A program made the position numbers and the translations under genes. This document shows positions 1 through 64,000 of a stretch of DNA of 64,000 nt, piece after piece; positions within the stretch are counted from its first letter, which is position 1, and every line of letters begins with the position of its first letter. The notes beneath the pieces are model-generated. The model was given only the letters and a program-made list of their open reading frames with translations, was not told where the DNA came from and made no database searches. This stretch comes from Bacteroidetes bacterium MED-G13 (GTDB taxonomy: Bacteria; Bacteroidota; Bacteroidia; Flavobacteriales; Flavobacteriaceae): NCBI GenBank assembly GCA_002457735.1, contig NTKO01000002.1, positions 1 to 64,000 on the forward strand, read 5' to 3'.

Positions 1-820
1 CAATAGATATGTTTAAAACCCTTTCATATAACTTATTTAAATTTTCAGTTTTAGCTGAAATTTTAGAGAGAGAGTTTAATAGTTTCTGAATATTGGTCTG
101 AATACCAATATTTTCATCAATCATTAAATTATTAATAAAGGAAAGTTCCTCAGAAATAACTTCAAAATTTGAAAGAAAAACTTGGTTTTTCTCTAATTCT
201 TCTAAATTTTCCTCATAAAGATTTGCGCTATCAAGTTCATTTAAAATAAACTTATTATAATCTATAGATTGATTCAAGCTGTCTTTATCAAACTTGAATT
301 TTTCAATTTTTCTTTGCAGATCTTGATACTGATTAAAAATGAATCTAAATTTATCAACAATCTCAATATTGTTTGAGAATGCGTCAATGATTTCAAATTG
401 AAATTCTTGATCTAAAATGTTTAAATTTTGATGCTGAGTGTGAATATCAATTATTCTTGAACCAATTTTTGATAACTGATGTAAATTTACCGGACTATCA
501 TTAATAAAAGCTCTTGACTTTCCAGATGGACTTATTTCCCTTCTTAAAATTGTTTCCGAATCATAATCTAGTTCATTTAAATCAAAGATAGATTTTAAAT
601 TATAGGCACCTATATCAAAAACCCCTTCAATAATGCATTTTTTCGTTTTATCTCTATTTACCGATAAATCTGCTCTTTTTCCTAATAACAGAGATAATCC
701 ATCTACTAAAATCGTTTTACCTGCACCTGTTTCTCCAGTAATTACTGAAAAGCCAGAATTAAATGAAATGTTCAATTTATCAATTAATACATAGTTTTTT
801 ATGGAAATGGATTTTAACAA
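1..820 (-). CDS. recN: DNA repair protein RecN (partial, runs off the window start; TTG start)
   Basis: Reverse-strand translation from 820 begins LLKSISIKNYVLIDKLNISFNSGFSVITGETGAGKTILVDGLSLLLGKRADLS, the RecN N-terminus with Walker A. Missing from the ORF track because it is open at the edge. Confidence 0.9.
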   Translation of the reverse strand, partial: MLKSISIKNYVLIDKLNISFNSGFSVITGETGAGKTILVDGLSLLLGKRADLSVNRDKTKKCIIEGVFDIGAYNLKSIFDLNELDYDSETILRREISPSGKSRAFINDSPVNLHQLSKIGSRIIDIHTQHQNLNILDQEFQFEIIDAFSNNIEIVDKFRFIFNQYQDLQRKIEKFKFDKDSLNQSIDYNKFILNELDSANLYEENLEELEKNQVFLSNFEVISEELSFINNLMIDENIGIQTNIQKLLNSLSKISAKTENLNKLYERVLNISI

Positions 821-831
821 TTTTAAACTAT

Positions 832-1716
832 TTAATTAATATTTCTCCATTTTTCAGAGTGATTAGGGGATATTCTATTTAGTATTGAAATCAGGTTTGA
901 AGTAGATACCATTGGACCATCTTTGAAGATTTCAAAAATTTCTTCAGATTTGGTATCAAAAAAAACCCTCATTAAAAAAGAGTTTGGACGTCTCCTATGC
1001 ATTATATTTAATGCATTCATTTGTTCAATTAATATTGTTTTTGACATTTTAGGCTCATCGGCCATTTTATCTAATCCCCTCAAGTGATAACCATACATTA
1101 CTTCCCTAAACTCTCTGTAGGTTGGAGATAAAATATTATCAATCAAAAAATATCTAGACTGTAAGCCATCACTAGAAGCCCATCCCTTGTAACCTTGATT
1201 TTGTGAATAATCTAAAATCTCTCTTGCAACTTCAAAATAGCCAGTACCTCCATTAAGGGAAAATGAATCAGCGTCAATACCTAATATCATGTAAATATGA
1301 AAAGTGATAATTGAAACTAAATTATTTTCAAACTGATTAGGATTAAAATTTAAATTTTGATACTCTTGGTAACGAAATTTAAAATTTTTGTCATTAAAAT
1401 TATAAACTGGCGATGAGTAAGAACTATTATATACAGGTCTTGAGGCCTGTATTTGCAAGGTACCGTTAAAAGAATCATTATCCATTGAGGATATATTTAA
1501 AAACATAGCACAATTTATCTTTTCACTGGGCCTCACTGATCTTCCGGTCCAAGAATTATTATTTATAAATTCATTCAGTTGATTTTCTAAAGATTTAAAT
1601 ACCTGTAGATTTTCCTTTCCTGTTTGTCTAGCATCAATTGTAATTTCACAGTTTAAATCTTGAGCATAAAAAAAAGACAAATTGAAAAGTAAAAAAAGTA
1701 AAAATATATTCCTCAT
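832..1716 (-). CDS. porD: Type IX secretion system protein PorD (DUF4835 family)
   Basis: Signal peptide followed by LNCEITIDARQTGKENLQVFKSLENQLNEFINNNSWTG, typical DUF4835/PorD N-terminus; next to coaBC and recN. Confidence 0.8.
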   Translation of the reverse strand: MRNIFLLFLLFNLSFFYAQDLNCEITIDARQTGKENLQVFKSLENQLNEFINNNSWTGRSVRPSEKINCAMFLNISSMDNDSFNGTLQIQASRPVYNSSYSSPVYNFNDKNFKFRYQEYQNLNFNPNQFENNLVSIITFHIYMILGIDADSFSLNGGTGYFEVAREILDYSQNQGYKGWASSDGLQSRYFLIDNILSPTYREFREVMYGYHLRGLDKMADEPKMSKTILIEQMNALNIMHRRRPNSFLMRVFFDTKSEEIFEIFKDGPMVSTSNLISILNRISPNHSEKWRNIN

Positions 1717-2918
1717 AATTTATTAATTATAATATATTGAAATATATCATTTGCAACAAATCTTTTTTCCTTTAAATCATAATGATTTATTCGAAGCTTA
1801 TTATCAATGATTGTTACTTTATTAGTGTCATGACCAAAAGCAGCACCTTCGTCATTTAAGGAATTAAGGATAATCACATCTAAATTTTTTTCTTTTAATT
1901 TCTTTTTTGCATTTTCTATTTCATTGTTATTTTCAAGAGCAAATCCAATTAATAACTGCTTCTTTTTTAACTTGCCAAGATTAAATAAAATATCATTTGT
2001 TTTTTTAAACTCAATACTAAAGTCCTCTTCCTCTAATTTCTTTTTAATTTTTTTTTCAGAATATAATTTAGGTCTGTAGTCACTAACTGCTGCCGCCATA
2101 ATTACAATATCAGAATTATTATATCTACTCATAACTTCCTCCTCCATCTGTTGTGAAGTTTTAACTTTAATTAAATCTATAGTATTTACAGAAAAAGTTT
2201 CATTACTAGGACCGCTAATTAAACACACAGAAGCTCCCAGACGTTTAGCTTCTTCTGCCAATCTATATCCCATTTTTCCTGAAGAATAATTTGAAATAAA
2301 TCTCACTGGATCGATTGGCTCAAGAGTTGGACCTGCAGTAATCAAAATTTTTTTATTTTTTAATGGTAAGTTTTTAGAGTAATGTGCAATTAAAAAATCA
2401 ACTATTGAGTTAGGCTCAGGTAATCTACCCTCACCCACCAAACCACTTGCTAATTCACCAGATTCTGGGGGTATTAAAATATTTCCGAAACTCACTAGCT
2501 TTTCAATTGATTTCTTAGTGGATTCATGTTTATACATGTCCAAATCCATGGCTGGAGCAAAAAATATGTTTGATTTACAGGACAAATATGCAGCAATTAA
2601 CAAATTATCACAGTTTCCATTTGCCATTTTACATAGGGTGTTTGCAGTAGCAGGACAAATAATCATAAAATCACACCAAAGTCCTAGTTCAACGTGATTA
2701 TTCCAGTTTTCATCATCATCCTTAAACTTAGATAATACGGGATTTTCAGAAACTGTTGATAAAGATAAAGGAGTAACAAATTCCTTTGCATTCTCTGTTA
2801 AAATAACCTTAATTTCCGCACCTATTTTTTTTAATAACCTAACAAGAATTGGGGTTTTGTATGCTGCTATACCTCCGGTAATACCTAAAAGGATCTTTTT
2901 ACCCCTAAGGACAGACAT
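1713..2918 (-). CDS. coaBC: Bifunctional phosphopantothenoylcysteine decarboxylase / phosphopantothenate--cysteine ligase
   Basis: GKKILLGITGGIAAYKTP, APAMDLDMY and ITAGPTLEPIDPVRFISNYSSGKMG motifs. Confidence 0.96.
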   Translation of the reverse strand: MSVLRGKKILLGITGGIAAYKTPILVRLLKKIGAEIKVILTENAKEFVTPLSLSTVSENPVLSKFKDDDENWNNHVELGLWCDFMIICPATANTLCKMANGNCDNLLIAAYLSCKSNIFFAPAMDLDMYKHESTKKSIEKLVSFGNILIPPESGELASGLVGEGRLPEPNSIVDFLIAHYSKNLPLKNKKILITAGPTLEPIDPVRFISNYSSGKMGYRLAEEAKRLGASVCLISGPSNETFSVNTIDLIKVKTSQQMEEEVMSRYNNSDIVIMAAAVSDYRPKLYSEKKIKKKLEEEDFSIEFKKTNDILFNLGKLKKKQLLIGFALENNNEIENAKKKLKEKNLDVIILNSLNDEGAAFGHDTNKVTIIDNKLRINHYDLKEKRFVANDIFQYIIINKL

Positions 2919-2919
2919 T

Positions 2920-3249
2920 TTACTCTTCTATTTCTTCTGAGCTATCTCTATGGTATACTTTATCCTCTAACCATTCTTGAACTGCAATGGCGTGAGGTTT
3001 TGGTAATCTCTCATAGAACTTTGATACTTCAATTTGCTCTTTATTTTCAAATATTTCTTCTAAACTATCATTGTGTGTTGCAAATTCATCTAATTTCTCA
3101 ATTAATTCATTCTTCACATCTCCATTAATTTGCTCTGCTCTTTTTGAAATTATTGAAATAGCTTCATATATATTTTGCGTTTTATTTTCAATCTCACCTC
3201 TATTGTAAGTTTTGGTTGTCTGAGACGCGTTGGTTTTCTTTATATCCAT
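2920..3249 (-). CDS. rpoZ: DNA-directed RNA polymerase omega subunit (RpoZ family, Bacteroidota type)
   Basis: Small protein upstream of coaBC with the Bacteroidota omega pattern (YEAISIISKRAEQI...FYERLPKPHAIAVQEWLEDKVYHR). Confidence 0.85.
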   Translation of the reverse strand: MDIKKTNASQTTKTYNRGEIENKTQNIYEAISIISKRAEQINGDVKNELIEKLDEFATHNDSLEEIFENKEQIEVSKFYERLPKPHAIAVQEWLEDKVYHRDSSEEIEE

Positions 3250-3257
3250 GGTAATAA

Positions 3258-4040
3258 TTATATATTATTAATTTTATTCAATTCAGAAATTTTTAAGTCT
3301 ATTTCTGTCATGTACTCTGATTGATCGTAATCGTTTCTAAATGATCTATAATATGAAAATGCATTTTTAATTCTATCTTGTTGTTTTCTAGAAACACTAT
3401 TAATAGCAAGAAGATATGCAGAATCAAATCTGTAATACATTGCTTTCTCTCTTAAATTTGACCCAGGAAAATCCAAGATAAAATTTTCGAAAGATTTAAT
3501 AGAAGCTTCATAATCAGTTAAATTATGAAATTGTAATGCAATGTTAAATTCTTTTAGTTCTAATCTGTAGTCCAATTCAAAAACAAGATTATTTGCATCA
3601 GAAATGAAATCTGAATTTGGATATGTATTTATAAATTCTTGTAATTTTGAAATAGCAATTTGAGTATCAGCAGGGTCTTTTGTAAAAGAAGGTGCTAGCA
3701 AATAATAACTTTTTGCACTCAGAAAAGCCATTTCTTGAACTTTTTCACTTTCTGGATAGGAATTTACAAATCTTTCCATTTGATATGCAGCACTGTTGTA
3801 ATCCTTTGTGTTATAATAACACATTGCTTGCATATAAGTCAGCTTTTGAGCTTGGGGTTTACCTCTGTATTGAGGTAAAATTTGAGAAAATAACCTAGAA
3901 GCTTTAGAGTATTTCTTTTGTTCAAATAATTCACTTCCAAGGTTGAATTTAACAGATACTTCGTCAGAATTGAGGGCTTTTTGAAATTTTCCGCAAGAAA
4001 AAATCAATATAAAAATAAAAATATAATAGCAGTTTTTCAT
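3258..4040 (-). CDS. bamD: Outer membrane protein assembly factor BamD
   Basis: Lipoprotein signal (ILIFSCGKFQKAL) and TPR repeats YSKASRLFSQILPQYRG...YNSAAYQMERFVNSYPES. Confidence 0.9.
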   Translation of the reverse strand: MKNCYYIFIFILIFSCGKFQKALNSDEVSVKFNLGSELFEQKKYSKASRLFSQILPQYRGKPQAQKLTYMQAMCYYNTKDYNSAAYQMERFVNSYPESEKVQEMAFLSAKSYYLLAPSFTKDPADTQIAISKLQEFINTYPNSDFISDANNLVFELDYRLELKEFNIALQFHNLTDYEASIKSFENFILDFPGSNLREKAMYYRFDSAYLLAINSVSRKQQDRIKNAFSYYRSFRNDYDQSEYMTEIDLKISELNKINNI

Positions 4041-4091
4041 AGAGTTTGGTGAGCAAAATTATGAATTAAATTGTGGATATTAAAATTAACA

Positions 4092-4634
4092 TTATTTAAT
4101 CATGTTAAGTCCCTGTAAATACTTTTTAAGTTCTGTTGCAAAAATATCAGTAAAATTTGTGCTAATATCAATTGTAAAATCATTTAAATTCTCATTACTC
4201 TTTGAAATTCCAATTTTAAATTTAGCTTTTGAACAGGCTGTTGCAAAATTTAATTCTAAGTTATTTCTTCTGTAATAGCTTATTAATATATCAAATTCTG
4301 TATCAATAAATTCAATAAAATCGAGATTTTTTATAACACCACTCCAGCCAAAATCTTTAGATTCAAAATATGAATCCCATCGATTTAATTTTGTTCCACT
4401 TTCTGGCATGTAAGCAATAAACTTAATTTTATTTTCATGAATACCTAGTTCTTTAAAAATTTCTTTAATCTGATCATATTCCTTATACTCATCAAAATTA
4501 AAAATTATTCCAACGGTTTCAATTTTGATTGCCGAAGAATTAAATTTCCTAGATTCTAAAATCTTCTTCATAAAAATTTTATTGGATCTATTTTTAAGAA
4601 ACTTTATAATCATCATATGGGCAGTTCTAAACAA
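4092..4634 (-). CDS. DUF6913 family protein (true start probably an internal ATG near 4616)
   Basis: Reads like the flavobacterial DUF6913 family that neighbours bamD; the track start is TTG. Confidence 0.65.
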   Translation of the reverse strand: MFRTAHMMIIKFLKNRSNKIFMKKILESRKFNSSAIKIETVGIIFNFDEYKEYDQIKEIFKELGIHENKIKFIAYMPESGTKLNRWDSYFESKDFGWSGVIKNLDFIEFIDTEFDILISYYRRNNLELNFATACSKAKFKIGISKSNENLNDFTIDISTNFTDIFATELKKYLQGLNMIK

Positions 4635-4659
4635 AAATAATTAAATTTATTAGTGATTT

Positions 4660-5409
4660 ATGAAAAAGTGTTTTTTTTCAATCTTTTTAATAGCAGCAAC
4701 CCTATTTCTTGGTTGTAACCAAACTAACATAAATTTTAATAACAAATTACTTGATCATGATATTTCAGAGGATTCCATAATAAATATTTTTATTGAACCT
4801 TACACTAAACAAATTATAGGATCAGATTTAAATATTCGTTTAGCATATTCCTCTAAAAAATACTCAAAAAAAGACGGGGAATTAAACAGCACTCTTAGCA
4901 ACTTATTTGCTGATGCTACTTTTAAAGTTTGTAATCCAATTTATAATAAAATATCAAATGAGAATATTGATGTCGTCTTATTAAACATGGGTGGAATTAG
5001 ATCAATCATTTCCAAAGGAGAAATTTCAAAAAAAACTGCATTTGAATTGATGCCGTTTGAAAATCAAGTTTTATTGCTTAAGTTAAAAGGTGATATAATA
5101 ATGGAAATGGTTGAATATTTGATCCGTGAAAAAAAATCTCATCCAATTTATGGATTACAAATACAGCTTGATCAGAATTATAATCTGAAAAATTTAAATG
5201 TGAATGGAAATGAATTAGATCTAAATTCATTTTATAATGTTGCAACGACTGATTACCTTTTAAAGGGTGGTGATAATATGAATTTTTTTGCAAAGAATTC
5301 AAAAACTTTTGACCTTGAAATAAAAATGAGAGATGTTTTGATAAAATACTTTCAAAGTATTGATACTCTTATATTAAGAACCGATAAAAGATTTTTTAAA
5401 AATGAATAG
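4660..5409 (+). CDS. 5'-nucleotidase C-terminal domain protein (lipoprotein)
   Basis: Lipobox LFLGCNQ; VVLLNMGGIRSIISKGEISKKTAFELMPFENQ and ATTDYLLKGGDNM are 5'-nucleotidase C-terminal domain motifs. Confidence 0.88.
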   Translation: MKKCFFSIFLIAATLFLGCNQTNINFNNKLLDHDISEDSIINIFIEPYTKQIIGSDLNIRLAYSSKKYSKKDGELNSTLSNLFADATFKVCNPIYNKISNENIDVVLLNMGGIRSIISKGEISKKTAFELMPFENQVLLLKLKGDIIMEMVEYLIREKKSHPIYGLQIQLDQNYNLKNLNVNGNELDLNSFYNVATTDYLLKGGDNMNFFAKNSKTFDLEIKMRDVLIKYFQSIDTLILRTDKRFFKNE

Positions 5410-6313
5410 AAGAAATTTTTTAAAAAATTCTATTTACGCGTCTGCTGGTATAGCTTCATCAGTTTGTTTATCAAGCTGTAACAATGAAAAATCTACAACT
5501 GTGTCAATCTTACATACAAATGATGTTCATAGCCATATAACCCCATTTGATAACAATCATTCAGAATATCCAAATCAAGGAGGGTTTTCAAGAAGATCTA
5601 CTCTTGTTTCAGAAATAAGAAGAAAAAACCCTAATACTTTACTTTTTGATGCAGGAGATGTTTTTCAGGGAACTCCATATTTTAATGTGTTTGAGGGTGA
5701 ATTAGAGTTTAAATTAATGAGTTTATTAAAGTACGATGCAATGACTATTGGAAACCATGACTTTGACAATGGCATTTTAGGTCTAAAAAAACAAATCTCT
5801 CATGCTAGTTTTGATTTTATCTGTTCAAATTATGATTTTTCTAATACTATTTTAGAAGGAAAAACATCGAAGTATAAAGTATATAAAAAATCAAATATAA
5901 AAATTGGTGTTTTTGGTCTTGGAATTAAGCTTACTGGATTAGTTTCAAAAAATCTTTTTAAAGAAACTAAATATTTAGATCCATTGGAAATGGCACAGGA
6001 AATGTCAAATCAACTTAAAAAAAATGAAAAATGCGATTTAGTTGTTTGTTTGTCTCATTTGGGATACAAATATAAAGATGAAGATAAGATTTGTGACCAT
6101 ATAATTGCCAAAAATACTCGGTATATTGATCTTATTATTGGAGGACATACACATACTTTTATGAAAAAACCAGAAACTGTCAAAAATAAAATCGGGAAAC
6201 AAGTTCTAATAAATCAAGTGGGTTGTTTTGGGCTCTATTTGGGTAAAGTAGATTTTGAATTTTACAACAAAAAACTAAAAAGTAAATTCTTTTCTAACCT
6301 TTCGATTTTTTAG
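5402..6313 (+). CDS. Bifunctional metallophosphatase/5'-nucleotidase N-terminal (metallophosphoesterase) domain protein
   Basis: TVSILHTNDVHSHITPF, DAGDVFQGTPYFN, TIGNHDFDNG, VCLSHLGYK, IIGGHTHTF. Confidence 0.92.
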   Translation: MNRRNFLKNSIYASAGIASSVCLSSCNNEKSTTVSILHTNDVHSHITPFDNNHSEYPNQGGFSRRSTLVSEIRRKNPNTLLFDAGDVFQGTPYFNVFEGELEFKLMSLLKYDAMTIGNHDFDNGILGLKKQISHASFDFICSNYDFSNTILEGKTSKYKVYKKSNIKIGVFGLGIKLTGLVSKNLFKETKYLDPLEMAQEMSNQLKKNEKCDLVVCLSHLGYKYKDEDKICDHIIAKNTRYIDLIIGGHTHTFMKKPETVKNKIGKQVLINQVGCFGLYLGKVDFEFYNKKLKSKFFSNLSIF

Positions 6314-6314
6314 T

Positions 6315-8321
6315 TTAAAATAATGTCTGTTTTGGAAATATCATTTTCTCCAACTCAAATTCAGAAATAATTTTTGCACCAAATTCTGTGGCTTTTATTT
6401 TTTTACTTGGACCCATTTTATCTCCGGCAACTAAAAAATTTGTTTTTGAAGATACAGACGATACAATTGTTCCCCCGTTAGTTTCAATGAATTTTTTTAA
6501 TGCATCTCTTGAATAATTTTTAAAAACTCCTGAAATAACAAAAGATTTATTTAACAACAAAGAAGAAGTTTTTTTGTTTGTTAAATTAGATGTAAAGTTT
6601 AATCCTCTCTCCTTTAACCTATTAATAATTTTCATATTGTAAGAATCATTAAAGAAGTCAATTAAGCTATTCGCAATTTTATCACCAATCTCATCAACTA
6701 AAATTAATTCGTCAAAATCTGCATTAATTATATTTTCAATGCTACTGAAATGAGAAACGAGTTTTTTTGCAACAGTTTCACCAACATGCCTAATTCCAAG
6801 AGCATATAATACTCTTTCAAAAGAAATATTTTTAGACCTTAAAATTCCTTGAATTAAATTATTTGCACTTTTTTCTGCCATTCTTTCTAAAACTACAATT
6901 TGCTCATATTTCAAATCATAAAGATCAGCATAATTTCTAATCAGGCCATTTCTTACTAAAAGTGACACAGTTTCCTGTCCTAGTCCATCAATATCCATTG
7001 CTTTACGGGAAATAAAATGTTGAATTCTACCAACAACTTGAGGCTGACAATTGTCTTCATTAAAACAATAGTGATTAGCTTCATTTTCCAATTTTGTTAA
7101 TTTGTTTCCACATTCAGGACAATTTGAAATAAAATTAAGTGCCAATGAGTTAACAGGTCTCAGTGATTGATTTACTTTGGTGATTTTTGGGATAATATCA
7201 CCTCCTTTTTCAATATATACATAATCTCCGACCCTAATATCTAATTTTTTTATAAAGTCAGAGTTGTGTAAAGATGCCCTTTTCACAATAGTCCCAGCTA
7301 ATTCAACAGGTTCTAAATTTGCAACAGGTGTTATTGAGCCAGTTCTGCCAACTTGAAAAGAGATGCTATTGAGTCGAGTTCCAATCTCCTGAGGTTTGAA
7401 CTTATATGCCATTGCCCATCTCGGGAATTTAGATGTATATCCAAGTTTATCTCTCTGAACATAATCATTTACTTTCACAACTGCTCCGTCGATTTCAAAA
7501 GGCAATTCTGATCTTTTATTTTCCCAATACTTAATAAATTTAAATATATCTTCTAATGATTGACTGATAGAAAACTCTTTGAAAATATTAAAGCCTAATT
7601 TTCCTGCATTATTAAGAAAATTTTCATGGTTGTTGAATAAATCTTTGTTTTTGATTGAAAATATCAAACACTCTAATGGTCTAGAAGCAACTTCACTGCT
7701 GTCTTGTAACTTCAAAGTTCCAGATGCAGTATTACGAGTATTTTTAAATAATTCCTTTCCTTCTTTATATCTAATTTCATTTAGCTTGTTAAAACCCTTT
7801 ATTGGCATTACTATTTCGCCTCTTGCTTCAAATTTTATGTTAGTGAAACCTCTTAATTTTAGGGGAACTGTTGGTATTGTCTTAACATTGCTAGTAACAT
7901 CATCACCCGAAATTCCATCACCCCTCGTAAGAGCTTTGATCAAATTTCCGTTTTCATATAATAAATTAATTGAAATACCATCAAATTTTAATTCACATGT
8001 GTATGAAATTGGCTGAGTTACAATTTTTTTGATTCTTTTTTCCCATTCTTTAAGATCTTCCAAGGAATACGAGTTATCTAAAGAATACATGGGAGACAGA
8101 TGTTTTGAATTTTCAAAGGATTTGGTTATTTCACCACCAATTCTTTGTGTTGGTGAATTATGATCAAAATAATTTGGATGAGATTCTTCCAGCTTTTTAA
8201 GATCATTTAAAAGCATATCAAACTCATAATCAGAAATAGTAGGATTATTCAGTACATAATAATTGTAATTATGTTCATGCAGTTTTTCTCTAAGTTTGAA
8301 AATTTGATTTTTTACGGACAT
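6315..8321 (-). CDS. ligA: NAD-dependent DNA ligase LigA
   Basis: CELKFDGISINLLYENG, TRGDGISGDDVTSNVKTI, zinc finger CPECGNKL...CFNEDNC, HhH and BRCT domains. Confidence 0.98.
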   Translation of the reverse strand: MSVKNQIFKLREKLHEHNYNYYVLNNPTISDYEFDMLLNDLKKLEESHPNYFDHNSPTQRIGGEITKSFENSKHLSPMYSLDNSYSLEDLKEWEKRIKKIVTQPISYTCELKFDGISINLLYENGNLIKALTRGDGISGDDVTSNVKTIPTVPLKLRGFTNIKFEARGEIVMPIKGFNKLNEIRYKEGKELFKNTRNTASGTLKLQDSSEVASRPLECLIFSIKNKDLFNNHENFLNNAGKLGFNIFKEFSISQSLEDIFKFIKYWENKRSELPFEIDGAVVKVNDYVQRDKLGYTSKFPRWAMAYKFKPQEIGTRLNSISFQVGRTGSITPVANLEPVELAGTIVKRASLHNSDFIKKLDIRVGDYVYIEKGGDIIPKITKVNQSLRPVNSLALNFISNCPECGNKLTKLENEANHYCFNEDNCQPQVVGRIQHFISRKAMDIDGLGQETVSLLVRNGLIRNYADLYDLKYEQIVVLERMAEKSANNLIQGILRSKNISFERVLYALGIRHVGETVAKKLVSHFSSIENIINADFDELILVDEIGDKIANSLIDFFNDSYNMKIINRLKERGLNFTSNLTNKKTSSLLLNKSFVISGVFKNYSRDALKKFIETNGGTIVSSVSSKTNFLVAGDKMGPSKKIKATEFGAKIISEFELEKMIFPKQTLF

Positions 8322-8387
8322 TTAAATAAATATTCATATCTAAGATACTAAAATGCATTGGTAAAAAATATAATATTTACTCTGATT

Positions 8388-9227
8388 TTATGTATTTTTC
8401 TTTAAAATCATAAATCTTTTTTTTCCATGAAAATCCTTTATTAATTTATAGGAAAAATTTTGATATTTTGAAACTAGTTGAATCATTTCATGATGAAAAA
8501 TATCGTTTATTTCAAAAAATATATTCCCATCCACATTTAAATTATTTTTTGAAAAATTTAAGATTACTTTATAAAATATTAAAGGGTCATTATCATTAAC
8601 AAATAAGGCATGATGTGGCTCAAAATTTAAGACATTTTTTGAGATTTTATATTTTTGCGAATATACAATGTAGGGTGGATTTGAAACAATCAAATCAAAG
8701 GTACTCTTTGACTGAAAAGTAAATAAATCTTCACAAATAATATCAATTTCAACATTGTTTTTGCTGGCATTTTTATTTATGATTTTAACGGCATTAGGAC
8801 ATATTTCTAAAGCGGTTACATTTGATCTTAGAATATATTTAGCCAAAGCAATAGCAATACATCCACTGCCTGAACCAATATCCAAAATTTTTTCTTTTTT
8901 ACATTCGTGTTTAATTATCAAATCTACCAATTCTTCAGTTTCAGGTCTTGGAATGAGCACTGAATTATCTAAATCAAATTCAAGGTTATTGAATATAGTA
9001 TTTCCTAAAATATATTGAATTGGTTCATAATTAGATAACCTATTTACATATTCATAAAAAATTTTTTCTTTAACATTTCCAAGTTTATAATTACTTGTCA
9101 TTAGCTCAAGCTTTGACTTGTTAGTTAAATTCTGCATTACTATGTAGAAGATAATATTTAACTCTTCAGAATTATAAATATCAAAAAGTGATTCATTAAA
9201 TTTTTTTCTTAATATAGAACAGTCCAT
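8388..9227 (-). CDS. prmC: Peptide chain release factor N(5)-glutamine methyltransferase
   Basis: LIPRPETEELVDLI, ILDIGSGSGCIAIALAK, DLIVSNPPYI. Confidence 0.95.
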   Translation of the reverse strand: MDCSILRKKFNESLFDIYNSEELNIIFYIVMQNLTNKSKLELMTSNYKLGNVKEKIFYEYVNRLSNYEPIQYILGNTIFNNLEFDLDNSVLIPRPETEELVDLIIKHECKKEKILDIGSGSGCIAIALAKYILRSNVTALEICPNAVKIINKNASKNNVEIDIICEDLFTFQSKSTFDLIVSNPPYIVYSQKYKISKNVLNFEPHHALFVNDNDPLIFYKVILNFSKNNLNVDGNIFFEINDIFHHEMIQLVSKYQNFSYKLIKDFHGKKRFMILKKNT

Positions 9228-9301
9228 ATTTGATTGATTGTTAAATAAAAGTTATAAAATATTATTTATAAATATTTTTTGAATTATTCTATTTTTGTTA
9301 A

Positions 9302-10318
9302 ATGAATATACACGAAAAATACATGAAAAGATGTATTCAAATTGCTGAATTTGGTCAGGGAAATACTTTCCCAAATCCTTCGGTTGGTTGTTGTATAGTA
9401 ATGAACGGGAAAATTTTAGCCGAAGGATTTTCATCAAAAGCAGGATGTAATCACGCTGAAATCAATGCGATAAATCTTATTAAAGAAAAGTCAATATTAT
9501 CAAAGTGTACAATTTATATTACCCTTGAACCATGTTCTCATCATGGAAAAACACCTCCATGTGTTGATACTATAATTAAATACAAATTCAAAAAAGTTGT
9601 TATTGGAATCAAAGATCCAAATGACTTAGTTAATGGAAAAGGAATTAAAAAACTTCAAAAAGCTGGAGTTAATGTTATGACTGGTATATTAAAGAAAGAA
9701 TGCACTGATCTTCATAAAAGATTTTTAACTCACCAATTAAAAAAGAGACCCTATATTATTTTAAAATGGGCGCAAACTTCTAATGGTTACATAAGCCCAA
9801 AAGAAAGAAAAAATAAAGAACCCTTTTGGATTTCTAATAAAAAATCCAGGATTATATCTCATAAATGGAGAGCGCATGAACATGCAATTTTAATAGGAGC
9901 TCAAACACTCCGAGATGACAACCCAAAATTGACCACTAGAATTTGGAATGGCAATAATTGCAAAGCCTATATACTTTCTAAAAATTGGGAAAAAAAAGAA
10001 AATAAAAAATTTAATAGTGATAGTTCGTTTAAAATTCTTGACAAGAGCATTATTAATTTTGACAACAATGTAGCAAAACAAATTTGTAATGTATTATATG
10101 AAAATGAAATTCAATCTTTGATTGTTGAAGGTGGTACAAAAACAATTAATAATTTTTTAGATTCAAAAATTTGGGATGAAATTAGAATATTTAAGTCTGA
10201 TAAAAAATTAGTTGGTGGGGTTAAAGCACCCAAAATAAAATATAAAAGAAAAATGAAAATTCAAATTGGAAATGATAAACTAGAAATTTATAAAAATAGT
10301 GATGAAACTTTATTGTAA
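9302..10318 (+). CDS. ribD: Bifunctional diaminohydroxyphosphoribosylaminopyrimidine deaminase / 5-amino-6-(5-phosphoribosylamino)uracil reductase
   Basis: HAEINAI...YITLEPCSHHGKTPPCVDTII deaminase motif and reductase domain with VEGGTKTINNFL. Confidence 0.96.
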   Translation: MNIHEKYMKRCIQIAEFGQGNTFPNPSVGCCIVMNGKILAEGFSSKAGCNHAEINAINLIKEKSILSKCTIYITLEPCSHHGKTPPCVDTIIKYKFKKVVIGIKDPNDLVNGKGIKKLQKAGVNVMTGILKKECTDLHKRFLTHQLKKRPYIILKWAQTSNGYISPKERKNKEPFWISNKKSRIISHKWRAHEHAILIGAQTLRDDNPKLTTRIWNGNNCKAYILSKNWEKKENKKFNSDSSFKILDKSIINFDNNVAKQICNVLYENEIQSLIVEGGTKTINNFLDSKIWDEIRIFKSDKKLVGGVKAPKIKYKRKMKIQIGNDKLEIYKNSDETLL

Positions 10319-10692
10319 ATTTCCTTGGGACATTTCATTGGTTTTTTAGAAACCTTATTTACAAAAGCAAGAATTGTTTGTGCTTTGGTGATTACAATAT
10401 TATTTCTAAAAACTAAATAATCAAAAATAAGTTTTGAAGAAGGTACTTCCATGAGCTCGGTTTCTATGGTTAGCTCATCATCAAAAAAGGCTGGACTTAA
10501 GTAACTAACATTTAATTTACTAACTGGCAATATTAATCCTGATAACTCCAATTCTTTATATGAAAATCCGTTTTTTTTAATCCACTGAATTCTGGAATGC
10601 TCAAAGTAATTTATGTAACTACTGTGATGAACAATACCCATTTGATCGGTTTCACAGTACCTGACTTTTATTTTTATTAATGTTTTTTTCAT
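10288..10692 (-). CDS. Acyl-CoA thioesterase (4HBT hotdog-fold)
   Basis: IKVRYCETDQMGIVHHSSYINYFEHSRIQWI hotdog thioesterase motif. Confidence 0.9.
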   Translation of the reverse strand: MKKTLIKIKVRYCETDQMGIVHHSSYINYFEHSRIQWIKKNGFSYKELELSGLILPVSKLNVSYLSPAFFDDELTIETELMEVPSSKLIFDYLVFRNNIVITKAQTILAFVNKVSKKPMKCPKEIYNKVSSLFL

Positions 10693-10893
10693 AATTCTAG
10701 ATCAAAGAATACTAAAGATTAATTCAAATTTATCACTAAATAAATGTGACAAAAAAAAAAATTAAAAAACAACCCTTTTTAATTTTTTTTTTAAAAAATT
10801 TGTTTACATATTTGTTACTCACTTTTGAGAATTGTTATTATTCAATGATAATCTTAAATTGGACTAATTTCAAAATTTTATAATTATACATAA

Positions 10894-12321
10894 ATGAATA
10901 TTACCGCTGATTCTGTTTGGTTAAATTGTTTAAAGTTCGTCAAAGACAATATTCAACCACAGGCATTTAAAACTTGGTTCGAGCCAATAAAAGCTGTTAA
11001 ATTAGCAGATAATGTTTTGAGCATAGAAGTCCCTAGTAAATTTTTTTATGAGTGGTTAGAAGAGCATTATGTAAAAATTTTAAAAGTTTCTTTACAAAAA
11101 TCTCTAGGCGATGAAGCCAAATTAGTATATGTAATTAAAATGGAGAATACTTTTGGAAACTCCCAACCATTCACAGAAAAAATACCAAGTTCAAACACTA
11201 GTTCGTTTTCAGTTCAAAACACTACCACCCCAATCAATAGAAATATTCCTGAGTTAAAAAATCCTTTTATTATTCCAGGAATCAAAAATGTCAAAGTTGA
11301 ATCTCAATTAAATCCAAACTATACTTTTGAAAATTTTTTGGAAGGTGATTCAAACCGACTAGCTAGAAATGCTGGTATAGCAGTTTCAAATAAGCCAGGT
11401 GGAACTTCTTTCAATCCTTTTCTTATTTTTGGCGGTGTTGGTTTAGGAAAAACGCATCTTGCAAATGCAATTGGTATAGAAATCAAAAAGAAATATCCTG
11501 AAAAAACTGTTTTATATACAACAGCTGAAAAATTTACACAACAATACATAGATGCTATAAAAAAGAATAATCGCAATGACTTTATTTACTTCTATCAGGT
11601 TATTGATACTTTAATAATTGATGATATTCAGTTCTTTTCAGGTAAACCTGGAACTCAGGATGTTTTCTTCCACATATTCAATCACCTACATCAAAATGGA
11701 AAACAAGTAGTTCTAACCAGTGATAAAGCTCCCGTTGATATGCAGGACATTGAACTAAGACTTTTATCAAGATTTAAATGGGGACTTTCTGCAGAATTAC
11801 AAAAACCTGATTTTGAAACACGAGTTTCTATACTTAAAAATAAATTATACCGTGATGGTATTGAAATGGATGATGATATAGTTAACTATGTTGCAAAAAA
11901 TATTAAAACAAATGTAAGAGAATTAGAAGGTGCAATAATTTCCTTAATTGCTCAGGCTTCTTTTAATAGAAAGGAAATAAACCTATCTCTCGCAGCTGAA
12001 ATCATTGAAAAGTTTGTTAAAAATTCGAAAAGAGAAATTTCTATTGACTATATTCAAAAAATAGTTTCTGATTATTTCCAAATGGACATTCCAACACTAC
12101 AATCAAAAACAAGAAAAAGACATATTGTACAGGCTAGACAACTTGCAATGTTTTTTGCTAAAAAATATACAAAAGCATCCCTTGCAAGTATTGGATCGCA
12201 GATTGGCAAAAGGGATCATGCTACCGTTTTACATGCATGTAAAACTGTTGATAATTTATCATCCACTGACAAACAATTTAGAAAGTTTGTTGAAGATTTA
12301 GGTAAAAAGTTGTCTGTTTAA
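10894..12321 (+). CDS. dnaA: Chromosomal replication initiator DnaA
   Basis: NPFLIFGGVGLGKTHLANAIG Walker A, TLIIDDIQFFSGK Walker B, C-terminal KRDHATVLHACKTV. Confidence 0.99.
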   Translation: MNITADSVWLNCLKFVKDNIQPQAFKTWFEPIKAVKLADNVLSIEVPSKFFYEWLEEHYVKILKVSLQKSLGDEAKLVYVIKMENTFGNSQPFTEKIPSSNTSSFSVQNTTTPINRNIPELKNPFIIPGIKNVKVESQLNPNYTFENFLEGDSNRLARNAGIAVSNKPGGTSFNPFLIFGGVGLGKTHLANAIGIEIKKKYPEKTVLYTTAEKFTQQYIDAIKKNNRNDFIYFYQVIDTLIIDDIQFFSGKPGTQDVFFHIFNHLHQNGKQVVLTSDKAPVDMQDIELRLLSRFKWGLSAELQKPDFETRVSILKNKLYRDGIEMDDDIVNYVAKNIKTNVRELEGAIISLIAQASFNRKEINLSLAAEIIEKFVKNSKREISIDYIQKIVSDYFQMDIPTLQSKTRKRHIVQARQLAMFFAKKYTKASLASIGSQIGKRDHATVLHACKTVDNLSSTDKQFRKFVEDLGKKLSV

Positions 12322-13040
12322 TACAAGTTCTTATAAAAGGTAATCTTTACATAATTCCCAGTTCAATTTCTGAAGAAATTTTTATACCAATTAATAATTT
12401 AGAAATAATAAATTCCATTGATAATTTCGTTGTTGAAAATATTAAAGTTTCATTGAGTTTTTTAAAAAGGGTGTGTCCAGCAAAAAAAATCAATGATGAA
12501 AATTTTAAATTATTAAATCAAAAAAATGCAATTGAAACCTCAATGCAATTAAGTCCATGTTTAAAGGGAAAGCATATTGGTTTGCTAACAGATGCTGGGT
12601 GTCCTAATATTGCAGATCCAGGATCCAAGTTAATTATGCATGCACATGAAAATCAAATTAAGGTAATTCCTTTAGTCGGTCCATCTTCAATTTTACTAGC
12701 AATGATGGCATCAGGTTTAAACGGAAACAATTTTTCCTTTAATGGCTATCTTCCTGTAGAGGAAAAAAAAAGAATAAAAAAAATAAAGGAATTTGAAATT
12801 AATTCTAAAAAAAATAATCAAACGCAAATTTTTATTGAAACTCCATATAGAAACCAAAAACTATTCGATGATTTAATCAAAGTTCTAAATGATCAAACAT
12901 TTTTATGTATTGCGATAAATGTTGGCTCAAAAAATCAAAGAATCAAAACAATGTCAGCAGGACATTGGAAAACAAACAAAATTAAATTTAAAAAAGATCC
13001 ATCTATTTTTATATTTCACTCAGATTTTTCTATTTTTTAA
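12321..13040 (+). CDS. SAM-dependent (tetrapyrrole-type) methyltransferase, RsmI-like; apparent AUA start at 12321 or 12333
   Basis: Frame is open from 12306. Translation IQVLIKGNLYIIPSSISEEIF...VENIKVSLSFLKRVCP...LLTDAGCPNIADPGSKL...VPLVGPSSILLAMMASGLNGNNFSFNGYLP resembles flavobacterial RsmI-like proteins. The first ATG/GTG/TTG (12453) would remove about 44 homologous residues. Confidence 0.85.
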   Translation: MQVLIKGNLYIIPSSISEEIFIPINNLEIINSIDNFVVENIKVSLSFLKRVCPAKKINDENFKLLNQKNAIETSMQLSPCLKGKHIGLLTDAGCPNIADPGSKLIMHAHENQIKVIPLVGPSSILLAMMASGLNGNNFSFNGYLPVEEKKRIKKIKEFEINSKKNNQTQIFIETPYRNQKLFDDLIKVLNDQTFLCIAINVGSKNQRIKTMSAGHWKTNKIKFKKDPSIFIFHSDFSIF

Positions 13041-14067
13041 TACCTTTTTTATTTAAATATCGATGCAATTTTCTAGCATTTTTTTTATGTTCAGATAAAG
13101 TTCTTGCAAATTTATGTTTGCCAGGATTTTCTGGATCAGCTGCAAAGAAAAAATAATTATGCCTTTCAAAATTCAGAACAGCATCAATTGCTTGAATTGA
13201 AGGCATTGAAATTAAGCCTGGTGGAAGACCATAAAATTTATAAGTATTATAAGCGGAGTCGATTTTAAGATGCTTGTTTAAAACCCTTTTTATTACTGAG
13301 CTCTTATACTTATCCATTTGGTATGCTGCATACTTTACAGTTGGATCAGCTTGTAATTTCCAATTATTATTTAATCTGTTCATGTATACACCAGCAATTC
13401 TTGGAAGATCTATATTAGCATTGGACTCTTCATAAACAATAGATGCTAATATCATTACCTCTTTTTGAGATAAACCAATTTTTTTTGCTTTTATTTTTCT
13501 ATCATTAAACTCCCAAAACTTAGTGTACTCTTCAAACATTCGATCATTAAACTCCCTAACATCTGTGTTCCAATAAAAATTGTAGCTATTTGGAATATAC
13601 ATTGATAATATGTTGTACGGTTCAAATCCTTTATTTTTAAAAAAAGTATCTTTTGTAAAATCAAGAAATGAAATACTATCAAGCTCGATTTGTTTTGCAA
13701 TGATTCCTGCTAATTCGTTCATGTTTTTAACATTGTTAAACACAACATCAACTGTTAAATTTTTAGATCTCAGGGAATTAATAATTTCATTATTACTCAT
13801 GTCTTTTTTAATAATATATTTTCCAGGTTTGGGGTTAAACACTTTTCTTTTCGCAAGTACATCAAAGTGATCAATATTTATTAATTCAGGTTTTATTTGT
13901 TCAATTAAATCAGAATAATTAGTCCCTGATTTAATATAGATATATATATAATTTTCTGAAAAATTAGTGTTGGATGAGAACATTACTTGATAAACATAAA
14001 ATGAAAAAGATCCCATTAAAATAAGTCCGACAAAAATTGTTAAGAAAAAAATACGCTTCAAATACAC
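13030..14067 (-). CDS. mltG: Endolytic transglycosylase MltG
   Basis: ILASIVYEESNANIDLPRIAGVYMNRLNNNWKLQADPTVKYA and YKFYGLPPGLISMPSIQAIDAVLN. Confidence 0.95.
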   Translation of the reverse strand: MYLKRIFFLTIFVGLILMGSFSFYVYQVMFSSNTNFSENYIYIYIKSGTNYSDLIEQIKPELINIDHFDVLAKRKVFNPKPGKYIIKKDMSNNEIINSLRSKNLTVDVVFNNVKNMNELAGIIAKQIELDSISFLDFTKDTFFKNKGFEPYNILSMYIPNSYNFYWNTDVREFNDRMFEEYTKFWEFNDRKIKAKKIGLSQKEVMILASIVYEESNANIDLPRIAGVYMNRLNNNWKLQADPTVKYAAYQMDKYKSSVIKRVLNKHLKIDSAYNTYKFYGLPPGLISMPSIQAIDAVLNFERHNYFFFAADPENPGKHKFARTLSEHKKNARKLHRYLNKKGIKK

Positions 14068-14068
14068 T

Positions 14069-14863
14069 TTATAAACATTTTAAACTTCCAGAAAAAACCT
14101 GCTTTACTGTTCCACTTAACCATATATCATAAAAAGAATGATCATTTTCCCTCAGACTAACTTGCAATTCACCACCTGGCATGGAGATTAAAATATTTTC
14201 ATTCTCAGTAATGGAATTAAACCTCAATAAAGCTGCTAAGGCGACTGATCCTGACCCACAAGATTTAGTCTCGCAATTAACTCCTCTTTCAAATGTTCTT
14301 AATTTTATTTTATTTTTATTAAGACCCCAATAATTATAATTCAAGCCATCTAAATATTCAATGAATTTTTTTTTATTAAGGCTTGTTTCAGAAAAAATAT
14401 CAAGTTCATCAATGTTATTGGTTTTGAAAATAATGTGAGGAGAACCAGAGTCAATAAAAGTTGTCATTTTAGAATCATTATAGGTTTTAATATCACTGAA
14501 TTTTATGTCTTTCATTTTAACTTTTATTTGCAGATCATCAATAACAGACTCATGAAAACCATCAGAGGCTTCAAATTTTGCTTTATTTTTGATAATTTTT
14601 AAATAATTTGCAAAATGAGTTATACACCTTGATCCATTTGCACAAAATCCAGACTGGGAACCATCAGAGTTAAAATATATCATTTCAAAATCCAAATTTT
14701 TATGTTTTTCAAGTAGTATCAAACCATCAGACCCCACGCCAGAATATCTATCACAAATTTTACGAATTAAATTTGGGTTTTTTGAGTTAAATAGCTTCTG
14801 ACGATTATCAATGAGAACAAAATCATTTCCAGCAGCCTCATATTTATAGAATTTTTGATTCAT
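14069..14863 (-). CDS. dapF: Diaminopimelate epimerase
   Basis: KYEAAGNDFVLID, FCANGSRCI, TFERGVNCETKSCGSGSVA. Confidence 0.97.
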   Translation of the reverse strand: MNQKFYKYEAAGNDFVLIDNRQKLFNSKNPNLIRKICDRYSGVGSDGLILLEKHKNLDFEMIYFNSDGSQSGFCANGSRCITHFANYLKIIKNKAKFEASDGFHESVIDDLQIKVKMKDIKFSDIKTYNDSKMTTFIDSGSPHIIFKTNNIDELDIFSETSLNKKKFIEYLDGLNYNYWGLNKNKIKLRTFERGVNCETKSCGSGSVALAALLRFNSITENENILISMPGGELQVSLRENDHSFYDIWLSGTVKQVFSGSLKCL

Positions 14864-14962
14864 CTCTAAACAAAGATAAAAATATTTAACTCAGTTGAAC
14901 ATTGTTAAATATCAGTTAAAAAAAATAGCACGAAAATTGATAATTACTATTTTTATAATGTT

Positions 14963-16390
14963 TTGATGAAAATTTTTAAAATATCCATATTCTCATTTTT
15001 TTTAATCGGATTATTCTTTGTTGCTCATTCATATATAGACCAGAATATTATCAGAGCTGTTGATGAATATAGTAGAGATATTCATAATCAGCAATTCTTA
15101 AGTACTTTAAAAAAACCAGTTAATAATAATTTTTCTTTTCTAGATAAAACTGAAAACAACTTTGTTGAAATAGCAAAGAAAGCTATAAATACTGTTGTGC
15201 ATGTTAAAAGCTCATCATCGTCCAATGAAGATTTTAGCATTGAAGATTTTTTATTTGGTAGATCTCAAATTAGACCCAAAATTGGAAGTGGTTCTGGAGT
15301 AATAATTTCATCCGATGGCTATATCGTTACAAATCATCACGTTATCGAAAATTCTGACCAAATTGATATCACGACAAATGACAATCAATCATATGTTGCT
15401 GAAGTAATTGGAAGTGATGAACAAAATGATATTGCATTACTAAAAATTAACTCTAATACTGATTTTGAATATGCTGTTTTTGGAGATAGTGATTCAACAG
15501 AAATCGGTGAATGGGTTTTGGCTGTAGGTAATCCTTTTAATCTTACCTCCACAGTTACTGCTGGTATAATTTCAGCAAAATCAAGGAACTTGGATCCAAC
15601 TGGGAGAACAACACAATCTTACATACAAACTGATGCAGCTGTAAACCCAGGAAATTCTGGAGGTGCATTAATTAATAATAAAGGAGAATTAATTGGTATC
15701 AATACAGCAATTCAGACCCAAACTGGCTCCTATGTAGGATACTCTTTTGCGGTTCCTAGTAATATTGCTAAAAAGGTAATTGAGGATATTTTGGAATACG
15801 GAATTGTTCAATATGGATTTCTTGGCGTAACTGGAACATCACTTAATAGTTTTCAAGCTAAAGAACTAGATATAATAGATACTGAGGGATTCTATATAAA
15901 TGGGATAGACAGTGACTCAGGAGCAAAATCTGCTGGTATTAAAGTTGGCGATGTTGTAAAAAGCATAGATGGAATAAAAATTTCAAAATTTGCTGATTTA
16001 AAGGGTTATCTTAACACCAAAAGACCAAATGACATAGTTGAAGTTAAATTAAAGCGTGATGGTTCCATTAATTATGTTAAAGTAAAACTTAACAAAAATG
16101 AAAGAGTAAACTTTTATCTGATTGGTATTTTAAAAAATTTGAATGAAAATGAAATTTCTGAAAGAAATATCAAAAAAGGTGTTAAAATTTCTGAGTTTAA
16201 CCAAGAATATAAGTCATATTGGGAAGAATATGGAATCAAAGAAAATGATATTATCAAAAAAATAAATTCAAAAATTATTTTGTCAGTTTCAGATGTTGAA
16301 AATATAATAAAAACTAGAAATTATTATGATCCTATTTCAATTGAAATATTAACCAGTAAAAATAAAATTGAAAGATTTAATTTTAGATAA
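14963..16390 (+). CDS. degQ: Do-like periplasmic serine protease (DegP/DegQ/HtrA) with PDZ domain
   Basis: GSGSGVIISSDGYIVTNHHVI, NDIALLKI, QTDAAVNPGNSGGALIN and PDZ segment. Confidence 0.95.
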   Translation: MMKIFKISIFSFFLIGLFFVAHSYIDQNIIRAVDEYSRDIHNQQFLSTLKKPVNNNFSFLDKTENNFVEIAKKAINTVVHVKSSSSSNEDFSIEDFLFGRSQIRPKIGSGSGVIISSDGYIVTNHHVIENSDQIDITTNDNQSYVAEVIGSDEQNDIALLKINSNTDFEYAVFGDSDSTEIGEWVLAVGNPFNLTSTVTAGIISAKSRNLDPTGRTTQSYIQTDAAVNPGNSGGALINNKGELIGINTAIQTQTGSYVGYSFAVPSNIAKKVIEDILEYGIVQYGFLGVTGTSLNSFQAKELDIIDTEGFYINGIDSDSGAKSAGIKVGDVVKSIDGIKISKFADLKGYLNTKRPNDIVEVKLKRDGSINYVKVKLNKNERVNFYLIGILKNLNENEISERNIKKGVKISEFNQEYKSYWEEYGIKENDIIKKINSKIILSVSDVENIIKTRNYYDPISIEILTSKNKIERFNFR

Positions 16391-16392
16391 TA

Positions 16393-17064
16393 ATGAAAAT
16401 TGATATAATAACTGCTGTTCCTGAAATTTTGAAAGGTCCATTTGATACATCCGTTATCAAAAAAGGCCTAGAAAAAAATATAGTTGAAATAAATATCCAC
16501 AATCTGAGAAATTATTCAAAAAATAATTACAAGTCTGTTGATGATTATCAATATGGAGGTGGCTCGGGAATGGTTCTTTCTATTGAACCTATTGATAATT
16601 GCATCAACTATTTAAAAAAAAATACAGAATATGATGAAATTATATATATGGCTCCTGACGGAGAAAAACTAAGCCAGCAATTATGTAACAAATTATCTTG
16701 CTTAAAGAACATAATAATTTTGTGCGGTCATTACAAAGGAATTGATCAAAGAATTAGAGACCACCTAGTCAGTATGGAAATTTCCATTGGTGACTTTGTA
16801 TTAACCGGTGGTGAACTGCCAGCAGCTATTCTTGCAGATGGTATTATTAGACTATTGCCTGGGGTTCTTGGAAATGAAATGTCGGCTCTCACAGACTCGT
16901 TTCAAGACAACTTAATTGCACCACCACTGTACACAAAACCTAAAATATATAAAGACTGGGAGGTTCCTGGTGTTTTACTAAGTGGGAACCAAAAAAACAT
17001 AGAAGATTGGAGAAATAAAAAGGCAATTGAATTAACACATAAAAAAAGACCTAAACTTCTTTAA
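16393..17064 (+). CDS. trmD: tRNA (guanine-N1)-methyltransferase
   Basis: YQYGGGSGMVLSIEPID, LCGHYKGIDQRI, EISIGDFVLTGGELPA. Confidence 0.98.
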   Translation: MKIDIITAVPEILKGPFDTSVIKKGLEKNIVEINIHNLRNYSKNNYKSVDDYQYGGGSGMVLSIEPIDNCINYLKKNTEYDEIIYMAPDGEKLSQQLCNKLSCLKNIIILCGHYKGIDQRIRDHLVSMEISIGDFVLTGGELPAAILADGIIRLLPGVLGNEMSALTDSFQDNLIAPPLYTKPKIYKDWEVPGVLLSGNQKNIEDWRNKKAIELTHKKRPKLL

Positions 17065-17103
17065 ATTAATCTTTAAAATAATTTTTCAATTTATTTTTTT
17101 AAT

Positions 17104-17111
17104 TATATTTG
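17104..17111 (+). promoter_or_regulatory. Bacteroidota-type -7 promoter element (TATATTTG) for rplS
   Basis: TATATTTG matches TAnnTTTG, about 30 nt before the rplS ATG at 17142. Confidence 0.55.
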
Positions 17112-17141
17112 CAGCCGTTATCTAATACACACTTTCAAATC

Positions 17142-17492
17142 ATGAATAGTATTATTAAAGACATTCAAGACGATTTAAAGGAAGCCAAAGTGCTTCCCTC
17201 CTTCAGTTCAGGTGATACAATTACTGTCTATTATGAAATTAAAGAAGGATCGAAAACTAGAACACAGTTCTTTAAAGGTATTGTATTACAAAGAAGAGGT
17301 GAAGACGCAACTGAAACTTTCACTATTAGAAAAATGTCTGGAAATATAGGTGTAGAAAGGATATTTCCAGTAAATTCACCATCATTACAAAAAATAGAAT
17401 TAAATAAAAAAGGAAAAGTTAGAAGATCCCGAATTTTTTATTTTAGAAACCTAACAGGTAAGAAAGCAAAAATTAAAGAAAAAAGAGTTTAA
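17142..17492 (+). CDS. rplS: 50S ribosomal protein L19 (start re-assigned to ATG 17142)
   Basis: MNSIIKDIQDDLKEAKVLPSFSSGDTITVYYEIKEGSKTRTQFFKGIVLQRRG. The track's TTG start at 17109 overlaps the promoter-like element. Confidence 0.96.
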   Translation: MNSIIKDIQDDLKEAKVLPSFSSGDTITVYYEIKEGSKTRTQFFKGIVLQRRGEDATETFTIRKMSGNIGVERIFPVNSPSLQKIELNKKGKVRRSRIFYFRNLTGKKAKIKEKRV

Positions 17493-17587
17493 ATTACTTA
17501 ACAATTGTTAATAACTATAGTTTAAAACTAGTTAATATCTTTCGTGATTTTAATTTTATTTTTTTCCATTTACTTATTATAATTGTA

Positions 17588-18007
17588 CAGGATTTGTAGT
17601 GGACTCCTTAAACGGACAAACAGCTTGCATTGCAAGTCAAATCCTAAGAACGTTCTTTAACATGATTACTTAGAAAGATTTAAGCAAGTCTTAAATTAAC
17701 TTCGAAAAAATTATTTAAGTGTGCCTGCACAATTAAAATGTTTTTTCATCTGCTAGGGTAACTTAGCAGTAAGTGAGGATTATGAAATTAAGTAATAAGC
17801 CTATATTAAATGTGGCCCCAGGGTCATTTTTAAATAAGTAATCAAGAACTTCAGAGCAGAAAATTTCCTTGAGAAGAGAGTAAGCCAGAAAGTTCAGCAA
17901 TTGAGAAAATATGACTGGCATTGAAGCAATTCAGAATCAGAAACAATTTTCGAAATTTAGAAAGCCATATTAGAGTAGCAATACTTAAATATGGCTTTCG
18001 CTTTTTT
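17588..18007 (+). ncRNA. Candidate structured non-coding RNA between rplS and icd (identity unknown)
   Basis: No long ORF. Promoter-like TATAATTG at 17578. Several hairpins: AGGATTTG/CAAATCCT, CTTGC-att-GCAAG, CTGCTA-gggtaact-TAGCAG, GCCAG...CTGGC. Ends in a perfect 12-bp stem with inner GCAA tetraloop and T-tract. Confidence 0.55.
17960..18007 (+). terminator. Rho-independent terminator
   Basis: GAAAGCCATATT (17960-17971) pairs perfectly with AATATGGCTTTC (17988-17999); inner AGTA-GCAA-TACT hairpin; followed by cgcTTTTTT. Confidence 0.85.
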
Positions 18008-18050
18008 ATAAACTATTATCATTTTTAACATTTATTTTATAACCATTCTT

Positions 18051-18058
18051 TATATTTG
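18051..18058 (+). promoter_or_regulatory. -7 promoter element (TATATTTG) for icd
   Basis: TATATTTG 22 nt before the icd ATG. Confidence 0.5.
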
Positions 18059-18080
18059 AAACTTATAAAAACATTGATTA

Positions 18081-20291
18081 ATGTTGAAAATTATTTATAC
18101 TAAAACTGATGAAGCCCCAGCACTAGCTACTGCTTCGCTCCTTCCAATTTTACAAGCATTTACCAAATCTTCAAAAATTAAGTTTGAAACAAGAGATATA
18201 TCATTGTCTGCAAGGATTTTAGCAACATTTAACGACTTTTTAGGTAGTAAAGTCAAATATGAAAATGATCTAGAATTTTTAAGTAAAGTAGTAAAAGATC
18301 CAAATGCAAATATTATTAAATTACCTAATATTAGCGCATCTATACCGCAGCTAAAAAAGGCAATAATTGAATTGCAATTAAAAGGATATCCACTTCCAGA
18401 CTACCCTGAAAAAGCTACAAATGATAATGAATTAATTATAAAATCAATATATGATAAAATTAAAGGAAGTGCAGTTAACCCGATTCTCAGAGAAGGCAAT
18501 TCAGACAGACGTGTCCCATCAGCAATCAAAAACTACATAAAAACCAACCCACACAAATTGGGTAAATGGGAAAAAAAATCAAAAACTCATGTTTCAACTA
18601 TGAGTAATGGAGATTTTAGAAACAATGAAAAATCTAAAACATCAAAAAAACATGAATTGTTGAATATTTATTTTTATGATCATAATAATAAAAAAACAAT
18701 TCTTAAGGAAAATATTACAGTTCATAAGGGGACAATTATTGATACAAGTTTTTTGAATATTGAAAAACTTCACAAATTTTTTGAAAAACAAATAAAAAAA
18801 TGTGTTGACGAAAAAATCATCTTGTCTTTACATCTAAAAGCATCAATGATGAAAGTTAGTGATCCTATCATTTTTGGACATATGCTAAAGGTTTATTTTA
18901 AAGATTTTATTTCAAACAATAAAAAAATTCTTACAGATTTAAATGTAAATTTTAATAGTGGTCTTTCAATTTTTTATGAAAAAATTGAGTCTCTTGACAA
19001 AAAAGAAAAAAATAAAATTATAAGAGAAATGGAGGATATATTTGTAAATAGTGCTGAAATTGCAATGGTTGATTCTGAAAAAAATATATCAAACTTTCAT
19101 GTACCAAGTGATTTAATTATTGATGCATCTATGCCCGCAATGATAAAAAGTTCAGGAAAAATGTGGAATAGAAATGGAGAGTTAAAAGATACTAATGCTA
19201 TAATTCCAGACAGTACATATGCTTCAATCTATCAAGCAACAATTGATTTTTGCAAGGAAAAAGGTGCATTTAATCCGTCAACAATGGGGACTGTTCAAAA
19301 TGTAGGGTTAATGGCAAAAAAAGCCGAAGAGTATGGGTCTCATGACAAAACATTTGAAATAAAAAAATCTGGACAAATCAAAGTTCAAACAAAAGATGGA
19401 AAAAATATAGCATCACATATTGTAAATAAGGGTGATATCTGGCGAATGTGCCTTGTCAGAAAAGATGCAATTAAAGATTGGATTAAACTTGCAATTTCAA
19501 GAGCAAAACAAACAAATTTCCCAACTATATTCTGGTTAGACAAGAATAGACCACATGATTTAGAAATAATTAAAGTCGTAAAAAAAGAATTGCAAAAAAT
19601 TAACGACTCAATGCTGAATATACAAATTATGAGTCCCTATGATGCAACAGTTTTTACATTAAATAAAGTGAAAGAAGGGAAAAGCGTCATTTCTGTTTCT
19701 GGAAATGTTTTAAGAGACTATTTAACAGATCTATTTCCGATATTAGAGTTGGGGACAAGTGCAAAAATGTTGTCAATTGTACCTCTTATGAATGGAGGGA
19801 AACTATTCGAAACCGGAGCAGGTGGCTCTGCACCAAAACATGTTCAACAACTTTTAAAAGAAAATCATCTTAGATGGGACTCTCTTGGTGAATTTTTAGC
19901 CGTTTCTGTTGCATTAGACGATATCTCCTTAAAAAACCCAAGTGCTAAAATCCTTTCAGTTTGTCTAAATAAAGCAATAGAAGAACTTTTAAAAAATAAT
20001 AAATCTCCTTCAAGAAAAGTTGGCGAAATTGATAATAGAGGTAGCCATTTTTATCTAGCTTTATTTTGGTCAAAATTTTTAAGCGAACAAAATGAAAATA
20101 GAAAAATTAAAATTGAGTTTTCAAAAGTTCATATAGAACTATTGAAAAATGAAAATAAAATAATGAATGAAATTAATTCAAAACAAGGAAAAAGCGTAGA
20201 CTTAAAAGGTTATTATAAAACTGATAATTTTATTATTGATAAAATAATGCGACCCTCTGTCTTTTTAAATAATATCATTGATAACATTTAA
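18081..20291 (+). CDS. icd: NADP-dependent isocitrate dehydrogenase, monomeric type
   Basis: 736 aa; MLKIIYTKTDEAPALATASLLPILQAF, SNGDFRNNEKS, FETGAGGSAPKHVQQ, IDNRGSHFYLALFW. Confidence 0.97.
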   Translation: MLKIIYTKTDEAPALATASLLPILQAFTKSSKIKFETRDISLSARILATFNDFLGSKVKYENDLEFLSKVVKDPNANIIKLPNISASIPQLKKAIIELQLKGYPLPDYPEKATNDNELIIKSIYDKIKGSAVNPILREGNSDRRVPSAIKNYIKTNPHKLGKWEKKSKTHVSTMSNGDFRNNEKSKTSKKHELLNIYFYDHNNKKTILKENITVHKGTIIDTSFLNIEKLHKFFEKQIKKCVDEKIILSLHLKASMMKVSDPIIFGHMLKVYFKDFISNNKKILTDLNVNFNSGLSIFYEKIESLDKKEKNKIIREMEDIFVNSAEIAMVDSEKNISNFHVPSDLIIDASMPAMIKSSGKMWNRNGELKDTNAIIPDSTYASIYQATIDFCKEKGAFNPSTMGTVQNVGLMAKKAEEYGSHDKTFEIKKSGQIKVQTKDGKNIASHIVNKGDIWRMCLVRKDAIKDWIKLAISRAKQTNFPTIFWLDKNRPHDLEIIKVVKKELQKINDSMLNIQIMSPYDATVFTLNKVKEGKSVISVSGNVLRDYLTDLFPILELGTSAKMLSIVPLMNGGKLFETGAGGSAPKHVQQLLKENHLRWDSLGEFLAVSVALDDISLKNPSAKILSVCLNKAIEELLKNNKSPSRKVGEIDNRGSHFYLALFWSKFLSEQNENRKIKIEFSKVHIELLKNENKIMNEINSKQGKSVDLKGYYKTDNFIIDKIMRPSVFLNNIIDNI

Positions 20292-20305
20292 AATATTTTT
20301 AAGCC

Positions 20306-21115
20306 ATCAAAACAACTGAAAAGGAATCCAATTATACTGATATAGAAAAAAAGTCTATTGAGAATATTATAAGTGAAATTAATAACGAAGATAGTACTGT
20401 AGCAATCTCTGTTAGAAAATGTTTTCCCCAGATAAATCTACTAATTAAAAAGGTGTTTGAAATCTTAAAAAAAGATGGAAGATTATTTTACATTGGTTCT
20501 GGAACGAGCGGAAGACTAGGTATTCTAGATGCATCGGAATGTCTACCAACCTTTGGAATTGAAAATAAAATTATTGGTTTGATTGCTGGTGGGGATATAG
20601 CTATCAGAAAATCACAAGAGCATGCAGAGGATTCGATGACTAACGCATGGAAGGATTTACTAGGATATAATTTAGATCAAAATGATATGGTCGTAGGTAT
20701 TTCAGCCTCAGGCTCAACTCCTTATGTTTTAGGTGGTCTAATTGATTGTAAGAAAAATGGAATTACTACAGGATGTATAACATGTAATAAAGGGACAAAA
20801 ATATCACAATACTCTGATTTTCCTATAGAAGTAATAGTTGGGCCAGAATATATTTCTGGAAGTTCAAGAATGAAAGCTGGAACGGCTCAAAAAATGATTC
20901 TTAATATGATTTCAAGCACAGTTATGATTAAACTAGGAAGAATTTTAGATAATAAGATGATTGATATGAAATTGTCAAATAATAAACTTTATGATAGAGC
21001 AATAAGGATAGTAGAAACAATACTCAGTATTGATAAAGATTCTGCAAAAGATTTAATTTATAAGTACAAAAACATAAGATTAGCCATAAAAAATTACAAA
21101 TCAAATGATAAGTAA
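20306..21115 (+). CDS. murQ: N-acetylmuramic acid 6-phosphate etherase; apparent AUC start
   Basis: IKTTEKESNYTDIEKKSIENIISEINNEDSTVAISVRKCFPQINLLIKKVFEILKKDGRLFYIGSGTSGRLGILDASECLPTFG. Frame opens after TAA at 20300; no ATG/GTG/TTG before GTG 20453. Confidence 0.9.
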   Translation: MKTTEKESNYTDIEKKSIENIISEINNEDSTVAISVRKCFPQINLLIKKVFEILKKDGRLFYIGSGTSGRLGILDASECLPTFGIENKIIGLIAGGDIAIRKSQEHAEDSMTNAWKDLLGYNLDQNDMVVGISASGSTPYVLGGLIDCKKNGITTGCITCNKGTKISQYSDFPIEVIVGPEYISGSSRMKAGTAQKMILNMISSTVMIKLGRILDNKMIDMKLSNNKLYDRAIRIVETILSIDKDSAKDLIYKYKNIRLAIKNYKSNDK

Positions 21116-21308
21116 AAATTTTTCTAAAAATATTAAGCTTTTATTAATGTCTTTCATACCCATTTTTATTGGCCCCGTTTTTATACATTTGGGAGGAATA
21201 AATGACTCTATTTTTCTTATTGTATTGGGAATTTCTTTTTGTATAATTGCGATATCAATAATATTTACTTCAATATTTAGGATAATAAATGAACTTTTTA
21301 AAAAATGA
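21105..21308 (+). CDS. Small membrane protein, DUF6095 family
   Basis: 67 aa, two predicted TM helices (FIPIFIGPVFIHLGG...FLIVLGISFCIIAISIIF), downstream of murQ as in flavobacteria. Confidence 0.7.
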   Translation: MISKNFSKNIKLLLMSFIPIFIGPVFIHLGGINDSIFLIVLGISFCIIAISIIFTSIFRIINELFKK

Positions 21309-21337
21309 TTCCTAATTTTAAACATTAATTTATTTAA

Positions 21338-23269
21338 ATGATAAGTATTAGCTTAAATGATGGGTCGATAAAGGAATTTCCCAAAGGATCTTTAGCAATA
21401 GAAATTGCGAAAAACATTAGTGAGGGATTTGCGAGAAATGTTATTTCAGCTAGCTTTAATAATCAAACTATTGAAATAAATAGTAAAATAAATGATGACG
21501 GTAAGTTAGAATTTTACACATGGGATGATGATCTCGGAAAGAAGGCATTTTGGCATTCTACATCACATGTAATGGCACAATCCATAAAAGAGTTATTCCC
21601 TGATTCTAAACTTACAATCGGTCCAGCTATTAATAACGGATTTTATTATGATATAGATCTTAATGATCAAAAAATTTCAGAGTCTGATTTTGAAAAAATT
21701 GAAGCAAGAATGTTACATATATGTAGAGAAAAACATGATTTTACAATCAGATCCGTTCCAAAAAAAGATGCTATAAAATTCTATGAAAATGAAAATAATA
21801 AATATAAAGTTGAACTGATTGAAGATCTAAAAGACGGAGAAATTACATTTTGTGATCATTCAAACTTTACTGACTTATGTAAAGGGGGGCATATTCCAAA
21901 TACATCGATAATCAAGGCTGTTAAAATATTGAATATTTCAGGTGCCTTTTGGAGAGCAAATCAAAATAACAAACAATTGACAAGGGTATACGGAATATCA
22001 TTTCCAAAACAAAAATTATTAAATGAGTATTTAGAAAATATTGAGAAAGCTAAACAAAGAGATCACAGAAAAATTGGGAAAAGACTTAAACTTTTTTCTT
22101 TTTCAAATAAGGTAGGTCTAGGATTACCTTTATGGCATCCAAAAGGAGTTGATTTGAGAGAAAGGTTAGTTAATTTCTTGAAAAAAGCTCAAAAAAAAGC
22201 AGGCTACCAAACAGTAATTACACCTCATATCGGTAACAAAGAACTCTATATTACATCTGGTCATTATGAAAAATATGGAGAGGACAGTTTCCATCCAATA
22301 AAAACACCAAAAGAAAACGAAGAATTCTTTTTGAAACCAATGAATTGCCCCCATCACTGTGAAATCTATAATTCAGAAAAGTTTAGCTATAAAGATTTAC
22401 CAATTAGATATGCTGAGTTTGGTACGGTATACAGATATGAACAAAGTGGTGAACTACACGGATTAACTAGAGTAAGAGGTTTTACACAGGATGATGCACA
22501 TATATTTTGTACAGAAGAACAATTAGAAGAAGAATTTAAAAATGTAATAGATCTAACACTTTATGTATTTAAATCTTTGGGCTTAAATGATTATAGCGCT
22601 CAAATTTCCATAAGAGACCCAAAAGATATGCACAAATATATTGGGAGCATTGATGCTTGGGAAAAATCTGAAAAAGCAATAATTAAATCTGTTAAAGAAA
22701 AAAAATTAGATTATAAAATTGTTGAGGGTGAAGCAGCATTTTATGGACCTAAACTTGATTTCATGGTTAGTGATGCATTAGGTAGAAAGTGGCAACTTGG
22801 TACAATTCAAGTTGACTATAATTTACCTGAAAGATTTAACTTAACATATATAGATAAAAATAATAATTCTGTAAAACCGGTGATGATTCATAGGGCTCCA
22901 TTTGGAAGTTTAGAGAGATTTATAGCAATTTTACTAGAAAATACTGCTGGAAATTTACCCTTATGGTTAACTCCAAATCAATTTATTATTTTACCAATCA
23001 GTGACAAATATGAAAAATACTGTCAAAATGTTTTAAATTTGTTAGAAAATAACGAAATTCGCGGCCTGCTTGATAGCAGAAGCGAGACTATAGGGAAAAA
23101 AATCAGAGATGCTGAACTTGACAAAATCCCTTTCATGATTGTAATAGGAGAACAAGAATTAGACAAAAATGAAATTTCCCTAAGAAGTCAAGGTGGAAAA
23201 GATTATGGTAAAATGAAAATCAATGATTTTGTCAAGATCATAAAAGATAAAATTAAAATAGAAGTTTAA
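21338..23269 (+). CDS. thrS: Threonine--tRNA ligase
   Basis: TGS domain, HSTSHVMAQSIKELFP, MNCPHHCEIY, RVRGFTQDDAHIFC. Confidence 0.99.
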   Translation: MISISLNDGSIKEFPKGSLAIEIAKNISEGFARNVISASFNNQTIEINSKINDDGKLEFYTWDDDLGKKAFWHSTSHVMAQSIKELFPDSKLTIGPAINNGFYYDIDLNDQKISESDFEKIEARMLHICREKHDFTIRSVPKKDAIKFYENENNKYKVELIEDLKDGEITFCDHSNFTDLCKGGHIPNTSIIKAVKILNISGAFWRANQNNKQLTRVYGISFPKQKLLNEYLENIEKAKQRDHRKIGKRLKLFSFSNKVGLGLPLWHPKGVDLRERLVNFLKKAQKKAGYQTVITPHIGNKELYITSGHYEKYGEDSFHPIKTPKENEEFFLKPMNCPHHCEIYNSEKFSYKDLPIRYAEFGTVYRYEQSGELHGLTRVRGFTQDDAHIFCTEEQLEEEFKNVIDLTLYVFKSLGLNDYSAQISIRDPKDMHKYIGSIDAWEKSEKAIIKSVKEKKLDYKIVEGEAAFYGPKLDFMVSDALGRKWQLGTIQVDYNLPERFNLTYIDKNNNSVKPVMIHRAPFGSLERFIAILLENTAGNLPLWLTPNQFIILPISDKYEKYCQNVLNLLENNEIRGLLDSRSETIGKKIRDAELDKIPFMIVIGEQELDKNEISLRSQGGKDYGKMKINDFVKIIKDKIKIEV

Positions 23270-23284
23270 CTTAAATTATTAATT

Positions 23285-23845
23285 ATAGCTATAAGAAGAA
23301 GACGAGGGGGAAGGAGACCCTGGAGGATAATAAAGAAAAATCCTCATAAAATAAATTCTGAAATTGAATCTAATGAGGTTAGATTGGTCGGGGATAACGT
23401 AGATATTGGAGTTTATCCACTAAATAAAGCTCAAGATATTGCAAATAATCTAGATATGGATCTTGTTGAAATTTCTCCAAATGCATCTCCTCCTGTTTGT
23501 AAAGTTTTAGATTATAAGAAATTCTTATATGAACAGAAAAAAAGAGAAAAACAGCTCAAATCTAAATCCACAAAGGTAATTGTTAAAGAAATTAGATTTG
23601 GTCCGCAAACAGATGAACATGATTATGAATTTAAGAAGAAACATGCTGAAAAGTTTTTAAAAGATGGAGCAAAACTTAAGGCATTTGTATTTTTTAAAGG
23701 AAGGTCAATAATTTATAAAGATCAAGGAGAAATTCTTTTGTTAAAATTAGCTCAGGATCTTGAGAGTTTGGGAAAAGTTGAGCAACTTCCAAAATTAGAA
23801 AGTAAAAAAATGATTATGATAATGTCTCCAAAAAAAATTAAATAA
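23285..23845 (+). CDS. infC: Translation initiation factor IF-3; apparent AUA start
   Basis: From ATA 23285: [M][82 protein letters not shown]. The track starts at an internal TTG (23384). Confidence 0.95.
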
Positions 23846-23847
23846 TT

Positions 23848-24045
23848 ATGCCTAAAATGAAAACAAAGTCCAGCGCTAAAAAAAGGTTTAAAGTAACTGG
23901 AACAGGGAAAATAAAAAGAAAGCATGCTTTCAAAAATCATATCCTAACAAAGAAATCAAAAAAAAGAAAATTAGCTTTGACACATTCCACATTAGTACAC
24001 TCTAGTGATATGAATAGTGTAAAAGAACAGTTAAGATTAAAATAA
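23848..24045 (+). CDS. rpmI: 50S ribosomal protein L35
   Basis: [41 protein letters not shown]. Confidence 0.98.
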
Positions 24046-24110
24046 AGGTAAAAAAACCGTAAATATAGGTAAGAAGAGTTTTGTTACCACCTAATTTAAA
24101 ATTATAAAAA

Positions 24111-24455
24111 ATGCCAAGATCAGTAAATTCAGTAGCTAAAAGAGCCAGAAGAAAAAAAATATTAAAACAAGCAAAAGGATATTTTGGGCGTAGAAAAAAT
24201 GTATGGACCGTTGCAAAAAATGCAGTTGAAAAAGGACTTCAGTACGCCTACAGAGACAGAAGAGTTAAAAAAAGGAGCTTTAGATCATTGTGGATAATCA
24301 GAATAAATGCTGCATGCAGAATGTATGATATAAGCTATTCAGAGTTCATTAATAAACTTAAATCAAGTAAAATTGATATTAATAGAAAGGTGCTTGCGGA
24401 CCTGGCTGTTAATAATCCTGATGAGTTTAAAAAAATTGTTGAAAAAGTAAAATAA
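24111..24455 (+). CDS. rplT: 50S ribosomal protein L20
   Basis: [51 protein letters not shown]. Confidence 0.99.
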
Positions 24456-24458
24456 TTT

Positions 24459-25952
24459 TTAGAAAGGTAAGTCTTCTTCGTTTTGTTCATTTTCCTTGAA
24501 AGTATCGTCGTTTGCCGCTGCATTCATCTTTGAATGAAATTCATAAGGGGATTCAAAATTATCTAAGTCTTCAAACTTTCCTAAACTAGGGATAAATCTT
24601 ATCCTAATATTTTCAAGACCACCATTTCTATGTTTTGAAACAATAAATTCGGCTTCTCCCTCTGTTGAGGATCTATCATTATCATCCCAAGTATCAATTT
24701 TATAATATTCAGGTCTATAAATAAAAGAAACTATATCAGCATCTTGTTCAATTGCACCGGATTCCCTTAAATCTGAAAGCAAAGGTCTTTTAGATGTTCT
24801 ACCCTCAACCAATCTTGACAATTGAGACAAAGCAATTACAGGGATACTAAGCTCTTTTGCTAATGCCTTTAAATTCCTTGAAATAGTTGAAATTTCTTGT
24901 TCACGATTTCCAATTTTCATGTTACCACCAGCAGTCATTAGCTGTAAATAGTCAACAATTATAATCTTAACATCTTTTTGTGAAACTAATCTTCTGGCTT
25001 TGGCTCGAAGATCAAAAATAGATAAAGATGGGGTGTCATCAATATATAATGGAGCTTTCTCTAAATTTTTTACTCTGATGTTAAGTTGCTCCCATTCATG
25101 TTTTTCAAGTTTTCCAGTCCTTAATTTATTTGAATCAAGACCCGTCTCAGAGGATATCATTCTTGTAATTAACTGAATTGAAGACATCTCTAATGAAAAA
25201 AATGCTAATGGAATTTTATTTTCAATAGCAATATTTGAAGCCATTGATAAAGCTAAAGCTGTTTTACCCATACCAGGCCTAGCAGCAATGATTACAAGAT
25301 CACTCTGTTGCCAGCCAGCTGTAAGCTTATCAATTTTATTAAAACCAGAGGGAATTCCACTTAAACCTTTTTTATTTGAAATTGATTCAATTTTGTTTTT
25401 TGCTTGAATAACCAAGCTTTGTGCAGTTTCTGATGATTTCTTAATATTTCCTTGTGTTACATCATAGAGCTTGGATTCAGCATTATCTAACAAATCAAAT
25501 ACATCCTTTGATTCGTCATAGGAATCAGAGATTATTTCATTGGAAATTTTAATTAAACTTCTTTGTATAAACTTTTGTAGAATAATTCTGGCATGAAACT
25601 CAATATGTGCAGAAGATGATACCTTTTGGGTTAAGGATATCAAATAAAAATCACCACCAACTTTTTCATGTGTGCTATCTTTCTTGAGCTGATTAGAAAC
25701 GGTTAATAAATCAATAGGTTCACTTCTTTGAAAAAGCTTAAATATAGCATCAAATATATTTTGATGAACTTCTTTGTAAAAGGATTCAGGTGTCAAAATA
25801 TCAATAACCTCGTCAACTCCTTTTTTATCAATCATCATGGCACCTAAAACAACTTCCTCAAGATCAATAGCCTGGGGAGGTAATTTACCTTTTTCTAGGT
25901 TAATTATAGTAGCAGGATCAAATCTAAGGTCTTTGTAGGATGGTTGTTTCAT
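24459..25952 (-). CDS. dnaB: Replicative DNA helicase DnaB
   Basis: PPQAIDLEEVVLGAMMID, DLVIIAARPGMGKTALALSMA, ALSQLSRLVEGR, SDLRESGAIEQDADIV. Confidence 0.98.
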   Translation of the reverse strand: MKQPSYKDLRFDPATIINLEKGKLPPQAIDLEEVVLGAMMIDKKGVDEVIDILTPESFYKEVHQNIFDAIFKLFQRSEPIDLLTVSNQLKKDSTHEKVGGDFYLISLTQKVSSSAHIEFHARIILQKFIQRSLIKISNEIISDSYDESKDVFDLLDNAESKLYDVTQGNIKKSSETAQSLVIQAKNKIESISNKKGLSGIPSGFNKIDKLTAGWQQSDLVIIAARPGMGKTALALSMASNIAIENKIPLAFFSLEMSSIQLITRMISSETGLDSNKLRTGKLEKHEWEQLNIRVKNLEKAPLYIDDTPSLSIFDLRAKARRLVSQKDVKIIIVDYLQLMTAGGNMKIGNREQEISTISRNLKALAKELSIPVIALSQLSRLVEGRTSKRPLLSDLRESGAIEQDADIVSFIYRPEYYKIDTWDDNDRSSTEGEAEFIVSKHRNGGLENIRIRFIPSLGKFEDLDNFESPYEFHSKMNAAANDDTFKENEQNEEDLPF

Positions 25953-26010
25953 GTCATCTAAAATAAATAATATGATTTAATTTTAATACAATTTAAAATC
26001 TAATTAATCA

Positions 26011-26051
26011 ACATAAAAAATGTTAATAACAACACAAAAAATGTTAATAGC
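26011..26051. repeat. Two near-identical 20-bp direct repeats, 21-bp period (ACAyAAAAAATGTTAATArC)
   Basis: acataaaaaatgttaataac at 26011-26030 and acacaaaaaatgttaatagc at 26032-26051, upstream of dnaB. Confidence 0.8.
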
Positions 26052-26057
26052 TTGAGA

Positions 26058-27011
26058 TTAATTATGATAAACTCCCATTTGTGAATATTTTTGCATTCTA
26101 TTGGAAATTAATTTTTCTTTAGAGTATGATGATAATTCGGAGTAAGACTTTATTATGTTTGTCTTCACTAATTCAAAAGTTTTGTGCTTGTCTCTATGCG
26201 CTCCACCAACTGGCTCCTTAATAATTTTATCTACTAAATTCATTCTTTTCATATCTTTTGCTGTCAACTTTAATGCCTCAGCAGCTTTTTCTTTGAACTC
26301 CCAACTTCTCCATAATATTGATGAACACGATTCAGGTGAAATAACCGAATACCAGGTGTTTTCTAGCATTAAAACAACATCTCCAACTCCAATTCCCAAA
26401 GCACCTCCTGAGGCACCTTCTCCTATAATCACAGTTATTATGGGAACAGTTAATCTTGTCATTTCAAAAATATTTCTTGCAATTGCTTCACCTTGACCTC
26501 TTTCCTCAGCTTCAAGGCCTGGGTATGCGCCAGGAGTATCGATTAAGGTAACAACAGGAATATCAAATTTTTCAGCCAATTTCATTAACCTTAATGCCTT
26601 TCTGTATCCCTCAGGATTCGCCATTCCAAAATTCCTATATTGTCGATCCTTGGTATTATGTCCTTTTTGTTGACCTATAAACATAAATGTTTGGTCTTTA
26701 ATTTTACCCAGCCCTCCAACCATTGCTTTATCATCCTTATAATTCCTATCACCATGTAACTCAAGAAAAGTTTCGCCAAAAATTGAATTGATATAATCTA
26801 AAGTATATGGACGATCAGGGTGTCTAGAAATTTGAACCTTTTGCCATGGGCTTAGATCAGAATAGATTTCCTTAATGGTTTGATCTATTTTTTTTTGAAT
26901 CTTAATTTGAGTCTCAGTAACATCAACATCAGATTTATCACCCAACTCAATACAATCTAACAATTGCTTATCTAAATCTTTAATTGGTTCTTCAAAGTCT
27001 AAATAATTCAT
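26058..27011 (-). CDS. accA: Acetyl-CoA carboxylase carboxyltransferase subunit alpha
   Basis: [59 protein letters not shown]. Confidence 0.98.
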
Positions 27012-27047
27012 ATAAATTATTTGATAATAAAGATAAAAAAGATCTTA

Positions 27048-27965
27048 TTAATTTATCTTTTTATTATATTTTTTTAAATAAAAATTTAAAAAAACTGAGA
27101 ATAATATTAATAGAAGTCCCACATAAAAGTTAAAACTCATTTGTTCGGATTTTCCAAAAATAACTAGGGCTAGGATAATTCCATAGATAGGTTCTAGGTT
27201 ATATGTTATTACAGCAGAGTAAGGAGTAATATAATTAAGTAAGTATACAGCGGCGATAAATGCATAAGCAGTACAAACCACGCCTAATAGAAAAATATAT
27301 AAGTAATTAACTGAAAAAAAACTTTCAATAAATAAATCATCCAATCTCCCTGTAATAATTAAGAAAATAGAAATAAATATCACTCCAAATAGAAATTCAA
27401 AAAATGATATTTTATACGCGTTATCATTTTTGATTAAAAGACCATTTAAAACAGAAAAAATTGAAGCAAAAAAAGCAGAAAATATACCTAAAATTATTCC
27501 TAACGAATAATTAAACTCAGATTTTAAAATTAAAAATATAGCTGCAATCACCAGAAATGATAATAATAATTCATAAGGTATAATTTTACGCTTAAAAAAA
27601 AATGGCTCAATAAAGGATGTAAAAAAAGCAGTTGTTGACATCATTGAAAGTGCTACTGTAACGTTAGAATAATCAATCGACATAAAAAATGTTATCCAAT
27701 GAAGAGATATTATAAAACCAAGAAGGCAATACTTGATAATAAACCGGTATGATGTTTTTAGTTTTTTACCAGTCATGGCACAAAATAATAAAATTACAAT
27801 TAAAGCAATAAACATTCGGTGCCAGACTATTGATACAGCAGAATTTGTAATTAGTTTTCCCAAAATTGCAGTAAATCCAGCAATAAAAACTAGAAAATGA
27901 AGATGAATGTGGTGTTTGATACTATCTTTTTGCATTATAAACAAGATAAACAGATAATAAACCAA
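27048..27965 (-). CDS. DMT-superfamily (EamA) transporter
   Basis: About ten hydrophobic segments in two EamA repeats; HWITFFMSIDYSNVTVALSMMSTTAFFTSFIEPFF and YNLEPIYGIILALVIFGKSEQMS. Confidence 0.9.
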   Translation of the reverse strand: MVYYLFILFIMQKDSIKHHIHLHFLVFIAGFTAILGKLITNSAVSIVWHRMFIALIVILLFCAMTGKKLKTSYRFIIKYCLLGFIISLHWITFFMSIDYSNVTVALSMMSTTAFFTSFIEPFFFKRKIIPYELLLSFLVIAAIFLILKSEFNYSLGIILGIFSAFFASIFSVLNGLLIKNDNAYKISFFEFLFGVIFISIFLIITGRLDDLFIESFFSVNYLYIFLLGVVCTAYAFIAAVYLLNYITPYSAVITYNLEPIYGIILALVIFGKSEQMSFNFYVGLLLILFSVFLNFYLKKYNKKIN

Positions 27966-28998
27966 AAATAATATTTGGAAGCCATACTGCTACTATTGGC
28001 GATAAATCAGACTGTAGAGCTAAAACTCCAAATATCTTATCAAAGAAAACATATACCATAGCAACTACTATCCCAAACGCTAAATTTACACCAGTACCAC
28101 CTCTTCTTTTCTCAGATGAAACGGCAAAGGAGATTAAAGTCAAAATAAAAATTGAAAAAGGAATACTCCATTTTTTATATTTTGCAACCAAATAACGGTC
28201 AATATTAGCGGAGCCTTTAGATTTTTCATTTTTAATAAACTCAATTAACTCATTATATTTTAATGACTCAGCGATGTAGTTAACAGGTGTTAAATCTTCT
28301 ACTTTAAAATCAAAAATTGTATCTAAAGATCTTTTATTATAAATAACATCAACTGAATCTGTTATTGTTCTTTTTGAAAAATTATTTAAACGAAATTTAT
28401 TTACTTTATCTAGAAAACGTATACTTGAAGCACTAATCTTAAAATTCATTTTTTCGCCTTCAAAATTTTCAAGAGTAAAATTTGTTCCAACGTTATTTTT
28501 TGGATTGAACTGAGTTAGAAAAATATACTCCCTGTCATTAATTTTTCGAAAAATATTTTTACTATCAATTGCCTTTTTGTTTCCCCTGAGGTATTTATAT
28601 GAAAACTCGTTATATTTTTTAGTTGATTCAGGAACAACATACATTCCAAAGTAAAGTGAAAAAACTGCAACAATAAATGAACCTAACATATAAGGTTTTA
28701 AAATTCTTTTTAATGAAATACCAGATGAATACAAAGCTACGATTTCCGAATTATTCGAAAGTTTTGAAGTGAACCATGTAGTTGCTAAAAATAAAAATAA
28801 TGGCAACAAGCTAAACGAAAAATAAATACTGAAATTATAATAATGACTTAATATCTCACTAATTGCAACTTCTTTGGCAATTAACTTATCAATATTTTCT
28901 GCTAAGTTTACAACTATGGCAATAGGAATAAAAAGGAGTTGGATCAACAAATACGTGTTAATGTACTTCTTAAGAATATATTTATCAATTTTATTCAA
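27922..28998 (-). CDS. LptF/LptG family LPS export permease
   Basis: MNKIDKYILKKYINTYLLIQLLFIPI, ELVALYSSGISLKRILKPY-type motif, C-terminal TM bundle. Confidence 0.9.
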   Translation of the reverse strand: MNKIDKYILKKYINTYLLIQLLFIPIAIVVNLAENIDKLIAKEVAISEILSHYYNFSIYFSFSLLPLFLFLATTWFTSKLSNNSEIVALYSSGISLKRILKPYMLGSFIVAVFSLYFGMYVVPESTKKYNEFSYKYLRGNKKAIDSKNIFRKINDREYIFLTQFNPKNNVGTNFTLENFEGEKMNFKISASSIRFLDKVNKFRLNNFSKRTITDSVDVIYNKRSLDTIFDFKVEDLTPVNYIAESLKYNELIEFIKNEKSKGSANIDRYLVAKYKKWSIPFSIFILTLISFAVSSEKRRGGTGVNLAFGIVVAMVYVFFDKIFGVLALQSDLSPIVAVWLPNIIFGLLSVYLVYNAKR

Positions 28999-30132
28999 TT
29001 AAAGTCTATTTGAAAGTTTAACTATCATTTTATTTTTCCAATTTAAAAAATCTCCATCAATTATTTTATCCCTGGCTTTTTGCATTAGAAATCTGTAGAA
29101 GCCTAAATTATGAATAGATGCAATTTGTCTACCTAGCATTTCATTTACACTAAACAAGTGTTTAAGATAAGCTTTTGAGTGATTATCAACCCAAGTAATA
29201 TTTTCTGGGTCGATTGAGCTAAAATCATTTGTCCACTTTTTATTTTTAATATTTATTATCCCCTCTGATGTAAAAAGCATTCCATTTCTACCATTTCTTG
29301 TAGGTAATACACAATCAAACATATCTACTCCAAGCGATATGTTTTCTAACAGGTTTGCAGGAGTACCAACACCCATTAAATATCTAGGCTTAGATTTAGG
29401 TAAAATTTCACAAACATTTCCAACCATATCATAAATTTCGTCATGGGGCTCACCTACAGATAGCCCTCCAATTGCATTTCCAAAACATTCTTTTGAAGAT
29501 ATTACTTTTGCGGATTCTTGTCTTAAATCTTTATATGTGCTGCCCTGAACTATTGGAAAAAATATTTGTTTAAATCCATACTTACCTTCCAAAAAATTAA
29601 ATTTTGATAAGCATCTATCTAACCATCTATGAGTCAAATGCATTGAGTTTTTTGCATAGTCATAATCACAGGGATAAGCTGGACATTCATCAAATGCCAT
29701 AATAATATTTGCTCCAATGGAGTTTTGTATTTCAATTGCATGCTCTGGGGTAAAAATATGTTTACTGCCATCAATGTGACTTTTAAATTCTACCCCATTT
29801 TCATTAATTTTTCTGCTTGAAGCAAGTGAATAAACTTGATAACCACCTGAATCAGTCAAAATATTTTTATCCCATTTCATAAACTTGTGAATACCACCAG
29901 CTTTTTCAAGCACGTCAACTCCAGGTCGCAAATAAAGATGATAAGTATTTCCTAAAATTATTTCAGCTTTTATATCATTTTCAAGTTCCCTTTGGTGAAT
30001 ACCCTTAACGGATGCCTGTGTTCCAACAGGCATAAATACCGGGGTATTGATTTCCCCATGAGAAGTTTTAATCAAACCTACTCTAGCATTGGAGTTTTTA
30101 TCAAATGAAAGAATTTTAAAAGTTGGGTTCAT
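28999..30132 (-). CDS. tgt: tRNA-guanine transglycosylase (start re-assigned to ATG 30132)
   Basis: ILTDSGGYQVYSLA, GGLSVGEPHDEIYDMV, RYLMGVGTPANLLENI, MFDCVLPTRNGRNG. Confidence 0.97.
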   Translation of the reverse strand: MNPTFKILSFDKNSNARVGLIKTSHGEINTPVFMPVGTQASVKGIHQRELENDIKAEIILGNTYHLYLRPGVDVLEKAGGIHKFMKWDKNILTDSGGYQVYSLASSRKINENGVEFKSHIDGSKHIFTPEHAIEIQNSIGANIIMAFDECPAYPCDYDYAKNSMHLTHRWLDRCLSKFNFLEGKYGFKQIFFPIVQGSTYKDLRQESAKVISSKECFGNAIGGLSVGEPHDEIYDMVGNVCEILPKSKPRYLMGVGTPANLLENISLGVDMFDCVLPTRNGRNGMLFTSEGIINIKNKKWTNDFSSIDPENITWVDNHSKAYLKHLFSVNEMLGRQIASIHNLGFYRFLMQKARDKIIDGDFLNWKNKMIVKLSNRL

Positions 30133-30138
30133 TAGAGA

Positions 30139-30146
30139 CAAATATA
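30139..30146 (-). promoter_or_regulatory. -7 promoter element (TATATTTG on the reverse strand) just upstream of tgt
   Basis: CAAATATA on the + strand, ending 7 nt before the tgt ATG. Confidence 0.5.
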
Positions 30147-30252
30147 ACTAAGAAAGAAATCATATTCTGTATTTGTTAATAAATGAAAAATTATTTCTTT
30201 TTTAAGTTTTTAAAATAGCATAAATTGTAACCAAATATAATATTTCATATAA

Positions 30253-31098
30253 ATGTCAGATTTAGATAAACTTGAAAAAATTACCATTCAGACAAGAAGA
30301 GATATTTTAAGGATGGTTCACAAAGTAAATTCTGGTCATCCAGGCGGGTCTTTAGGTTGTTCTGAGTTTTTAGTGACTTTATATAATAAAATAATGAAAA
30401 GAAAAGATAACTTTTCAATGGATGGTGTAAATGAAGATCTATTTTTTCTAAGTAATGGGCACATATCTCCGGTTTTTTATAGTGTTCTTGCAAGATGTGG
30501 ATATTTTAATATTGATGAATTAAATACTTTTCGATTAATTAACTCTAGGCTTCAAGGCCATCCTACAACACATGAAGGACTTCCAGGTGTTAGGATATCA
30601 TCTGGCTCCCTTGGACAAGGTTTGTCTGTAGCTATAGGGTCTGCATTAACAAAAAAACTAAATAATGATACATCAATTGTTTATTGTCTTATGGGAGATG
30701 GTGAACTGCAAGAAGGTCAAAACTGGGAAGCAATTATGTATGCTGTAGCTAAAAAAGTTGACAATATAATTGGAATTATTGATTTAAATGGACAACAAAT
30801 TGATGGTAGCACAAAAGATGTTTTAAACATGGGTGATTTAAAGTCTAAATTAAACACATTTGGATGGGAGGTAGTAGAAATAAGTAATGGAAATGATATT
30901 AAAAGTATTATTAATGGGATGGATAAAGCAAAAAATAATCTTTTTAACACCAAACCAGTTTTTGTTTTACTAAAAACCATTATGGGAAACGGAGTAGATT
31001 TTATGATGCATACCCACGAATGGCATGGTAAAGCCCCTAACGATGAGCAGCTTGAAATTGCATTAAAACAAAACCCTGAAACATTAGGTGATTATTAA
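30253..31098 (+). CDS. Transketolase N-terminal (ThDP-binding) subunit
   Basis: HKVNSGHPGGSLGCSEFLVTLY, GSLGQGLSVAIGSAL, LMGDGELQEGQNWEAIMYA. Confidence 0.96.
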   Translation: MSDLDKLEKITIQTRRDILRMVHKVNSGHPGGSLGCSEFLVTLYNKIMKRKDNFSMDGVNEDLFFLSNGHISPVFYSVLARCGYFNIDELNTFRLINSRLQGHPTTHEGLPGVRISSGSLGQGLSVAIGSALTKKLNNDTSIVYCLMGDGELQEGQNWEAIMYAVAKKVDNIIGIIDLNGQQIDGSTKDVLNMGDLKSKLNTFGWEVVEISNGNDIKSIINGMDKAKNNLFNTKPVFVLLKTIMGNGVDFMMHTHEWHGKAPNDEQLEIALKQNPETLGDY

Positions 31099-32053
31099 AA
31101 TGAAATACTACACTTATACAGAAAAAAAAGATACCAGAAGTGGATTCGGCGATGGTTTAACAGAACTTGGGGCAAAAAACCCAGATGTTGTTGCTTTATG
31201 TGCTGATCTTACGGGGTCATTAAAAATGGGGGAATTTAAGAAAAACCACCCGGAAAGATTTTTCCAAGTAGGAATCGCGGAGGCAAATATGATGGGAATT
31301 GCTGCTGGAATGACAATTGGTGGCAAAATCCCTTATACTGGTACTTTTGCAAATTTTTCAACAGGAAGGGTTTATGATCAAATAAGACAGTCGATTGCAT
31401 ATTCTGAAAAGAATGTAAAAATTTGTGCTTCTCACGCTGGGATCACATTAGGTGAAGATGGAGCCACACATCAAATATTAGAGGATATTGGTATGATGAA
31501 AATGCTTCCAGGTATGACTGTTATAAACACTTGTGATTACAATCAAACAAAAGCTGCTACATTAGCTATTGCTGATCATCATGGGCCAGTTTATCTAAGA
31601 TTTGGAAGACCAAAAATACCAGTTTTTATGCCAGATAATAAAAAATTTGAAATTGGTAAAGCTATTAAATTGAGAGAAGGTAATGATGTGACAATTGCAG
31701 CAACAGGTCATCTTGTGTGGGAGGCTTTAGAAGCTTTGAAAGTACTTGATAAATTAGGAATTAGTGCTGAAGTAATAAACTTTCACACTATAAAACCGCT
31801 GGATGAAAAAGCAATACTTGATTCTGTAAACAAAACAGGTTGTATTGTTTCTGCAGAGGAGCATAATTTTCTTGGAGGTCTCGGCGAAAGTATCTCTAGA
31901 GTACTATGTAAAAAACTACCATCGCCTCAAGAATTTGTTGCTACAAATGATACTTTTGGAGAATCAGGTACACCCGCGGAACTAATGAAAAAATATGGAC
32001 TTGATTCTGATACTATTGTTGAAAAGTGTAAACTTGCAATTAAAAGAAAATAA
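31088..32053 (+). CDS. Transketolase C-terminal (Pyr/C) subunit
   Basis: ADLTGSLKMGEFKKNHPERFFQVGIAEANMMGIAAGM, ASHAGITLGEDGATHQ, VYLRFGRPKIP. Confidence 0.96.
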   Translation: MIIKMKYYTYTEKKDTRSGFGDGLTELGAKNPDVVALCADLTGSLKMGEFKKNHPERFFQVGIAEANMMGIAAGMTIGGKIPYTGTFANFSTGRVYDQIRQSIAYSEKNVKICASHAGITLGEDGATHQILEDIGMMKMLPGMTVINTCDYNQTKAATLAIADHHGPVYLRFGRPKIPVFMPDNKKFEIGKAIKLREGNDVTIAATGHLVWEALEALKVLDKLGISAEVINFHTIKPLDEKAILDSVNKTGCIVSAEEHNFLGGLGESISRVLCKKLPSPQEFVATNDTFGESGTPAELMKKYGLDSDTIVEKCKLAIKRK

Positions 32054-32056
32054 TAT

Positions 32057-33058
32057 TTAATCTATCCTAGAAGCGGTATCATCTGAATCGAGATAATTTG
32101 GGATACCATCTCCATCAGTATCATCATTTGTAGGATCTCCATCTCCAATATCGTTTGTAGGATCTCCATCCCCATCTCTATCAACTGTTAAATCAGAATC
32201 AGGCTCCAAATCTTCATCTATAGTTGGGGTTCCATCATTATCATCATCAGAATCAAGAAAGTTATTTATTGGATCATCGTCAGAATTATCGTTTGTTAAA
32301 TTGAGATCACCATCAAGATCCTCTAAATATGTTGGAACATTATCATTGTCATGATCATTAACTTCTGATTGATATAATTTAAACTTAAATATTAGATTTG
32401 AATATACTGGAACAGATCCAGCAGAAGATGAAAAATAAGCTAGCCCAGAGGGTAAAAACATTACCCCTATACCTGGATTCGTATAAGAAACAGTTCCGTC
32501 ATTATTAACAGAAAAAGTTTCAGCATTGTTAAATTGTGAAATCACTTTTCCCCAACCAGAAATTGTAGCAATTAAATCAAAATCCGTTGGATTATTAGAA
32601 GAGTCAAATGTGTTACCGTCCATTAGATTACCCTCATATGAAACTCTCACACTATCACAAAAATATGGTGAAGTGTCTCCCCCACCTTGATTGATTCGCA
32701 AAATATAAAATTCATAATCAGTTTCTAAATATGTAGTTGAATGTGTCTCTATAAAATCAATTAGTAAGGAATTTTGTTCAGAGTTTGGTAATATACCATC
32801 ATCTGGTAACGGGTTTATTACTATTTCATCTAGAGAAATAAATTGGTTATTTATAATTGAATTACTTACGTAATGTGTGCTAAAGAAACCTATCAAAGAA
32901 TCATTATCAATAACTTGCTGTTCAGTTCGATCAGCTTCTTCAATAGCAATTGGATTATTGTCATCTTTTCTACATGAAAGACTGATTATTAAAATTGAAA
33001 TTAAAAAAAAACGTATTTTAATACCCATTATAATTAATTTTGCTAGACAAAAATACAA
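32057..33058 (-). CDS. FKBP-type peptidyl-prolyl isomerase-like lipoprotein with C-terminal Asp-rich (TSP3-like, Ca-binding) tail
   Basis: Lipobox ISLSCRKDD; FKBP-like VRVSYEGNLMDGNTFDSSNNP...ISGWGKVISQF...GIGVMFLPSGLAYFS; tail DGDGDPTNDIGDGDPTNDDTDGDGIPNYLDSDD. Confidence 0.85.
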   Translation of the reverse strand: MYFCLAKLIIMGIKIRFFLISILIISLSCRKDDNNPIAIEEADRTEQQVIDNDSLIGFFSTHYVSNSIINNQFISLDEIVINPLPDDGILPNSEQNSLLIDFIETHSTTYLETDYEFYILRINQGGGDTSPYFCDSVRVSYEGNLMDGNTFDSSNNPTDFDLIATISGWGKVISQFNNAETFSVNNDGTVSYTNPGIGVMFLPSGLAYFSSSAGSVPVYSNLIFKFKLYQSEVNDHDNDNVPTYLEDLDGDLNLTNDNSDDDPINNFLDSDDDNDGTPTIDEDLEPDSDLTVDRDGDGDPTNDIGDGDPTNDDTDGDGIPNYLDSDDTASRID

Positions 33059-33077
33059 TTAATATACTATTTCAAGA

Positions 33078-33575
33078 ATGCAAAAGAAGAAAATACTTGG
33101 GAATACTCAAATCTTAAATAAAATTAAAAGAATTTCATTGCAAATTATTGAATCTAATCTGGATTCGAGAAAGATAATAATTTGTGGAATAGAAAAAAAT
33201 GGTGCATTACTTGCTCAGAAAATTTGTGAAGAATTAAATCATATTACAAAAAAAAATATAATCTTTTGTAATATTAAAATTAATAAATCCTACCCTACTA
33301 AAAATATCATATTATCAATTGATAAAAAGATTTGTGAGAATCAATCTGTTGTTATTGTAGACGATGTGCTAAATTCAGGAAAAACTTTGACCTATGCTGT
33401 CAAACATTTTTTAGATATTCAAGTTGAGAGTATTAAAACAGCTGTTTTAGTTAATAGAAGTCATAAAAAATTTCCGATTAGTGCAGATTTTAAAGGGATA
33501 AACCTTTCATCATCACTCCAAAATCATGTAGATGTAGTATTTTCAAAAGATATGATTGAAGCTTTTTTATTCTAA
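33078..33575 (+). CDS. Phosphoribosyltransferase family protein
   Basis: IIICGIEKNGALLAQKI and PRPP loop VVIVDDVLNSGKTLTYAV. Confidence 0.88.
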   Translation: MQKKKILGNTQILNKIKRISLQIIESNLDSRKIIICGIEKNGALLAQKICEELNHITKKNIIFCNIKINKSYPTKNIILSIDKKICENQSVVIVDDVLNSGKTLTYAVKHFLDIQVESIKTAVLVNRSHKKFPISADFKGINLSSSLQNHVDVVFSKDMIEAFLF

Positions 33576-34082
33576 AGTTTCTATTATCTGATTGCTTATA
33601 ATATCAATAGATTTTTCATCACAAGTTATCGTATTTTTTGCCATTGAATAATAACACTCTCTTTCAAATAAATGTTTTGAAATAAACTCAAGTAACTTTT
33701 CTTTAGATTCAAATTTTGAAATCAAAGGTCTATTTTTTTTAATGGCGAATAATCTTTCTGATAGATTTTTCCGTGAGTGTTTTAAATAAAAACTAATATT
33801 ATTATCAACATTAAAAATTTTATGATTTTCGTGATAACAGGGCGTACCTCCACCAAGAGAAACGATACAATTATCTTCTTTTATGATTTCATTTAAATAT
33901 TTTGATTCTATTTTTCGGAAATAGATATCCCCTTTTTTTTCAAAAAGCTTAGTAATAGAAAAACCTTCTTTTTCTTCAATATATTGATCTAGATCAATAT
34001 TTTTCATAGCTAATTTTTCAGAAAGCCTAGCTCCTATTTCTGTTTTACCGCAACCCATATATCCCGTTAAAATAATATTCAT
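33567..34082 (-). CDS. aroK: Shikimate kinase
   Basis: MNIILTGYMGCGKTEIGARLSEKL, IDLDQYIEEKEGFSI, IVSLGGGTPCY. Confidence 0.95.
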   Translation of the reverse strand: MNIILTGYMGCGKTEIGARLSEKLAMKNIDLDQYIEEKEGFSITKLFEKKGDIYFRKIESKYLNEIIKEDNCIVSLGGGTPCYHENHKIFNVDNNISFYLKHSRKNLSERLFAIKKNRPLISKFESKEKLLEFISKHLFERECYYSMAKNTITCDEKSIDIISNQIIETLE

Positions 34083-34135
34083 AATATTATAGTGAGTTTA
34101 TTAATCAAAAGCATTGTAATATAAATTAAACATTT

Positions 34136-34143
34136 TATATTTG
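34136..34143 (+). promoter_or_regulatory. -7 promoter element for tRNA-Lys (TATATTTG, with upstream TTG at 34114 and 19-nt spacer)
   Basis: TTG-N19-TATATTTG, about 23 nt before the mature tRNA 5' end. Confidence 0.6.
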
Positions 34144-34166
34144 CACCCTCTAAAGTAATTAAATTT

Positions 34167-34239
34167 GACCTGGTAGCTCAGTTGGTAGAGCATCTCCCTT
34201 TTAAGGAGAGGGTCCTGGGTTCGAGCCCCAGCCAGGTCA
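34167..34239 (+). tRNA. tRNA-Lys (anticodon TTT)
   Basis: GACCTGG...CCAGGTC acceptor stem, anticodon loop CTTTTAA, T-loop GGTTCGAGCCC; CCA not encoded. Confidence 0.97.
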
Positions 34240-34314
34240 CTTTTTTTTAAAAACAGCAATTCCCTTTAAAAGTTTGAACTTAGCTCAATTGAAAGTAAAT
34301 GTAGATTATTATAA

Positions 34315-34695
34315 CTAATTTAAAATATTTGAAGACTCTATACTATTTGGAATAGTACACTCATTATATTTACCAAAAATATTATATCTATTCCTTGCAA
34401 TTAGATCATACAGAAAATTTAAAAAAAAGTTAGGAGTGAAAAAAAGCATATATTTAAAAATTAAATTTATTTCCAAGTATTTAATACAATGTTTTATTGC
34501 CTGAGATTTTGTTAAAATTTCACCATTATTCTTTATAACAAAAACAGTATTTCCAAGCTTTAAATTCGGATATTTTTCTTTAATAAATACACTGTTAAAA
34601 TTAGTAAAATAAATATTTTTAGAAGGGTTTCTTTTAAAGACCCATACTACATATTTATTACATAAAACACAAAATCCATCAAAAACAATAATCAT
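34315..34695 (-). CDS. DCC1-like thiol-disulfide oxidoreductase family protein (DUF393)
   Basis: MIIVFDGFCVLCNKYVVWVFKRNPSKNIYF: DxxCxxC-type DCC motif. Confidence 0.88.
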   Translation of the reverse strand: MIIVFDGFCVLCNKYVVWVFKRNPSKNIYFTNFNSVFIKEKYPNLKLGNTVFVIKNNGEILTKSQAIKHCIKYLEINLIFKYMLFFTPNFFLNFLYDLIARNRYNIFGKYNECTIPNSIESSNILN

Positions 34696-34722
34696 TTTTT
34701 AAATAAAATATAAATTTAATTA

Positions 34723-36915
34723 TTAAAAATTAATTTCTAATCCTGAAAAGATTCCAAAGGGATGTCCTGGCCTTAATCCTGCTGGAACAATTGAAACAGC
34801 ATATTTTTTATTTAAAAGATTGATAATATTAGATTTCAAAATAATATTAGAGTTGATTTCATATTCAGCAGAAAAATCAACGATAAATTGTGGTGATATA
34901 ATTTTTAATCCATTAGCCTGTGTGTAAAGTTTTCCTTTATAATTTCCGTTAAGATTAAAATTTAATTTACCATAAGTATAACTGAGATTAGTGTTTAATT
35001 GATGCTGAGGAATATACGGAATTCTGTCCCCGTAACTTACCTCACCCCAAATATCCTCACTACTCCCAAAATCAGACAAAAATTTTGCATTAGTTAGTGT
35101 ATATGAAAAAGTAGTATTAAAATTTTCAAAAAATGATGTATTAAACATTAATTCAAGTCCGCTAACAAGTGCTTCACCCGCATTAAACGGATCAAGTTCA
35201 CCTGTACCACCTGATGCAGCTAAGTCATTTCCTAAAAGATTACTGTAATCATTTCTATAAAATATTATTTCAGCTCCAAGTTTTTGAGATTTAAGCCTAA
35301 AACCAAATTCAATATTTATGCTTTCCTCGGCTTTTTGACCAGTGGAGTTGCCAGGCGGGGAAAAACCTTTATGAATTCCTCCGAATGTTGATATTCTATT
35401 GTTAAGATTGTAATTAAATCCAACTCCTGGGATTATAACCGAAACAATATTTTCTCTCGTTGTTAAACTGGATTCATCCCTATCTGGATTTGAAGAACCA
35501 TAATCATCTCTAAACAACTTAATTGACTCATATCTAATACCAGGAGATACAGTTAGTCCATTTATTTTATACTTGTACATTATGTATGATGCAATCGATT
35601 TTGCAGAACTAATCCTATTGCCCTGTGCTCCTAATTCACCTAAGGTTTCTAAATACATTTGTTCACCATTAATTCCATATATGTCTTCCCACTGAAATCT
35701 ATCTTCTTCATCGTAATGAAATCTTAGTCCAATTTCCAAATCATTAAATCCTCCATTATTAGGGTACCAGTGGTAATCAAATTTTGTTTGAAATCCTTTT
35801 GAAATATATTTTCTATTATTTGCTTTTACTTTTAATGAACTGTTGTAATCTAAATATCCATTGATTATTGAAAAATGATTTGGATATTGCTCTGGATTTG
35901 AAATAACTTTTGAAATTTTTTGTGAATTATTTTCAAAAACAACATCATCTAATTTATACCAATTTCTTTTGAATTTGTTAAAATAGAGATTTGAAGTAAG
36001 TTTTAGCTTATCATTAAATAAAAATTCGTGAGTTAGCATATACTGAAGATGCTCAGCATCCATTTTATCATTTTGTGATGCCGGATAGCGTAAAAAAGGA
36101 TCATTATTAAAATCTAAATCTGTTAAACCAAGATAAGTCTCATTAGAAATTTCATCATAATGATGAAATTTTAATTCTAAAGACTGAATAGTTTTTTTGT
36201 CTTTAACGAATTTATATTTAATTTTTGAAGTTATTTCACTAATATCAAATCCTGAATTAAAATTATTGACAAGCGACTTAAAGCCATCTGAATTATAATT
36301 TAAATACTCAAACACGTAACCAAAGTTTTTTTTAGTATTTCCAAAAAGTGCATATGTTTTAGCAGAATTAAAATTACCAATATTTGTCTCCAATCTTACT
36401 TTTGATCTGTCTGGGATTTCTGTAGAAATAAAATTGATTGCGCCACCTGTAGTATAAGGGCCATATTGTATTTGACTACTCCCTTTTAGAACCTCAACAG
36501 CCTGCATACGAGCAACGGAAGGAAAATAATAAGCAGAGGAAGCACTGTATGGTGCGGGTGCTATTGGAATACCATCTTCCATTATTACAATTTTTGAACT
36601 TCTTTCGGCTGAGGTACCTCGGATACTTATATTTGGTCGTAATCCAAAACCATCTTCTTCATAAAGATTTATTCCTGGAATCCTTTTTAAAGATCTATTT
36701 ACATCGGTATTAATATAATCTGTAAGCTCTTCAAATGATAAGTAATATGCAGCTCCAGTTCTGTTGTTAGCCATGAATTTACTACCAAGAATTCTGTTTG
36801 GTTTTATCAAAATTTCATCAATTGGTACAGTATCAATTTTATTTACATAAATTTCATTACTATAAAGGCTAGTTACAACTAATAATTTGAAAAGAATAAA
36901 AATAAATGTCCTCAT
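34723..36915 (-). CDS. TonB-dependent receptor, FecA/siderophore-like
   Basis: Plug LKRIPGINLYEEDGFGLRPNISIRGTSAERSSKIVIMEDGIPIAPAPYSASSAYYFP; C-terminal NIINLLNKKYAVSIVPAGLRPGHPFGIFSGLEINF. Confidence 0.93.
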   Translation of the reverse strand: MRTFIFILFKLLVVTSLYSNEIYVNKIDTVPIDEILIKPNRILGSKFMANNRTGAAYYLSFEELTDYINTDVNRSLKRIPGINLYEEDGFGLRPNISIRGTSAERSSKIVIMEDGIPIAPAPYSASSAYYFPSVARMQAVEVLKGSSQIQYGPYTTGGAINFISTEIPDRSKVRLETNIGNFNSAKTYALFGNTKKNFGYVFEYLNYNSDGFKSLVNNFNSGFDISEITSKIKYKFVKDKKTIQSLELKFHHYDEISNETYLGLTDLDFNNDPFLRYPASQNDKMDAEHLQYMLTHEFLFNDKLKLTSNLYFNKFKRNWYKLDDVVFENNSQKISKVISNPEQYPNHFSIINGYLDYNSSLKVKANNRKYISKGFQTKFDYHWYPNNGGFNDLEIGLRFHYDEEDRFQWEDIYGINGEQMYLETLGELGAQGNRISSAKSIASYIMYKYKINGLTVSPGIRYESIKLFRDDYGSSNPDRDESSLTTRENIVSVIIPGVGFNYNLNNRISTFGGIHKGFSPPGNSTGQKAEESINIEFGFRLKSQKLGAEIIFYRNDYSNLLGNDLAASGGTGELDPFNAGEALVSGLELMFNTSFFENFNTTFSYTLTNAKFLSDFGSSEDIWGEVSYGDRIPYIPQHQLNTNLSYTYGKLNFNLNGNYKGKLYTQANGLKIISPQFIVDFSAEYEINSNIILKSNIINLLNKKYAVSIVPAGLRPGHPFGIFSGLEINF

Positions 36916-36976
36916 TGTTTTGTATTTAAATTTCGCATAATTTATTTTTAAGAATGAATTACAAATATAAATATTG

Positions 36977-36995
36977 ATTTAGATTTAATCTAAAT
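36977..36995. promoter_or_regulatory. 19-bp palindromic operator candidate (ATTTAGATT-T-AATCTAAAT), possible iron-regulator box
   Basis: Perfect 9+1+9 inverted repeat between the divergent TonB receptor and hemA; same half-sites and spacing as 50535-50553. Confidence 0.65.
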
Positions 36996-37139
36996 AAAAA
37001 TAAAAAAATATGATTTTCTAAGAAAAAAAAGTATATCCCCTGTAACGATATATTATTTAGAATGATAATATATTAACAGATTGAACCTTGAACTACATTA
37101 ATGAACTCTTAGCGTTACTTTAAATCAATTTTTAGATTT

Positions 37140-37147
37140 TATCTTTG
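37140..37147 (+). promoter_or_regulatory. -7 promoter element (TATCTTTG) for hemA
   Basis: Matches TAnnTTTG, 18 nt before the hemA ATG at 37166. Confidence 0.5.
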
Positions 37148-37165
37148 CTTCCTCAAAGATTTTTT

Positions 37166-38388
37166 ATGATAGGTTTAGTAAGCTTAAACTATAAAATTGC
37201 ACCCTTAATATAAGAGAACATTTCTACCTATTCCCTAACGAAATTTCTAAAATTCATGCACACATAAATAAAAAAGTAAAAACTCAAGGACTTTTTATTA
37301 TTTCAACATGTAACAGAACTGAAATTTATTTTGAAGTCAATTTACAAGAGCTAAATGAGAATCAAGTTTTTCATTCGATTATCATGACCCTAAGTAGATT
37401 TAAAAAATTTAATGATGGCTTGAGGCCGTACATTAAAAAGAAGAAAGGAATTGAAAAAATTTCAAAACATATATTCAGACTCTCAAGTGGACTTGAATCA
37501 ATGATCATAGGTGAATTCCAAATTGTTGATCAAATAAAATCAGCATACAGTCTTGCTAAAAAGAATATAATGCTCAGCCCCACTCTTGAAAGAATGATCC
37601 AAAAATCTTTAGAGGTTAGCAAATTCATAAGAAATAATACAAGCATAGATAAAGGGGGTATTTCAGTGAGTTCAGCTGCTATCGATCAAATAGGAAGCAT
37701 TAAAAATGCTCATAACCTATCCATTTTGTGTGTGGGGGCTGGAAGAACATCAAAACTCTCAGTTCAACAATTGATATCAAAAAAATTTAAAAATCTTTTT
37801 ATCACCAACAGAACCAAAGCTAATGTTGATCCATTAATTGAAAAGTTTAAATTAAAACATATTGATTACAAAAGCTGGAAGAAAAGATTACGGGACATAG
37901 ATATTGTAATTTTTAGTACATCTTCAAAAACGCCTTTAATTAAAGACGATGATTTAAATGAAATTGATAAAATCCGAGCAAATAAAATAACTTTTGTTGA
38001 TCTCTCAGTTCCAAGAAATATAAAATTAAAAAAGACCTACAAAAATGTTGATTTAGTAGATCTGGACAAGCTTAAAGATCAGGTTAATAGAAACTACAAC
38101 AAAAGAATTTCTGAAATAAAAAAAGCCGAGTTGATGTTAACAAAGCATACAACAGAATTTAATAAATGGGTTGATAGTAGAGAGCTAAGACCAGCTATAA
38201 TTTCCATTAAAAAACAATTTGATGAATTGATTACCAATTCCCCTAAACTTAATGGTAATAAAAAGGAGGTTGAAGAAATTTATGAGAAATTTTCGGATAA
38301 AATTATTAAAAACCTGATTTCAGTAACCAATAACGGTAAAAACAATGAAGCTCTTAAGATAATTAACAAAATATTTTCTAATGATTAA
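37166..38388 (+). CDS. hemA: Glutamyl-tRNA reductase; reading frame interrupted by a -1 shift near 37207
   Basis: MIGLVSLNYKIAPL in frame 37166, then NIREHFYLFPNE...FIISTCNRTEIYFE...SGLESMIIGEFQIVDQIKSAY in the frame of the 37384 ORF. The 0-frame hits TAA at 37211. Confidence 0.9.
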
Positions 38389-39973
38389 TAAGTTAGTTGT
38401 TGGGTCTAGAGCTAGTAGCCTTGCTTTAACTCAGACAAGATATGTTATTCAAGAATTAAGAAAAACAAACCCTAACACTGAATTTGTTATAAAAAAAATC
38501 AAAACTAAAGGAGATCTATTACTAAGCAAAGATTTAAATAAAATACTCGACAAAGGTTTTTTTGTTAGCGAAATTCAGAATGAACTGCTACATAACTCTA
38601 TTGACATCGCTATTCACAGTTTAAAAGATTTGCCCTATGATGTGAATTCTAAATTAAAATCCTTTACTGTAACAAAAAGACAAGACCCTATGGATGTTCT
38701 TGTAATAAAAAAAAGACTCAAGACTAAAAAACTAAAAGACTTGAAATTAGTTGGAACCTCATCGATTAGAAGACAGAAACAAATCCAAATGATTCATAAA
38801 GATGTGAAAGTTAAAAGCTTGAGAGGAAATGTTGAGACAAGAATCCAAAAACTTGATAAAGGTGAATATGATGGAATCATTCTTGCAGCTGCTGGACTAA
38901 AAAGATTAGGATTGGAAAAAAGAATAACAAAATATTTTAATGTGAATGAAATGACACCCGCTGCAGGTCAGGGTGCTCTTGCGGTTGAATTCAGAAAAAA
39001 TGATAAAAAAACCCTATCTATTTTAAAAAAAATTCAAGATAAATCAACAGAGATTTGTGTTAACGAAGAAAGAAGTTTCTTAAAAAATGTTGGTGGCGGC
39101 TGTTCTTCTCCAGATGCAGTTTTATGCATCATTGAAAATGATAAAATAAAGATTGAAGGTAAAATATTTGATAGCAATAGAAAAAAATATATTGCTGGAA
39201 CCATGGTGAAAGATCTTGGAAATCATAAAGAAATTGGAGTAAAACTAGCTAAGCAGTTAAAATCTAAGCTTTCTCCAGTATCAGCCAAACATGTCATTTT
39301 AACCAATGAAGGAGATATTAATGGGTTCTACAATTTAGTTAAAAATAATTTTAAAGTCCATCATTTTCCTTTGTTAAAAATACTGCCTATTGAATTTAAA
39401 ATTAATAATCTAGAATCTTATGATTATGTAATATTTACCTCTAAAAATGGTGTGAAAAACTTCTTTAGTAAAGTTAAAATATCTGAAAATGTAAAGTTTA
39501 TATGCATTGGCAATAAAACAGAACAAATGCTAAATAAATATGGGTATGTTTCGTTACATACTTCTAAAAAAAATTATTCTGAAATAATGGCAACAGAACT
39601 AGAAAAAAATAAATTAATCAATGGGGAAAATGTTCTTCTTGTTCAGGGTAAAATAGCAAAAGATGATTTACGGTTCGAGCTAAAAAAGTTCTGTAATGTA
39701 GACAGAGTAAATGTTTACAGTACAAATGCTAAAGAAGATTTAAATGAAAAGCTTGAAAAGCTAATTTCTAGTATAAGCACTTTTACTGTTTTCACTAGCC
39801 CTTCAGCTTTTGATTCTTTTATTAAATTTTATAATCCTAACAAAACAAAAATAATCAGTATTGGCAATACCACAACTAAATACATTGAATCTAAAGGTTA
39901 TGATTGTATGCTAACGTCTCAAATGCAATCCTATGAAGGGATTTCAGAATCAATAATAAAACACTTCTATTAA
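38381..39973 (+). CDS. hemC: Fused porphobilinogen deaminase (HemC) / uroporphyrinogen-III synthase (HemD)
   Basis: HemC: VVGSRASSLALTQT, HSLKDLPYD, GTSSIRRQKQ, GAGQGALAVE-like AAGQGALAVEF, GGGCSSPDA. C-terminal ~215 aa HemD-like: HVILTNEGD...YDYVIFTSKNGVKNFF...TVFTSPSAFDSFIKFY. Confidence 0.92.
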   Translation: MINKLVVGSRASSLALTQTRYVIQELRKTNPNTEFVIKKIKTKGDLLLSKDLNKILDKGFFVSEIQNELLHNSIDIAIHSLKDLPYDVNSKLKSFTVTKRQDPMDVLVIKKRLKTKKLKDLKLVGTSSIRRQKQIQMIHKDVKVKSLRGNVETRIQKLDKGEYDGIILAAAGLKRLGLEKRITKYFNVNEMTPAAGQGALAVEFRKNDKKTLSILKKIQDKSTEICVNEERSFLKNVGGGCSSPDAVLCIIENDKIKIEGKIFDSNRKKYIAGTMVKDLGNHKEIGVKLAKQLKSKLSPVSAKHVILTNEGDINGFYNLVKNNFKVHHFPLLKILPIEFKINNLESYDYVIFTSKNGVKNFFSKVKISENVKFICIGNKTEQMLNKYGYVSLHTSKKNYSEIMATELEKNKLINGENVLLVQGKIAKDDLRFELKKFCNVDRVNVYSTNAKEDLNEKLEKLISSISTFTVFTSPSAFDSFIKFYNPNKTKIISIGNTTTKYIESKGYDCMLTSQMQSYEGISESIIKHFY

Positions 39974-39975
39974 TT

Positions 39976-40965
39976 ATGAAATTTCCAACAAATAGACTTA
40001 GAAGGCTTAGATACAACAAAATTCTAAGAGACATGATTGAGGATGTGAGAATAAATCCAACTGACTTGATATGCCCTATATTTATTATCGAAGGAACAAA
40101 TATAAAAGAGCCTATTGCGGCTATGCCTGGACAATATAGGTTTTCCGTTGATCAAGCTGTAAAACTATGTGAAGAACTTATTCAAAATAATATAAACTCA
40201 ATTATATTATTTGGAATTCCAAAAGACAAGGACAATACAGGTGAAATTTCATGCAGCTCAAATAGTATTATTCCTAAGGCAATTGAAGAATTAAAAAATG
40301 TATATGGTGATCAAATTTTTATCATAGCGGATGTATGTAATTGCGAATACACAACTCATGGACACTGTGGTACTGTAATCGATAATGATGTAGACAATGA
40401 TGCAACTCTAAAAACCCTATCCAGTCAGTCTTTAATTTTGGCTAAAAGTGGTGCCGATGCATTAGCACCCTCAGACATGATGGATGGAAGAGTTAAAGTA
40501 ATAAGAGAAGTTTTAGATAATAATAAATTTGAAAAGATTCCTATTTTCCCATACTCCGTGAAATACAGTTCCGCATTTTATGGTCCATTTAGAGATGCCG
40601 CCAAAAGTAGTCCATCCTTTGGTGATAGAAAAACTTACCAAATGAATTTCAAAAATTCTGAAGAGGCAATAAACGAAGTTAAATTTGATATAAACGAAGG
40701 TGCTGATGTGGTTATTATTAAACCTGCTTTATCATATCTAGACATCATATACAGAATAAAAGAAAGATTTAATATTCCCATAATTGCATATAATGTTAGC
40801 GGGGAATATACAATGGTTAAAAGCGCATCAAAAAACGACTTTATTGATGAAATGGAAACAATTTTGGAAATATTACATTCTATTAAAAGATCTGGTGCAA
40901 ATGCGATAATAAGCTATCATGCACTAGATATCGCAAAATATTTAAGATCCAATGAAGTACAATAA
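39976..40965 (+). CDS. hemB: Delta-aminolevulinic acid dehydratase (porphobilinogen synthase)
   Basis: RLRRLRYNKILRDMIEDV, DVCNCEYTTHGHCG, DMMDGRVKVIRE, FPYSVKYSSAFYGPFRDAA. Confidence 0.98.
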   Translation: MKFPTNRLRRLRYNKILRDMIEDVRINPTDLICPIFIIEGTNIKEPIAAMPGQYRFSVDQAVKLCEELIQNNINSIILFGIPKDKDNTGEISCSSNSIIPKAIEELKNVYGDQIFIIADVCNCEYTTHGHCGTVIDNDVDNDATLKTLSSQSLILAKSGADALAPSDMMDGRVKVIREVLDNNKFEKIPIFPYSVKYSSAFYGPFRDAAKSSPSFGDRKTYQMNFKNSEEAINEVKFDINEGADVVIIKPALSYLDIIYRIKERFNIPIIAYNVSGEYTMVKSASKNDFIDEMETILEILHSIKRSGANAIISYHALDIAKYLRSNEVQ

Positions 40966-42238
40966 AAGCACTAAAGCATTTAAGGAGTCCCAAGCACTGA
41001 TCCCTGGCGGGGTAAATTCACCTGTACGAGCATTTAAAAGTGTAAAATGCAATCCTGTTTTTTTTGATTATGGAAAAGGAAGTAAAATTTATGATATCGA
41101 TGGTAATGAATATATTGATTGTATCTCATCTTGGGGTCCGCTTATTTTTGGACATGCTGATCGTACGACACAATCCAAAATTAGTGATTATCTAAAAAGA
41201 GGAACAACATATGGTGCACCCACAGAAATTGAATCTGAAATGGCAAAAAAAATTATTGAATTAGTTCCCTCCATTGAAAAGGTGAGGATGGTAAATTCAG
41301 GAACTGAAGCAACAATGAGTGCAATTAGACTAGCTAGGGGATATACTTCTAAAAACTTAATTTTAAAATTTGCAGGAAATTATCACGGTCATGGAGACAG
41401 TTTTTTAATTAAAGCTGGCTCAGGTGCAATGACTTTAGGATTACCCGATAGCCCAGGTGTAACTAAAAATACTGCGAAGGATACAATTATTGCTGAGTTT
41501 AACTCAATTGAATCTGTAGCTAAACAATTCAAAAGAAATCCTGGTAAAATTGCTGCTGTTATAATTGAGCCTGTAGCTGGAAATATGGGTCTAGTTCAAT
41601 CTAAAAAAGATTTTCTTAGAGAGCTTAGAAAACTTTGCGACAAGAATAAATCATTATTAATATTTGATGAGGTAATGAGTGGTTTCAGATTGTCCCAAGG
41701 TGGAGCTCAGCAGTTATACGATGTAATTCCAGACATTACAACTTTAGGTAAAATAATCGGCGGTGGACTTCCAGTTGGGGCCTATGGAGGTAAATCTGAG
41801 ATAATGGATTACTTGGCTCCTAATGGACCGGTATATCAAGCAGGAACGCTTTCAGGGAATCCACTGGCAATGAGTGCTGGTCTTTCAGTACTTAACCGAT
41901 TAAATGATAAACTTTTCAATAAACTAGAATCAATTTCAAAAAAAATACATGACGGATTTATGCAAAATATTCATAAAACTGGAACAAATGCCATAATTAA
42001 CAGAGCAGGTTCAATGATGACTCTTTTTTTTACTGAAAAAGAAAAAATTGAGAATTATAATGACGCAATCGCATGTGATTTAAACATGTACGCAAAATAC
42101 TTTAAATCTATGTTAGATGAAGGTATATATTTACCTCCATCTCAATTTGAATGTATGTTTATTTCCTCAGTTTACAGCACAAAAGACATTGATAAAATTA
42201 TCAGTTCTAATAAAAAATCTCTTGAATCTATAAGATGA
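40952..42238 (+). CDS. hemL: Glutamate-1-semialdehyde 2,1-aminomutase
   Basis: SQALIPGGVNSPVRAFKSV, MVNSGTEATMSAIRLARG, TTLGKIIGGGLPVGAYGG. Confidence 0.98.
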   Translation: MKYNKSTKAFKESQALIPGGVNSPVRAFKSVKCNPVFFDYGKGSKIYDIDGNEYIDCISSWGPLIFGHADRTTQSKISDYLKRGTTYGAPTEIESEMAKKIIELVPSIEKVRMVNSGTEATMSAIRLARGYTSKNLILKFAGNYHGHGDSFLIKAGSGAMTLGLPDSPGVTKNTAKDTIIAEFNSIESVAKQFKRNPGKIAAVIIEPVAGNMGLVQSKKDFLRELRKLCDKNKSLLIFDEVMSGFRLSQGGAQQLYDVIPDITTLGKIIGGGLPVGAYGGKSEIMDYLAPNGPVYQAGTLSGNPLAMSAGLSVLNRLNDKLFNKLESISKKIHDGFMQNIHKTGTNAIINRAGSMMTLFFTEKEKIENYNDAIACDLNMYAKYFKSMLDEGIYLPPSQFECMFISSVYSTKDIDKIISSNKKSLESIR

Positions 42239-43260
42239 AAAAAAATATATTTATTGAAAATATTAATGGAAATGTAACTTCTCGCCCACCCGTGTGGTTC
42301 ATGAGACAAGCAGGAAGAATATTACCATCTTATTTGAAATTAAAACAGAAATTTAGTTTTGATGAAATGATGCAAAATAAAGAACTAGCAGCCAAAGTCA
42401 CACTACTTCCTATTGATGACCTTGGAGTTGATGCTGGAATACTTTTTTCTGACATTTTAGTAATCCCTAAAGCTTTAGGATTAGAACTTGAATTTACTGC
42501 AAAAGGACCTAAATTTCACAATGCTTTAGATGAAAATATAATGATTGAAAATTTAAAATTTCACCCCAATAAGTTAGATTACATTTACAATAACATTAAA
42601 GAAATAAAATTTCAACGACCAGAAACTCCTTTAATTGGTTTTTGCGGTGGACCACTTACAACGTTTTTATTTATGTTTAGAAGGAACGAATCAAATAAAG
42701 ATTTTAACCATGTTATAAAACTACTTTACAAGGAAAAGAAAAAATGTATTAAAATAATGGAAATGCTCACTGAAGCATCTATTGAATATGTAAATAAGCA
42801 AGTTGATAGTGGGATAGATTGCTTTCAGTTATTTGAAACTTATTGTGGAATAATACCTGAAAAAATGTATACTGAAATTGTTCTTCCTTTTTCAAAAAGG
42901 ATTTTAAATGCTGCAATGGATAAAAATTGTAAAACAATTTTTTTCCCAAAAAATTACAATAACGGACTAAAGAACATAAACAAAGATATTTGCGACATTA
43001 CAAGCATTGATTGGCAGATACCACTTGAATCGGCACGAACATTGCTCAACAAAAATATTGGAATCCAAGGAAATATGGATCCAAGAATATTTTTTTCTGA
43101 CAAAAAAGAAATTGAAAAATACCTTATGAAATTAACAAGTTTTGGTGAAAAGAATTCTAATTGGATATTTAATTTGGGTCATGGTTTTATACCTGGAATT
43201 GATGTAAAAAATGTAAATTTTGTTGTTGATTGGATTAAAAATAAAAACTGGAATAGATAA
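42235..43260 (+). CDS. hemE: Uroporphyrinogen decarboxylase
   Basis: RPPVWFMRQAGRILPSY, DAGILFSDILVIPKALG, GFCGGPLTTF, NLGHGFIPGIDVKNV. Confidence 0.98.
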   Translation: MKKNIFIENINGNVTSRPPVWFMRQAGRILPSYLKLKQKFSFDEMMQNKELAAKVTLLPIDDLGVDAGILFSDILVIPKALGLELEFTAKGPKFHNALDENIMIENLKFHPNKLDYIYNNIKEIKFQRPETPLIGFCGGPLTTFLFMFRRNESNKDFNHVIKLLYKEKKKCIKIMEMLTEASIEYVNKQVDSGIDCFQLFETYCGIIPEKMYTEIVLPFSKRILNAAMDKNCKTIFFPKNYNNGLKNINKDICDITSIDWQIPLESARTLLNKNIGIQGNMDPRIFFSDKKEIEKYLMKLTSFGEKNSNWIFNLGHGFIPGIDVKNVNFVVDWIKNKNWNR

Positions 43261-43261
43261 A

Positions 43262-44638
43262 ATGAAAATTAACAACAAATTACTGAACAAATACAACAGA
43301 AAGGGTCCTCGTTATACCTCATACCCTCCAGCCACACATTTTTCAGAAAAATATAATGATAAGAGTTTTATAAAATCTGTAACTCTGTCAAATGATGAAA
43401 AACCAGAAAACGTATCAGTATACATTCACATACCCTTTTGTCCGCAAATTTGTCATTTCTGCGGATGTACTACTGAATCTGGATTTACAAAACCATTTTT
43501 AGAAAGATATGTTGATGCTCTAATTAAAGAAATTGAATTTGTATCAAAGTTGATTGATAAAAATAGAAAACTTACACAAATACATTGGGGAGGTGGAACT
43601 CCAAATGCTATTTCATTAAAATACATTAAAAGAATTACACATAAAATTCTACAATGTTTCAACCTTAATGAAGAATATGAAATGGCTATTGAATGTAGTC
43701 CAGCTCATCTTGATTACAAGCATATTGAATTGTTAAAAAGCTATGGATTTAACAGAATTTCTCTTGGGATTCAAGACTTTAAAGATGAAGTTTTAGACGC
43801 TATTAATAGAAGAAGACCAAAACATCCAATTGACAAAATAATTGATAAAATTCACAATGAAGGTTTTACTGGAACTAATATTGATCTGGTATATGGATTA
43901 CCCTTACAAACTGTTGAAGGTTTTAACGAAACAATTGATAAGGCAATTTCTTTAAATACCGACAGAATTGTAACATTTTCATACGCTCATGTTCCATCTA
44001 TTCTTCCAAGACAAAAAATATTAGAAAATATTGGATTCCCATCCTCACATGAAAAAGCAGAAATGTATAATAATGCTTTTAAAAAATTTACAGAGGCTGG
44101 ATATGTACCAATTGGAATGGATCACTTTTGTAGACCTGATGACGAGTTTTATTTAGCCCTAAAAAATAACCAACTTCACAGAAATTTTCAGGGATACTGT
44201 ACAACTAAAACAACAGGGCAAGTTTATGGATTTGGCGCCTCTTCAATATCTCAACTATTTTCTGCCTACAGTCAAAATGTAAAGAACGCAGCTCAATACA
44301 TTAAGAAAATTAATGATAATAATACTGCTGTCTTGAGAGGATATAATCTCACGCAAAATGAAAAAATAATTAGAGATGTTATAAACTCAATCATGTGCAA
44401 TTATTTTGTTGATTTTCATGAAATTGCAGAAAGGTTTGAAACTAATTCCTATAAAATCAAAGAAGTCATAGCTTTTGATAAAGAAAAATTTAAAGATTTT
44501 ATAGATTTGAATTTTATGAAAATTGAAAATGACAAAATCACTATTTCCCATGATGCAAGATTATACATAAGAAATATTGCAATGGAGTTTGACCCACTAA
44601 TGGATACAAAAATTGGAACTTATTCAAAAACTATATAA
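43262..44638 (+). CDS. hemN: Oxygen-independent coproporphyrinogen III oxidase (radical SAM)
   Basis: RYTSYPPATHFSEKY; VYIHIPFCPQICHFCGCTTE (CxxxCxxCxC); start re-assigned to ATG 43262. Confidence 0.97.
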   Translation: MKINNKLLNKYNRKGPRYTSYPPATHFSEKYNDKSFIKSVTLSNDEKPENVSVYIHIPFCPQICHFCGCTTESGFTKPFLERYVDALIKEIEFVSKLIDKNRKLTQIHWGGGTPNAISLKYIKRITHKILQCFNLNEEYEMAIECSPAHLDYKHIELLKSYGFNRISLGIQDFKDEVLDAINRRRPKHPIDKIIDKIHNEGFTGTNIDLVYGLPLQTVEGFNETIDKAISLNTDRIVTFSYAHVPSILPRQKILENIGFPSSHEKAEMYNNAFKKFTEAGYVPIGMDHFCRPDDEFYLALKNNQLHRNFQGYCTTKTTGQVYGFGASSISQLFSAYSQNVKNAAQYIKKINDNNTAVLRGYNLTQNEKIIRDVINSIMCNYFVDFHEIAERFETNSYKIKEVIAFDKEKFKDFIDLNFMKIENDKITISHDARLYIRNIAMEFDPLMDTKIGTYSKTI

Positions 44639-45666
44639 TGAAAGGGCTATTATTAATCAACTTGGGCTCACCGGATAGCACATCAATTCCAGATGTCAAG
44701 AAATATCTTGATGAATTTTTGATGGATAAAAGAGTTATTGGTAAAAGTTATCTTTTTAGATGGATATTAGTCAAATTAATAATACTCAACTTTAGGCCAA
44801 AAAAATCGGCTAAGGCTTATAAAAAAATATGGTGGAAAGAAGGGTCTCCATTAATTGTTCTTTCTCAAAGGTTATTCAAAAAAATATCAAAAATTCTTAA
44901 TATTCATGTTTCTCTAGCCATGAGATATGGGTCAATGAGTATACTGAAAGGACTTACTGAACTTAATGATAATGGAGTTAGAGATATTGTAGTTTTACCT
45001 CTATACCCTCACTACGCAATGTCTTCATATGAAACGGTAGTTGAGAAAGTAAAAGAAGAAGCTCAAAAAAATTTTCCAAATAATAATATTTTATTCATCG
45101 AACCTTTTTACAATGATCCTGACTATATAAAATTACTTTCCAAAAAAATTGGAGATAAAATCAAGAATCTTAACTATGACCATATATTATTTTCTTATCA
45201 CGGAATACCAGTTAGTCATCTCAAAATTTCTGACCCAACAAAAAAACATTGCTATAAAATAAATGATTGTTGTTCAGTGAAATCTGATGCTCATAAAACA
45301 TGCTACAAGCATCAAGTGATTGTTACCACAGATTTAGTTGCCAAAAATTTGTCTCTTAATAAAGAAAAATTTAGTGTATCATTTCAATCTAGATTGGCTA
45401 ACGAACCTTGGCTAAAACCTTATACTGATAGCGAACTTGAGAGATTGGCAAAAAGTGGAAAGAAAAATTTAGTAATTGTAACCCCAGCATTTGTAACTGA
45501 CTGCCTTGAAACACTTGAAGAAATTGTCATGGAAGGTAAAGAAGAATTTTTAGAAGCTGGCGGAGAAAATTACTATTATGTACCCTGTTTAAATGATGAT
45601 ATGAGTTGGGCAAAACTGGTTTCAAAATGGACTGAAAATAAGCTTACAGAATTTAATAATGCCTAA
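44638..45666 (+). CDS. hemH: Ferrochelatase
   Basis: GLLLINLGSPDSTSIPDVKKYLDEFLMDKRVI, FSYHGIPVSHL, SFQSRLANEPWLKPYTD. Confidence 0.98.
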   Translation: MKGLLLINLGSPDSTSIPDVKKYLDEFLMDKRVIGKSYLFRWILVKLIILNFRPKKSAKAYKKIWWKEGSPLIVLSQRLFKKISKILNIHVSLAMRYGSMSILKGLTELNDNGVRDIVVLPLYPHYAMSSYETVVEKVKEEAQKNFPNNNILFIEPFYNDPDYIKLLSKKIGDKIKNLNYDHILFSYHGIPVSHLKISDPTKKHCYKINDCCSVKSDAHKTCYKHQVIVTTDLVAKNLSLNKEKFSVSFQSRLANEPWLKPYTDSELERLAKSGKKNLVIVTPAFVTDCLETLEEIVMEGKEEFLEAGGENYYYVPCLNDDMSWAKLVSKWTENKLTEFNNA

Positions 45667-46999
45667 AAGCTTTCCTAAAAAAGTAGATAATCTTATAATT
45701 GGTGCTGGTATAACCGGTTTGTCACTTGCTCATTTTTTAAAAAAATTTAATCAAGATTTTATTATACTTGAGTCTTCTAAAAGAATTGGAGGAAATATTA
45801 ATACAGTTTCAAAAAAGGGCTTTACTCTTGAAAACGGACCTAACACACTGCTTTTAGACAATAAGTCTATTCAGGCTTTAATTGAAGATTTTAATATTTC
45901 AAAAAATATCATTTTCCCAAATGAAAAGGCCAAAAATAGATTTTTAATCAAAAACCACATACTAACACCCATTCCTAAAAATCTTACTGATTTCTTGAAG
46001 TCAAACATATTGAGCTTCTCAGCAAAAATCAGAATCTTTTTTGAGCCATTTATAAAAAAACACAAAAAAGATACAAGTGTATTTAACTTTATTGTTAAAA
46101 GATTTGGTAAAGAATTTCACGACAACCTAATTGTGCCATTTTTAAATGGTATATATGCTGGGGATACCAAAAAAATGAGCATAAAATTTGTGCTTAGAAA
46201 AGTTTGGGAAATGGAACAAAAAAATGGAAGTATTTTAAAATCTATTTTTTTAAATAAAACAAATTATCAACCAAAATCTTTTAGTTTTAAAAATGGACTT
46301 TCTGACCTTTTGGATTGTTTTAAAAAAGAACTTGATAAAAACATATTTTTAAAAATAAAAGTTACAAGTTTAACCAAGAAAAATAACCTTAATTTTGTTC
46401 AAATTAATGACGGCCAAGAAATTCAATGCAAGAATATAATTTCTACCATACCAGCACACTGTCTAAAAGATATTATTACAGATCAAAAAATAATTACTTG
46501 TCTAAAAAAAATTGAATATCATCCATTAAATGTTTTACATTTTAGCTTGGAAAGAAATAAAATTTATAGCCCCATTGATGGATTTGGAGTTTTAGCAAAA
46601 CCAAGTGATAAACTATCATTTTTAGGAATTTTATTTAACTCAAGAATATTTCCTCATCTTTCCCCTAAAAAATATGATCTAATTACTGTAATGGTAGGTG
46701 GGGCTAAACAAAAGAACATTCTTAAAAAACCAAAAAAAGAAATTGAGAAAAGAGTTATTTCGGATATCAAAAAAATTATAAATTTTGAAGGTAAAATTGT
46801 ATTACTAAATCAATTTTCCTGGAAAAAAGGTATACCGCAATATGATATGAATTTTTTAAATCTTTCTAAGTCAATAAAAAATTTTACACAAAAAAATCCT
46901 GGATTATTTATAATTGGTAATTTTCTAGAGGGTGTTTCTGTAAGTAATTGTATTAAAGCTGGACACAAAACTGCACAATTACTCTGTGAAAAAGTTTGA
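45659..46999 (+). CDS. hemG: Protoporphyrinogen oxidase (HemG/HemY-type FAD enzyme)
   Basis: NLIIGAGITGLSLAHFL Rossmann motif, LENGPNTLL, C-terminal GLFIIGNFLEGVSVSNCIKAG. Confidence 0.93.
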   Translation: MPKSFPKKVDNLIIGAGITGLSLAHFLKKFNQDFIILESSKRIGGNINTVSKKGFTLENGPNTLLLDNKSIQALIEDFNISKNIIFPNEKAKNRFLIKNHILTPIPKNLTDFLKSNILSFSAKIRIFFEPFIKKHKKDTSVFNFIVKRFGKEFHDNLIVPFLNGIYAGDTKKMSIKFVLRKVWEMEQKNGSILKSIFLNKTNYQPKSFSFKNGLSDLLDCFKKELDKNIFLKIKVTSLTKKNNLNFVQINDGQEIQCKNIISTIPAHCLKDIITDQKIITCLKKIEYHPLNVLHFSLERNKIYSPIDGFGVLAKPSDKLSFLGILFNSRIFPHLSPKKYDLITVMVGGAKQKNILKKPKKEIEKRVISDIKKIINFEGKIVLLNQFSWKKGIPQYDMNFLNLSKSIKNFTQKNPGLFIIGNFLEGVSVSNCIKAGHKTAQLLCEKV

Positions 47000-47944
47000 G
47001 CAACCTTTATCAAAATAAATTAAATCTTCTTCTAAATATTCAAAGCAAACCTTAGAGTTTATTTTAATCGGTTCTTTTGAGAAAACTGACCAAATATTAT
47101 TATTATATAAACCAATAATCTTATAGTCTTTTCCTTGAAAAAAACATTTCTTTGCATTCATTGACAATTTTGAATGTTTTACTATTTTTATATTCTCAGG
47201 TCTTATATAGAATGTTTTTTTACCGATGGATAATTTATTTATATCACCTAAAATTTCAGCACAATAACAATTAGCAGGTTTACAATACATTGTAGTTGGG
47301 TTCGAAAATTGTTGTACTACTCCAGCCTTAAATACTAAAATTTTATCAGAAATATTTAATGCATCATTAATATCATGGGTTACCAATATTGTAGTTGTTT
47401 TAGTTTTCTTTACAATATTGCAAATTTCATCTCTAACTTGATGCTTTATATTTGAATCCAAGTTACTAAAAGGCTCATCCAATAATAACAAGTCAGGTTC
47501 TCTAATAATCGATCTTGCAATACAAGCCCTTTGTTGTTCCCCACCTGAAATTTCGTGAGGATATCTGTTCAAAATTGATTTTAAATTTGTTAATGAAACG
47601 ACTGAATCAAAATTAGAATTAAACTTTATATCTAAATTAAAGCAAATATTTTCTCTTATATTCAAATGTGGAAATAAGGCGTAATCTTGAAATACATAAC
47701 TTATTTTCCTTTGCTGAGGAGGTATAAAGGTATTATGGCTACTAATTATTTTACCATTTAAAATTATTTCACCACCATCAATTTTTTCTAGACCCGAAAG
47801 ACATTTAAGGAAAGTTGATTTTCCAGCTCCACTCTCACCTACAAATGACAACAATTCACCCTTTTGCAATTGAAAATTTAGTTTTTTTAAAACTGGTAGG
47901 TTATCAGCGTATGATTTTATTAAGTCTTTAACTTCTAGAAACAT
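46979..47944 (-). CDS. Ferric iron ABC transporter ATP-binding protein (FbpC-like)
   Basis: SFVGESGAGKSTFLKCLSGLE, HEISGGEQQRACIARSIIREPDLLLLDEPFSNLD. Confidence 0.92.
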   Translation of the reverse strand: MFLEVKDLIKSYADNLPVLKKLNFQLQKGELLSFVGESGAGKSTFLKCLSGLEKIDGGEIILNGKIISSHNTFIPPQQRKISYVFQDYALFPHLNIRENICFNLDIKFNSNFDSVVSLTNLKSILNRYPHEISGGEQQRACIARSIIREPDLLLLDEPFSNLDSNIKHQVRDEICNIVKKTKTTTILVTHDINDALNISDKILVFKAGVVQQFSNPTTMYCKPANCYCAEILGDINKLSIGKKTFYIRPENIKIVKHSKLSMNAKKCFFQGKDYKIIGLYNNNIWSVFSKEPIKINSKVCFEYLEEDLIYFDKGCSNFFTE

Positions 47945-49496
47945 TTATCCTGCTTATAATATTTTTAAAAATAATTAATAGTATACTGCAAACAAATATA
48001 ATTACTAAAGAATAAATTGAAGATAATGGAAGCATTTCTTCAATTGCGAACTCATATGTTTGAGTTGCAAGGGTATCAAAATTAAATGGCCTCAGTATTA
48101 AAATTATTGGCAACTCTTTCATTAAATCAATAAAAACCAAAATCAATGCAGAAACAAAAGATAATTTATTTACAGGTAAATATATTTTTTGAAAAATTTT
48201 AAATCTTTTTAATCCGAGTGATTCTGCAGTTAAGTCATACGTTTTAGGTAATTTTTCAAATCCAGATTTAATAGGAGATTTTCCAACAGCCATGAATCTA
48301 ATTAAGTATGCGTAAATGAGAATAAAAAGATATACATAAAAATTACCCAAAAGATTAATGGAATCAATATTTTTATCAATACTTGTGAAATATATAATTA
48401 TTGCAAGAGCAATGACTGCACCAGGGATTGAGTAACCAAGTGATATAAATTGATTTATATAAAAATATATTTTTGAATTTGAAAATCTCTCATTAAACAA
48501 AAAATATACAGAAACAACCAGTATAATTATTGAAGATATTAATGAAATTGATACCGAATTAATTGTTAATTGAAGAAGGTTTGATATATCAATTTTATCA
48601 AAGTTGTCTATTACATTTGAAATATTAAATAAAACAGGAATGAAAAAAGAAAATATAATTGGTATGAGGCAAGCCAGGTAAATTAATAGTTTTTGATTAA
48701 TAGTACTATTAATTAGTTCAATTGGATTAGAATTTTTTAAGTAAGAAAATAGCTTTTTTTTATTTATTTTTTTTTCTATAAAAAATAAAAACGCTACAAT
48801 AAATAAAAGAATTGAAGAAAGCTGTATAGCGGCACCAGTATCATTCATTGAATTCCATGTTCTAAAAATACCAATAGTATATGTATTTACTCCAAAATAT
48901 TTTACTGCACCGTATTCATTTAACACCTCCATAATAACTAAAAAAAGACCAGAAAAAATAGCTGGTTTTGAAAGTGGAATTATAATTTTAAAAAAGGACT
49001 TGTATACACTTAACCCTAAAATCTTGCCCATGTTAATAAATTTTGAACCCATCAAACTAAAAGATATTCTTGAAACAGCATATATGTATGGAAATAAGGA
49101 AAATGAAAGTATTATGCCTAAAATCTCTAGTTGTAAAAAATCGGCTTTAATTTTTAGTGGCCCTGTAAAACTCAATATCTCAGCATAAGTAAAAGCCATA
49201 ATATAAGTTGGAATTGAAAGAGGTAAAAAAAGAAGTACATCAATAATACTTCGCCCATAAAATCTAAAATTACTGACATACCAAGCTGGAATTATCCCAA
49301 GAATAAGTGAAAATACTGAGGTTATGATAATTAACTTAAAAGTACTGGAGCTGTAATCTAATAAAAGGTTCTCAAACACATATACCAAAGATTCTGTCTC
49401 GGAAAAGAAAGAGGTAAAAACAAGGAATAATATTGGAAAAAAAATTATTCCAAATATTAAAAAAGCAAATTTTTCGTTTTTTTTAAAAGTATTCAA
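47928..49496 (-). CDS. Ferric iron ABC transporter permease (FbpB-like, two-domain)
   Basis: About 12 TM helices; two EAA-type loops (FINMGKILGLSVYKSFFKIIIPLSKPAIFSG; YDLTAESLGLKRFKIFQKIYLPVNKLSF). Confidence 0.92.
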   Translation of the reverse strand: MNTFKKNEKFAFLIFGIIFFPILFLVFTSFFSETESLVYVFENLLLDYSSSTFKLIIITSVFSLILGIIPAWYVSNFRFYGRSIIDVLLFLPLSIPTYIMAFTYAEILSFTGPLKIKADFLQLEILGIILSFSLFPYIYAVSRISFSLMGSKFINMGKILGLSVYKSFFKIIIPLSKPAIFSGLFLVIMEVLNEYGAVKYFGVNTYTIGIFRTWNSMNDTGAAIQLSSILLFIVAFLFFIEKKINKKKLFSYLKNSNPIELINSTINQKLLIYLACLIPIIFSFFIPVLFNISNVIDNFDKIDISNLLQLTINSVSISLISSIIILVVSVYFLFNERFSNSKIYFYINQFISLGYSIPGAVIALAIIIYFTSIDKNIDSINLLGNFYVYLFILIYAYLIRFMAVGKSPIKSGFEKLPKTYDLTAESLGLKRFKIFQKIYLPVNKLSFVSALILVFIDLMKELPIILILRPFNFDTLATQTYEFAIEEMLPLSSIYSLVIIFVCSILLIIFKNIISRINVSRS

Positions 49497-49502
49497 GTTG
49501 AT

Positions 49503-50525
49503 TTATTTCCATCCGGTTTTATCAAAAACCTTAATTGCATCATCTCTAAATGACCCAAGCAAATTTAAATCTAAATTATCAATTTTAAAATCCCCCCAGG
49601 ATGAAACAATATCCGATGGATTAACAAGGGGATTTGCAGGATACTCATAGCTATTATTTACATATATATTTTGTGCCTCCTCCCCGGTTAAATACTCTAA
49701 TAATTTTATTGCATTTTCTTTATTAGGTGGATTTTTTGTCATAGCATAGCCTGAAATGTTAATGTGCGTACCTCTATCTCCTTCAGCTTGATTAGGAAAA
49801 AATATTGAGACAGAATTTCCAGCATCAATTTCCGCTAGTTTTTCCGATGATAATAACAAACCAATGTAATAGGAATTTACTATTGCTAAGTCACCTTGAC
49901 CTGCAGCAATTGCCTTTACCTGATCTCTGTCATTTCCTTTGGGATTTCTTGCAAAATTATTAACTAAACCTTTAGACCATTTAGTAACATCATCTTTACC
50001 AAGATTTGCATACATAGCTGACATAAGAGCTTGATTATAGGCATTCGAAGATGACCTAACTAATATTCTACCCTTCCATTTTGGATTTGCTAAATCCTCA
50101 TAAGTACTTAATTGATCCAATGAAACTCTATCTTTACTGTAAACTATAAGTCTTGCTCTGTAAGTAATTGGTATCCAGTACTTATGAGGATCCTTTAACT
50201 CACTTCTAACATTTGCATCAATTTTATCATTAATAATTTTTTGAAATAACTCCATTTCAACTCCCTTTTGAAGTTTTCCTGCGTCAACAGTAACATAAAG
50301 ATCAGCCGGGCTATTTAAACCTTCATTTTTTAATCTTTCCAAAAGTTCATCATCTCCTGCTTTAACAATATTAACCTTAATTCCTGTTTTTTCTTCAAAT
50401 TTTTTGTATAAGAGCTTGTCTACCTCATAATGTCTTTTACTATAAATGTTAATTTCATTTTTTTCATTTTTAGTACATGAGCCTAAAAAAATGGAAATTG
50501 AAATTAATATTAAATATCTTTTCAT
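49503..50525 (-). CDS. Ferric iron ABC transporter substrate-binding lipoprotein (FbpA/FutA-like; start re-assigned to ATG 50525)
   Basis: MKRYLILISISIFLGSCTKN lipoprotein signal; INIYSKRHYEVDKLLYKKFEEKTGIKV...ADLYVTVDAGKL. Confidence 0.92.
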   Translation of the reverse strand: MKRYLILISISIFLGSCTKNEKNEINIYSKRHYEVDKLLYKKFEEKTGIKVNIVKAGDDELLERLKNEGLNSPADLYVTVDAGKLQKGVEMELFQKIINDKIDANVRSELKDPHKYWIPITYRARLIVYSKDRVSLDQLSTYEDLANPKWKGRILVRSSSNAYNQALMSAMYANLGKDDVTKWSKGLVNNFARNPKGNDRDQVKAIAAGQGDLAIVNSYYIGLLLSSEKLAEIDAGNSVSIFFPNQAEGDRGTHINISGYAMTKNPPNKENAIKLLEYLTGEEAQNIYVNNSYEYPANPLVNPSDIVSSWGDFKIDNLDLNLLGSFRDDAIKVFDKTGWK

Positions 50526-50534
50526 TTTGTTGTT

Positions 50535-50553
50535 ATTTAGAGTTATTCTAAAT
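50535..50553. promoter_or_regulatory. 19-bp palindromic operator candidate (ATTTAGA-GTTAT-TCTAAAT)
   Basis: 7+5+7 inverted repeat with half-sites and spacing identical to 36977-36995, just upstream of the fbpA-like gene. Confidence 0.65.
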
Positions 50554-50671
50554 TGCAAGATAGTTATTAAAATAAAAAAACCTCGTGAAGTGCTTGATTA
50601 TTTTATCATTCATTTATTACAAACTATTAAAATACTTCAAATGAAAAAGAAGAAATTGGTTTAATTATTGA

Positions 50672-50679
50672 TAAATTTG
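50672..50679 (+). promoter_or_regulatory. -7 promoter element (TAAATTTG) upstream of the AraC regulator
   Basis: Matches TAnnTTTG, 20 nt before ATG 50700. Confidence 0.4.
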
Positions 50680-50699
50680 CTTTAGTTAAATAATCTGCA

Positions 50700-51572
50700 A
50701 TGAATCTTGTTAGTAGCTGTCAATCTTTTGAAGTTGAAGTAGAAGAAAATTTTTTTGTTGTAAAAAATGAAAATCAAGAAAAAAATAATTTAAACTACAG
50801 AAAAACTATTGATAATAGTTTTATCCAATTCCATTTTGCTTTGTCAGGCAACTCTGTTTTTAAATTCAGTGTTTTTTATAAAATGGAAGTTAAAAATGGG
50901 GATTATGTTGTTCTTTATAATCCAAACAAAAATTTACCTGTTAATATTACTGTTAATCAAAACTCAACTCTATTTTCAATTTTTATTTCTATAAAAAAAT
51001 TTCATAAGCTTTTTTCTGAAGATGCAGATAATATTCATTTTTTAAAAGATGAAAATATTTCCGAAAAGTATTATCACAAGAGTAATATTCCAAATTCAAC
51101 CTTACTAATTTTAAATGAATTAAAACGATTTGATAATAATAGCTCGACAAAAAAACTTTTTTTGAAAGCCAAGATATATGAATTATTTAGTTATATATTC
51201 AATAAAAACAGAGATCTTAATGTAGAGCAATGCCCCTATTTAAATAATGAAGAAAACTTTAAAAAAATCAAAAAAGCTAAAGAAATAGTTATCGAGAATA
51301 TGACAAATCCGCCTACGTTAAAAGATTTATCTTTTGAAATTGATTTAAGTCTAAAAAAATTAAAAGAAGGATTTAAAAAAATATACGGTAAACCTGTTTA
51401 CCAGTTTTTACTGGAACACAAAATGGAGTTAGCTAAAAAATTGCTTTCAGATAGCAAAAACAATGTTAATGAAGTAAGTTTGAAACTTGGATACAGTACT
51501 GCAAGTCATTTTATTGCAGCTTTTAAAAATAGATTTGGAGTTACCCCAAAGATGTTTAAAAAAAATTATTGA
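50700..51572 (+). CDS. AraC-family transcriptional regulator
   Basis: C-terminal NPPTLKDLSFEIDLSLKKLKEGFKKIYGKPVYQFLLEHKMELAKKLLSDSKNNVNEVSLKLGYSTASHFIAAFKNRFGVTPKMFKK. Confidence 0.95.
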   Translation: MNLVSSCQSFEVEVEENFFVVKNENQEKNNLNYRKTIDNSFIQFHFALSGNSVFKFSVFYKMEVKNGDYVVLYNPNKNLPVNITVNQNSTLFSIFISIKKFHKLFSEDADNIHFLKDENISEKYYHKSNIPNSTLLILNELKRFDNNSSTKKLFLKAKIYELFSYIFNKNRDLNVEQCPYLNNEENFKKIKKAKEIVIENMTNPPTLKDLSFEIDLSLKKLKEGFKKIYGKPVYQFLLEHKMELAKKLLSDSKNNVNEVSLKLGYSTASHFIAAFKNRFGVTPKMFKKNY

Positions 51573-51577
51573 AAATA

Positions 51578-51662
51578 GCGCACGTGGCGGAATTGGTAGA
51601 CGCGTTAGGTTGAGGGCCTAATAACCAAATTGGTTGTGGAAGTTCGAGTCTTCTCGTGCGCA
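51578..51662 (+). tRNA. tRNA-Leu (anticodon GAG)
   Basis: GCGCACG...CGTGCGC acceptor stem, long variable arm, anticodon loop TTGAGGG, T-loop GTTCGAGTC; CCA not encoded. Confidence 0.96.
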
Positions 51663-51676
51663 CATTAAAAAATTAA

Positions 51677-53143
51677 ATGAAGAAAAAGAAGAATATTTTT
51701 ATAATTGGATCAGGATTTTCATCTCTCTCAGCTGCATGTTATTTAGCAAAAGAAGGAAATAACGTAACAGTGTTTGAAAAGAATAACTCCCTAGGTGGCA
51801 GGGCCCGACAATTTAAAGAAGATGGCTTTACGTTTGATATGGGGCCTAGTTGGTATTGGATGCCTGGGGTTTTTGAGAAATTTTTTAGTGATTTTGGAAA
51901 AAAAGTATCTGATTACTATAAACTTAAAAAATTAAATCCTGCATATAGGGTTATTTTTGGTAAAAATAACTTTGTTGATATTGCCGATAATCTAGAAAAG
52001 ATTTGTGAAGAATTTGAAAAAATTGAAGTAGGTTCAGGAAAAAAATTAAAAAACTATTTAAAAATTGCTAAAGAAAATTATGAGCTAGGTGTTGAAGACA
52101 TGCTTTATAAGATGCCTGGAAAATCTCCTTTGGAGTTAGTTTCATTTAAAACAATTAAAAAAATTAGATTCTTTTTATCGAATATTAAAAAGGATGTTAG
52201 AAAAGATTTTAAGGATCCCAGGCTTAGATCAATATTAGAATTTCCGGTATTGTTTTTAGGTGCTAAAGCTTCCAATACCCCGTCTTTCTACAACTTTATG
52301 AACTTCGCTGATTTTGGTTTGGGAACCTTTCAATCAGAAAATGGATTTTATGATTTAGTCAAGGCAATGGTTGAGCTTGGCAGAAGCTTGGGAGTGAAAT
52401 ATTTAACAAATCAATCTGTTAATAAAATTATAGTTCAAAATAAAAAAGTTGAAAAACTTTTAGTTAACGAAAAAGAATTCATTTGTGATATTCTTATCTC
52501 TGGCGCTGATTATAACCATACCGAATCGTTACTTGAAGAAAAATATCGACAATACAAACCAAAATATTGGAAACGAAAAGTATTTGCTCCATCATCCTTA
52601 CTTTTTTATGTAGGTTTTAATAAAAAATTAAAAAATGTAAAACACCACAATCTAATCTTTGATACTGATTTTGAAATGCATGCTAGTGAAATTTATGAGA
52701 ATCCTATCTGGCCAACTGACCCCTTATTTTATGCAAATTTTACCTCAAAAACCAATCCTAAAACAGCACCTCAGGGATATGAAAATGGATTTTTCTTAAT
52801 TCCGATTGCCATTAACCTTAGTGATACTGATGAAATCAGAAAAAAATATTTTGATTTCATAATAAGAAAATTGGAGTTATATACTGGACAAAAATTAAAG
52901 AATTCAATAGTTTACAAGAAAAGCTTCTGTGTTAATGATTTCAAGAAAGAGTATAACTCATACGGTGGAAATGCATATGGATTAGCTAACACCTTAATGC
53001 AAACAGCCTTTTTAAGACCTAAAATTAAAAGCAAATTGGTGAAAAACTTGTATTTTTGTGGTCAATTAACAGTACCTGGCCCTGGAGTCCCACCGGCTGT
53101 TGTCTCTGGAGAACTTGTGGCTGGCCTAATTAGTAAAATTTGA
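51677..53143 (+). CDS. crtI: Phytoene desaturase
   Basis: FIIGSGFSSLSAACYLAKEGNNVTVFEKNNSLGGRARQFKEDGFTFDMGPSWYWMP; C-terminal LYFCGQLTVPGPGVPPAVVSGE. Confidence 0.96.
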   Translation: MKKKKNIFIIGSGFSSLSAACYLAKEGNNVTVFEKNNSLGGRARQFKEDGFTFDMGPSWYWMPGVFEKFFSDFGKKVSDYYKLKKLNPAYRVIFGKNNFVDIADNLEKICEEFEKIEVGSGKKLKNYLKIAKENYELGVEDMLYKMPGKSPLELVSFKTIKKIRFFLSNIKKDVRKDFKDPRLRSILEFPVLFLGAKASNTPSFYNFMNFADFGLGTFQSENGFYDLVKAMVELGRSLGVKYLTNQSVNKIIVQNKKVEKLLVNEKEFICDILISGADYNHTESLLEEKYRQYKPKYWKRKVFAPSSLLFYVGFNKKLKNVKHHNLIFDTDFEMHASEIYENPIWPTDPLFYANFTSKTNPKTAPQGYENGFFLIPIAINLSDTDEIRKKYFDFIIRKLELYTGQKLKNSIVYKKSFCVNDFKKEYNSYGGNAYGLANTLMQTAFLRPKIKSKLVKNLYFCGQLTVPGPGVPPAVVSGELVAGLISKI

Positions 53144-53148
53144 TATTA

Positions 53149-53156
53149 TATTTTTG
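53149..53156 (+). promoter_or_regulatory. -7 promoter element (TATTTTTG) between crtI and crtB
   Basis: Matches TAnnTTTG, 27 nt before the crtB ATG. Confidence 0.35.
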
Positions 53157-53182
53157 TAAATTGAAATCATTAATTTGAGCAA

Positions 53183-54022
53183 ATGAAAGAAATATTTGAT
53201 AAGGTTTCATATGAGTGTAGTGAAAGAGTTACAAAAACTTACAGCACATCCTTTTCAATGGCTACTAAACTTTTGTCAAAAGCAATAAGAAAAGATATTT
53301 ATAACATATATGGCTTTGTTAGATTTGCTGACGAAATCGTTGATTCATTCCATAGTTATAATAAATCTGAATTATTTAATTCTTTCTGTCAAGATCTTGA
53401 TAAGGCTTTATTAAATAAAATTAGTCTTAATCCTATTCTTAACTCTTTTCAGCATACTTTTCATAAATATTCTATTGATAGAGATTTAGTTGAATCATTT
53501 ATGAAAAGTATGAAAATGGACTTGAAAAAGAAAAAATATTCTTCCGTTAAAGAGTATAAAGAATACATCTATGGATCGGCAGATGTTGTTGGTTTAATGT
53601 GTTTAAAGGTTTTTGTTCAAGGAAATGATGAACAATATAAAAAACTTAAAAAAAATGCAATGAAACTTGGATCAGCTTTTCAGAAAGTAAATTTTTTAAG
53701 GGATATAAAAGCTGATCAGCAAAATTTAAAAAGATCATACTTCCCAAATACTCAATTTAATAAATTAAGTGAATCAGAAAAAAATGAGATAGTTAACGAA
53801 ATTGAAGACGATTTTAGAATTGGACTACAGGGTATTAAAGAACTACCCATTGTTGCAAAATTTGGTGTCTTTATTGCATACAGATATTATAACCAATTAT
53901 TAAAAAAATTAAAAAAAACACCTGCTAGAGAAATTATTAATCAAAGAATTAGGGTGCCAAACTTAAAAAAACTTGAACTTTTAACCAGAAGTTATGTCAA
54001 ATATCAACTAAACCTTTTGTAA
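53183..54022 (+). CDS. crtB: Phytoene synthase
   Basis: IYGFVRFADEIVDSFH (aspartate-rich), AFQKVNFLRDIKADQQNLKRSYFP. Confidence 0.96.
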   Translation: MKEIFDKVSYECSERVTKTYSTSFSMATKLLSKAIRKDIYNIYGFVRFADEIVDSFHSYNKSELFNSFCQDLDKALLNKISLNPILNSFQHTFHKYSIDRDLVESFMKSMKMDLKKKKYSSVKEYKEYIYGSADVVGLMCLKVFVQGNDEQYKKLKKNAMKLGSAFQKVNFLRDIKADQQNLKRSYFPNTQFNKLSESEKNEIVNEIEDDFRIGLQGIKELPIVAKFGVFIAYRYYNQLLKKLKKTPAREIINQRIRVPNLKKLELLTRSYVKYQLNLL

Positions 54023-54478
54023 ATGGAAGAAATTAAAATAGCAATAGTATTTATATTAACTTTTCTATTTATGGAGTTTATGGCTTGGTTTTCTCACAAA
54101 TTCATAATGCATGGTTTTTTATGGTCACTTCATAAAGATCATCACAACCAAAATCTTAAAAAATCTTGGTGGGAAAGAAATGATTTATTTTTTGTCTTTT
54201 ATGCTGTAGTAAGTATGAGTTTTTTCTATTCACAAGTTGAGCTTGGGTTTAAATTTGGGTTTGCTATAGGATTTGGAATTATGGCTTATGGTTTAACGTA
54301 CTTTATAGTCCATGATATATTCATTCACCAACGTTTTAAATTTCTTAGAAAAGCAAATAATTGGTATGCTAAAGGGGTTCGCAAAGCTCACAAAATTCAT
54401 CATGCAAATATAAAAAAAGATGGAGGTGAAAGCTTTGGAATGTTATTTCCACCACTAAAGTATTTTAAAGATAAGTAA
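54023..54478 (+). CDS. crtZ: Beta-carotene hydroxylase
   Basis: His-box motifs HKFIMHGFLWSLHKDHH, HDIFIHQRF, HKIHHAN. Confidence 0.95.
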   Translation: MEEIKIAIVFILTFLFMEFMAWFSHKFIMHGFLWSLHKDHHNQNLKKSWWERNDLFFVFYAVVSMSFFYSQVELGFKFGFAIGFGIMAYGLTYFIVHDIFIHQRFKFLRKANNWYAKGVRKAHKIHHANIKKDGGESFGMLFPPLKYFKDK

Positions 54479-55646
54479 GCCTAAAAAAATAAACGTCAAG
54501 CTATTTGATTATATCATAGTTGGTGGTGGTCTCTCGGGACTTCATTTATCTTATTTCTTAATAAAAGATAAATATTTTAAGAATCACTCAATTTTAATTT
54601 TAGAAAAGGATAAACCCAAAAATAAAGACCATTACTTTTCATACTGGGAATCAGGTCATGGTAATTGGGATTCTATTTTAAAAAATAAATGGAATAAAGG
54701 GGAATTTTTTTCTAAACTTGGAAAAATTCAAATGGATTTTTCAAATTACAACTATAAAACCTTAAGCTCACTTAAGTTTAGAAAATTTGTAATTGAAAGT
54801 GTAAATAAACAAAGAAAATTTAAATTCATAAATGATGTAGTCTTAAATATTCGAGAAGAAAAGAATAAAGTTATAGTTGTAGGAAATAAAAAAAATTATT
54901 TAGCAAAGCATGTTTTCGATTCTAGGTTATCTGAAAAAAATTTTAATGAGATTAAACATCACACATATCTAAAACAACATTTTGTTGGATGGGTTATAAA
55001 AACAAATAAAAAAATATTTAACAAAAATTCATTTGTTTTTATGGACTATCGAATTAGGGATAAAAAAAGTACAGCATTTACATATGTTTTACCCTTTAAA
55101 AAGGACGAAGCTTTAATCGAGCATACTTATTTTTCTAAAAATGAATGCGATAAAAAAGTTTATGAAAAATATATTATTGAATATTTGAAAAAATATTATA
55201 GTGACACAAGTTATGAGATAATAAAATCTGAATTTGGAACAATCCCAATGACAACATATCCTTTTTATAAAAAGTCAACAAAAAATATTACTAAAATTGG
55301 AACTGTAGGCGGTTGGGTAAAAGCTTCAACAGGATATTCATTTAAAAATTGCGAAAAATATTCTTTAAAAATTATTGACAACATAAAAAAGGGAAAAGCT
55401 TTAAGAATAATTCCAAAAAAAAGATACTATTTTTTAGATAAAATTCTTTTAGGAGTTCTCTCTAAATATAACAATAGAGGAGAAACTATATTCTATAGAT
55501 TGATAAAAAGAAATTCTACAAAAAAAATATTACAATTTTTAGATGAAGAGAGTAAACCATTAGATATTTTAAAAATAATCTTCTCCATGCGATCAATACA
55601 CTTTATTTTAATTTTTTTCAAAAGCTTGTTTAAGAAAGCTCTATAA
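54471..55646 (+). CDS. crtY: Lycopene cyclase; apparent AUA start at 54471 or 54489
   Basis: [39 protein letters not shown]...[14 protein letters not shown]...[11 protein letters not shown]. The N-terminal FAD motif lies upstream of the track start (54732), with no ATG/GTG/TTG in that 5' part. Confidence 0.92.
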
Positions 55647-57899
55647 ATTCTCTTTTTTTATAAGATTTAATGCTGATCCCTCATCATACCACTTAATTTG
55701 TGACTGGTTGTACGTATGATTTAAATTAACAATATCAATTGTACCATCTGAGTGCTTAAGTTCAATAGTTAATTGTTTTGAAGGAAAAAATTTATCAAGG
55801 TCTAAAAAACTTATAAGATCTTCTTCTTGAACCAGGTCATAGTCAGATTCATTTTGAAAAGTTAGCGCTAACATTCCTTGTTTTTTTAAATTTGTTTCGT
55901 GAATTCTAGCAAAAGATTTTACAATAACAGCACAAACTCCAAGATGTCTTGGCTCCATAGCAGCATGTTCTCTTGATGATCCTTCACCATAATTATGATC
56001 TCCAACAACAATTGTTCTGATATTATTTGCTTTGTAATCTCTTTGAGTATCAGGAACACCACCATAATCACCAGTAAGGTGATTTTTAATGAAATTAGTT
56101 TTCATATTAAAACTATTAACTGCTCCAATTAAACAATTATTAGAAATATTATCTAAATGACCTCGATATCTTAACCAAGGACCAGCCATTGATATGTGAT
56201 CCGTTGTACATTTCCCGTGAGCTTTAATAAGTAGTCTAGCATCATTAATTTTTCTACCAACTGGTTTAAAAGGGTCTAATAATTGTAATCTGTCAGATTT
56301 TGGATTTACTGAAATATTTACGTCATTACCATCATCTTTTGGCTCAATATAGCCTGAATCCTTACAATCAAAACCGTTAGATGGAAGCTCTACTCCTACA
56401 GGTGGATCTAAAGTTACCTCTTGACCATTTTGATTTGTTAGAGTATCCTTTGTTGGGTCAAAATCTAATTTGCCAGCTATTGCTATCGCAGCTACAATTT
56501 CTGGAGATCCAACAAATGCATGAGTATTTGGATTTCCGTCTGCTCTTTTTGAAAAATTTCTGTTAAATGAATGAACAATAGTGTTTTTTTCTTGACCCTT
56601 TAAATCACTTCGATCCCATTGGCCAATACAAGGACCACATGCATTTGTAAAAATAGTTGCATTTAGGTCTTCAAAAATTTTAAGAATACCATCTCTCTCA
56701 GCGGTATATCTAACCTGCTCAGAACCAGGGTTTATTCCAAAATCAGATTTTGTAATTAATTTTTTTTCAATGGCCTGTTTCGCAATTGATGCAGCTCTTG
56801 TTAAATCCTCGTAAGAGGAATTCGTACAAGAACCTATCAGCCCCCAATCAACTTTTAATGGCCAATTATTTTCTCTTGCCTTGTCTCCAATCTCAGAAAC
56901 TGGAGTAGCTAAATCAGGTGTAAAAGGACCGTTGAGGTGTGGTTTGAGATTAGTAAGATTAATTTCAATTACCTGATCAAAATATTTATTGGGAGAATCA
57001 TAAACTTCTGAATCAGCAGTCAAATATTCTTTTATTTTATTTGCTTCATGCGCAACATCAATACGGCCAGTTGCTTTAAGATATCTTTCCATAGATTCAT
57101 CATATCCAAAAGTAGATGTGGTCGCGCCCACCTCTGCACCCATATTACATATGGTTCCTTTACCTGTGCAAGAAAGTGCTTTGGCTCCAGGACCAAAATA
57201 CTCAATTATACAACCTGTACCCCCTTTGACGGTAAGAATACCTGCAACTTTTAATATAACATCTTTTGCAGATGTCCATCCGTTTAATTCACCTGTTAAC
57301 TTAACCCCTATAATTTTGGGAAATTTTAATTCCCATGGCATACCTGCCATAACATCAACAGCATCAGCGCCTCCTACTCCAATTGCTATCATTCCCAATC
57401 CACCAGCATTTACTGTATGAGAATCGGTTCCAATCATCATTCCACCAGGAAAAGCATAGTTTTCTAAAACTACCTGATGTATTATACCAGCACCTGGTTT
57501 CCAAAAACCAATACCATACTTATTGGATACATCTTTCAAAAAATCAAATACTTCACTACTAACTTTATTTGCATGTTGTAAATCTTTTTTTGCTCCGATT
57601 TTTGCTTGAATTAAGTGATCACAGTGAACAGTAGTAGGTACAGCTACTCTGGGCTTACCAGCCTGCATAAACTGAAGCAAAGCCATCTGAGCAGTAGCAT
57701 CTTGACAAGCGATTCTGTCAGGCTTAAAATCAACGTAATCAACTGATCTTTTAAATTCAACTATTTGGTTACTCCACAGGTGAGAATACAAAATTTTCTC
57801 AGAAAGTGTAAGTGGCTTTTCTATTAACTTTTTAGCTTCATCAACTTTCTTTACAATTCTTGAATAAACTTCTTTTATTACATTAAAATCAAAAGCCAT
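55641..57899 (-). CDS. Aconitate hydratase (mitochondrial-type)
   Basis: [78 protein letters not shown]. Confidence 0.97.
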
Positions 57900-57972
57900 T
57901 TATTATTACTTTAGGTTAGTTAACTATGACAAAATTAAAAAAATTTGAGCAGTAAAATTGAAAAAATAAGTG

Positions 57973-59352
57973 CTAATTCTTTAGCCAATTACTAAAAAAT
58001 TCACAATCCTTAAAATCATTACTTATCTTAATATATGTGTCATTTATTTTTTTTGCTTGCCAATTTTCAATCTCTTTTAGTTGTTTATTCTGGAGAGCCA
58101 GTTTTTGGATCTTTATATAATCTTTAGAAAAATCGGCAACATGCTCATCATATCGATTAGAAACAGTTAAAATTTTGAATTTAATTCTATTTATTCTGTC
58201 TTCATCTTGAAATACTGAGCTAATCTCTCTTTCTTTTAAATTTGCAATCTGAGAATATAATTCAGGATCCATTTTAGTTAATTCAAAACTATAATCTTGG
58301 GTCTCTGGATTAATCAGCAAACCCCCATCATTTTTTGTTTCAACTTCATCACTAGCCTCTCTTGCTGCGTCAGAAAAGGATATTTCATCCGTTAAAATCT
58401 TTTCTCTTATTGAATTTATTCTTTCTTTGGCTTGATCTATCTCCTTTTTACTGATTTCAGGTCTTAATAAAATATGTCTAACATCGTATTCCTGACCTCT
58501 AATTTTTTCTAAAAAAATGATATGATAGCCTGCTTCTGTTTCGAAGGGGTCTGAAATTTCTCCTTCAGAAAGAGAAAATGCAACTTCATTGAATTCACGC
58601 ATCATTTGAGATGTTTTTCTATTAATTGAATACTTACCACCCTTACCTCTAGATCCTGGATCTTGACTATATAAAACGGCTTTAGAGATAAAGCTTGCCC
58701 CATTATCAATTACATCAGCCTTAAACTCTTCTAATTTACTTATTACTTTATCTTTTTCTTTTTGAGATACTTTTGGATATACCACAATTTGAGACACTCT
58801 AAGCTCGGTTCCAAATACAGGCCTCTCATTCTTTGGAATTAAATTAAAAAACTGTCTGACTTCTTCGGGTGTTATTTCTATTTCATCAATGATTGATTGT
58901 TGCATTCTCTTTGAGAGCTCAGCACTTCTATTTAATTCAATCATTTCCGACCTCAAATCTTGTTCTGAATCTTTTTTATAATAATCTAATAATTTCTCCA
59001 TTGAACCGATTTGATTTGCAATAGCGTTTATTTGTTGATCAACAAAGGAATTTATTTCCTGCTGATCAACTTCAATACTGTCTTGGATGGCGTGGTGCTG
59101 ATACAACTTATCTTCTAAAAGCTTTCCAAAGACCTGACACTCATTAATATTATCCATTGAAATTCCAGAAACTTTCAGCTGAGTATATTGTTTTTGGATA
59201 TCGGATGATAAAATTAAAAAATCTCCTACCACCGCAGCTACTCCATCAATTTTTTCTCTTTGTTGGGCCTCTAGGGAGAAAGAAGAGACTATAAATAAAA
59301 GAAATATTGTTAATAAATTAAAAAATCTCAAGTTCATTATTTTGTATTGCAT
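57973..59352 (-). CDS. SurA-like periplasmic peptidyl-prolyl isomerase/chaperone
   Basis: SurA_N region (DGVAAVVGDFLILSSDIQKQYTQL) and parvulin domains with GGKYSINRKTSQMMREFNEVAFSLSEGEISDPFETEAGYHIIFLEK. Confidence 0.92.
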   Translation of the reverse strand: MQYKIMNLRFFNLLTIFLLFIVSSFSLEAQQREKIDGVAAVVGDFLILSSDIQKQYTQLKVSGISMDNINECQVFGKLLEDKLYQHHAIQDSIEVDQQEINSFVDQQINAIANQIGSMEKLLDYYKKDSEQDLRSEMIELNRSAELSKRMQQSIIDEIEITPEEVRQFFNLIPKNERPVFGTELRVSQIVVYPKVSQKEKDKVISKLEEFKADVIDNGASFISKAVLYSQDPGSRGKGGKYSINRKTSQMMREFNEVAFSLSEGEISDPFETEAGYHIIFLEKIRGQEYDVRHILLRPEISKKEIDQAKERINSIREKILTDEISFSDAAREASDEVETKNDGGLLINPETQDYSFELTKMDPELYSQIANLKEREISSVFQDEDRINRIKFKILTVSNRYDEHVADFSKDYIKIQKLALQNKQLKEIENWQAKKINDTYIKISNDFKDCEFFSNWLKN

Positions 59353-60154
59353 TTTTTATAAGATCAGCTTTAATCAATTGTGTTAATTTTTTTTTTCTCT
59401 GATTAATTGACATGTATTCAAGAGTTGGAAAAACATAATCAACTGGTGAATAACTGCCAATTTTTTTGAAGTCAAGAACTTTAATTATATATAAATTTAA
59501 AGAATCTTTACTTTGTAAAAAAGAATAATTTTTTAAAGATTTTAATTTTTGTTTGTTTAAAAATGAAAATATTTTTTTTAAATCCTTTTCAGCTATCCAA
59601 CTTTTTGTATCATATGAATAATCTATAAACCTGTAGGAAATTGAATCAAGAAATTTCTGATTATTTTTAAAATTTCTTAGTTTGTTTCTCACATCACCAA
59701 TATCAGAAAAATCTTTTGGTACTTTCAAATATGCAAGTTTAAATATATTATCTTTTAATTTAAACAAGTCAATGTTTTTTTTATACAAGTTTTCAATTTC
59801 AGTTGTATCAATTTCTAAATTAATTGAAGAATTTATTAAAGCATCTAAATATGCTGTTGAATATAACTCAGATTTATAATTTTTAACCAGTTTTTCTAAA
59901 GAATTAAGATCTTGTATAGTAAGATTTAATTTTGCTTTTTCGATAAGAATCTTGTTTACAGCCCATTCATTAATAAGTTTATTAATGATTATTATTGAAT
60001 CTTTATAGTTGGTCTTATTAAATAATTCAGTTAGTTGGCTTTTCTTAAGAATTTGATCCTTAAACTTTGCAATGTTTTGTGAATTATCTTCATTGAAATC
60101 ACTACATGAAAATAAAACTAAAACTAAATAAATATTAAATTTTATCTTTAACAA
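59318..60154 (-). CDS. Lipoprotein related to SurA/PpiC chaperones, parvulin domain degenerate
   Basis: Lipobox LFSCSDFNED, SurA_N-like helical region; no clear parvulin signature; between two PPIase genes. Confidence 0.6.
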   Translation of the reverse strand: MLKIKFNIYLVLVLFSCSDFNEDNSQNIAKFKDQILKKSQLTELFNKTNYKDSIIIINKLINEWAVNKILIEKAKLNLTIQDLNSLEKLVKNYKSELYSTAYLDALINSSINLEIDTTEIENLYKKNIDLFKLKDNIFKLAYLKVPKDFSDIGDVRNKLRNFKNNQKFLDSISYRFIDYSYDTKSWIAEKDLKKIFSFLNKQKLKSLKNYSFLQSKDSLNLYIIKVLDFKKIGSYSPVDYVFPTLEYMSINQRKKKLTQLIKADLIKNAIQNNELEIF

Positions 60155-60160
60155 CTAATT

Positions 60161-61795
60161 TTATTTATACATTTTTTTTAATCTTCTCATAGCTTTTGAA
60201 TAAAGAACAATAGAATTTGTTTTTCTTAAATTTTCAATCCAATTATTTTCCACTTTTTTTTGATAATCGGCAATTATTTTACCTCTATTGGTTTCAAAGG
60301 AATCGTATTTATCAATATTTTTGATATAGTATTCTCTAAGTACAATTGAATCTTTTTCACCAATTGACCAAACTTTTTCTTGCATAATATTAAACATCAG
60401 CAGTCCTTCTCTGTACTCTGTTAAAATATTATTATATTCACTATTTTCTCTTTCTAAATCTTTCTTGTATTCTTCAAGTAATATATCTCTATAAAATCTT
60501 GAAAAAAGGTTATTTGCTACTTGTTCAAAATCTTTACTTGAAATGAAACTTTGATTTTTTTCAACATACTGAAGAAAATCTTTTTTAAATATAGTTTTCT
60601 GATTTATTACAAATAATGGTTCGTGAAATTTGAGATCATTGTAATTTATCTTCCACTTATTTTTAGTTATTGAGTCGTTTAATAATGGAATAATAAATTT
60701 ATAATCAATGTTCTCCGTTGATAAATTATATTTATCATCTAAAAATTGATTAAAAGAATTAGATATATATTCATTTCTTGCACCTCTTCTTATCTTACTT
60801 AGAATAGATGGTTTTAATTCGTCAAAACTTTTAATTTCATTTCTTGATAATAACTTTATGATATGCCAGCCAAACTTGGTTTCAATGGGATTAGAAATGT
60901 CTCCAATATTCTTTAAAGAAAATGCAGCGTTTTCAAAAGGAATTGAGTTTATTTGACCAGATGAAAATTTATTTAGCACACCACCTCTTGCAGCAGACCT
61001 TTTATCTTGAGAATATAATTTAGCCATTGATTCGAAAGATGAACCTTTATTTATTGAATCGAGTATTTTGGTAATTTTTTCTTTTGAGTTTGAGCTTTTT
61101 TTATAAATCATGATATGGGCTACTGAAATCTCTCCCAAAGATTCTCTTTTATCAGTTACTTTTAAGATATGAAAACCAAATTTAGTTTTGAAAGGCCTTG
61201 AAACTTTACCAACCTCAGTATTATATGCAATATTTTCAAATTCATATATCATTTTGAATGCTGAAAAGTAACCAAGATCTTCAATAATTAACTGTTTATC
61301 AGAATTATGTTCCTTATTAAATATTTCAATATTTTTTTCCAAAAAGGGTAGTCGTAAATTTGATAATCTGTTGTAAATTTCAGAGGAATCATTGGTTTGA
61401 TCATTATTTCTGATTAAAATATGTGAAACTTGAACTTCATTTCTGGTTCTCTCATAGGCCTCTTCTACTAATCTTTCTTGTGACTCGCTATCAGTCAAAT
61501 AACCCTTTAATAATTGATTTTTATATTTTTTATATTCTTTTTGATAATCTTCATTTTTGTCATACCCCAAATCATAAGCTTCTGCTAACTTTAGTTTATA
61601 ATTAATGAAAAGTTCTAAATAACTCATATAATCATTTTCCTTACTATCTTCAACTAAATCAATATTCTTGTTGTAAACTCTATTAAATTCACCTAGTGTG
61701 GTTTCAATATCATTTATTTTAAATAAAACTAAATCTTTTTCATTTTGTGAATAAAAAATTGAAGTAAATAAAAGAAAAACTAAAAGTCTTTTCAT
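60161..61795 (-). CDS. Periplasmic peptidyl-prolyl isomerase with two parvulin domains (PpiC/SurA-type)
   Basis: VSHILIRNND...VGKVSRPFKTKFGFHILKVTDKR and VAHIMIYKKS...GDISNPIETKFGWHIIKLLSR. Confidence 0.92.
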   Translation of the reverse strand: MKRLLVFLLFTSIFYSQNEKDLVLFKINDIETTLGEFNRVYNKNIDLVEDSKENDYMSYLELFINYKLKLAEAYDLGYDKNEDYQKEYKKYKNQLLKGYLTDSESQERLVEEAYERTRNEVQVSHILIRNNDQTNDSSEIYNRLSNLRLPFLEKNIEIFNKEHNSDKQLIIEDLGYFSAFKMIYEFENIAYNTEVGKVSRPFKTKFGFHILKVTDKRESLGEISVAHIMIYKKSSNSKEKITKILDSINKGSSFESMAKLYSQDKRSAARGGVLNKFSSGQINSIPFENAAFSLKNIGDISNPIETKFGWHIIKLLSRNEIKSFDELKPSILSKIRRGARNEYISNSFNQFLDDKYNLSTENIDYKFIIPLLNDSITKNKWKINYNDLKFHEPLFVINQKTIFKKDFLQYVEKNQSFISSKDFEQVANNLFSRFYRDILLEEYKKDLERENSEYNNILTEYREGLLMFNIMQEKVWSIGEKDSIVLREYYIKNIDKYDSFETNRGKIIADYQKKVENNWIENLRKTNSIVLYSKAMRRLKKMYK

Positions 61796-61809
61796 AATTA
61801 AAGTAATTT

Positions 61810-63279
61810 TTATCTAGAATAATTTGGAGCTTCTTTTGTTATTTTGACTCCATGTGGATGACTCTCAATTATTCCTGAGTTTGTAATCCTTACAAATTTA
61901 GATTTTGTTTGAAGCTGTGAAATATTTTTACAGCCACAATATCCCATACCGGCTTGAAGTCCACCTATAAATTGGTTAATACTTTCTACCAAATCACCTT
62001 TATATGGAACTCTTCCCACAATACCCTCGGGAACCAGCTTCTTAATATCATTTTGAAGGTCTTGAAAATACCTATCTTTACTACCCTTTTTCATAGCTTC
62101 AATTGAGCCCATTCCTCTGTAGGATTTAAATTTTCTACCTTCATAAATTATTGTTTCACCGGGTGATTCTTTTGTGCCTGCAAGCATTGAACCTAACATA
62201 ACGCAAGATGCACCTGCAGCAATAGCTTTAACTATGTCTCCTGTATATTTAACCCCTCCATCAGCTATTACTGGAATTTTATTTTTTACTGCGCTGCAAA
62301 CATCCATTATAGCTGATAATTGTGGCACTCCTACTCCAGCAACAACTCTTGTTGTACAAATTGAACCAGGACCAATTCCTACTTTTATTCCATCTGCTCC
62401 GTTTTTTATTAAAAAACTAGCTGCTGCTGCAGTTGCTACATTACCTACAACAATATCTGTTTCGGGATATATTTTTTTTAATTCTTTTAAAAGATCAACA
62501 ACTCTTTTTGTATGACCGTGAGCTGTATCAATTACAATTGCATCAACACCTGAGCTAATTAATGCTTTAGCTCTCTCTGTTGAGTTTGAAGTTACACCAA
62601 TTGCAGCAGCAACCATTAGCCTGCCATACTTATCTTTGTTGGCAATTGGCTTTAGCTTTAGCTTTGTAATATCACTAAAGGTAATTAAACCAACTAATTT
62701 ATTCGTTTTTGTTACAACAGGTAATTTCTCAATTTTATTCTCTTGGAGAATGATTTCTGCTTCTTGAAGTGATGTTCCTTGACCAACAGTGATTAATTTT
62801 TTTTGGGTCATGACTTCTGTTATTTTTCTGTCGTATCTTTTTTCAAATCTTAAATCTCTGTTCGTTACAATACCATTTAAGTACCCGTCAGAATCAATGA
62901 TAGGAATACCCCCAATTCTATTTTCTTTCATGCTTTTTTTTGCATCTTCGACTGTCGAGGTAAGAGGAAGAGTGACAGGATCTATTATCATACCACTTTC
63001 AGCACGTTTTACTCTTCTAATTTTTTCAGCTTGCTTTTTAATGGACATATTCTTATGAATAACTCCAATTCCACCCTCCTGAGCGATTGAAATCGCCATT
63101 CTACTTTCGGTTACGGTATCCATTGCTGCTGAAATAATTGGAATATTCAAAGGGATATTTCGTGAAAACATTGATTTTATGTTTGCCTCATGTGGAATTA
63201 TCTCAGAATAATCAGGAATCAGTAAAACATCATCATATGTTAATGATTCAGAAAGTATTTTTTTTGAAGTTTTACTCAT
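61810..63279 (-). CDS. guaB: IMP dehydrogenase
   Basis: [16 protein letters not shown] domains, [40 protein letters not shown]. Confidence 0.99.
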
Positions 63280-63302
63280 GCAACTATGAAATTAATTGCA
63301 TG

Positions 63303-63310
63303 CAAATATA
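63303..63310 (-). promoter_or_regulatory. -7 promoter element for guaB (TATATTTG on the reverse strand)
   Basis: CAAATATA on the + strand, 23 nt upstream of the guaB ATG. Confidence 0.5.
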
Positions 63311-63367
63311 AGATTTAATAGTAAACTTTTACATTTAATAGATATAAATTATCGCAAATAAATATTA

Positions 63368-63991
63368 TCAAACAAATAATATTAATAGTGCGATTAAAAA
63401 TAGAATAACTGGACTTAAGTAACTTTTTATTGAAGTAAAGAGGTAATTTGATTCTAAATACATAGAAATATACTTTGATATAAAAATTATTATTGAAAAA
63501 ACAACAAATGTTGAAATAATAAAAATTAAGCCCAGAATTAGTATTTGTAAATTAAAACTTATCTCGTTTGAAAAGATGAAATTCGGAAAAAAAATACTAA
63601 AGAATAAAAATACCTTGGGGTTTAAAACATTCATTAAAAAACCAGTTTTATAAAAATTTATTTTTTGATTTTTTTTTAAACCTTCCTTGTTGTCAATATT
63701 TTTGAATAGTAGTTTGATTGAAAGAAAAATCAAGTAGACAAATCCAATAATTTTAATAAAATCTAAAACTAAGGGTACTTTATCAATTATTAAGTTTAAG
63801 CCAATAATCAACGCGAATGTATGAACTAAGCATCCAGAAATCAAACCAAATAAAAATAAAAAGCAATGTTTTTTCTTTTCGTTTAGACTTAATGAAAATA
63901 AAAATAAATTATCAGGACCTGGAGAAAAGGCCAAGGCAATACATGAAATAAAAAAAGACACTAATTTGAAATCTGTAACTATTAAATCCAA
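63368..63991 (-). CDS. LysE-family translocator
   Basis: ALAFSPGPDNLFLFSLSLNEKKKHCFLFLFGLISGCLVHTFA and FLMNVLNPKVFLFFSIFFPNF. Confidence 0.92.
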   Translation of the reverse strand: MDLIVTDFKLVSFFISCIALAFSPGPDNLFLFSLSLNEKKKHCFLFLFGLISGCLVHTFALIIGLNLIIDKVPLVLDFIKIIGFVYLIFLSIKLLFKNIDNKEGLKKNQKINFYKTGFLMNVLNPKVFLFFSIFFPNFIFSNEISFNLQILILGLIFIISTFVVFSIIIFISKYISMYLESNYLFTSIKSYLSPVILFLIALLILFV

Positions 63992-64000
63992 AAACTCAAA

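Follow-up and report, generated by a model that had tools for sequence, protein, structure and literature searches.

The gap between rplS and icd in a small-genome member of the Flavobacteriaceae (G000:C12) very probably harbours an independent gene for a large structured non-coding RNA (ncRNA), with a structure that is conserved and covaries among relatives; its expression is inferred, there being no transcript data. We read the RNA as a single-copy, independent gene founding a new family of large ncRNAs confined to the Flavobacteriaceae, the structured RNA gene itself being the part of that reading held to be very likely. The stretch of DNA analysed as a whole—the window—is 64,000 nt long and belongs to an assembly that is 82% complete.

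The gap (17493–18080) comprises 588 non-coding nucleotides, in which all sense ORFs are ≤35 aa. Interior gaps were ranked by ORF coverage, using ORFs ≥75 aa with ATG starts. A longer run of 811 nt (59353–60163) is not truly empty, as it contains a 278-aa TTG-start gene, so the rplS–icd gap is the longest interior non-coding gap. Two claims of the original prediction, that this 588-bp gap was the longest without coding sequence and that it held no substantial ORF, therefore stood, the former once the 811-nt run had been explained. Features of the locus, in window coordinates, are as follows.

17142..17492, + strand: rplS (ribosomal protein L19), 5′ neighbour of the RNA (ORF analysis)
17498..17540, no strand assigned: conserved palindromic DNA element TTAACAATTGTTAATAA...GTTAATATC, between rplS and the RNA promoter (homologue comparison)
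17578..17585, + strand: promoter-like TATAATTG (−7 element) (sequence; TATATTTAG / TATAAATTAG in the same position in homologues)
17588..18006, + strand: large structured ncRNA gene, very likely, with a predicted transcript of ~419 nt (folding z, covariation, no Rfam match)
17589..17645, + strand: 5′ hairpin domain P1, AGGATTTG/CAAATCCT at 17589–17596/17638–17645 (folding, sequence)
17652..17662, + strand: boxA-like GTTCTTTAACA (fits the boxA consensus exactly; conserved position)
17663..17844, + strand: multibranched domain closed by long-range helix P2 (folding, genus covariation)
17846..17957, + strand: 3′ domain of two helices (genus covariation, comparison with G010)
17960..18006, + strand: intrinsic terminator GAAAGCCATATT...AATATGGCTTTC-GCTTTTTT, with apical GTAGCAATAC (sequence; family-wide signature)
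18051..18058, + strand: TATATTTG, icd’s own promoter-like −7 site, 3′ of the RNA terminator (sequence and homologues)
18081..20291, + strand: icd (monomeric isocitrate dehydrogenase), 3′ neighbour of the RNA (ORF analysis)

Architecture, folding and covariation

The 5′ end of the RNA is inferred from the position of the promoter and is placed only to within a few nucleotides. P1 encloses GCTTGC/GCAAGT, and its inner hairpin (17623–17628/17632–17637) is compensated in G010, the nearest relative within the genus, whose RNA is 84% identical. Directly 3′ of the boxA-like site begins P2, an exact 10-bp helix (17663–17672/17835–17844), inside whose domain lie hairpins at 17677–17697, 17704–17747 (the region of invariant GTGTGCCTGCACAATT), 17750–17769 and 17806–17833. 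The first helix of the 3′ domain pairs 17846–17851 with 17889–17894 and the second pairs 17899–17910 with 17946–17957; the terminator stem, running from 17960 to 17999, is a perfect 12 bp. At ~419 nt the RNA of the window is compact, against ~500 nt in most of its genus.

The original prediction had described a promoter-like sequence at 17578, a series of inverted repeats (AGGATTTG/CAAATCCT around GCTTGC/GCAAGT; TTTAAG/CTTAAA; CTGCTA/TAGCAG; TGGCC/GGTCA; GCCAG/CTGGC) and an end in a perfect 12-bp terminator, all of which are present. It had overlooked the most informative features, namely the 10-bp long-range helix P2 and the boxA-like element. Its suggested check, alignment of the rplS–icd gaps of relatives in search of covariation, revealed conserved, covarying structure at the levels of genus and family.

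Positions 17588–18007 fold with a minimum free energy of −106.7 kcal/mol (z = −5.25), a stability equalled by none of 100 dinucleotide shuffles. The mean folding z across 78 homologues was −5.4; these homologues were selected for carrying the boxA-like motif, and the folded sequence included the terminator.

When the gap was used as a query, homologous gaps were found in most genomes of the same genus. The 13 rplS–icd gaps of the window genus gave 141 consensus pairs, with 91.4% of cells paired and 48 of the 141 pairs double-changed; the 113 double-changed cells compare with 38.6±5.5 in shuffles (0/500), and sliding the partners reduced pairing to 35–43%. For 35 sequences from a sister clade (Winogradskyella, Algibacter, Flaviramulus and others), the corresponding values were 136 pairs, 93.8% of cells paired and 84/136 pairs double-changed, with 464 double-changed cells against 147.9±14.4 in shuffles (0/500) and pairing of 39–44% on sliding. 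As the alignments in which pairs were counted also supplied the consensus structures, the percentages alone are biased upward, and it is the shuffles and slides that serve as controls. In both groups the consensus fold is multibranched, with 22–25 helices. Compensation can also be read straight from the sequences of the window and G010, where GCTTGC/GCAAGT becomes ACTTG/CAAGT, CTGCTA/TAGCAG becomes CATCAAG/CTTGGTG and, in the first helix of the 3′ domain, GAACTT/AAGTTC becomes GAACTG/CAGTTC.

Within the P2 domain, GTGTGCCTGCACAATT (17714–17737) is invariant in 13/13 genomes of the genus while the adjacent hairpins vary; a covarying hairpin, its loop UGUANG, is found in a similar place in the sister clade. 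This region could conceivably be a protein-binding loop.

Position, distribution and descent in the Flavobacteriaceae

The RNA has its own promoter-like site and terminator, and icd has a separate −7 site after that terminator. One genome (G160) keeps the RNA after rplS with icd absent there; another (G181) has the RNA and icd together, >800 kb from rplS; and in many genomes of the Winogradskyella group a gene of ~190 aa separates the RNA from icd. From these arrangements we conclude that the RNA belongs to neither neighbour. The intervening ORF (seen in L041, L043, L045, L050 and others) encodes pentapeptide-like repeats (...NCTFINCNF...).

Relatives found through rplS were Flavobacteriaceae, and across this family the RNA, 420–530 nt in length, was found in roughly two thirds of sampled genera, carriers including the named genera Winogradskyella, Maribacter, Algibacter, Aquimarina and Cellulophaga. 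Of 151 family genomes drawn evenly, 92 had the terminator signature (82 of the 126 good ones), mostly in one copy, and a reversed-pattern control had no matches. For the RNA the figure is a lower bound because the pattern misses the window genus; it is also inexact, since ordinary short hairpins account for a few of the matches. A covariance model of the 3′ domain had matches in 53/151 family genomes, one in each except G273. In that genome a second copy of the RNA lies on contig C91 (L276) before an icd-like gene, and duplication or contamination is possible. At the rplS locus itself, boxA and terminator together placed the RNA in 38 of 61 family genomes, several of the ‘none’ calls being false negatives: automatic gap calling mislabelled the carriers L124, L007 and L248 because of chance antisense ORFs.

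Outside the family, 29 rplS loci representing other families of the order all lacked the RNA. In the order-wide sample, those matches to the terminator pattern that fell outside the family were short ordinary hairpins, in two genomes only. Covariance model R1, built on the 3′ domain of Winogradskyella-like RNAs, had no matches in 293 genomes of the class, which is weak evidence, as that sample lacked a known positive. As far as tested, the RNA is thus confined to the Flavobacteriaceae. Within the family, genus g80—which we take to be perhaps Flavobacterium—has a gap of just 240–290 nt, or a different gene, after rplS, and the RNA is missing between rplS and icd. Because about a third or more of the sampled genera lack the signature, the RNA is not essential family-wide.

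For most of the body of the RNA, no alignment is possible among its three clades (window genus, Winogradskyella-like and Maribacter-like). What they have in common is position, the boxA-like site, the helix right after it, the last long helix and the terminator AAAGCCATATC…hairpin…GATATGGCTTT, a motif at the RNA 3′ end that is also given as AAGCCATATC...GATATGGCTTT. A Winogradskyella-like nucleotide profile matched 17/17 Maribacter-type RNAs (E 2e-11 to 7e-4), mainly in the last helix and terminator; its match to the window was weak (E 0.01) and lay in the terminator. Neither the window genus nor the Maribacter clade had a significant match to model R1. The homology of the window-genus RNA to those of the other clades is therefore an inference that rests mainly on position and layout (boxA, helices, terminator) and not on significant profile matches. 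Apical GTAGCAATAC is common to the terminators of the window genus, L257, L277 and others, which fits common descent.

Alternative explanations

Three alternatives to an independent structured RNA gene are each very unlikely. The first is that the RNA is a cis-regulatory leader of icd—a riboswitch or attenuator—ending in a regulated terminator. In its favour, the RNA precedes icd in most genomes, its terminator end resembles transcriptional attenuators, and RNA motifs associated with icd have been described in Proteobacteria (PMC8632094). Against it stand the promoter-like TATATTTG between the terminator and the icd start codon, the retention of the RNA without icd in G160, the ~190-aa gene between the two in many Winogradskyella-group genomes, and a size of 420–530 nt with many domains, far above that usual for a leader.

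The second holds that the conserved feature acts at the level of DNA, for example as a replication origin near dnaA, and that RNA structure is secondary. The gene dnaA lies at 10894–12321, ~5 kb upstream of the RNA, and in several complete genomes from other genera rplS and the RNA are found ~9–13 kb from the contig start; dnaA is 5–13 kb away. Just upstream of the RNA is the palindromic element, with a family consensus of ~TTATTAACAATTGTTAATAA...GTTcATAAC...GTTGATATC. The element carries DnaA-box-like TTATNAACA sites, which are nearly restricted to it over the initial 20 kb of both G160 and G175, and the GC skew changes sign broadly around the locus in the window. However, compensatory changes over >80 base pairs demand a fold in RNA (or single strands), the palindromic element lies outside the structured part, and GC skew points to no clear origin, its minima not coinciding in other genomes. 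The element itself, which is mostly absent in genomes without the RNA, is possibly an origin element or an operator.

The third supposes a conserved short ORF, which would make the RNA dual-function or the mRNA of a small protein. Short chance ORFs do exist in individual sequences, but sense ORFs ≥15 codons are common to at most 11/35 sequences in the sister clade or 6/13 in the genus, and ORF strand and length vary among species.

The remaining alternative, that a known housekeeping RNA (tmRNA, RNase P RNA, SRP RNA or 6S RNA) is present here in divergent form, is all but excluded: the RNA resembles tmRNA or RNase P RNA in length and is single-copy and highly structured, but it has no Rfam match, RNase P and SRP RNAs are located elsewhere in the genome, tmRNA is located elsewhere in relatives and the 6S fold does not fit.

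The Rfam scan covered 4227 Rfam 15 families, including riboswitches, rRNA and large ncRNA classes, in the window and 11 homologous loci. Nothing matched at the RNA locus in the window, even at E ≤ 5, and gathering thresholds returned nothing in the whole window except two tRNAs. Over the RNA in the 11 homologous loci, the scan at E ≤ 1 gave one chance match only, far below the cut-off; chance matches included one outside the RNA (18.4 bits against a cut-off of 50) and one below threshold in L020 (23.5 bits against 100). The only two real matches in those loci were to the L19-Flavobacteria leader, upstream of rplS.

The candidates were also considered singly. RNase P RNA (RF00010) was not found at the locus, the real one lying at G000:C5:18729-19024 (192 bits), and the same holds for SRP RNA (RF00169), the real one being at G000:C8:10015-10113 (53 bits). 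For tmRNA (RF00023), ARAGORN found none in the window, there was no Rfam match, and 10 of the 11 relatives, G010 from the window genus among them, have a separate tmRNA; the host’s own 82%-complete assembly yielded no tmRNA above the cut-off. 6S RNA (RF00013, or 6S-Flavo RF01685) had no match at E ≤ 5, and the multibranched fold contrasts with the one long hairpin and bubble of 6S, although the genome’s own 6S was not located.

The original prediction had failed to match the RNA to tmRNA, RNase P RNA, SRP RNA or a known riboswitch, and that held in the Rfam 15 scan. Of the two identities it offered, a ‘divergent housekeeping RNA’ is not supported, given RNase P and SRP RNAs elsewhere in the genome and tmRNA elsewhere in relatives, while a ‘lineage-specific large ncRNA’ is supported by the absence of an Rfam match, by covariation in genus and family and by confinement to the Flavobacteriaceae as tested. 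A search of a phage collection gave no match. Nor is the RNA described in the open-licence literature that we searched or in Rfam 15; subscription papers and supplements were outside the scope, and an earlier description is not excluded.

The boxA-like element, proposed mechanism and significance

GTTCTTTAACA matches every position of the boxA consensus GYTCTTTAANA (PMC5725501). Such matches are not rare by themselves (3 found in the window against 1.3 expected), and that in the RNA gains its weight because it is conserved in relatives: GTTCTT[TA] occurs at positions 120–270 in 84 of 98 distinct gaps ≥550 nt, against ~2% of control tiles. Exceptions include GTTCATTGAACA, GTTCATGAACA and GTTCTCTAACA, several carrying GTTCATT/GTTCATGA, as in rRNA leaders. 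Most family members depart from the consensus after GTTCTTTA, the most common form in the family being CGTTCTTTATAT. The family’s rRNA leaders have GTTCATTAACATATTG or GTTCTTTAAAATATTG shortly 5′ of 16S, with the same alternation of T and A. Counting against the boxA reading, the motif can pair with an upstream UAAAG in many homologues.

A further pairing is available in the window and G010, where AAGAAC just 3′ of P2 (17844–17849) can pair with the boxA GTTCTT (17652–17657). It is possible, as an inference from sequence alone, that boxA is exposed in the nascent RNA and sealed on completion of the RNA.

One close parallel is with the leaders of rRNA operons (boxB-boxA-boxC, Nus antitermination). 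There too a hairpin precedes boxA near the start of a long untranslated transcript, with a long-range helix after them; leaders in this family carry GTTC[A/T]TT[A/G]A.ATATTG. Unlike them, this RNA is not followed by rRNA, the letters of its boxA vary (CGTTCTTTATAT in most) and Nus binding is only inferred. On balance we lean, without Nus-binding data, towards a motif that acts as boxA with Nus-modified polymerase, as for rRNA.

Under our preferred reading, that of an independent RNA gene, RNA polymerase would start near 17588 and boxA in the nascent RNA would recruit NusB–S10 (NusE), as in rRNA operons. The polymerase so modified would allow a long untranslated RNA to escape Rho termination and fold co-transcriptionally; the transcript would end near 18006 and then act in trans as a stable structured RNA. 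A ribonucleoprotein scaffold with a growth-linked role is the likeliest form that this action would take, though an inference we put at rather less than an even chance, its partner and target being unidentified. A bolder reading—an undescribed, family-wide class of large RNA, transcribed with boxA and Nus, at the core of a ribonucleoprotein or ribozyme-like particle—is likewise a conjecture we would not favour over its negation.

Large structured bacterial ncRNAs whose function is unknown or partly known include OLE, GOLLD, ROOL, HEARO and raiA. The RNA resembles them in being several hundred nucleotides long, multibranched, covarying, present in few copies per genome, limited to a lineage and without an ORF; it differs in taxa, neighbours and structure, and has no Rfam match. 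None of the five is known to be a boxA transcript. The L19-Flavobacteria leader (RF03130) shares the locus, next to rplS in relatives (L019 1043-1070, L020 1972-1999), but is a 29-nt hairpin upstream of rplS, whereas the RNA lies downstream, and it is not above the cut-off in the window. The nearest published set, the Rfp sRNAs of Flavobacterium psychrophilum (e.g. Rfp18; PMC9723704), which were found by RNA-seq and are described as short (median 176 bp), are also independent structured transcripts from the same family. They differ in length, and g80 lacks the RNA between rplS and icd; the RNA could still be identical with an Rfp located elsewhere.

Large, complex RNAs are uncommon in bacteria, and known examples have led to unusual biology, such as OLE particles and the RNA-only cages of GOLLD and ROOL. 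The RNA described here would add a new class that bears an rRNA-type boxA and is widespread in a dominant marine family of polysaccharide degraders. If boxA works here, Nus-factor control would extend to a dedicated, non-ribosomal ncRNA gene in the Bacteroidota.
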